Shown here: piece by piece, positions 1 to 35,129 of the stretch
Numbering within the stretch: position 1 is the stretch's first letter
Layout of the letters: every line of letters starts with the position of its first letter
NCBI GenBank assembly: GCA_949283075.1
Contig: CASDRH010000011.1
Span: forward strand, 1 to 35,129
DNA length: 35,129 bases
Reading direction: 5' to 3'
Origin: an uncultured Pseudomonadota bacterium
GTDB taxonomy: Bacteria; Pseudomonadota; Alphaproteobacteria; Rs-D84; CASDRH01
Made by a program: the position numbers and the translations under genes
The notes under the pieces: model-generated
Told to the model about the DNA's origin: nothing
The model's database searches: none
Seen by the model: the letters and a program-made list of their open reading frames with translations, nothing else

Positions 1-3000
1 TCACAAATAATAGTGTTTTAGAAACTGGGGATTTAACAAACAGTGGAACTTTCACAAATAGTAATGGAAATATAGCTTCAACAGGTTCTCTAACAAATTC
101 AAACCAATTTACTATAACAGGAGGTTCAGCAAATTTTACTGATTCAATAACAAACGATAAAACAATAAATATAAGCGGTGGCTCTCTAAACGGCTCAAGT
201 TTAACTAATAGCGAAAATGGAACTGTAAGTGTATCAGGCACTGGCGCTGCAAATATATCTGGTAAAACAGATAATAAAGGAACAATAGCAGTTTCTGGAG
301 GAAGTTTTACAAGCTCAACAACAAACAATTCAGGAACAATAAATGTTTCTAGTGGTAAATTCAATGGAGGTTCTTTTACAAATGACACAGCAGGAAAAGT
401 TAACGTAGAAGGCGGAACTTTAACATCTGGAAGTTTTGAAAATAAAGGAAGTTTAACCATAGGTTCAAGCTCAGGTGGTAAAGTTGGAAACGTAACAATA
501 AGCGGAGATTTCAACAACACTGGAACATTTAAAAATAACGCAAATGGTAATTTAAGTATCAGTGGAAATTTAAATCACACAGGTACATCATTTACAAATA
601 ACGGAACAATTACAATGAATGGGAATGGTTCCATAATTGGTTGGGGAAATTCTCACGCTTCAGGTATAACAGGAACGTTAAACATAGAAGGGACAATAAA
701 TACAAAAGAAAATGCAAATAAAGATATTTATAACGATTTTTATATTGGTGAATCAGGAAAAGTAAATGTAAGTGGAACATTAAATACTGGAAACTTAGTA
801 AATTCTGGAACTTTATCAACAAATAAAAATGGAAACTTAAACATATCTGGTAATTTAACAAATAACGCAGGAAAAGCAGAAGAAGGAAAAGGTGTTATAA
901 ACATAGGGGGCAGCTCAACAGTAAACATAAAAAAAGCATGCGAAACCCCAGGACCGGATGATCTTTCTGCTGAAAATGGTTGTAAGTGCGAACCAGATCC
1001 AGCATCAGCAGGTGATGATGGAAAGCCAACAAAATGTAAAGTAGTAGATGGAAAAACTTCTATAATTTACAAAGCAGATACTGGGAATTTAGATAATTCT
1101 GGAACAATAAATGTTTCTGGAGGAAATTTAAATGTAAGCGAAGGTAATATCACAAATAATAAAGACGCAACATTAAATGTTACAGGTGGAACAGTCACAA
1201 CAATCGATTTAAAAAACACGGGAAATCTATCAGTTAGTGGAAACGGAAAAATTGATATAACTAACAGCCTTACAAACAACGACGGCGGTAAAATAGATAT
1301 GACAGGCGAACAAGTAAACATCAAAAAAGATTTTACTAACTATGGCACCGCAAATATAAATGGAGGAACTGTAACTGTAGAAGGAAAATTAACCAATAAC
1401 AAAGAATTCAATATAGGAACTGGTGGAACTGTAAATGTTACAGGGGAAATAACAAATGATAATTCTGGAAAATTTACAATTTCAGGAAACTTAACAGGGA
1501 CATCATTTAATAACAAGAATGGAACATTAACAATAAGTGGAGGAAATGCAAATCTTGACAGTTTAATAAACGGAGATGGTTCATCAAGCTCATCTTTAGT
1601 TATAGATAAAAGTGGAAGCATAACAATAAAGACAAATTTCACAAATAACACTGGTGCAACCACAACAATAACAAGCGGAAAATTAACAATACAGGAAGGT
1701 AATTTCATAAACAAAGGAACAACAACAATTGATAAAGATGGTGTTTTATCAATCAACGGAGGAAATTTAGACAACACAAGCGGAACATTAACAAACGCTG
1801 GAACAATCGATATGATTGGAGGAACAGAAGAAGGAGCACCTACAAAAATCATAAATTGGGGAACTAACAGCAATAAAGTATCAGGAAATTTAAATTTAAA
1901 TGGTGGTTATATACAGGTTGATAACGCATTCCATATTGACACAACAGGAGCGTTAGGTATTAACTCTGCATCATTAACAATAAAAGGAGATAGCTCTAAT
2001 GCAGGAACTATCAATTTAAACAGCGGAATATTAAAAGTAGAAGGAAACATTACCAATTCAGGAACATTAAATTTAACAGAAGGCTCTCTTGCAAACCTAA
2101 CAGGAGGATTGGTAAACAATGCAGACAGCACAATAAACATAACACAATCTGGAATAGAAATATCTAAGGGACTAGATAACTCTGGAAAAATAAATTTATC
2201 AGCAGGAACTATAACAGCAAAAGAAGATTCTACAATAAAAGCTGGTGGTTCATTAACACTAGATACATCATTTGCTATATTTGAAAAAGGATTAACAAAT
2301 ACAGCATCAACAATAGATTTATCTAACAAATCAGGATTACAAGTAGGAACAGATTTAACAAACTCTGGGAAAGGAAGTATAACTTTAAACACAGGTTCAT
2401 TAGCAGAAATAAAAGGCTCATTAAATAATACAGACGGAACAATAAAACTTGATGGCGAAAGCCAAATGACAGTAGGTAATTCTACAACAGCATCAAATTT
2501 AACAAATGGTGCTGGAGCATCAATATCAGTTAATAATAGTACTTTATTCGTTTATGGCTCAACAACTAATTCTGGAAACATAAGTCTATCAAATGGTAAA
2601 TTCCAAGTTGAAAAAGATTTCACAAATCAAGCAAGTAGCGAATTAAATTTAGCAGGAAGTTCAATAGGAGTTATAAAAGGCAACTTAACAAACCAATCAA
2701 ATATATCAATAGAAAAAGATTCTATATTAAGTTTATACGGAAATTTGAACAATGACGCTGGAACAATAAAAAATGTTGGAACTATAAATATGTTTGGTGG
2801 CACAAATTTTGCAGGTGCTACAACAATATCAGGATACGGAACAACAGATAAACCTATAACAGGAACATTAAACATAGTTCAAGATTTTGTAAAAGTAGAT
2901 TCTGATTTCACAATAGGAGAAGGAAGCTTAAACGTAGGTTATTGTGAAATGGTCAACGGACAATATGCCTGTGCAGAAAAGCCAGCAGACTTTACAATAA

Positions 3001-6000
3001 GCGGAAATTTAAACATAGATGACAAAGGTTCATCAACTATACACGCAAACGGTTCAGTACACATAATAGGTAGCATAAATGGAGGCGATAAATTAACAAA
3101 TAAAGGATATTTACAAATAACCTCATCAGAAAAAACTCCATCAACTCCAAGCACAATACATGGAATATTTTCAACAGACAAAACAGCAAATTTAGGAACA
3201 GTTGAAATTGGAGGAGCATCAAAAGATTCATCTCAAATCCCAAAAGGATTTATAGCAAAAACAGATTCAGATATTTATAATGGTGATGGAACTTTAAACA
3301 ATAGTATACTAAAAGCATTTGACCAATCATTAAAACCAAATCAAAAAGATGATTCAAAATATCAAGCAGTATTGTTAAACACATTTTTAAACCAAGTATA
3401 TACAAAATCAGAAACATCAAATAAATATGAATTTGATAAAATGAAAAACCAAACATTCATAATCGGATATAATTCTGAATTACAAATGAATGAAGGTAAA
3501 ACATTTTATAACAACGGAGTTTTAAAGTTTGATGGTAAAAATAATACTAATGATAGCAATATAAATATAGTAAATAATGGATTAACAGCATTTCACTACA
3601 CAGATGATACGGATGAAGCATATTTTAACAAAATTTTCATAAACATAGTAAAAAATACAAGTATGTTCGGTACATACAGCACAGTAATGTTTGAAAACGA
3701 ATATTTCCCAGATTTAACAAAAGCTGCTGGTGATACATCAGTAATAAACGTATTTGATTTAAACAAATCAGAAGAAGATCTAACAGCAACACTAAACGGA
3801 AATTTAATATTTACAAGAGGTTCATTCAACTTACAAAACAAAAAAATTAATTCAGTAAAACCAGGAACAATTGTAGCTGACTCAAATATAATGATTGGAG
3901 AAGCTGCAATGTTATTCTTCGACAACATAAATTTTATTGGAGGAGAAAACAAAGTCCTATATAACAAAGGACACTTGGTATTCTCAAAAACAGCAGGTGC
4001 TCAAAATACAGTAAAAGAAGTTGATATGAGCAATCCTAAATTTAACTTTGTAAATGACGGAGATATAACAGTCGATGCAAGATTAAATTGGGTACAAGAT
4101 ATAATGACAATAGGGTCATCAACATTCACAGGAAAACCAAACAAAGACATAATTGATGATTGGACTTGTGAAGGAGATTTCGAAACATGTAAAGAAAAAG
4201 CTAAAAAAGAATTAGGGATAGAATTAACTCCAGAAAACTCTGTAACTGTATCATCTGTTGGAGAAACAAACGGAACAAGAACATACACAAAATTAACATC
4301 CGAAATGCATTTAAAAGACGGTTCTCAAATAGCATTTGTAGGTTCAGCGAAAGGATTAGGAAGAGACGGTTCAGTATTAAATAACGGAATATTAAGATTA
4401 GATACAGGATCAAGAATAGGATTTTCAGAAGCAGGTGCAGGAATCCACAACTATGGAAGAGTTGACATTGGTGAAATAAACAAAGGAACAGATGGCAATC
4501 CTCTTGGAGATGAATTTACAAACACAAAAATATATAACTTCAACCAAATAAATATTGGAAACATATACTGCACAACAGAAGATGTAAATCAACCTTGTAA
4601 CATAGATAAAAAAGGACAAGCTGTTGCAATTGAATTACATAAAGGTATAGTAAATATGCCATTATACGATAATGCAATTATGACAATAAAATCAGGAATA
4701 ACAGTAAAAGACCCATCAGATCCAACTGGTGCAAAAGATATTTTAGTTAAAAACGTTGTAAATAATAGCAGTATAAATTCAAATCCATTATCACTAAATC
4801 AGTTTGGAGAAAATAGAACTATTTTAGAAATTGAAAAAGATGCTCAATTTGTGACAAAATACGACATAGTATCAAACGTATTACAAAACCTAATCGGAGG
4901 AAGTTCAGTATCTTCATATACTCCAATGCAAAACGCAATTGGAAACGGAATTATATGGAATAAAAAAGAAGGAACTCTTACACTTGACGGAACATTGGTA
5001 AGAGAAGACGGAAAAACAAAAGGAATATATATATACGGATTAGCTGCTCAAAAAGAATATTCAAATGAAGGAAAAGTTGAAGTATCAGGAGTAGTTCACT
5101 TATCACCAGTACGCGAAGGATACAGATATACAGAAGGGTTTAGTCAAGATTTATGGAACCAAGGAGAAATAAAAATAGCTTCTGGTGGAGAATTGCACAT
5201 ATACGGAAATATATATAATAGATTCGGAACTGGAGAAGATGGTTCACAAATAGTTGAAGGAACAATCGATAACACAGGAAGTAAATTAGTATTACACGGA
5301 AAACAAGAACAAGAAAATGCAATCATAGTTTCAGGTTGGGCAGATAAAGCTGCAAATTCAAACAAAGGTCATTTAGTAATAGAAGACGGATGGGTAAAAA
5401 CAGAAAATGGAAACCTATTCTGGAATGACGCATCAGGAATAATAGAAATTGGTGAAAATGGTATATTACAAATAGACGGAATAGAAACAGGAAGCCAAAA
5501 CGGACAACTTATAAACAATGGAACATTAGCAGTAGTCGGAAAAGATAAATTTGCAAACGCAACAAATATAAACTGGGCAAATTCAACTGCTGATGCAAAC
5601 ACAGGAAGATTAACAATATATCAAGATATAAAAACACCAACACAAAATTCAATAGCAATAATAAGTAAAGAAAAAGGAAATGAATTTGTTAATGGAAAAT
5701 CTGATAACAATATACGTGCAGAATTGGGAACAATGGCAAACACTATATTGATAAATGAAAGAGATAAAATAACAAACTATGGAAAAATAAATGTAACAGC
5801 AAACAGCTTGTTCATAAGCACAGGAAAAATAGAAAACAAAGAAGGAACAAACAAACAATCAAATGGAACAACAGATAAAACAAACGGAAAATTAGTTGTT
5901 AATAACGACCTAACAGTAGACTCAAGCTTAAAAGGAATGGGTACTGAAGAATTATATAATAAATATAAAGATAAATATGGAACATATATATCAGAAATTG

Positions 6001-7964
6001 ATAATACCAACGGACATATCGTATTAAATGAAGAAGGAATATTAGATATAATAAATGTAAAAGGAATATTTGAAAGCCAAGATAAAGAAAACACAGGAAA
6101 ATTTGAAATAGCAAATAACATAGTAAAAACAGAAGGTAATTTTTACAACAATGGTGAATTAATATTAAATATGGATTCACAACTTCAAGTTGGCGGAGGA
6201 ACATTCCAACAAGGACAAGGAACAAATAGCAAAATAACAATATCATTCACAGGAATGAAAAGTGACGATTCAGCTTTAATAATAGCAGACAAAGCAACAG
6301 TTGATTTAAATACAAAATTAAACATAAGCACAAATAAATTAACATATTTCTTTGGAAATAAAGACGGATATAAAATCATAGATTCAAATAATTTAACAGG
6401 AACAATAAATGCAAATAATATATTAATAAACGAATTACCATCATGGATAGACTTCACAACAGAAGTTATAAATAACGACTTAATAATAAAATTCAAATTA
6501 AACGACCAAGCAACACAATTTGCACTTGGTAAAAACAGGAACCAAAAAGAAGTTGGAGCATTCTTATTCAAATCACTACAAGAAGGTTGGGTAAAGAATA
6601 TAAACAACGAAGAAAATGTATTAGTTGATTTCGTAGAAGTGCTTTTATTAAACAAAGCCGGAGAATCAGAATTGGTAAATGTATTAGACCAATTAACACT
6701 ACGCACAGCAGAAGCATCTGTATCAATGGCAAAAAAAGCAAGCGATGCATTCAACGCAACTGTTATAAAAAATATTGCTAAAAGCTCATCTGGCTTCAAT
6801 GTACAAAATTCATTAGGATTTATGAAAGCAAATGATTTAGATTACACTCCAATGACAGCAGAAGCTCAACTTGGATATATGATAAATCAAAGTGCAGTAA
6901 TCAGTAAAAATGAAAACGATAATGAAGCAATCGCAAGAAAGATTAAAAGAGTCCGTAAGAAAGCTCAAAAATCAAAAGCAAAAAGAAATAAATCTATAAA
7001 AGATAATGATATAGATGCAAAACAAATAGAAGAGGAACAAGAATACGCTTTAAAATTCCGTGAACCAGCAAAAGCATACAACAACGTTTGGGTTGACTTA
7101 ATATCAACAACTGTAAACAAAGACGCAACTGTAAGCTTTGATAAATTCTCTGTAAACACAAACGGATTTGTTGCTGGTATTGAAAGAAAACACGAAACAA
7201 AATTAAAGAATTTAGAAATTGCTAAATACTCATACGGAGCAGCATTCTCAACCAGCCAATCATTAACAGAAAACAAAGTTAACTCTGTTGAAGCATCATA
7301 TTACGACATAAATGCAACAAATGTACAAATGGCATTATACGGAACATTTGAATGGGGCAAATCAATGGTAACAGGTATATTATCATACGGCTCTACATCA
7401 TTTGACCAAGAAAGAAACATAATCGTTGATACAAACGGAGCACAATCAAAAGAAACAGCCACCGCAAACTATAAATCAACATTTATGTCAATCTATGGAG
7501 AATATAAAAACAGAGTATTCAATGATATATATATGAAAGGATTTGGAGAATTCGCATCAACAACTCAAGATGCCTTTGAAGAAAAATCAGCAGAAATTCC
7601 TGGCTTAGGAGTTACACAAACAAGCTATATAGATTTAAGAGTCGGATATGGTATTGAATACATAGAACCATTTATAACTCCAAACGAAAAGTATTTAATT
7701 ATGCCATCATTTGGACTATCATACATACACAACTTCTTTGCAGGCCCAGTTGAATTTGATACATACTTCACATCAATTGGTAAAGATAAGCTTTTCACAC
7801 AAATAAGCGAAAACAGAGATGCAAACATAATATCATTAGAAGCAGGAATATCAGTTGGAAGAATTGTTGGAAAGCCAATCGTAGGAAAGTTTAACTATAC
7901 ATATGATATAATGGATCACGGAACAGCCCATACAATATCATTGAAATTCTTAAAAACATTCTAA
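1..7964 (+). CDS. Giant autotransporter (type Va), 5'-truncated by the window edge
   Basis: The reading frame is already open at base 3 and has no stop before 7962-7964, so at least 2,653 codons are visible. The first ATG in the window (609-617 region, 615) is internal and not the real start. The passenger is a long Asn/Gly/Ser/Thr-rich array of degenerate units of about 20 residues, of the type 'LTNNGTINVSGG', as expected for a right-handed beta-helix. A Lys/Arg-rich linker lies near 6925-7010. From about 7078 the sequence becomes alternating, aromatic-rich strands and ends in Leu-Lys-Thr-Phe, matching an autotransporter beta-barrel of about 295 residues with the C-terminal Phe recognised by the BAM machinery. 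By family the passenger is exported through the barrel to the cell surface. The ligand is unknown. No catalytic motif was seen. Ten cysteines occur in four clusters, discussed in the findings. Signal peptide and promoter lie outside the window. Confidence 0.93.
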   Translation, partial: TNNSVLETGDLTNSGTFTNSNGNIASTGSLTNSNQFTITGGSANFTDSITNDKTINISGGSLNGSSLTNSENGTVSVSGTGAANISGKTDNKGTIAVSGGSFTSSTTNNSGTINVSSGKFNGGSFTNDTAGKVNVEGGTLTSGSFENKGSLTIGSSSGGKVGNVTISGDFNNTGTFKNNANGNLSISGNLNHTGTSFTNNGTITMNGNGSIIGWGNSHASGITGTLNIEGTINTKENANKDIYNDFYIGESGKVNVSGTLNTGNLVNSGTLSTNKNGNLNISGNLTNNAGKAEEGKGVINIGGSSTVNIKKACETPGPDDLSAENGCKCEPDPASAGDDGKPTKCKVVDGKTSIIYKADTGNLDNSGTINVSGGNLNVSEGNITNNKDATLNVTGGTVTTIDLKNTGNLSVSGNGKIDITNSLTNNDGGKIDMTGEQVNIKKDFTNYGTANINGGTVTVEGKLTNNKEFNIGTGGTVNVTGEITNDNSGKFTISGNLTGTSFNNKNGTLTISGGNANLDSLINGDGSSSSSLVIDKSGSITIKTNFTNNTGATTTITSGKLTIQEGNFINKGTTTIDKDGVLSINGGNLDNTSGTLTNAGTIDMIGGTEEGAPTKIINWGTNSNKVSGNLNLNGGYIQVDNAFHIDTTGALGINSASLTIKGDSSNAGTINLNSGILKVEGNITNSGTLNLTEGSLANLTGGLVNNADSTINITQSGIEISKGLDNSGKINLSAGTITAKEDSTIKAGGSLTLDTSFAIFEKGLTNTASTIDLSNKSGLQVGTDLTNSGKGSITLNTGSLAEIKGSLNNTDGTIKLDGESQMTVGNSTTASNLTNGAGASISVNNSTLFVYGSTTNSGNISLSNGKFQVEKDFTNQASSELNLAGSSIGVIKGNLTNQSNISIEKDSILSLYGNLNNDAGTIKNVGTINMFGGTNFAGATTISGYGTTDKPITGTLNIVQDFVKVDSDFTIGEGSLNVGYCEMVNGQYACAEKPADFTISGNLNIDDKGSSTIHANGSVHIIGSINGGDKLTNKGYLQITSSEKTPSTPSTIHGIFSTDKTANLGTVEIGGASKDSSQIPKGFIAKTDSDIYNGDGTLNNSILKAFDQSLKPNQKDDSKYQAVLLNTFLNQVYTKSETSNKYEFDKMKNQTFIIGYNSELQMNEGKTFYNNGVLKFDGKNNTNDSNINIVNNGLTAFHYTDDTDEAYFNKIFINIVKNTSMFGTYSTVMFENEYFPDLTKAAGDTSVINVFDLNKSEEDLTATLNGNLIFTRGSFNLQNKKINSVKPGTIVADSNIMIGEAAMLFFDNINFIGGENKVLYNKGHLVFSKTAGAQNTVKEVDMSNPKFNFVNDGDITVDARLNWVQDIMTIGSSTFTGKPNKDIIDDWTCEGDFETCKEKAKKELGIELTPENSVTVSSVGETNGTRTYTKLTSEMHLKDGSQIAFVGSAKGLGRDGSVLNNGILRLDTGSRIGFSEAGAGIHNYGRVDIGEINKGTDGNPLGDEFTNTKIYNFNQINIGNIYCTTEDVNQPCNIDKKGQAVAIELHKGIVNMPLYDNAIMTIKSGITVKDPSDPTGAKDILVKNVVNNSSINSNPLSLNQFGENRTILEIEKDAQFVTKYDIVSNVLQNLIGGSSVSSYTPMQNAIGNGIIWNKKEGTLTLDGTLVREDGKTKGIYIYGLAAQKEYSNEGKVEVSGVVHLSPVREGYRYTEGFSQDLWNQGEIKIASGGELHIYGNIYNRFGTGEDGSQIVEGTIDNTGSKLVLHGKQEQENAIIVSGWADKAANSNKGHLVIEDGWVKTENGNLFWNDASGIIEIGENGILQIDGIETGSQNGQLINNGTLAVVGKDKFANATNINWANSTADANTGRLTIYQDIKTPTQNSIAIISKEKGNEFVNGKSDNNIRAELGTMANTILINERDKITNYGKINVTANSLFISTGKIENKEGTNKQSNGTTDKTNGKLVVNNDLTVDSSLKGMGTEELYNKYKDKYGTYISEIDNTNGHIVLNEEGILDIINVKGIFESQDKENTGKFEIANNIVKTEGNFYNNGELILNMDSQLQVGGGTFQQGQGTNSKITISFTGMKSDDSALIIADKATVDLNTKLNISTNKLTYFFGNKDGYKIIDSNNLTGTINANNILINELPSWIDFTTEVINNDLIIKFKLNDQATQFALGKNRNQKEVGAFLFKSLQEGWVKNINNEENVLVDFVEVLLLNKAGESELVNVLDQLTLRTAEASVSMAKKASDAFNATVIKNIAKSSSGFNVQNSLGFMKANDLDYTPMTAEAQLGYMINQSAVISKNENDNEAIARKIKRVRKKAQKSKAKRNKSIKDNDIDAKQIEEEQEYALKFREPAKAYNNVWVDLISTTVNKDATVSFDKFSVNTNGFVAGIERKHETKLKNLEIAKYSYGAAFSTSQSLTENKVNSVEASYYDINATNVQMALYGTFEWGKSMVTGILSYGSTSFDQERNIIVDTNGAQSKETATANYKSTFMSIYGEYKNRVFNDIYMKGFGEFASTTQDAFEEKSAEIPGLGVTQTSYIDLRVGYGIEYIEPFITPNEKYLIMPSFGLSYIHNFFAGPVEFDTYFTSIGKDKLFTQISENRDANIISLEAGISVGRIVGKPIVGKFNYTYDIMDHGTAHTISLKFLKTF

Positions 7965-7968
7965 AATA

Positions 7969-7999
7969 CTTGACTTTGATATATTTATAACTATATAAA
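7969..7999 (+). promoter_or_regulatory. Candidate dnaJ promoter
   Basis: TTGACT at 7970-7975 is followed after 16 bases by TATATA (7992-7997), or after 18 by TATAAA (7994-7999). The start of dnaJ is at 8032, giving a leader of about 27 bases with a weak GGAAA. The -35 also reads CTTGAC, which alphaproteobacterial RpoH (sigma-32) promoters share, but the -10 does not match the usual CYTATNT well. A housekeeping promoter is the safer call. Confidence 0.5.
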
Positions 8000-8031
8000 A
8001 ATATCACATAAAAACAATTACGGAAAAAGAT

Positions 8032-9186
8032 ATGGCTGAAAAAGATTATTATTCTATATTGGGCGTAAATAAAAACGCATCAGATGAAGAAATAAAAAAA
8101 GCATACAGAAAAATGGCAATGAAATATCACCCTGATACAAACAAAGGTGATAAAGATGCTGAAGAGAAATTCAAAGAAATAAACACAGCATACGATGTAT
8201 TAAAAGACCCTCAAAAAAGGGCTGCATATGATAAATTTGGACACGACACATTCACAAACTCCGGTATGGGGAACGGTTCACAACATAACGGAGGATTTGG
8301 AGGAAATCAAAACGGATTTAGCGGATTTGATTTCAACTTTGGCGGAGGTCAAGGAGGCTTTTCAGACATATTTGAAAATATATTTGGTGATTTTATGGGT
8401 GGTTCTGGAAGAGGAAAACAAAAATCTATGAGAGGAGCCGACTTAAAATATTCAATAAGAATAACATTAAAAGAAGCATACACAGGCTGTGAAAAAGAAG
8501 TTGAAATAAGAAAACACGAACCTTGCGACAAATGCAACGGAAGTGGAGATAAAAATGGCAATCCTCCAAAACAATGTCCACATTGTGGAGGTTCAGGAAG
8601 AGTATCATCAGGCCAAGGCTTTTTCAGAATAACCCAAGACTGCCCACATTGCTATGGAACAGGATTAAAAGTTGAAAATCCTTGTGATAAATGTAGCGGA
8701 ACAGGAATTATATCAAAATCAAAGAAATTGAAAATAAAAATACCAGCAGGAATCCAAGATGGTATGAGTTTAGTTGTAAAAGGTGAAGGAGACGCAGGTC
8801 CAAACAATTCAGGAAAAGGAAACTTATATATATATCCTGAAATATCAAACCACAAATTTTATAAAAGAAATAATAATGATTTAATAGCAAATCTAGACGT
8901 TCCATTCACAACAGCAATTCTTGGCGGAGAAACAGAAATAGAAACAGTGGACGGAAGAACATTAAACGTAAAAATACCAAGAGGAACAGATCCAGGTTCA
9001 AAATTAAAAATATCAAATGAAGGTATGCCAATAATAAACTCAACATCAAAAGGTAATTTATATTTAGATGTAAGCATATCAATGCCAAAAAAATTAAGCA
9101 AAAAGCAAGAAGAGTTAATAAAAGAATTTGAAAAAGAAGGTGAAAACGAAAAATCGTTTTTCAGCAGAATAAACCCATTTAATTAA
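8032..9186 (+). CDS. dnaJ: Chaperone protein DnaJ (Hsp40)
   Basis: Class I J-protein of 384 residues, the usual length. It delivers unfolded substrates to DnaK and stimulates its ATPase through the J domain. The J domain spans residues 1-70 with the HPD motif at 33-35. A Gly/Phe-rich linker follows at about 76-130. Four zinc-binding CxxCxGxG repeats start at Cys165, Cys182, Cys204 and Cys218 and are all intact. The C-terminal substrate-binding and dimerisation domains complete the protein. dnaK and grpE are not adjacent, so this copy stands alone with its own candidate promoter just upstream. The stop codon at 9184-9186 overlaps the stop of convergent miaA. Start chosen: ATG at 8032, directly before the conserved 'DYYSILGV'. 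Confidence 0.98.
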
Positions 9187-10064
9187 AATATAATTTGATT
9201 ACATTTTAATTGATTTCTAAACCAAGTATTTTGCCTTTTCGCATATTGTCTTGTATGAATAACAACATTATTCAACATATCATCATACGAACAAATACCA
9301 TCAATAAAATTAGATATTTCTTTAACACCAATCGCTTTTGAAATAGGTAAAGAGCTATCATATCCTAGTTCTAAAAAAGCTTTAACTTCATCAATAGCTC
9401 CATTTTGCAACATATACTCTGCTCTTCTTTTAATATTCTTATGCAAAATCTCCTTATCAGGATTTTTATAAAAAATAAAAAAATCAACATCATCAATAAC
9501 TTTTTTCAAAGGCTGATTTTGCCAATAAGATAAAGGCTTACCAGTAGATAATAAAACCTCCAACGCTCTTTGAACTCTTTGAGAATCTCCCCAAAATATT
9601 TTACCAGCGATATTAGAATCATATTTCTGCAATTCAGCATAAATTTCTTTATTACTCATAATTCTAACCTTATTTCTGATATTAAAATCAATATCAGGAA
9701 TAACAGATAAACCATTAATAATAGCAGAAATATAAAACCCAGTTCCTCCAACTAATATTGGTAATTTACCAAAAGCAAAACATTGATCTATTTCATTTTT
9801 TGCTAACTCACACCATTTAGCAACAGAAAAATTCTTAATATCATCAGTTCCTTTTAAAAATCCATATAATCTATGTTCAACTACACTCATATCAGAAACG
9901 CTAGGCCTAGCAGTAATAATATTCAAATCAGCATAAACTTGTTGACTATCACAATTTATAATAACACCATTATTATTTAAAGCATAATCAATAGCAAAAG
10001 CGGTCTTACCACTTGCAGTTGGGCCACAAATAACAACAACTTTACGATAATCTTTTTTAATCAT
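9183..10064 (-). CDS. miaA: tRNA dimethylallyltransferase MiaA
   Basis: Transfers a dimethylallyl group from DMAPP to N6 of A37 in tRNAs that read UNN codons (i6A37). Seen: the P-loop GPTASGKT near the N-terminus, the DSQQVY substrate motif, 'VGGTGFYI', and the C-terminal '[15 protein letters not shown]' tRNA-binding signature. At 293 residues it has normal length. I chose the ATG at 10062-10064. An in-frame TTG two codons upstream is possible but unnecessary. The ATG lies inside the end of tsaC (8-base overlap), which suggests translational coupling. It converges on dnaJ with overlapping stop codons and no terminator between them. Confidence 0.96.
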
Positions 10065-10686
10065 TAACAAGAACCTTAACTTTTAAAACTTTTTCAATAT
10101 CAAATTGAGAAATCTTACCAATACGAAGTATTTCAGGATTATTAAAATCAACAACAGAACACAAAGTTGAAGAAATAGCATCAGATTGAAAATCATCATT
10201 TTCAACAATATAATCTATTTTATCAACAAAAGAATTATAAATTGATTTATAATCATTTAAAGCATCACTACCAGAAATATTAACACTAGTAGAAACCAAA
10301 GGAACATTCATATCTGACAAAATTTTCAAAGCGTATTTGTTATTCGGAACACGAAAAGCAATATTAAAATCATCAGAATAAACTAATTTAGATATATTCT
10401 CTTTTCCAAAATCATTTAACTTAAATAAAATAGATAAAGCACCAGGCCAAAAATTCTTAACTAACTTATCAGACAAATCATTAAAACATACATATTTTTT
10501 AACTAAATCATAACTAGAAGAATTCAATATAAGCTTTTTTGATAAATTTCGTTGCTTTATATCAAAAATTCTTTTAACAGCTAAATCATTACTAGCATCA
10601 GCAAACAAGCCATAAACTGTATCAGTTGGGCAAGCAATAACTCCACCATTAAGTAAAATCTTTTTACATAAATCAAAATCAATCAT
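10057..10686 (-). CDS. tsaC: Threonylcarbamoyl-AMP synthase (TsaC/YrdC family)
   Basis: Makes threonylcarbamoyl-AMP from threonine, bicarbonate and ATP for the t6A37 modification of ANN-decoding tRNAs. The 209 residues correspond to the YrdC domain. Seen: 'GGVIACPTDTVYGL' near the N-terminus, the basic nucleotide-binding stretch 'IKQRNLSKKLIL', 'FWPGALSILF', 'AFRVPNN' and 'STSVNISG'. There is no room for the extra Sua5 C-terminal domain, so it is the short TsaC type. It is first in a two-gene unit with miaA (8-base overlap); both products act on the same tRNA position. A TATAAT at 10695-10700 on the minus strand ends only 8 bases before the ATG. Confidence 0.93.
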   Translation of the reverse strand: MIDFDLCKKILLNGGVIACPTDTVYGLFADASNDLAVKRIFDIKQRNLSKKLILNSSSYDLVKKYVCFNDLSDKLVKNFWPGALSILFKLNDFGKENISKLVYSDDFNIAFRVPNNKYALKILSDMNVPLVSTSVNISGSDALNDYKSIYNSFVDKIDYIVENDDFQSDAISSTLCSVVDFNNPEILRIGKISQFDIEKVLKVKVLVND

Positions 10687-10694
10687 AATAAAAT

Positions 10695-10700
10695 ATTATA
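10695..10700 (-). promoter_or_regulatory. -10 element of the tsaC-miaA promoter
   Basis: The minus strand reads TATAAT at 10700-10695, with 8 bases between it and the tsaC ATG at 10686, so transcription would begin at or within a base or two of the start codon. The -35 is poor: TTCTTG at 17-base spacing, or TTGATA at 10720-10715 but only 14 bases away. Confidence 0.45.
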
Positions 10701-10731
10701 CATAAAAACAATGTTATCAAGAACAATTTTG

Positions 10732-10760
10732 TTGATAAGAACAAATATAATAAGTATTAT
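10732..10760 (+). promoter_or_regulatory. Promoter of the glycosyltransferase gene
   Basis: TTGATA (10732-10737), a 17-base spacer and TATTAT (10755-10760) match the sigma-70 consensus at 5 of 6 positions in each box. The ATG at 10769 is only 8 bases past the -10, so the expected transcript start is within about 2 bases of it. No Shine-Dalgarno sequence lies in that gap, which predicts a leaderless mRNA. Confidence 0.6.
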
Positions 10761-10768
10761 AGATAAAA

Positions 10769-11824
10769 ATGACAGAAATAAAAATAATACATATTATTTC
10801 AAATAAAACATTCACAACATATTTCCGAACAATATCGGATTTAATACCAGCACTAAAAACAAAAGGCATACAACAAACAATAATATCAGATGAAGCAAAT
10901 GATAAATTAAATTTTGCAGGAATATTAAAATACATATTACCTTTTTCAAAAGGATTTTTTGGCTTCAACTTCAAATTAAACAAAATATTAAAACAACATA
11001 AGCCACAAATAATCATAACTTGGGGTGAAAAAGCAAGAAACTTTATATCCAATATACATACTCCAATATTACATTTATCATTTGTTGAAAGCATAAGTAA
11101 TTTAAAATCATTCAATAATTGCGATTATTTATTTACTAATTCTGAGGCTATATTAAGCTTTCTAAAAAACAATGGTTGGAGCGGTAGTAAATCATTTTTC
11201 ATACCTCCATTTGTAAGACAATTAAAACCATCAGTAATAACAAAAAAAGATTTATTTATACCAGAAAGGTCAAAAATAATATTTAGTGCAACTGGATTTT
11301 ATAAAGCAAATAATTTCCAACCATTATTTTATGCTTTATCAACAATACCAGAACTATATATGATACTAGTTGGATACGGAGGCAGCGATAAAAAAGAAAT
11401 AGAAAATCTTGCCGCAGATATAGGAATAAAGCCAAGAATAAGATTCACAAACCTATCAGATAAGTTATCTGGATATTTAAACATATCAGAATTTTCAATA
11501 TTTCCTTTTTTCGATATAGAGATGCAAAAATCAATATTAGATTCATTCCAAATGAGGAAAATGGTTATATGTAATAAAAACTATTTAACAAACGATTTAA
11601 TCCAAGATAAATATAACGGATTAATGCTACATTCAGATATATACACAGATATTGCAGACATAATATCAACAAATTTAGAAGATAAATCTAACAGAGAAGA
11701 AATAACAAATAATGCATTCAATTCATATTATAAAAGATATACTGAAGAAATCTGTATAAATACATATATAGATATGTTAAAAACAATTATAAATATAACG
11801 AATACTAATCCAGAAATAATATAA
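10769..11824 (+). CDS. GT-B fold glycosyltransferase, family 4-like
   Basis: The 351-residue protein has no signal peptide or membrane segment and looks like a cytosolic GT-B glycosyltransferase. The N-terminal half has alternating strands and helices beginning 'KIIHIIS'. The C-terminal Rossmann half contains 'IFSATGFYKANNFQPLFYAL', then 'YMILVGYGG' and a stretch resembling the donor-binding region ('FPFFDIEMQKSILDSF... NGLML'). The usual EX7E donor motif appears altered. By family it transfers a sugar from an activated donor, most plausibly onto LPS core or another surface glycan, but the substrate cannot be read from the sequence. It is divergent from tsaC and has its own promoter. Its stop at 11822-11824 lies one base from the stop of the convergent HemY-like gene. 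Confidence 0.75.
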   Translation: MTEIKIIHIISNKTFTTYFRTISDLIPALKTKGIQQTIISDEANDKLNFAGILKYILPFSKGFFGFNFKLNKILKQHKPQIIITWGEKARNFISNIHTPILHLSFVESISNLKSFNNCDYLFTNSEAILSFLKNNGWSGSKSFFIPPFVRQLKPSVITKKDLFIPERSKIIFSATGFYKANNFQPLFYALSTIPELYMILVGYGGSDKKEIENLAADIGIKPRIRFTNLSDKLSGYLNISEFSIFPFFDIEMQKSILDSFQMRKMVICNKNYLTNDLIQDKYNGLMLHSDIYTDIADIISTNLEDKSNREEITNNAFNSYYKRYTEEICINTYIDMLKTIINITNTNPEII

Positions 11825-11825
11825 T

Positions 11826-12074
11826 TTATTTTTTAGAATTCTTTTTAAATTTATCCTTAATTTTCTTTATAAATTTACGAATAAAAGAAAGATAAATAAA
11901 CCAGTTATGCATAATCTTAAACAAAACCCACATTAATATTAAGAATACAATAAGGTTTATTTGAATTTCATATCCAAAAGCATAAATCAAAACTTTCTGC
12001 TCTTCTGAAAATAACAAAACACCTAATATAGCAACTAAAATAATAACAAAAAATTTCCAAGTACTTTTAAACAT
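11826..12074 (-). CDS. Small inner-membrane protein resembling the HemY N-terminal anchor
   Basis: 82 residues with two hydrophobic segments (about 6-23 and 39-58) joined by 'SEEQKVLIYAFGYEIQINL', then a very basic tail with many lysines. The layout of TM, short loop ending in a 'GYEI' strand, and second TM matches the N-terminal anchor of HemY (and the LapA-type DUF1049 fold). Full HemY proteins are several times longer and carry TPR repeats, which are absent here. Immediately downstream is the convergent glycosyltransferase, so no hidden remnant of a TPR region remains. It sits 16 bases after the mic60-like gene, the place where alphaproteobacteria commonly have hemY. The HemY relation is inferred from layout and context. 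A LapA-type small protein is the alternative. Confidence 0.6.
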   Translation of the reverse strand: MFKSTWKFFVIILVAILGVLLFSEEQKVLIYAFGYEIQINLIVFLILMWVLFKIMHNWFIYLSFIRKFIKKIKDKFKKNSKK

Positions 12075-12090
12075 AATATATCCAATACAA

Positions 12091-13014
12091 TTATAATTTT
12101 TTCATAATATTATCTAATAAATTAGTAAATACAGCAGAAAATTTACTATCAATTTTTTGCTTTAATACAATTAAATCAGCAATATCTTTAATAGATGAAT
12201 AAGCAGATTCAGATAAATCTTTCAAAATATTAATTTGGTAAACAGCATTATCTAAATCACCATTCATTAAAAAAGTTTCAATTCTACTTAAAACAGCATC
12301 AATAGAATTATCATAATCTTTAACAGATACTTTTCTAACTTTAATTAAACCTTTAAATTTATAAGAAAGCTTTTTAATAAAACTAGGCTTTTCAGGAACT
12401 TTATTTTTACCATCAAAAGAAGCTTTCATAACAGAATTTTTATATTTATTCTGCAATTCATTTAAAGTAGGAATTCCAACAGATTCATATTCAGAAACCA
12501 ACTCAACAATTTGATTTATATCAGATATTTTCAAAGAACGAATAATACGCAATTCATCCATAAAAGGCTCACCAGAATCAACATTTTGCTTTAATTGATT
12601 AAGCATTGTCAAAGCAACCAAATAAGGCCCTCTATAATACAACTGATTATCTTGCACAGATTTAAGTTGATTTTTTAACAAAGCAATATCATCATCATAC
12701 AATTTATTTTTATCAACCAAAGAAGATACCTTTTTATCTAATTCATCAAACTTATCAGAAAAATCTTCATCTTTTTCAAGAGCAAACTTTTTTTCCAACA
12801 TAACGACAGAAGAAGATACAGATAAAATACGTTGTTTTAAATCAAATAATTTAGAAAAAGAATAAAATAAAGCAATCAATAAAATAATAATAAAAAATAC
12901 ATATAAAACTTTACCAGAATGTTTTGACACAACCTCATCTTGTTCTTGCAAATCCAAGTTATTTAAAATTTCAGTTTTACTATTATCAGTATTTTTTTTA
13001 TTTTTCTTTACCAT
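12091..13014 (-). CDS. Mic60/mitofilin-like inner-membrane protein
   Basis: The 307-residue protein has a charged cytoplasmic N-terminus (1-35), one TM segment (about 36-54), a predicted coiled coil (about 58-120) and a helical C-terminal region. That region carries the pattern of bacterial mitofilin proteins (COG4223): 'ALTMLNQLKQNVDSGEPFMDEL' in two halves near 135-155, and 'GIPTLNELQNKY' near 182-193. Mic60 homologues in Alphaproteobacteria shape the inner membrane and contact outer-membrane assembly factors; the mitochondrial protein descends from them. The gene follows bamB by 11 bases and precedes a HemY-like gene, consistent with the known mic60-hemY neighbourhood. A good Shine-Dalgarno (AAAGGAT) precedes the ATG at 13014. 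Similarity is weak at residue level, so the call rests on architecture, motifs and context together. Confidence 0.72.
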   Translation of the reverse strand: MVKKNKKNTDNSKTEILNNLDLQEQDEVVSKHSGKVLYVFFIIILLIALFYSFSKLFDLKQRILSVSSSVVMLEKKFALEKDEDFSDKFDELDKKVSSLVDKNKLYDDDIALLKNQLKSVQDNQLYYRGPYLVALTMLNQLKQNVDSGEPFMDELRIIRSLKISDINQIVELVSEYESVGIPTLNELQNKYKNSVMKASFDGKNKVPEKPSFIKKLSYKFKGLIKVRKVSVKDYDNSIDAVLSRIETFLMNGDLDNAVYQINILKDLSESAYSSIKDIADLIVLKQKIDSKFSAVFTNLLDNIMKKL

Positions 13015-13025
13015 AATTAAATCCT

Positions 13026-14369
13026 TTATTTATACATATAAGTAATAATATCTCCATTTGAAGCAACAACAATTATTCTATCCTTAACAACAATAGGAGC
13101 AGTAATTAGCTTACTAGCAACATTTACTTTTTTATTAAATTTACCAGATTCTGCATCAACGAAAATTAAATCACCAAAGCTGTTAGAAATAATCAACTCT
13201 CCATTTGCCAAAACAATACCTAAAGTATTAAATATTTTTTTATTATCCTCATATTGTTGTTTCAAATCAAAAGACCAAATAATTTTACCAGTTTTTTTAT
13301 CCAAAGCCGTCAATTGATTTTGATTATTAACCATAAACAAAGCATTACCATTTGCACAAAGAGTAGAATAAGCTCCATTTTTAACAGACCAAATAGTTTC
13401 AGATTTAAAATCAGGTTTAACAGGTAATTTAATAGCTTTTAAAGAGCTTTCAGTATTATTTGCAAAAACAAATCCATCATCATCAATAATAACATTAGAT
13501 GTAATATCAACAATTGGAGCACCAGCTAATCCAGAACCATAACCAAACAATGAAACTGCATAAACAACATTTCCAAGAGTTTCATCTATAAAATAAACTT
13601 CATCATTTGAAAAGCCGACAGCAACAATACCATTGTGATATGCAGGGACAGAACCTTTTGCAAAAGCAGTCATTTGAGAAACAGTATTAACAACAAAATT
13701 GTTTTTACCAGTATCTTTGTTCAAAGCAACAATAGCATTATTAACAGTAGCAATAAACAAATTATTATCAGATAAATTAGGAGCAGCTTTCACAGGCTGT
13801 TTTAAATCAGCTTCCCAAATAATATCAGCATTATCAGGCTTCAAAGCAAATACTTTACCATTTCCGATAACAGCATATAAAACATTTTCTTTATTATCAA
13901 AAGCTAAACCAGCATAATAATCAATTTTAGCAATACTTTTATCTTTTAAATCAATCAAAGACTTTTTATAAATTCTTTTACCATTTTTCAAATCAAAAGC
14001 AAATAATACAGCCTCATCATTTAAAGCATACAAAACATCATTTGCAACAACAGGAGTTGAGATATATTCAAAAGCTTTATTAAAAGATCCAATATTTGCA
14101 GACCAATCTTCTTTTAATTCTCCAACATTGCTAAAAATCAAATTATCACAAGTATGATTAACATTCCTATTTTCAACAACCCAATCATTAGCCTCAACCA
14201 TTCCAGATAATTGAACCGGATTTATAGCATTTTCTGCCTGACTTTGTTCTTCCATATTAAATATACTTTCGCGGACACCTGGAAGTTTTTCATCACCAGC
14301 ACAGGCAGACAACAAAATCAAAAAAGACAAACTAGCTTTTCTAAAATAATTATTAAAATTAAATATCAA
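13026..14369 (-). CDS. bamB: Outer-membrane assembly lipoprotein BamB (PQQ-like beta-propeller)
   Basis: 447 residues. A signal peptide ends in the lipobox Leu20-Ser-Ala-Cys23, so the mature protein is a lipoprotein. The typical 'LPGVRESIF' segment follows. The rest is a series of blades with PQQ-type motifs such as 'ALDKKTGKIIWSFDL', 'ALNKDTGKNNFVV' and 'ALKPDNADIIWEADL', making the BamB propeller. BamB is a periplasmic partner of BamA in folding outer-membrane barrels, relevant here because the window encodes several. The start is a TTG at 14367-14369: a perfect GGAGG lies 6 bases upstream, no ATG is available before the signal peptide, and later ATGs would remove the lipobox. A yfgM-like gene lies directly upstream, as in many Proteobacteria. 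Confidence 0.92.
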   Translation of the reverse strand: MIFNFNNYFRKASLSFLILLSACAGDEKLPGVRESIFNMEEQSQAENAINPVQLSGMVEANDWVVENRNVNHTCDNLIFSNVGELKEDWSANIGSFNKAFEYISTPVVANDVLYALNDEAVLFAFDLKNGKRIYKKSLIDLKDKSIAKIDYYAGLAFDNKENVLYAVIGNGKVFALKPDNADIIWEADLKQPVKAAPNLSDNNLFIATVNNAIVALNKDTGKNNFVVNTVSQMTAFAKGSVPAYHNGIVAVGFSNDEVYFIDETLGNVVYAVSLFGYGSGLAGAPIVDITSNVIIDDDGFVFANNTESSLKAIKLPVKPDFKSETIWSVKNGAYSTLCANGNALFMVNNQNQLTALDKKTGKIIWSFDLKQQYEDNKKIFNTLGIVLANGELIISNSFGDLIFVDAESGKFNKKVNVASKLITAPIVVKDRIIVVASNGDIITYMYK

Positions 14370-14375
14370 AAGAAT

Positions 14376-14380
14376 CCTCC
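14376..14380 (-). promoter_or_regulatory. Shine-Dalgarno fixing the bamB TTG start
   Basis: The minus strand reads GGAGG here, then six bases (ATTCTT) and the TTG codon at 14369. The perfect core and ideal spacing decide the non-ATG start. Confidence 0.8.
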
Positions 14381-14383
14381 AAA

Positions 14384-15094
14384 TTATTTTTGAGAATTAT
14401 CAAGCACTTTATCAGAATTCAAATATGATGAAATCCTAGCAAAACCAGCTTTAAAAAAGTTTGGAATTTCAGCATCTTTATCTTTTAAACTTTTAACAAT
14501 TTTTTCAAGCTCTGCTCTATTACTTCCTTCATCAATATACTTCACAGATAGCATATATAAAGCTTCATATTTAAAACCACTATTAGAATCAATCAAAGGT
14601 TGTAATTCTTTTTTCAATTCTGCAGAAGTCATACCATCAGATAACATATACATTTTCTGCATAACAGCATATTGACGATAAGTTTTGGAATAAGCATTTT
14701 CAATCATATCATCTAAAACCTTAACAGCCATTTCAGGGTTATTTTTAGAAACATAATGAGAGTATAAATTAACAAAAGCCATATCCTTATATCCATACTT
14801 TGCAGTTTTAGTCATATTCTCCAAAGCAGCAATAGCTTCATCTTCTTTTTTAGCAGATAATAAATCAATAATTTCTTCAAATTGTTTTGCTTCTTTCAAT
14901 ATAGTTTTCTTTTTAAAATAAGAAAATGTTTCATAACCAGCAGTTCCTAAAATAACAAAAACAACGAAAAGAAAAACAAAAATACTATTTTTCATCCAAA
15001 AATTGACAACTTTTGCTTCATACATTTCATCATTAACTTCTCTTATAAAAGCTCTTGCATTATCAGAATTCATATCTTTATTTTTATCAACCAT
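14384..15094 (-). CDS. YfgM-like TPR protein, inner-membrane anchored
   Basis: 236 residues: a cytoplasmic N-terminus with the 'FIREVNDEMYEAKVVNFWMKN' segment, one TM helix at about 38-57, then TPR-like helical pairs to the end ('EEIIDLLSAKKEDEAIAALENM', 'MAFVNLYSHYVSKNNPEMA', 'YEALYMLSVKYIDEG'). This is the layout of the YfgM/DUF2659 family, which in enterobacteria associates with the Sec translocon and the periplasmic chaperone PpiD. The position directly before bamB (14 bases) is the conserved yfgM-bamB arrangement. The ATG at 15094 has AAGGTGAG just upstream, and a TATAAT lies at 15114-15119 on the minus strand. Confidence 0.82.
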   Translation of the reverse strand: MVDKNKDMNSDNARAFIREVNDEMYEAKVVNFWMKNSIFVFLFVVFVILGTAGYETFSYFKKKTILKEAKQFEEIIDLLSAKKEDEAIAALENMTKTAKYGYKDMAFVNLYSHYVSKNNPEMAVKVLDDMIENAYSKTYRQYAVMQKMYMLSDGMTSAELKKELQPLIDSNSGFKYEALYMLSVKYIDEGSNRAELEKIVKSLKDKDAEIPNFFKAGFARISSYLNSDKVLDNSQK

Positions 15095-15113
15095 TTTCTC
15101 ACCTTCAAACCAT

Positions 15114-15119
15114 ATTATA
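15114..15119 (-). promoter_or_regulatory. Candidate -10 of the yfgM-bamB-mic60 operon
   Basis: Perfect TATAAT on the minus strand, 19 bases before the yfgM ATG and leaving room for its Shine-Dalgarno. The -35 is weak (TTATGA at 16-base spacing). It lies in the 78-base gap after rph, so the envelope genes probably have their own promoter. Confidence 0.4.
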
Positions 15120-15172
15120 AATTAAGACATTTATATCATAACAATTATAAATTTACAATAAACAAAAAGCTA

Positions 15173-15898
15173 TTAAAAAATATCTTTTAAAACAGCTTTT
15201 TGAATACGAATTAAATCATTAATACCATCTTTTGCCATACAGAATAATTGCATAAAGTTTTCTTCTGAAAAAGGTTCAGCTTCTGCAGTTCCTTGAATTT
15301 CAACAATTCCACCATTTTCAGACAAAACAAAATTAACATCAGATTTACAATTAGAATCTTCATTATAATCTAAATCCAATAACAACTCATCACGAACAAC
15401 ACCTGCAGAAACAGCAGCAACATATTCACGAACAGGTATTTGACGAATTATTCTGTCTTTAACCATTTTATTAAAAGCTAAAATCATAGCAACAAAACCA
15501 CCAGTAATTGATGCAGTTCTAGTTCCACCATCAGCTTGAATAACATCACAATCAACAATAATTTGATATTCTCCACCCATTTTTGACATATCAACAACAG
15601 AACGCAAAGAACGGCCAATCAATCTTTGAATTTCAGAAGCACGACCATTTACAGCACCTCTTTTAACATCACGTTCAACTCTTTGATCTGTTGACCTTGG
15701 CAACATACTATATTCAGCAGTAACCCAACCCTTACCAGAACCTTTTAAAAACAAAGGAACTCTTTTTTCAACAGTAGCATTACACATAACTTTTGTATCG
15801 CCAAAAGAAACCAAACAAGACCCTTCAGCATACTTATTAACACCAGTTACAATACTAACATGACGCAATTGATTATTATTTCTATTTCCTAAACGCAT
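15173..15898 (-). CDS. rph: Ribonuclease PH
   Basis: Phosphorolytic 3'-to-5' exoribonuclease that trims tRNA 3' ends. The 241 residues match the family length. Highly conserved blocks are all present: 'AEGSCLVSFGDTKVMCNATVE', 'GSGKGWVTAEYSMLPRSTD', 'EIQRLIGRSLRSVVD', and the catalytic 'VDCDVIQADGGTRTASITG'. 'GIVEIQGTAEAEPFSEE' near the C-terminus is also typical. The ATG at 15898 begins the usual 'MRLGNRNNNQLRHVSI'. It is divergent from the coiled-coil/zapA pair. The heat-shock genes hrcA/grpE, often beside rph in Alphaproteobacteria, are not here. Confidence 0.97.
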   Translation of the reverse strand: MRLGNRNNNQLRHVSIVTGVNKYAEGSCLVSFGDTKVMCNATVEKRVPLFLKGSGKGWVTAEYSMLPRSTDQRVERDVKRGAVNGRASEIQRLIGRSLRSVVDMSKMGGEYQIIVDCDVIQADGGTRTASITGGFVAMILAFNKMVKDRIIRQIPVREYVAAVSAGVVRDELLLDLDYNEDSNCKSDVNFVLSENGGIVEIQGTAEAEPFSEENFMQLFCMAKDGINDLIRIQKAVLKDIF

Positions 15899-15928
15899 TT
15901 TTTATACCTTTTTGTTTATATTATTTAA

Positions 15929-15957
15929 TTGACCAGATAGTGTTTTTTTATTACAAT
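15929..15957 (+). promoter_or_regulatory. Promoter of the coiled-coil/zapA operon
   Basis: TTGACC (15929-15934), an exact 17-base spacer and TACAAT (15952-15957) form a strong sigma-70 promoter. The ATG at 15968 is 10 bases past the -10, so the expected 5' untranslated leader is about 0-4 bases. No Shine-Dalgarno sequence lies in the gap. A leaderless transcript is predicted. Confidence 0.65.
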
Positions 15958-15967
15958 TAACAGTATT

Positions 15968-16243
15968 ATGCAAGACAAAATTACAGATTTATTGATAGCA
16001 ACCGACAAAGCTTTAAAAGAGCTTTATATGAACTTTGTCCAATACAAAGATGCTAAAAATTTACACGATTTGCAAGAAAAAAATAAATTAATTGGAGATT
16101 TGCAAACTCAAGAGCAAATGAAAAAAGAATTAAGCGATTTAAAAAAGCTAAATGAAGAATTGCAAATAAAAAATGAAACCATAAAAACAAAGATATCTGG
16201 ATTAAAAGAAAAAATACAAAACTTAATAGAAGAAAAAGCATAA
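15968..16243 (+). CDS. Small coiled-coil protein upstream of ZapA (DUF4164/ZapB-like)
   Basis: 91 residues, almost entirely helical and charged. Heptad patterning is clear from about residue 35 to the end ('LIGDLQTQEQMKKELSDLKKLNEEL', read in heptads of L/I). There is no signal peptide or TM segment, so it is probably a cytoplasmic dimeric coiled coil. It is 21 bases upstream of zapA in the same direction. A short coiled-coil gene (DUF4164) in front of zapA is common in Alphaproteobacteria, and a ZapB-like role in tethering ZapA/FtsZ has been proposed for such proteins. Function here is inferred from position and shape only. Confidence 0.7.
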   Translation: MQDKITDLLIATDKALKELYMNFVQYKDAKNLHDLQEKNKLIGDLQTQEQMKKELSDLKKLNEELQIKNETIKTKISGLKEKIQNLIEEKA

Positions 16244-16264
16244 TCCAAAACAACGGAAATACAA

Positions 16265-16714
16265 ATGGCATCAATAGACGTCAGAATAAATAACAAAGTT
16301 TACACAATAGCTTGCAGTCCAAATGACGAAGCAAAAGTAAAAAATCTTGCAAACTTTATGGATAAGAAAGCAAGAAATATAATATCAGACCATCCAGATA
16401 TATCAGAAAACACAATGTTATTAATGTTAGGAATGGTAATAACAGACGAAGCATTAAAAATAAGAGAAAAAGCAATATCACTTGAAAAAGAGCTAGAAGA
16501 GCTTCATTCAAAGACACAAGAAATTCAAAATCGACAAGATAAATTTAAAGAAGAAATAAATATGAAAGACCAAGAAACTGTGTATATTTTAGAAAAAATA
16601 GTCAGCAGAGTTGGTCAAATAAACGACATATTAAGCGACGAGATAAAAACACTAACAACAGAAATCACAGAACCAAAAGAAAAATCAGAAAAAGAAACAG
16701 ATTTTTTTGAATAG
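16265..16714 (+). CDS. zapA: Cell division protein ZapA
   Basis: FtsZ-associated protein that cross-links protofilaments at midcell. The N-terminal globular domain is recognisable: 'VDVRINNKVYTIACSPNDE' type strand pair, 'VKNLANFMDKKARNI', and 'LLMLGMVITDEALKI' leading into a long coiled coil (about 70-105). At 149 residues it is longer than many ZapA proteins (about 100-130). The extra length is an acidic/basic C-terminal tail. It is cotranscribed with the coiled-coil gene upstream. Its end converges on the XRE gene with 22 bases between stops and no clear terminator. Confidence 0.9.
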   Translation: MASIDVRINNKVYTIACSPNDEAKVKNLANFMDKKARNIISDHPDISENTMLLMLGMVITDEALKIREKAISLEKELEELHSKTQEIQNRQDKFKEEINMKDQETVYILEKIVSRVGQINDILSDEIKTLTTEITEPKEKSEKETDFFE

Positions 16715-16736
16715 TAATTATATAAATTGTTTAACT

Positions 16737-17213
16737 TTAATTTGAATTAGACAAGCTTTTAACTAAATCCAATATTTTTTTACGAGTATCAGGGTCTTTA
16801 ATTTTCCAATAACTAGAAATCAATTGCAAACTATCAGTATGCAACATAGGGTCAATAAAATCATCAGAAGATTTATCACAAGAATTAAATTCTAATTTAT
16901 CTTCGGCAATAACAGAAACATTTGAATGATTATCATTTATAAAACTATTATAATAATTTAAGACTTTTTCATCTTTATCCAAAGACTCAAAAAAATAAGA
17001 AACAGAAACCTTCAAGATTTTAGCTAAAATATACAATCTACTTGCACTAACTCTATTTGCTCCAGATTCATATTTTTGAATCTGTTGAAAAGTTAATCCA
17101 AGCTGACTAGCTAAAAGCTCTTGTGATATTTTCAACATTCCACGACGAATTTTAATACGATTACCAACAAATTCATCAATTGGATTGATATTATTAACAG
17201 TATTCTTATTCAT
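16737..17213 (-). CDS. XRE-family transcriptional regulator
   Basis: 158 residues. The N-terminal Cro/C1-type helix-turn-helix spans about 13-70: 'FVGNRIKIRRGMLKISQELLASQLGLTFQQIQKYESG' (in pieces), then 'NRVSASRLYILAKILKVSVSYFFE'. This exact style ('GLTFQQIQKYE.GANR..ASRLY') is typical of a family abundant in Alphaproteobacteria. The C-terminal part (75-158) is acidic and polar, ending 'DPDTRKKILDLVKSLSNSN', a common tail in this group. It would bind DNA as a dimer; its targets cannot be read here. It is divergent from the HIT-holC pair across a 107-base AT-rich gap and may control itself or that pair. Confidence 0.9.
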   Translation of the reverse strand: MNKNTVNNINPIDEFVGNRIKIRRGMLKISQELLASQLGLTFQQIQKYESGANRVSASRLYILAKILKVSVSYFFESLDKDEKVLNYYNSFINDNHSNVSVIAEDKLEFNSCDKSSDDFIDPMLHTDSLQLISSYWKIKDPDTRKKILDLVKSLSNSN

Positions 17214-17268
17214 TATAAACTTATTCTATATTGTAAAATAATATAAATTATGATAACTTATAAGATAA

Positions 17269-17274
17269 TATAAT
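17269..17274 (+). promoter_or_regulatory. Candidate -10 of the HIT-holC operon
   Basis: Perfect TATAAT, 46 bases before the HIT start, in the divergent gap opposite the XRE gene. No convincing -35 is seen at normal spacing (TTATGA at 15 bases), which would suit an activated or weak promoter. The gene has a good AGGAAG ribosome site. Confidence 0.4.
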
Positions 17275-17320
17275 GCAACAAATATAAACAATAAAAAATA
17301 AAGATATAAAAGGAAGAAAA

Positions 17321-17680
17321 ATGTCAAAAACATACGATAATAACAACATTTTTGCAAAAATACTACGTGGTGAAGCACCTGCAAATAAATTATACGAAGA
17401 TGACAATTTATTAATGTTTGATACAATTGACCCAATTGCAGATGTTCATAAATTATTGATACCAAAGAAACCTGTTGTTGATTTAAACGACTTCATAGAA
17501 AAATGCACAGAAGAAGAAATCGGAAAATTTTTCAAAAGTGTAAAAAAAGCTGCTTTCTCATTAGGATTAAAAGAAAACGAATATAAATTATCAACAAATT
17601 GCGGAGAACTTGCAGGACAAGCAGTATTTCACTTACACTTCCATTTGTTAGCAGGTAAAATACACGGACACAACACATAA
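17321..17680 (+). CDS. HIT-family (histidine triad) nucleotide-binding protein
   Basis: 119 residues, the size of Hint-type purine nucleoside phosphoramidases. The N-terminal 'NIFAKILRGEAPANKLYEDDNLLMFDTIDP' pattern (in pieces) and the C-terminal triad 'FHLHFHLLAG' (His-x-His-x-His) are clear. 'VHKLLIPKK' replaces the more usual 'VHLLVIPK'. Hint proteins hydrolyse AMP-lysine or other nucleotide conjugates; the physiological substrate is generally unknown. AGGAAG lies 5 bases before the ATG. The stop codon shares its last A with the start of holC (TAATG), so the two are translationally coupled. Confidence 0.95.
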   Translation: MSKTYDNNNIFAKILRGEAPANKLYEDDNLLMFDTIDPIADVHKLLIPKKPVVDLNDFIEKCTEEEIGKFFKSVKKAAFSLGLKENEYKLSTNCGELAGQAVFHLHFHLLAGKIHGHNT

Positions 17681-18153
17681 TGAGAATAGACTTTTATAAA
17701 TGCTTACAAAATAAAAGTAAAATAATCTTAACAGGATTATTAGAAAAAGCATTTACAGATAAAACTAAATGCTTTATTGTAATAAATAATGAAAAAGAAA
17801 AAAAAGATATAGATAAATTATTATGGGAATATAAAGATAAATCTTGGCTACCACATTTAACAACTGATGATGAAAATTCAGATATTTCAGAAATAGTTTT
17901 ATCAAGCAAATTTCCTAAATCAAAAGAATATAATATAAATCAATCAGAAATATTATGTATAGTAAACATAGATTATTCAATATTACCAGAAAACAAATTC
18001 GATTTTACAGAAACAAATTTTAAAAGAATAATATTCATTTTTGATAAAGACTTTACAAATACAAAAGACAAAATATCTCAATTAAAAGAAAACGAATTAA
18101 AAGAATACACAGTAAATTACTTTACTCAAAATTCTAATGGTAAATGGGAATAA
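17680..18153 (+). CDS. holC: DNA polymerase III chi subunit (HolC)
   Basis: 157 residues. Features of the chi family: N-terminal 'RIDFYKCL', helix 'GLLEKAFTDKTKCFIVINNEKEK' (in pieces), 'IDKLLWEYKDKSWLPHL' matching the family's 'LD..LW.....FLPH', and the C-terminal 'VNYFTQNSNGKWE' matching 'Y..Q...G.W'. Chi links the clamp loader (through psi) to single-stranded DNA-binding protein on the lagging strand. Sequence conservation in this family is low, and the identification rests on these anchor motifs in the right order. Its start overlaps the stop of the HIT gene by one base. Only 8 bases separate it from the convergent pyrophosphatase-like gene. Confidence 0.85.
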   Translation: MRIDFYKCLQNKSKIILTGLLEKAFTDKTKCFIVINNEKEKKDIDKLLWEYKDKSWLPHLTTDDENSDISEIVLSSKFPKSKEYNINQSEILCIVNIDYSILPENKFDFTETNFKRIIFIFDKDFTNTKDKISQLKENELKEYTVNYFTQNSNGKWE

Positions 18154-18161
18154 TATATAAT

Positions 18162-20417
18162 TTACTTTAACATCAAAGGAGCAATAACCAAAGCAATAAC
18201 AGATATCAGCTTTACAATGATATTAACAAATGGGCCAATAGCATCTTTAAAGTAATCACCAACTATATCACCAACTAAAATATTATCATTTAAATAATTA
18301 TCATTATCTTTTGATTTTTTATTATTCAAGCGACGTAAATATTCAGCTTTTTTTGCATTATCCCAAATTCCGCCAGTATTATACATAAAAAACGAAATAA
18401 TTGTTCCGAATATAAAACTGCTAATCATAACACCAGCAACAAATTCAACACCCATAATATAAACTAAAACAGGAATAAATATAATAAATAACAAAGGAAT
18501 AATAAAATATCTAAAAGAACGCAAAGTAGATTTTTTCATAAATCCTTTAATATCATAAACGCAAAATCCATAAACATTTTCACACACTAATTCTAATTTT
18601 TGCTTATATTCTTTTTTCTTCATAAAAAAGTTCTTAATCGGATTTTTACCCAACACAACTTTATCACGAACAATTTCACAAATACCAAAACTTGACCTTT
18701 GCAACCAATCAAGCATCAAATCAGCCATTTTCTCAACAGACCTTACAATATAAGCAATCGCCATAATAACAATCAAAGCTCCAATAAATAAACCAATTAA
18801 AGTATTAATATTTATAACATCAATAAAAACTCTGCTAATTGCAAAAAATTCAACCTGTTGTTTATATGCAGCAAACAAAGCTAAAGAAGTAAGAATAGAT
18901 GCAGAAATAGCAATAGCTTTTGTCATAACCGCACTAGTATTACCAAGTATATCTAAATTTGCAGTAATTTTGTTAACACTTTCTTTTTGTAAAGACATAA
19001 TAGAAATGCTATGAGCATTATCAGAAACAGGTCCACCAGAAGAAATAGTTAAAACAAAAGCAAAAGTTGAAATCAATCCCAATGCAGCCAAAGAAATACC
19101 ATACAAACCAGCAAACTTAAAAGATATAAACATTGTAGATATTAATAATATCACAGGAATAATAATTGAATAAAAGCCACTTGAAATACCAGCAATAATA
19201 TTACCAGCAGGAGTAGTTTTAGAATGACTTAAAATATGTCTAATAGAAACTCCATTCGTAAATATATCTGTTAATTTTGAAATTAAAAAGCCAACCAAAG
19301 CACCTGACAAAACAGGAATAAATAATTTCAAAGGATACATAAAATATATCACAGCAAAAACAATCAAGCAAAATATTACAGAAGTAAATAAAGATAAAAT
19401 ATCCAAAGTTTTTTTAGGATTACTTTTAGGAACAAACTTAAAAGCAAATATACCAATCAAAGAAGATAACAAACCAATGGCAGATATAATCACTGGCAAA
19501 AATATTAAATAATCACGTGTAATATCAACAGAAATATATCTTGATATATCAACAACAGTAATAGTTGAAGCAATAATAATAGAAGAAACAACAGCAGAAA
19601 TATTTGCTTCTAAAATATCCATACCCAAACCAGCAATATTATTAATACAATCCCCAATATTATCAGCAATATAAGATAAACTTAAATTATCAGATTTATC
19701 TTTAATATAAGTATTTTCAGACTTTATATTGCTTTTATTATTACAATTTTTACTGCATTTATCAACCAAACTTTCTTGTAATAAATAAGAAGAAATATCA
19801 GCACTTTTTGCATACATTCCACCAACAGTTCTAACAAATAAAGTCGTCAACGCAACTCCAAGAGCAAAAGCAATAATGCTATTCATAATATCAAGATTAT
19901 CACCAATACGATACATAATTAAAGATATAACAATTAAAGACAAAGAAGAAAAAGCTAAACCAGAAATAGATCCACTCATAAAAGAAATTGAAAAAGCAGA
20001 ACTTTCATCAGTTTTTGCTCCGATAACAACTCTACCCTCACCTTTACCAACAGATTTAACCCCTATAATAATAGATACATAAGAAACGATTATACCTCCA
20101 ATAAAAGAAGCTAAATTAACCAAACCAAAAACTTTAAAAATGACAAAGCCAGCTAATATAGATACGACAAGAAATATTCTATTAAAATAATTTAAAAAAA
20201 CATTTATCCCACAGCGAATTGCAAAAGATAAAGCTTCAATTTTTTCATCAGCAATTTTTTTAAAACGCAAATTCAAATAAAGCAAACAAACTAAAAAGAA
20301 AACTACACAACCAAAAACAAAAGACAAAGCATAAATATTTTTATCAAATAATGCAGTTATAAAATTATTGAAAATTTCTTTACATTGAACAAATAAATCA
20401 TTATTAAAAAAAGACAT
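18162..20417 (-). CDS. Divergent membrane pyrophosphatase (HppA) homologue with altered active site
   Basis: 751 residues with many hydrophobic segments across the length, in the order expected for ion-pumping membrane pyrophosphatases (mPPases). Retained: Arg196 ('FVRTVGGMYAK'), Asp207, Asp252, Asp256, Asp267, 'GGPVSDNA', 'LDILGNT', 'WDNAKK', and near the C-terminus Asp717, Asp721, Lys724, Asp725 and Lys736 ('VGDIVGDYFKDAIGP'). By alignment with the plant Vigna radiata enzyme, Arg196/Asp267/Lys736 correspond to the ion gate R242/D294/K742. Altered: the DX7KXE motif (D253...K261, E263) reads Asp207...Glu215, Leu217; D257 is Tyr211; D287, one of the two Asp that activate the attacking water, is Asn260; D500 and E514 also appear replaced. 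A 19-residue Asn/Lys/Cys-rich insertion lies at about 220-245. It follows the S41 protease by 8 bases. Whether it hydrolyses pyrophosphate is doubtful. Confidence 0.85.
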   Translation of the reverse strand: MSFFNNDLFVQCKEIFNNFITALFDKNIYALSFVFGCVVFFLVCLLYLNLRFKKIADEKIEALSFAIRCGINVFLNYFNRIFLVVSILAGFVIFKVFGLVNLASFIGGIIVSYVSIIIGVKSVGKGEGRVVIGAKTDESSAFSISFMSGSISGLAFSSLSLIVISLIMYRIGDNLDIMNSIIAFALGVALTTLFVRTVGGMYAKSADISSYLLQESLVDKCSKNCNNKSNIKSENTYIKDKSDNLSLSYIADNIGDCINNIAGLGMDILEANISAVVSSIIIASTITVVDISRYISVDITRDYLIFLPVIISAIGLLSSLIGIFAFKFVPKSNPKKTLDILSLFTSVIFCLIVFAVIYFMYPLKLFIPVLSGALVGFLISKLTDIFTNGVSIRHILSHSKTTPAGNIIAGISSGFYSIIIPVILLISTMFISFKFAGLYGISLAALGLISTFAFVLTISSGGPVSDNAHSISIMSLQKESVNKITANLDILGNTSAVMTKAIAISASILTSLALFAAYKQQVEFFAISRVFIDVININTLIGLFIGALIVIMAIAYIVRSVEKMADLMLDWLQRSSFGICEIVRDKVVLGKNPIKNFFMKKKEYKQKLELVCENVYGFCVYDIKGFMKKSTLRSFRYFIIPLLFIIFIPVLVYIMGVEFVAGVMISSFIFGTIISFFMYNTGGIWDNAKKAEYLRRLNNKKSKDNDNYLNDNILVGDIVGDYFKDAIGPFVNIIVKLISVIALVIAPLMLK

Positions 20418-20425
20418 TTTATAAA

Positions 20426-22261
20426 TTACTCCCCAAGTTTTTTCAATAAAGCATTATATAAATCGCTTTGAACTAAAATTGTTTCAGCAATTTTATTTAA
20501 AAATCCTATATACTTTAAATTAGGATAAACACCTAAACAAGACTCTCTTAATTTTTCAATAACATCAGGAGGAGTCACAACACCTTTTTTAACAACAAAA
20601 GTTTCATATTGAAGATGGAAACGATCCTTTAAAACATTAGTTTTAAAAACATCTAAATCTTTATCATTCAAAATGGTAGAAGTACAAACAACAGGGAAAA
20701 CACCAATTCTATTAATAGCATTACCATTACCAGTAAAAGCTTCTGCAACAGATAAGCTCAACATACTTTTATTTGGTAATTCAATATTTCTTTGAATAGT
20801 TCCCTTCCCATAAGTAGGAGAACCCAACATAATACCACGACCAGTTGATTGAATGATAGCAACAAAAAATTCAGCAGCACTTTGTGTCGTTCCATCAGCT
20901 AAAACGACAATAGGCTTTCCTTTAGCAATATCACCAGCAGAAGCACGATAAATCTTATTTGATTCATCATCTTTTCCGACAGTTTCCAACATTGCTATAC
21001 CTTCATTAACAAATAAATTAGCACTTTCAAGAGCTTCCTCAACTATTCCTCCAGAATTACCACGTAAATCTATAATATAACCATCAATCTGATTATCATA
21101 TAATTTTAAACTTTCTTCTATTTTCTGCTCCAAAGCATAAGCAGTTCCTTTTGTAAAATTATGAATAGTCAAAGTTAAATTTTTAGTATCCTTATTATAA
21201 ACAGCTTTAACAGTGCTAGAATTTAATTTACTTGTTCTTAAATACACTTCTTTAAAGACTTGAGTATTATAGCTAATATAACCGATATGAATAATAGCAT
21301 CTTCATTTGAGTAAAGTATTGATTCAATTTTTTCATCACTTAAATCTTTAACAAGTTCACCGTAAAGATGAGTAATTAAATCCCCTTCTTCAAGCCCGGA
21401 TAACAAAGCAGGAGAATTATCAAATAAACTTAAAATTTGTATACCATCTTCAACACGACGATAAGTAATACCAATACTACTATTCACAGAATAACCTTTT
21501 TTCATACGAATAACTTTTGCAGGATAAATATATTCAGAATTTGAATCAATACTTTGCAATAAATAAGTAAATAATACAAAATAAACCTCTTCCATATGAG
21601 CATTAAATAAATCCTTTGAAAAGTTTCTACATTTATCAAAGATATAAGTTAACATTTCAACCCAAGGTTCAACTTTATTAGGATCATCAGGTAAAGGAAA
21701 AGTACCAATCAATTCTAAATTTCTATGTATCAACAAACGCCCACCAGCACGAGTCAAGGTTAACTTTGGGACATAATATTGTAATGCTTCAATTGCATAA
21801 CCAAATATAGTTTCATAAGAAATAGATAAAATAAATTCATTATAAACTTTTTTAAAACCTTCCGTCATAACTTCTTGAAAAGCTTTTCTATCAAAATTAC
21901 TATCCTGATTTAGCTGAGCAACAAAGTTATCTTTAACATATTGACGCATAGCTTCATTTCTATCCAAAGGACGAACTTCAACTTTATCAGTTTGAATAAC
22001 AGGTTTATCTTTTATAATTTCAACTTCTTTTTGAGCTTCCATTCTATCATAAGAAACATTATCATTTTTATATAATCTATCAGGAGGAGTCATATCACGA
22101 GAAAGAACAGAACGTTGTTCATCAGTTTCCAAATCACCTTCTGGACTGAACAAAAAACCAGCATATAAATCAGCTTGAAAAAAAGTAAAAAAACAGAACA
22201 CAAAAATAAAAATTTTTGCAAAAAACGAACGCGGAAAGTATGTAATAAAATTCTTTTGCAA
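20426..22261 (-). CDS. S41 family C-terminal processing peptidase (CtpA/Tsp-like)
   Basis: 611 residues, longer than typical CtpA (about 440). A hydrophobic N-terminal segment (15-34, ending near 'ADLYAG') acts as signal peptide or anchor. Residues 35-255 form a region with no motif I can name. A PDZ domain follows at about 260-330 ('SIGITYRRVEDGIQIL', 'GLEEGDLITHLYG'), then the S41 protease domain ('GYIIDLRGNSGGIVEEAL'). The catalytic pair is Ser461 ('TTQSAAEFF') and Lys486 ('TYGKGT'), separated by 25 residues as in E. coli Tsp (S430/K455). Tsp-type enzymes cut periplasmic substrates from the C-terminus. The start is a TTG at 22259-22261 with AAGGAAAGG upstream. It sits 78 bases after secF with a candidate promoter between. 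Confidence 0.9.
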   Translation of the reverse strand: MQKNFITYFPRSFFAKIFIFVFCFFTFFQADLYAGFLFSPEGDLETDEQRSVLSRDMTPPDRLYKNDNVSYDRMEAQKEVEIIKDKPVIQTDKVEVRPLDRNEAMRQYVKDNFVAQLNQDSNFDRKAFQEVMTEGFKKVYNEFILSISYETIFGYAIEALQYYVPKLTLTRAGGRLLIHRNLELIGTFPLPDDPNKVEPWVEMLTYIFDKCRNFSKDLFNAHMEEVYFVLFTYLLQSIDSNSEYIYPAKVIRMKKGYSVNSSIGITYRRVEDGIQILSLFDNSPALLSGLEEGDLITHLYGELVKDLSDEKIESILYSNEDAIIHIGYISYNTQVFKEVYLRTSKLNSSTVKAVYNKDTKNLTLTIHNFTKGTAYALEQKIEESLKLYDNQIDGYIIDLRGNSGGIVEEALESANLFVNEGIAMLETVGKDDESNKIYRASAGDIAKGKPIVVLADGTTQSAAEFFVAIIQSTGRGIMLGSPTYGKGTIQRNIELPNKSMLSLSVAEAFTGNGNAINRIGVFPVVCTSTILNDKDLDVFKTNVLKDRFHLQYETFVVKKGVVTPPDVIEKLRESCLGVYPNLKYIGFLNKIAETILVQSDLYNALLKKLGE

Positions 22262-22290
22262 AATACCTTTCCTTACTTTGTTATCCTCTT

Positions 22291-22320
22291 AATATAAATA
22301 TACAGCAAATACTAAATCAA
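22291..22320 (-). promoter_or_regulatory. Candidate promoter of the S41 protease/pyrophosphatase-like pair
   Basis: The minus strand has TTGATT (22320-22315), an 18-base spacer and TATATT (22296-22291), in the 78-base gap after secF. Predicted start near 22284, leaving a leader of about 22 bases containing AAGGAAAGG before the TTG codon. The two genes may thus be expressed separately from secDF. Confidence 0.45.
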
Positions 22321-22339
22321 AACAAGGATTTTATTAATC

Positions 22340-23236
22340 TTATTTAGCAGAATTTGAATGATTTACATTAAAAAATAACAACGCTGGCATTGCAACAAAA
22401 ATTGAAGAATAAGTACCAATAAGTATACCAAACAACATTGTTGCAGAAAAGCTACGTAACACAGGACCAGCAAACATAAACAAAGCAAAAACCGCTATAA
22501 AAGTAGTAAAGCTAGTCAAAGTAGTTCTAGTAAATGTTTCAGTAGTAGATATATTTATAATATCAAATAAACTTCTGCCTTTTAATTTTTTCAAATTTTC
22601 TCTAACTCTGTCATAAGATACAACAGTATCATTAATCGAATAACCAACAATAGTCAAAATCGCAGCAACAGTAGTTAAAGAAAACTCTATACGGAATAAA
22701 GATAAAAATCCAAACGTCAAAATAACGTCGTGCAACAAAGATAAAATAGCACCAATACCAAATCCAAAGTCATATCTAATCCAGATATACAAAGCAATTG
22801 CTAATAAAGAAAAGAAAACCGCATAAATACCCTTGCGGATAATTTCTCCTCCAACTTTTGGACCAACTAACTGAACATTTCTATATTCAACTTTATCTCC
22901 GCCAAGTATAGTCTTTATCTCATCAACAGTTTCTTGCTGTTTAGCTTCATCAGAAACCTGTAAACGAATAGAAATCTGAGTTCCATCACCAACAGACTGC
23001 AATTCAGGAGAAAATTTAGATAAATCTTTTCTGATTTTATCAAGATTAAAGACTTCATTTGATTTAACATCAAGAAGTATACCACCAGAAAAATCGATTC
23101 CCAAATTCAAGCCATTAAAAATCAAAATCATAATAGAAGCAAGAATCAAAGAAAAAGAAAAAACATAACCAAGTTTTCTAAACTTTAAAAAGTTAACAGT
23201 TCTTTTAAAAGAAATAAATCTAACAACATCAATCAT
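22340..23236 (-). CDS. secF: Protein translocase subunit SecF
   Basis: 298 residues, normal for a separate SecF. TM1 near 24-42 is followed by 'LGIDFSGGILLDV', the SecF signature, then a periplasmic domain and five C-terminal TM segments including 'YSINDTVVSYDRVRE' and 'TFTRTTLTSFTTFIAV', both strongly conserved. With SecD it uses the proton motive force to pull exported proteins through SecYEG. It lies 12 bases after secD, with AAAGGGG before its ATG at 23236. Confidence 0.98.
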   Translation of the reverse strand: MIDVVRFISFKRTVNFLKFRKLGYVFSFSLILASIMILIFNGLNLGIDFSGGILLDVKSNEVFNLDKIRKDLSKFSPELQSVGDGTQISIRLQVSDEAKQQETVDEIKTILGGDKVEYRNVQLVGPKVGGEIIRKGIYAVFFSLLAIALYIWIRYDFGFGIGAILSLLHDVILTFGFLSLFRIEFSLTTVAAILTIVGYSINDTVVSYDRVRENLKKLKGRSLFDIINISTTETFTRTTLTSFTTFIAVFALFMFAGPVLRSFSATMLFGILIGTYSSIFVAMPALLFFNVNHSNSAK

Positions 23237-23248
23237 AATAAAACCCCT

Positions 23249-24847
23249 TTAATTTTCATCAACTTTAAATGGTAATTTTGCACTTTTAAAATTTCTTGCC
23301 CAAAATTCCAAAAGCATTCTTAAAACAATAATATTACAATACATAGTAACCAACACACCAATTCCAAGAGTAATTGCAAATCCACGAACAGGACCAGAAC
23401 CGAATTGGAACATCAATAAAGAAGATACTAATGTAGTAATATTTGAATCCATAATTGTTGAAAATGCGTTATCAAAGCCTCTATCAATAACTTGTAAAAC
23501 AGGCATACCTTTTCTATATTCATCACGCATTCTTTCAAAGATGATAATAGCAGCATCAACAGCCATTCCGACAGTCAAAACCAAACCAGCAATTCCAGGT
23601 AAAGTTAAAACAAAGCCAAATAATCCCAAACACATCATAATAATCAACATATTCAAGATTAAAACAACATTTGCCAATATTCCAAATCTGCCATAAAAAA
23701 TTATCATAGATATTAAAACAAATATCAAGCCAAACACAGAGGCTTTTTTACCAGCCTCAATAGAATCAGAACCCAAACCAGCCCCGACAGATCTTTCTTC
23801 AACAACAACTAACGGAGCAGGCAAAGCACCAGACCTTAACATCAAAGCCAAATTTGCAACCTGTTCATAAGAGCTAAAAGAACCAGAAATAATACCTTGA
23901 CCATTTGGAATTTCTTCTTGAATAACAGGAGCAGATAAAACTTTACCGTCTAAAACAATAGCAAATCTTTTACCAACATTTTCACGAGTAAGCTTTGCAA
24001 ATTGTCTTGAACCAACATTATCAAAAACAGTAGAAACAGCAGGACGACCATAACTATCTTGCGTAGGTTTTGAATCTTTCAAATGCTCTCCTGAAATTTC
24101 AACACGTTTTAAAACAGGAGTCATATATCCATCATTTTCATCAAAAGAAGGCAATAATTCAGTTGTAACCGGCAGTTTATCATTAGCACTCATAACACTT
24201 TCATCAACCTTATGAAAAGTCATTTTTGCAGTTTTACCAATTAACTCTTTTATTCTTTCAGGATTATCAACCCCAGGCAATTGAACCATAATTCTGCTAT
24301 TGCCTTGTTTTTGAATAGAAACCTCAGCAGTTCCTAAACTATCAATTCTTCTACGAACAATTTCAATAGCCTTATCAACAGAATCAGAAAGAATATTTTG
24401 ATAAGCTTGTTCAGTATAATAAACCTTCAAATTTCCATTACCAGAATTATCAATAGCTACATCATTAGAAAAAATATCTCTTAATCTATTACTAAATTCT
24501 GAAATATTTTTGGTATCACGAATATTAACAGAAATCTGACCAACATCTTCTAATAATCTTAAATTAGAATATTGAATCAACTTTTGATTTTTATCTCTAT
24601 CACCACGCAATAAAGAACGAACTTCATCTTCAAGTAATGAAAGCTTATCTTTCTTAATCTCATTAACATCAACTTCTAATAAGATATAAGCTCCACCTTT
24701 TAAATCCAATCCTAATGGTATTAAATGATTCTTAAAAAAGTTCGGTAATTTATCTTTAAAAGAATTATTCAAAGCATTTGGAACAACCAAAGCAATTGAA
24801 AACAAAGTCAAAGCTAAAGCAGAAAAACCTTTAAAACTAAATCTCAT
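23249..24847 (-). CDS. secD: Protein translocase subunit SecD
   Basis: 532 residues. 'GLDLKGGAYILLEVD' follows TM1 (about 8-25). The periplasmic P1 region includes 'RRRIDSLGTAEVSIQKQG' and 'IMVQLPGVDNPERIKELIG', both diagnostic. The C-terminal TM block contains 'LTVGMAVDAAIIIFERMRDE' and 'DSNITTLVSSLLMFQFGSGPVRGFA' (in pieces), which carry the residues needed for proton-driven movement. The ATG lies one base past the stop of the flavin oxidoreductase gene upstream, so translation is probably coupled. The usual upstream partner yajC is absent from this locus. Confidence 0.98.
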   Translation of the reverse strand: MRFSFKGFSALALTLFSIALVVPNALNNSFKDKLPNFFKNHLIPLGLDLKGGAYILLEVDVNEIKKDKLSLLEDEVRSLLRGDRDKNQKLIQYSNLRLLEDVGQISVNIRDTKNISEFSNRLRDIFSNDVAIDNSGNGNLKVYYTEQAYQNILSDSVDKAIEIVRRRIDSLGTAEVSIQKQGNSRIMVQLPGVDNPERIKELIGKTAKMTFHKVDESVMSANDKLPVTTELLPSFDENDGYMTPVLKRVEISGEHLKDSKPTQDSYGRPAVSTVFDNVGSRQFAKLTRENVGKRFAIVLDGKVLSAPVIQEEIPNGQGIISGSFSSYEQVANLALMLRSGALPAPLVVVEERSVGAGLGSDSIEAGKKASVFGLIFVLISMIIFYGRFGILANVVLILNMLIIMMCLGLFGFVLTLPGIAGLVLTVGMAVDAAIIIFERMRDEYRKGMPVLQVIDRGFDNAFSTIMDSNITTLVSSLLMFQFGSGPVRGFAITLGIGVLVTMYCNIIVLRMLLEFWARNFKSAKLPFKVDEN

Positions 24848-24848
24848 A

Positions 24849-26354
24849 TTAATAACCTTTCTTTATCTGTTCAATCAATTGAGCAATTGTTGGTATAAAT
24901 TGTCCGCCTTTATAAAAATCATCAACAGCAAATCTATAACCAATATGCCCAGAAAATAATAAACTATTTTCAACATCAGAAGTTTTTGCAGCACGCTGTA
25001 AAGCTTTCTGAATACAAAAATTCATTGGATTTGGAGATATTTTCAAATTCTCTCTTTGGCTCCATCCAGAAAACAAGCAACCAGATAAACAACCAACACA
25101 ATCACGTCTATCTTGCATAATCATCTTATAAGTATTAGCATCAAAGAACTGCAAATACCCATCAGGAGTTTTTAAAATATGGTCAAATCCATCATAAATA
25201 AATTGCTTATATAATTCTTTATCATTTGGATTTATATAAACAATAATACCATAATTATTAGCTTTTTCTAACAACGCTTTTTTAACAGAATACTTACGCA
25301 AAGCTCTTTCAGCAATTTTTCCAATCATACCATTAAACAAAGCAACAGGATAAGTATACAAATCATCAAAATTTTCAGATTCGCTATATTTAATACGACG
25401 CTGTTTATTCATATAAAGACGTTGTAAAAACGAATTGTTAATAGCAGAAGAATAAAACCCTGTTGGAGAAAATTGTTGTAATCTAACATCACCTTTAGCA
25501 AGAGTAAAAAATTTATTCTTCATTTCCAATTTTATTGGAGATTCAACAGTGACCAGCGGACGAGTTCCAAATTGGAATAAAACAGGTCCCAATTCAGGAT
25601 TATCAATATAATCAGTCCATTCAGATAAATGCCAAACTCCTCCAGCAATGATAATAGGCTTGTCACTCAAACCGACTTCATTTAAAAACTGACGAATTTC
25701 TTTAACACGTTCATAAGGTTTTTCAGGCTGATTCGGATTATCAGAATTTGACAATCCATTATGCCCACCAGCCAACCAAGGGTCTTCATAAACAACAGCC
25801 CCCAAATATTCTGGATATTTAGAATAATCACGTTTCCAAAGCAATTTAAAAGCCCTTGCAGAAGAAACAATAGGATTATAATAAATACCACGTTTAGAAC
25901 AAATTTCAGCAAGTTTATAAGGCATTCCAGCACCACAAACGACACCATCAATCATACCTTTTGAGCCATCTAAAATACCTTCTAAAATAGGAATAGCCCC
26001 ACCCATTTCCCATAAAATATTTAAAAAGACTAAACCATTTTTATTATTATTTTCATCACGTCCACGAACTTCATTAGCTTTTTTAACCTGACAAATACCA
26101 CCTTCAATTGCTTGAACAATTAATTCATTCTGACGTTCCTGTCTAGTTTTTCCTTTATAAGAATAAGGAATAATGGAACCATCAGGACGATATTTATCAG
26201 CAAAAACTCCAGAAATAGTTCCTATACAACCTTCACGAGCAAAGCTACCAGAAGTCAAACCATTACTTAAAGCAATACCTTTACCCCCTTCAACAATTGG
26301 CCAAACTTCTTTTCCAGCAATTTTAACTTTATTCAATTTAAAATTCATATTCAA
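24849..26354 (-). CDS. NAD(P)H-dependent flavin oxidoreductase (nitronate monooxygenase family)
   Basis: 501 residues, with a TIM-barrel FMN-binding core of the nitronate monooxygenase / enoyl reductase (FabK, YrpB) superfamily. Seen: 'AREGCIGTISG' near the N-terminus, 'GGAIPILEGIL', 'VVCGAGMP', 'EDPWLAGGHNG' (the Gly-His-x-Gly active-site motif, about 190-200), 'PIIIAGGV' and 'VLFQFGTRPLVTVES' for phosphate binding. Residues beyond about 350 form an extension containing Cys419, Cys422, Cys426 and Cys447 ('DCVGCLSGC' ... 'NFC'), which could bind a metal or Fe-S cluster. The substrate is unknown. Start is uncertain: TTG at 26354 has GAAGGG 5 bases upstream, while ATG at 26348 has it 11 bases upstream. 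It lies 21 bases after smpB and one base before secD. Confidence 0.85.
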   Translation of the reverse strand: MNMNFKLNKVKIAGKEVWPIVEGGKGIALSNGLTSGSFAREGCIGTISGVFADKYRPDGSIIPYSYKGKTRQERQNELIVQAIEGGICQVKKANEVRGRDENNNKNGLVFLNILWEMGGAIPILEGILDGSKGMIDGVVCGAGMPYKLAEICSKRGIYYNPIVSSARAFKLLWKRDYSKYPEYLGAVVYEDPWLAGGHNGLSNSDNPNQPEKPYERVKEIRQFLNEVGLSDKPIIIAGGVWHLSEWTDYIDNPELGPVLFQFGTRPLVTVESPIKLEMKNKFFTLAKGDVRLQQFSPTGFYSSAINNSFLQRLYMNKQRRIKYSESENFDDLYTYPVALFNGMIGKIAERALRKYSVKKALLEKANNYGIIVYINPNDKELYKQFIYDGFDHILKTPDGYLQFFDANTYKMIMQDRRDCVGCLSGCLFSGWSQRENLKISPNPMNFCIQKALQRAAKTSDVENSLLFSGHIGYRFAVDDFYKGGQFIPTIAQLIEQIKKGY

Positions 26355-26375
26355 ACTTACCCTTCACAAAAGCTA

Positions 26376-26861
26376 TCAATATTTATTACTTAACAATCTA
26401 GCTTTTTGCTTATTCCAATCTCTCTGTTTAATTGTTTCGCGTTTATCGTGTAATTTTTTACCTTTACCGATACCAATCAATAATTTAACCTTTCCACGAT
26501 CATTAAAATAAATCTTCAATGGAACGATAGTAATACCTTTAGTATTAAAATCACCAATAATCTTACTAATTTCTCTTTTATTTAACAAGAGTTTTCTTAC
26601 ACGATTTTCTTTATGAGAAAACAAAGGATTTTGCTTAATATATTCAGCAATAATCAAATTATGAATAAACAGCTCATTATTATCAGGAGCAACAAAACCA
26701 TTAGTAATATTACAACGCCCCAGACGCAAAGACTTAACTTCACTGCCCAACAAAACGATACCAGCTTCAAAAGTATCAGAAATCGCATATTCAAATCTAG
26801 CTTTACGATTTTCAACAATCAAACCAGTTTTAAAAGACAATTTATTATTCAATTTTGACAT
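26376..26861 (-). CDS. smpB: SsrA-binding protein SmpB
   Basis: Binds tmRNA and brings it to stalled ribosomes for trans-translation. 161 residues, the usual length. The oligonucleotide-binding fold carries 'NRKARFEYAISDTFEAGIVLLGSEVKSLR' (in pieces), 'ITNGFV', 'KLLLNKREISKI' and 'VPLKIYFNDRGKVKLLIGI'. The C-terminal tail 'GKGKKLHDKRETIKQRDWNK' is the part that enters the empty mRNA channel and is intact. It is the first gene of the minus-strand run to secF. No clear Shine-Dalgarno precedes the ATG. tmRNA itself (ssrA) is not in the window. Confidence 0.98.
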   Translation of the reverse strand: MSKLNNKLSFKTGLIVENRKARFEYAISDTFEAGIVLLGSEVKSLRLGRCNITNGFVAPDNNELFIHNLIIAEYIKQNPLFSHKENRVRKLLLNKREISKIIGDFNTKGITIVPLKIYFNDRGKVKLLIGIGKGKKLHDKRETIKQRDWNKQKARLLSNKY

Positions 26862-26909
26862 AATTCATAAATTACCACAAAAATAAAAAATGTTGCAATA
26901 AATAAATTA

Positions 26910-26937
26910 TTGTAAAAAACAAACAAATAAATATAAT
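26910..26937 (+). promoter_or_regulatory. Promoter of the small outer-membrane protein gene
   Basis: TTGTAA (26910-26915), a 16-base spacer and a perfect TATAAT (26932-26937). Predicted start near 26944 gives a leader of about 49 bases, purine-rich and ending in an AAGGAAAGAAAT ribosome site. It is in the 131-base gap shared with smpB, which is transcribed the other way. Confidence 0.6.
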
Positions 26938-26992
26938 ATACGGCAGAACTTTATGAAAAAAATAAAATAAAGGCAAAATAAAGGAAAGAAAT

Positions 26993-27493
26993 ATGAATAT
27001 GAAAAAAATAACTACAATAATTACAGCGTTATCAACAGTATTATTAATCCAAGAAGCAAATGCTGGATTTTATATGGGAGCAAACATATCAGGATACTCA
27101 AAAGCAGATTTAGAAAAAACAATACAAGATAAAGATGCAATGTTCTGGTCTGTTGCATTAGGATATAAATTACCATTTTTAATTCCATTATCAATTGAAG
27201 CAGAATATTCTCAAAACAAACTAGAAATGGACACAATGAAAACATTTAATGCAAATGCATATTTCTTTGTTCCATTTATTCCAATTGTAAGCCCTTATGT
27301 AGGAGTTGGTGTAGGAAACACAAAAGTAAAACTTGAAACAGAAGCAAAAAACAATTTATTAACTCAATATATGGGTGGAGTAATGGTAAAAGTTCCATTT
27401 TTCCCAGTTGCTGCAAATATAGAATATAGATATATGGACTTCCACAAAAACAACATTTCACAAGTTGTAATGGGAATAAAATATATGTTCTAA
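26993..27493 (+). CDS. Small outer-membrane beta-barrel protein (OmpA/Ail-like)
   Basis: 166 residues. A classical signal peptide (1-24) ends in Ala-Asn-Ala before 'GFYMGANISG'. The mature 142 residues consist of alternating amphipathic strands ('FWSVALGYKLPF', 'SIEAEYSQNKL', 'SPYVGVGVGNTKVKL', 'AANIEYRYMDF') and end in 'GIKYMF', a C-terminal aromatic recognised by the BAM complex. Size and layout suggest an eight-stranded barrel of the OmpA/Ail/Opa-like superfamily. No peptidoglycan-binding domain is attached, so structural, adhesive or immune-facing roles are all possible. It is monocistronic: promoter at 26910-26937, terminator at 27516-27540. AAGGA lies 7 bases before the first ATG; a second in-frame ATG lies two codons later. 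Confidence 0.85.
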   Translation: MNMKKITTIITALSTVLLIQEANAGFYMGANISGYSKADLEKTIQDKDAMFWSVALGYKLPFLIPLSIEAEYSQNKLEMDTMKTFNANAYFFVPFIPIVSPYVGVGVGNTKVKLETEAKNNLLTQYMGGVMVKVPFFPVAANIEYRYMDFHKNNISQVVMGIKYMF

Positions 27494-27515
27494 TAAAATT
27501 AAAACGAAAAATAAG

Positions 27516-27540
27516 AAAGCTCTTTTTAAGAGCTTTTTTT
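27516..27540 (+). terminator. Rho-independent terminator
   Basis: A perfect 9-base inverted repeat, AAAGCTCTT (27516-27524) and AAGAGCTTT (27528-27536), with a TTT loop and a run of seven Ts (27534-27540). It closes the small barrel gene. On the opposite strand it is followed by a T-rich stretch, so it may also act on readthrough from convergent tatD. Confidence 0.92.
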
Positions 27541-27560
27541 AATTCAAATCAAAAACATTT

Positions 27561-28361
27561 TTACAAAGATAAAGGTTTAACTTTAACCCCATATAAAGTT
27601 TCAAAATTTTTAGTAGTAATTTCAGAAATAGTTTCAAAAGAAACACTTTTAATTCTTGCTAATTCTTCAGCAACATATTTTAAATAACAAGGTTCATTCA
27701 ATTTGCCACGATAAGGAACAGGAGTTAAATAAGGACAATCAGTTTCAACAAACAACCTATCTAAAGGTATATTTGCAAAAATATCTCTTAAATCCTGTGC
27801 TTTTTTAAAAGTTATAATACCAGTAGCACCTATATAAAAACCTAAATCTATATAGTTTTTAGCCTCATCAGCTAAACCAGTAAAGCAATGAATAACTCCA
27901 CGACCTCCACGTTTAACAAAATCTTTTAAAACTTGATAAGTATCATCACCAGCTTCACGAGTATGAACCATTAAAGGAATATCCAATTCTAAAGCCAATT
28001 CAACTTGTAATTGAAAAATTCTTTTTTGAATTTGTTTTTCTTCATCAGTAGGGTCATTAAAATAATCTAAACCACACTCACCTATTGCTAAAATTTTATT
28101 ACGATATTTCTTTACATTATCAATAAAGACTTGTCTTAATTCATCATCAGTTTGAGAAACATTAGAATCATAAGGATGAATACCAATAGTAGTCCACAAA
28201 CCATACTTATTTGCAATATCTAACAATTCAGGAAAATCGCCCCAATAACTGCAAACGGTAAGCATTCCCTCAACTCCATTATCACGAGCAGCTTTCAAAA
28301 CATCAGGTAATCTGTCTTTCAATCCATCAAAATTCAAATGGCAATGAGAATCAACTAACAT
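27561..28361 (-). CDS. tatD: TatD family hydrolase/deoxyribonuclease
   Basis: 266 residues of a metal-dependent TIM-barrel hydrolase; family members act as 3'-5' exonucleases, in DNA repair or D-Tyr-tRNA quality control. Metal ligands are visible in order: His6 and His8 ('DSHCHLNF'), Glu ('AIGECGLDY'), His ('MVHTREA'), His ('VIHCFTG') and Asp ('VETDCPYL'). I start it at the ATG 28359-28361: a GGAGG lies five bases upstream inside the end of holB. A longer version from a TTG at 28373 would place this Shine-Dalgarno inside the gene. It overlaps holB by 11 bases and is the last gene of the lemA-to-tatD run. Confidence 0.95.
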   Translation of the reverse strand: MLVDSHCHLNFDGLKDRLPDVLKAARDNGVEGMLTVCSYWGDFPELLDIANKYGLWTTIGIHPYDSNVSQTDDELRQVFIDNVKKYRNKILAIGECGLDYFNDPTDEEKQIQKRIFQLQVELALELDIPLMVHTREAGDDTYQVLKDFVKRGGRGVIHCFTGLADEAKNYIDLGFYIGATGIITFKKAQDLRDIFANIPLDRLFVETDCPYLTPVPYRGKLNEPCYLKYVAEELARIKSVSFETISEITTKNFETLYGVKVKPLSL

Positions 28362-29715
28362 CAACACCTCCAAGTTTTTTCAAAGTCAAAATAATTGTAG
28401 ATTCTTTTTCTAAATTAACCAACAAAGTCTTTTTAAATAAATTATCAATAAAAGCTCTGATATCAAATAACCTATTAACATTTAAATCCTTATCAGAACA
28501 ATTACCAGATATTATATTAATAATATTTTTATCAACATTTGATAAAGAGTTCAAACAATTACTATCAAAATTATATTTAATAGCAAAATCAATAAACCTT
28601 CTAACCAAAGAATTAAATATCAAATATTTATCATTATTTTTAGCTATATCATTTGCAAATTTATTTAAATCAACAGCAGAGCAATTTTTAATATTAGTAA
28701 TAATATTATTCATATCTAATATAATATTCATAAAATCTAATCTGTATAAATCAAAAGCAGAACCGATAGAACCATTACTAAAATTAATCAATTCATTCAG
28801 TAAATCAGAAGATATTGAAGGTATATTATCAACAAGTAATCTTTCAACGACTTCATCATCTAAAGCAGAAAATTTTAAAATTCTACATCTTGATTTTATA
28901 GTATCTAAAATATTATGTAAGTTATGACAAACTAATAAAAACAAAGTTTTTGCTGGAGGTTCTTCTAAAATTTTCAATAAAGCATTAGCAGCTTTTTCAT
29001 TTAAATCATCAACAGCATCAATAATAACCACACGATAATCACCCAAAGAAGAGCTGACAGAAAAAAATTCTTTTAAATTAATAATATCTTCAATAGGAAT
29101 AACACTTTTACCAGCTTCATAATTTGGTTCAACAACTTTTAAATCAGGAAATGTTCCTAAAATAATTTGATCAAATATTTTATCATTAGCATCAATTTGC
29201 AAAGAAGAAGCATTCAACCTTTTTTCATTCAAATAAGATTCTGATTGATTATTAAAATGTAAATCATCTGCATCATCATAAAAATTATTCTCATTATCAA
29301 TATTTTCATCATCAGAAGATAATTCTAAATCATCACTTAAATCAAAATCTAATGAAGATGATTTATCATTATCATCTAAATCAAACAACATATCATCTTT
29401 ATTTTCTGATTTAACAGAGCTTTCTTTTACAGCAGCTGACTTTGATTTTTTCACTCTTTTAACAGGCGTCCAAAATTCCATAGGTTTATTTTCAGGTTCA
29501 GGGCTAGTTGCAAAAATAAACCTAGCAACACGATAAGCAAAAGTAGCCTTTCCAACACCTTTATCACCAACTAACAACCAAGCGTGATGAAAATTCCCAC
29601 TTTTAAAAGCAGATAAAAAATCAGCTTCATTTGATTTATGCCCTAATAGCAAAGGGTTAACCTTATTGCTAATCGGTTTAAAATTAACCGAATTATTATC
29701 AGAATTACTTACCAT
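28351..29715 (-). CDS. holB: DNA polymerase III delta-prime subunit (HolB) with acidic insertion
   Basis: Clamp-loader AAA+ subunit, 454 residues compared with about 330-380 in many relatives. The P-loop-like GDKGVGKA is at 50-57. The sensor and DExx regions follow: 'DYRVVIIDAVDDLNEKAANALLKILEEPP' (in pieces) and 'DTIKSRCRILKF', which carries the conserved SRC motif. The extra length is between residues 86 and 160: first a Lys-rich patch, then a stretch of about 55 residues dominated by Asp, Glu, Ser and Asn, where HolB proteins normally run straight from the first helix to the HPDL-type motif (here 'FPDLKVVEP'). No zinc-binding Cys cluster is present. It lies 16 bases after tmk, a common pairing. 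Confidence 0.92.
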   Translation of the reverse strand: MVSNSDNNSVNFKPISNKVNPLLLGHKSNEADFLSAFKSGNFHHAWLLVGDKGVGKATFAYRVARFIFATSPEPENKPMEFWTPVKRVKKSKSAAVKESSVKSENKDDMLFDLDDNDKSSSLDFDLSDDLELSSDDENIDNENNFYDDADDLHFNNQSESYLNEKRLNASSLQIDANDKIFDQIILGTFPDLKVVEPNYEAGKSVIPIEDIINLKEFFSVSSSLGDYRVVIIDAVDDLNEKAANALLKILEEPPAKTLFLLVCHNLHNILDTIKSRCRILKFSALDDEVVERLLVDNIPSISSDLLNELINFSNGSIGSAFDLYRLDFMNIILDMNNIITNIKNCSAVDLNKFANDIAKNNDKYLIFNSLVRRFIDFAIKYNFDSNCLNSLSNVDKNIINIISGNCSDKDLNVNRLFDIRAFIDNLFKKTLLVNLEKESTIILTLKKLGGVDVS

Positions 29716-29731
29716 AATAAACCAATTTTAT

Positions 29732-30412
29732 TTAAGATTGTTTATTAACAATTAAATTAACATCATCTAATGATAAATATTGTAAATTCAAATTACAAGA
29801 CTGATTTACTACATCAACTATATTACGATAAACATCATATAAAGTTTTTTCAGCATCAATAATTTTAACTCTATAAGAATAATCTTTTGCAATATTCAAA
29901 AAAGCTTCTCTAACCTTAATATGAAAGTCAAAATCTTTATTTTCGAATTTACCAACTTCAACAGCTCTATTCAAAACATTTTCCGGGTCAGCATCTAAAT
30001 ATAAAGTTAAATCAGGAGTACAATCAGAAACAAAATGTCTAATTAACAATTCAACCTTATCAGCATTTTCTTGACCATAATTAACCCCCTGATAAGCACG
30101 TGTTGAATCATAAAACCTATCACTAATAACAATTTTACCATCATTTAAAGCTGGAATAATAACAGATTTAACATGTTCAACTCTGTCAGCAAAAAATAAT
30201 AACATTTCCGTTTCTGGATGCATATCTTTATTTTTAACAATATTTCTTATATCAGCACCAACAGAAGTCAAAAAAGGTCCTGGCTCACGAGTAGAAATAA
30301 CATCAAAACCAGAATCAGAAAAAGTTTTACTTAACAAAGATAATTGAGTTGATTTACCAACACCATCACCACCTTCTAAAGTAATAAATAATCCTTTTTT
30401 ATTTTTTATCAT
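29732..30412 (-). CDS. tmk: Thymidylate kinase
   Basis: Phosphorylates dTMP to dTDP with ATP. 226 residues, with a P-loop GGDGVGKST at 14-22, the 'TREPG' dTMP-binding motif, 'LLFFADRVEHV' and the DRF motif 'VISDRFYDSTRAYQG' (the family usually has DRY/DRH). A short lid region ('AVEVGKFENKDFDF') follows. The C-terminus is about 15-20 residues longer than average. Its ATG is three bases past the stop of dacA, with GGGG at the end of dacA serving as ribosome site. It is next to holB, as in many bacteria. Confidence 0.97.
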   Translation of the reverse strand: MIKNKKGLFITLEGGDGVGKSTQLSLLSKTFSDSGFDVISTREPGPFLTSVGADIRNIVKNKDMHPETEMLLFFADRVEHVKSVIIPALNDGKIVISDRFYDSTRAYQGVNYGQENADKVELLIRHFVSDCTPDLTLYLDADPENVLNRAVEVGKFENKDFDFHIKVREAFLNIAKDYSYRVKIIDAEKTLYDVYRNIVDVVNQSCNLNLQYLSLDDVNLIVNKQS

Positions 30413-30415
30413 AAC

Positions 30416-31618
30416 TTACCCCAATATACTTAAGAAAATCTGACGAATATTTTCAAAAAACTTTCCAAAAATACTCATAGATTCAACAGCTTCTTTTGTA
30501 ATTAAATCAAATTTACGCTCTTCTCCATCTGGTAAAGTTAAAACTAACTGCCCAACATTTTTACCTTTTGAAAAGCCACCATTTATCGGACTATCATAAA
30601 CAGCCTTTATTTTAACATCAGATGGTTTCATATTTTTTGGCAAAGTAAGTATAACAGGTTTAGAAACAGTCAAAGCAACCTCACGTTTTTTACCAAACCA
30701 TACTTTAGCTTTAACAACTTCATCTTCAGGTTTAAAGAAAATATAATTATCAAAATTCTGGAAAGCCCAATTAAATAATTTTTTAACTTCAGTAAATCTA
30801 GAATTTAAACCATTACGATTCATCAAACCATTAACAACAATAATAAATCTACGATTTTGTAATTTAATACTTGCTGTAATAGAATAACCACCAGCATCAG
30901 TATGTCCAGTTTTTAAACCATCAGCACCAACTTGAGAACGCAATAAATCATTTCTATTATAAGAATTCCATAAAACATTTTCATCATAAACAAACTGTTT
31001 AATAGAAAAATAATGATAAAATTCAGGAAAATCAGAAATCAAATGACTTGATAAAATAGCCAAATCACGAACCGACATTAAATGAGCTTCATCTTCCCAA
31101 CCAGAAGAATTTTTCAAATAAGTATTATTCATACCAAGTCTTTTAGCATATTCCATCATTTCAGAAACAAAAGCTTCTTCAGTTCCGCCAATACTTTCAG
31201 CAGCCAAAACACAAGCATCATTACCTGATAAAACAATAATACCTTTGATTAAGTCTTCAACTTTAATCTTATCACCAACATTTAATGTGTGAATACCCAT
31301 ATGAGAACCACGTTGACGTTCCATTTGTATAGCTTTAGCTTTCACACTATTTGTAATAGTAAATTCATCAGTTAATTTAATCTGACCATTTTTAATTTTA
31401 TCAAATAAAACATAAATAGTCATAAGCTTACTCATAGAAGACGGAGGAACAAGCTTATCAGCATTTTTATCATACAAAACTTCACCGGTATCATAATCCA
31501 TAACGATAGCCTGTCCAGCTATAGTTGAAGGAGCTTCAACAAAATCAGCAACATTAGCAAAAGAAAAATTTACACTTAAAGAAAAACAAATAATAAAAGA
31601 ATAAAATTTTTTTAACAT
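30416..31618 (-). CDS. dacA: D-alanyl-D-alanine carboxypeptidase (PBP5/6 family)
   Basis: Trims the terminal D-Ala from peptidoglycan pentapeptides in the periplasm. 400 residues. A signal peptide (1-21) is followed by the penicillin-binding core with Ser61-x-x-Lys64 ('PPSSMSKLMT'), SGN ('VLSGNDAC') and KTG ('GLKTGHTDAGGY'). After about 290 comes the beta-rich PBP5 C-terminal domain ('VWFGKKREVALTVSKPVILTLP' region), and the last 20 residues form an amphipathic helix ('IFGKFFENIRQIFLSILG') that anchors the enzyme to the inner membrane. It lies 20 bases after htpX. rlpA, a frequent neighbour of dacA in Alphaproteobacteria, is not present. Confidence 0.97.
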   Translation of the reverse strand: MLKKFYSFIICFSLSVNFSFANVADFVEAPSTIAGQAIVMDYDTGEVLYDKNADKLVPPSSMSKLMTIYVLFDKIKNGQIKLTDEFTITNSVKAKAIQMERQRGSHMGIHTLNVGDKIKVEDLIKGIIVLSGNDACVLAAESIGGTEEAFVSEMMEYAKRLGMNNTYLKNSSGWEDEAHLMSVRDLAILSSHLISDFPEFYHYFSIKQFVYDENVLWNSYNRNDLLRSQVGADGLKTGHTDAGGYSITASIKLQNRRFIIVVNGLMNRNGLNSRFTEVKKLFNWAFQNFDNYIFFKPEDEVVKAKVWFGKKREVALTVSKPVILTLPKNMKPSDVKIKAVYDSPINGGFSKGKNVGQLVLTLPDGEERKFDLITKEAVESMSIFGKFFENIRQIFLSILG

Positions 31619-31638
31619 TACACACCTTAATTTTAAAA

Positions 31639-32616
31639 TTAACTAGCCATTTGTTTTAAAGCCTCAATTCTTTTTTCAATCGGAGGATGAGTAGATCTCA
31701 TACCAGATAGAATACTGAACAAAGACTTTTTATTTTTATCCAAAGGATTTTCTATACACATAGCAGAAGATGCAGGATTTGAATGCAAAGATTCAACCTG
31801 AGCATCAACAGAAATCTTTTTCAAAGCATTTGCTAAAGCGTCAGGATTGCGAGTAATCAAAGCAGCAGTAGCATCAGCTTGATACTCACGTTTTCTTGAT
31901 AAAGCAAAATGGATTAGTGGAGCAATAACATAACCAAAGAATATAAAGAACAAAGCAATTAAAAGAATTATAAGTTCACCACCCCCATCTTTACTATTTC
32001 TACTACGTCTTCTAGTTAAAGAGCGAAGTAAAACAGCACCAACAAAAGTAAAAAATCCTATACCGGCAACTATTAACATCATTGTTCTTATATCTCTATT
32101 ACCAATATGTGCCATTTCGTGAGCAATAACACCTTCTAACTCTTGCTTATCAAGCTTATTTATAATGCCAGAAGTCAAAGCAATAATACTATGTTCAGGA
32201 TCTCTTCCAGTAGCAAAAGCATTCAAAGATTCATCTTCAATAATATAAACTTTCGGCGTTGGTAAACCAGCAGCAATAGCAACATTTTCAACCAAACGAT
32301 AAATCATAGGATTATCTTTTTTATAAATTTCTTTTGCATTAACTCCTCTCAAAATAATTTTACCACCAAAAAACCAAGATATAAAAATCCATATTAAAGC
32401 AGCAAAAACAATCCAAGGAAGATAAATCAATATTTCATTAGAAAATATGATACCATCAATAAAATACAAAGGCTTATCATCTAAAAACGCTATCATAAAA
32501 TAAGATAAAAAAGAAAAAACATAAGCAGAAATAATATAAGCAACAGGGAACATTAAGATAATCCAAAAAGTTCCCCATTTATTAGAATTAATATGCGAAT
32601 AAATTGTTCCAGCCAT
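31639..32616 (-). CDS. htpX: M48 family membrane metalloprotease HtpX
   Basis: Zinc protease of the inner membrane that degrades damaged membrane proteins. 325 residues. Two TM segments near the N-terminus (about 16-41 and 57-75) precede the catalytic site HEMAH at 166-170, followed by two more hydrophobic segments (about 180-200 and 220-240) and 'SRKREYQADATAALIT', whose Glu is the third zinc ligand. The C-terminal 'STHPPIEKRIEALKQM' is typical. It lies 22 bases after lemA, and lemA-htpX is a widespread pair. AGGAA precedes the ATG at 32616. Confidence 0.96.
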   Translation of the reverse strand: MAGTIYSHINSNKWGTFWIILMFPVAYIISAYVFSFLSYFMIAFLDDKPLYFIDGIIFSNEILIYLPWIVFAALIWIFISWFFGGKIILRGVNAKEIYKKDNPMIYRLVENVAIAAGLPTPKVYIIEDESLNAFATGRDPEHSIIALTSGIINKLDKQELEGVIAHEMAHIGNRDIRTMMLIVAGIGFFTFVGAVLLRSLTRRRSRNSKDGGGELIILLIALFFIFFGYVIAPLIHFALSRKREYQADATAALITRNPDALANALKKISVDAQVESLHSNPASSAMCIENPLDKNKKSLFSILSGMRSTHPPIEKRIEALKQMAS

Positions 32617-32638
32617 AAAATATTCCTATAACAAAATT

Positions 32639-33214
32639 TTAAAACTTAATAGAAGGACGTTGTTTTGCAGCAGCAGCTTCACTTTCATCCAATTCAAAAA
32701 AGTCTTCTTTTTTAAAACCAAATAATTTTGCAATAATATTCTTTGGAAAACTTTCAATCGCAATATTTATAGCTCTAACATTGGAATTATAAAAACGACG
32801 AGAAGCCATAATTTTATCTTCTGTATCAGTTAACTCTTGTTGCAACTCTAAAAAGTTTTGATTAGCTTTCAAATCAGGATAATTTTCAGACAAAGCAAAC
32901 AAACTTTTCAAAGTATCAGTCAACATATTCTGGTCAGCAGATTGTTGAGCAATATTTCCAGAATTAGACATAGCAATATTACGAGCTTTAATTACAGCAT
33001 CTAAAGTTTCTCTTTCGTGTTTAGCATAACCTTTAACAGTTTCAACTAAATTTGGGATTAAATCATATCTACGTTTTTGTTGAGATTCAATATCAGATAC
33101 AGCTTCTCTAACATTCTGACGTAAAGCAACCAAGCTATTATATGCTAAAATAACATATAAAACTACAATTCCACCAAATATTGCTAAATAATGAACCATT
33201 GTTAATTTTTCCAT
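32639..33214 (-). CDS. lemA: LemA family protein
   Basis: 191 residues: an N-terminal TM segment (about 6-24) and a helical domain with the family signatures 'YNSLVALRQNVREAVSDIESQQKRRYDLIPNLVETVKGYAKHE' (in pieces), 'DAVIKARN', 'YPDLKANQNFLELQQEL' and 'TEDKIMASRRFYN'. LemA is an inner-membrane protein of unclear biochemical role that often accompanies HtpX. I start it at ATG 33212-33214 because GGAG lies five bases upstream; a TTG-initiated version at 33229 would start upstream of that ribosome site. A promoter is visible at 33259-33287, making it the first gene of the lemA-htpX-dacA-tmk-holB-tatD run. Confidence 0.95.
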   Translation of the reverse strand: MEKLTMVHYLAIFGGIVVLYVILAYNSLVALRQNVREAVSDIESQQKRRYDLIPNLVETVKGYAKHERETLDAVIKARNIAMSNSGNIAQQSADQNMLTDTLKSLFALSENYPDLKANQNFLELQQELTDTEDKIMASRRFYNSNVRAINIAIESFPKNIIAKLFGFKKEDFFELDESEAAAAKQRPSIKF

Positions 33215-33258
33215 AATAACTCCTTTCAAAAATAAATTAAAATTATTAAATCAGAATT

Positions 33259-33287
33259 ATAATAATACTTTTAAAGCAAATAATCAA
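33259..33287 (-). promoter_or_regulatory. Promoter of the lemA-htpX-dacA-tmk-holB-tatD run
   Basis: The minus strand reads TTGATT (33287-33282), a 17-base spacer and TATTAT (33264-33259). Predicted start near 33252, giving a leader of about 38 bases that ends in AAAGGAG. It lies between kdsB and lemA. Confidence 0.55.
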
Positions 33288-33304
33288 GGAAGTGAAAAAA
33301 TTTT

Positions 33305-34078
33305 TTACTTAATATATTTTTTAGTTTCTTCCAATTCTTCCAAAGTATTAACATCAGCTGGAGCTTCTTCAACAAGCTTCATTTTATCAATAACTTTACA
33401 ATAAATAGACATACCATTTTCCAAAGCTCTTAATTGTTCTAATTTTTCACGATCTTCAAGAACCCCAACAGGACAATCAACCATTTTTTTCAAAGCAGAA
33501 GCTTTATAAACATAAATACCTATATGATGATATAAATCTTGATTTTTACATTTATCAGGGTCACGAGTAAATGGGACAGTAGCACGAGTAAAATATAAAC
33601 ACCTAGCTTCTTTTTCACCATCTTTAATACCCATAACAACTTTAACAGCATTAGGGTCAGTTTTCAATTTATCATCTTTAATAACCATCGCACAAGTTGC
33701 AATATCACAATCAGTTTTTTTAAGCAACTCAACTAAAGAATTACATATTGAAGGATCAACATTAGAATTATCACCTTGAAAGTTAACAACTATATCATAT
33801 TTACTACCATCAGGATCAATGCTTTTCAAAGCAGCAGCAATTCTATCAGTTCCACTTGGTAAATAAGGGTCTGTTAAAACAGCATCTGCTCCAAATTTTT
33901 TACATTCATCAATAATCAATTGATCTCCAGCAGCAATAAGAATATCACCATCAATAGCATTTTTAACATTTTCATAAACTCTTTGAATCAACGTTTTACC
34001 ATTTATATCTAATAAAGGTTTATTAGGTAATCTAGTAGCAGCCAAACGAACAGGTATCATAGTAATAACTTTTGACAT
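33305..34078 (-). CDS. kdsB: 3-deoxy-manno-octulosonate cytidylyltransferase (CMP-KDO synthetase)
   Basis: Activates KDO with CTP for the LPS inner core. 257 residues. The N-terminal 'TMIPVRLAATRLPNKPLLDINGKTLIQRV' (in pieces) is diagnostic, followed by 'LPSGTDRIAAAL' (the family usually has His before SGTDR; here it is Leu-Pro), 'VNFQGDNSNVDP' (usually QGDEP or QGDLP; the metal-binding Asp is kept), 'CLYFTRATVPFTRD' and 'HHIGIYVYKASAL'. The start is ATG 34076-34078: AAGGA lies six bases upstream, and the in-frame TTG at 34093 lies before that site. A TATAAT at 34112-34117 on the minus strand could be its -10, but no good -35 is seen. Its presence indicates an LPS-bearing envelope. Confidence 0.95.
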   Translation of the reverse strand: MSKVITMIPVRLAATRLPNKPLLDINGKTLIQRVYENVKNAIDGDILIAAGDQLIIDECKKFGADAVLTDPYLPSGTDRIAAALKSIDPDGSKYDIVVNFQGDNSNVDPSICNSLVELLKKTDCDIATCAMVIKDDKLKTDPNAVKVVMGIKDGEKEARCLYFTRATVPFTRDPDKCKNQDLYHHIGIYVYKASALKKMVDCPVGVLEDREKLEQLRALENGMSIYCKVIDKMKLVEEAPADVNTLEELEETKKYIK

Positions 34079-34153
34079 AAAAAATCCTTTCAAAATCTTA
34101 ATAAAATTCTAATTATAAATTAATAAAGACAATTTTAAATCATAAGCTATAAA

Positions 34154-34183
34154 TTGACAAGTATTATTAACCTCTAATATAAA
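34154..34183 (+). promoter_or_regulatory. Promoter-like element on the plus strand, antisense to flanking genes
   Basis: A perfect TTGACA (34154-34159), an 18-base spacer and TATAAA (34178-34183). It points into the 3' end of the minus-strand outer-membrane gene, with no plus-strand gene downstream. It could be chance in AT-rich DNA or the start of an antisense RNA. Confidence 0.3.
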
Positions 34184-34217
34184 AAATATAGCAGATAAAT
34201 AATAATTATATCTGCTA
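34181..34217 (-). terminator. Rho-independent terminator of the outer-membrane protein gene
   Basis: A perfect 9-base inverted repeat, TAGCAGATA (34189-34197) and TATCTGCTA (34209-34217), with an 11-base loop. On the minus strand it is followed by a T-rich tract including six Ts at 34186-34181. It lies 32 bases after the stop of the upstream gene and before kdsB. The rest of the gap (34079-34180) is AT-rich with only promoter-like elements. Confidence 0.65.
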
Positions 34218-34248
34218 ATATTTAAAACGATAAATAAAAAATATCTAA

Positions 34249-35129
34249 CTAAAACCTATAAAATAAGCCTGCAGTAATTTTATATAAAGCTCTTTCATAA
34301 GCCCCATCTAAGTATCTATTTAATGAATTATTATAAGCTGATAATAAAGAATATGTATAATTTGATTTAACATCAAATATGGTATTATCATCATCATTAT
34401 AAGATAAAGACAAAATTCCAACTCCCGCAGTAGTAAATAATCCAAAGCTATCTGTTATATTTAAATCAAAGCCAACTCCTAAATAAAGAGAAGCCATCAT
34501 CCTCTTACTTTTTGTATAGAACTTATAATAACCATCTAAATTATAATAAATTCCATCAATAACTAAATCACCTCCATATCCCTCTTTTTCAATAGTCTTA
34601 CTATAAAAAGAGTAAATTATTCCTAAAGATAAATAAAAATTGAAATATTTTTTATCATATAACGAATAATCAGTAATAATAAAAGAAAATTCATGCCCTA
34701 TATTTTTAACTGTCAACTCATCACTATTAATAAAATTCAAATAATTTTTCTTTATTTTACTATCATAATTAATATTAGTATAACCAAAATTTAAATAAAT
34801 GTTTTGTCTTTGCTTAGTTCCAAATTCAAATCCAAAACCAGGTTCAAGCATATTAGCAAATAAAGATATACGTCTTGTAGAATCAATAGAAGAATTTTCA
34901 TCAGCAGTAGTTTTATCAAAATCACTATCAACATTCAATTTTTCAGAATTACTATTATTTAAAGAAATTTGACTTTCATTATTCTTTACATCATTACCAG
35001 CTTTCTTATTTTCTGTATTTAAAATTAAAGCAGCAGATTGATTCAAATCATTATTATTTTTAACGACTTCTTCTTTCTCATTAACTTCATAATCTTTCTT
35101 TCCAAAATTATCATTATAAATATCAACAA
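34249..35129 (-). CDS. Outer-membrane beta-barrel protein, 5'-truncated by the window edge
   Basis: The frame remains open to the right edge of the window, with at least 292 codons visible and no credible start; a TTG at 35046 is internal. The visible N-terminal 90 residues are rich in Asn, Lys, Glu, Asp and Ser and look disordered. From about 34800 downward, alternating strands appear ('ISLFANMLEPGFGFEFG', 'IYLNFGYTNINYDSK', 'FNFYLSLGIIYSFYSK', 'ASLYLGVGFDLNIT', 'GLFTTAGVGILSLSYN'), and the protein ends 'ITAGLFYRF', with the C-terminal Phe typical of outer-membrane barrels. The barrel of about 190 residues could have eight to ten strands. The signal peptide must lie outside the window. No family can be named. 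A terminator follows at 34181-34217. Confidence 0.75.
   Translation of the reverse strand, partial: VDIYNDNFGKKDYEVNEKEEVVKNNNDLNQSAALILNTENKKAGNDVKNNESQISLNNSNSEKLNVDSDFDKTTADENSSIDSTRRISLFANMLEPGFGFEFGTKQRQNIYLNFGYTNINYDSKIKKNYLNFINSDELTVKNIGHEFSFIITDYSLYDKKYFNFYLSLGIIYSFYSKTIEKEGYGGDLVIDGIYYNLDGYYKFYTKSKRMMASLYLGVGFDLNITDSFGLFTTAGVGILSLSYNDDDNTIFDVKSNYTYSLLSAYNNSLNRYLDGAYERALYKITAGLFYRF

Follow-up and report, generated by a model that had tools for sequence, protein, structure and literature searches.

P0001, a membrane pyrophosphatase (mPPase) homologue encoded in the window (by which we mean the whole 35,129-nucleotide stretch of DNA analysed here), is probably an mPPase of the K+-dependent type, now missing part of the hydrolytic centre and retained as a hydrolysis-deficient membrane pseudo-pump, half-way to the core-only proteins of a sister family. 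We further see about an even chance that the order Rs-D84, made up of gut alphaproteobacteria with reduced genomes, turned a primary pump stepwise into a selected non-enzymatic membrane protein. In such a scheme, the nucleophile and cage residues would have been lost first, a stage represented by the window protein, and the cytosolic helix extensions and transmembrane (TM) helices 1 and 2 would have gone next, as in the core-only family, while the remaining membrane core may provide a passive ion path or serve another new function.

Table 1. Position of P0001, of its diagnostic residues and of the neighbouring genes in the window (Vr, V. radiata enzyme)
Feature	Position	Strand	Observation
P0001, mPPase-like protein, 751 aa, 16 predicted TM helices	18162..20417	-	PF03030 372.5 bits over residues 44-745
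TM15-16 half of the site, residues 686-736	18210..18362	-	D15.61, K15.64, D16.31, D16.35, K16.38, D16.39, N16.46 and K16.50 kept
Ser459 replacing Vr Asp500 (D11.50, coupling funnel)	19041..19043	-	Asp in 30/30 canonical homologues
Asp267, equivalent to Vr Asp294 (D6.50), ion gate	19617..19619	-	Kept in P0001 and in all nine core-only derivatives
Asn260 replacing Vr Asp287 (D6.43)	19638..19640	-	Asp in 30/30 canonical homologues
Rebuilt loop 5-6, residues 213-249	19671..19781	-	~17-aa insertion replacing K261-x-E263...IPEDDPRN; register ambiguous
Tyr211 replacing Vr Asp257 (D5.65, Mg/PPi cage)	19785..19787	-	Asp in 30/30 canonical homologues; ungapped from Asp207
S41 (C-terminal processing) peptidase, upstream of P0001	20426..22261	-	Peptidase_S41 119 bits; 8 bp gap to P0001
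secF (22340-23236) and secD (23249-24847), upstream	22340..24847	-	Co-directional with P0001
Nitronate-monooxygenase-like (NMO) gene	24849..26354	-	PF03060 E 3.2e-6, 27.2 bits, just below the cut-off of 28

P0001 is a genuine full-length mPPase homologue. Its PF03030 score (cut-off 29.7 bits) covers nearly the whole model, and the AlphaFold model (pTM 0.75) has the 16-helix mPPase fold, with TM-scores of up to ~0.8 against mPPase structures and with mPPases as 36 of 36 PDB matches at E<=0.001, which bears out the collinearity with H+-PPases proposed in a first-pass annotation of the sequence; its reading frame of 751 uninterrupted codons was likewise confirmed, on the minus strand. Identity to the solved structures is 24-26%, and the narrower family models are not reached: the best NCBIfam equivalog model gives 397.9 bits where 926 are required and V_PPase gives 326 where 652 are required, so that for its best-scoring models P0001 attains some 40-50% of the NCBIfam equivalog threshold. 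A canonical hppA was sought in the window genome (928 kb, 96% complete) and not found, P0001 being the sole PF03030 match there. Like the K+-dependent enzymes of T. maritima (4AV3) and V. radiata (4A01), P0001 is collinear over its full length, shares the 16-helix fold, has Ala at 12.46 and keeps R5.50, D6.50, E6.53, K12.50, N16.46 and K16.50, but it differs from them in lacking D5.65, E5.76, D6.43, D11.50, E514, S5.43 and S6.54 and in carrying an insertion in loop 5-6. The best match to P0001 within the order, a canonical mPPase of genome G200 (L003), belongs to the same subfamily and keeps every catalytic residue, whereas P0001 does not; the two share 35% identity, against 44-65% between the G200 enzyme and its other canonical relatives. 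The possibility that the contig is contaminated or misassembled was considered and rejected, because the neighbours on either side are collinear with the same-family genome G012, which marks the contig as authentic. Codon recoding was rejected as well, since the frame of P0001 is free of internal stops and no single codon change is common to the residues lost.

The state of the hydrolytic centre was read from an alignment that set P0001 against the V. radiata enzyme and a panel of 30 canonical homologues, of which 29 are alphaproteobacterial and one comes from Competibacteraceae. The replacements of Asp257, Asp287 and Asp500 (Table 1) and that of Glu514, which is Ile473 in P0001 and Glu in 29 of the 30 homologues, had all been proposed in the first-pass annotation and hold against this set. 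Further losses came to light: Glu268 has become Lys239 and Arg272 has become Asp243, both at columns invariant among the 30 homologues, and Gly511 has become Ser470. Across the canonical alignment, 113 columns are invariant, and P0001 retains 64 of them and differs at 49. The acidic cage (D5.61, D5.65, E5.76, D5.77, D6.35, D6.39, D11.57, D15.61, D16.31 and D16.35 were tested) is incomplete, as D5.65 is Tyr211 and, according to the alignment, E5.76 is Lys239; the rest is kept, with D5.77 depending on gap placement. The Asp pair for the nucleophilic water is incomplete too, D16.39 being kept and D6.43 being Asn260. When the 16 residues listed as the hydrolytic centre in PMC6882861 (where N12.43 is printed as N12.53) are taken together, 12 are retained, with D5.65, E5.76 and D6.43 lost and D5.77 gap-dependent, and the PPi-holding residues K5.58, K15.64, K16.38 and N12.43 are all in place. 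The C-terminal set of Asp717, Asp721, Lys724 and Asp725 is present as described earlier, together with Asp686 and Lys689. The phrase "dismantled substrate site" is thus too strong for P0001 alone, given that 12 of the 16 residues survive.

Loop 5-6 and the ion gate each call for a qualified reading. The insertion breaks the spacing of the DX7KXE motif, and the particular substitutions first proposed, Lys to Glu215 and Glu to Leu217, are insecure and vary with gap placement: in two alignments Lys232 and Glu234 fall in the K261 and E263 columns, and in a third Glu215 lies opposite K261. An unbroken helix 176-225 in the AlphaFold model, in which pLDDT is low over 219-242, favours the Glu215/Leu217 register at low confidence. 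The gate, which had been described as intact, is only mostly so. Arg196, Asp267 and Lys736, the equivalents of R242, D294 and K742, are retained, and R5.50, D6.50, E6.53 (Glu270), N16.46 (Asn732) and K16.50 are all kept, but S5.43 and S/T6.54 have both been replaced by alanine (Ala189 and Ala271).

D6.43 is one of two aspartates that activate the nucleophilic water, and it is also the resting-state partner of K12.50 (PMC5150537; PMC10897367). Because D6.43 both activates the water and forms the D6.43-K12.50 latch, Asn260 should cripple hydrolysis and unlatch the gate, and we expect from the sequence little or no PPi hydrolysis by P0001. Some residual activity is possible, since the 12 surviving centre residues include all of the PPi-binding lysines. 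P0001 might even go on pumping ions at the expense of PPi with an altered site (fewer Mg sites and Asn260 at the nucleophile position), slowly but usefully, as R5.50, K12.50, E6.53 and K16.50 are kept alongside the lysines. Such an active pump would be valuable in the window genome, because subunits a and gamma of the F-ATP synthase were not found in it (96% complete), although they are present in same- and sister-family relatives, and another primary pump would hence be of use. We nevertheless regard a working pump as unlikely: the water-activating D6.43 is invariant in 30 of 30 canonical homologues, like D5.65, E5.76 and D11.50, the nearest derivatives (core-only) have none of the site, and removal of PPi does not require P0001, since a gene for a soluble PPase of family II (307 aa, with the motifs HMNPDTDS, DHH and SRKKQ) is present in the window genome, where no family I PPase was found.

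Soluble PPases of the two kinds are distributed by family within the order. Families f1, f2 and f6, in which all the mPPase-derived genes were found, have a family II (DHH-DHHA2) PPase and no listed family I enzyme; in families f3-f5, family I PPase is common and family II was not found in the genomes checked. In G200 (contig C5), the canonical hppA and a gene for a family II PPase are convergently oriented. As a separate observation, many genomes of f5/g10 carry short partial family I PPase-like matches (frames of ~115-300 aa, model positions ~31-115; for example G032:C1:35765-35998 and G060:C2:138415-138666), often beside a full PPase and sometimes as the sole match, and these possibly represent a second eroded PPase family.

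P0001 could alternatively act as a sensor of PPi or phosphate, or as a gated conduit, binding PPi through the TM15-16 half of the site and the lysines without hydrolysing it. It is the TM5-6/TM11 side that is affected, while D15.61, K15.64, D16.31, D16.35, K16.38, D16.39, N12.43 and K5.58 are kept, and in canonical mPPases binding alone shifts helix 12 and the gate (PMC5150537). However, the lid loop has been rebuilt in P0001, and in the core-only derivatives the binding half has gone as well, so that selection in the lineage has preserved something other than binding. Sensing is thus possible for P0001 and not for the core-only form, and we consider it an improbable account of the protein.

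It might also be argued that P0001 is a recently inactivated gene in the course of being lost, since most genomes of the order are without hppA (a canonical gene occurs only in G200 among 201) and the core-only gene is cleanly gone in genome G008. Yet the 751 codons run without stop or frameshift in an AT-rich genome, and their codon-position composition resembles that of the neighbouring genes. When the gene was mutated in 100 simulated neutral runs with its own third-position composition, stops appeared in 97 of 100 runs with 5% of residues changed and in all 100 at 10%, where not a single run stayed open. The open frame is incompatible with neutral drift, the earlier judgement against decay is upheld, and recent inactivation appears very unlikely.

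The preferred reading, that of a retained pseudo-pump, draws much of its support from the sister family. Within the 201 genomes of the order, PF03030 detects a single canonical enzyme (that of G200) as well as P0001, and it gives weak partial matches in the sister family, where a core-only protein of ~490 aa is present in nine of nine genomes examined from two genera (L029-L035, L019 and L020). The core-only proteins derive from an mPPase, and Pfam, profile-profile and blind fold comparisons agree on this. PF03030 gave 35.2 and 31.5 bits, above the cut-off, for two of three core-only proteins and 26.6, below it, for L032; the core-only profile aligns with the canonical one collinearly to the C-terminus (hhalign, E 1.6e-8) and with P0001 at E 9.3e-13; and AlphaFold, from core-only sequences alone, predicts 14 helices (pTM 0.76) for which mPPases are 21 of 21 PDB matches at E<=0.001. 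TM helices 3-16 are present, while TM1-2 are absent, as are the parts of TM5-6, 11-12 and 15-16 that extend into the cytosol, and with them the hydrolytic site. D6.50 is kept in nine of nine; eight of the proteins have a C-terminus, and all eight lack D16.39 and K16.50, the C-terminal register being uncertain in the most divergent. Core-only proteins are thus homologous to P0001 and share with it D6.50, an NMO neighbour and the same side of the tree, but differ in their length, in the missing site and in having an HD-domain gene and/or trmB downstream. In that tree, P0001 and the core-only proteins lie on one side of a branch and the canonical mPPases on the other (support 96/97), with long branches and skewed composition bearing on the grouping; a full-family tree, in which the branch leading to P0001 is very long, was left aside for placement.

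The dN/dS ratios of the two closest core-only pairs are 0.094 (L029/L030) and 0.17 (L032/L034), which identifies the core-only gene as a working gene under purifying selection. Because this derivative has lost the whole site and is still under such selection, a non-enzymatic fate is likely, and the suggestion that P0001 is a pseudo-enzyme gains from it, tempered by the 12 of 16 centre residues that P0001 keeps. We infer that it is most likely the membrane core that provides the selected function, through a passive ion path or a structural role; more tentatively, the retained core with D6.50 and N16.46 may let H+/Na+ through passively, or act as a structural membrane protein, rather than serve as a primary pump. 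No relative of P0001 at the same stage was found among the order's genomes searched, nor any close relative by peptide patterns in GTDB genome contigs, and the mPPase relatives recovered from IMG/VR were two genes, both canonical, which were used in the model alignment. Two candidates were set aside: a PF03030 match with three stops in G109, which is the start of a YajC-like gene and not an mPPase relic, and the Competibacteraceae match L036, which by alignment is a canonical mPPase and not a further eroded one.

P0001 resembles pseudoenzymes in general (PMC5106787) in that its fold is kept, catalytic residues are lost and the gene is maintained. No non-enzymatic or catalysis-free mPPase was found in the literature searched (mainly openly accessible papers). 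To our knowledge, the mPPases are regarded as primary pumps throughout, a uniform family, and any protein that matches PF03030 is annotated as such a pump. In a 2025 survey of reduced-genome gut bacteria, a pyrophosphate-energized pump is reported for "some" Rs-D84 genomes (PMC12306168), and the canonical enzyme was found here in one of 201 genomes of the order, which is a warning for annotation. Natural intermediates between pump and catalysis-free core would reveal what can be removed from the coupling machinery under continued selection, and the lineage would supply natural test proteins for ion conduction by the membrane core without hydrolysis.

The gene neighbourhood links the window locus with the core-only loci through NMO and trmB. 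On one strand, the window reads NMO-secD-secF-S41-P0001, and the same-family genome G012 reads NMO-x-secD-secF-S41-trmB without an mPPase gene, its other flank carrying HIT, HTH and rph genes as in the window; trmB was not found in the window genome (96% complete). In the sister family, the NMO family also flanks the core-only gene in L029 and L031-L033, and four genus-g3 loci show NMO (on the opposite strand), the core-only gene, an HD-domain gene and trmB, while in G009 the core-only gene lies directly before trmB. In the empty site of G008 (L104, G008:C65, 5806-5866), 60 bp separate the NMO gene from the HD gene and the core-only gene is missing, although the locus is conserved in other respects. 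The first-pass annotation had also raised the adjacent S41 protease as a functional partner of P0001, and the two genes do lie on the same strand with the short gap given in Table 1. S41, however, follows secF in G012, G001, G006 and G008 without an adjoining mPPase-like gene, and the core-only genes are at a different locus, which leaves the partnership unsupported and, in our view, hardly credible. At the start of the window, positions 3-7964 hold an open reading frame of 2653 aa, open at the contig end, with a repetitive 'TNSGTFTNSN...' sequence that is adhesin- or autotransporter-like.
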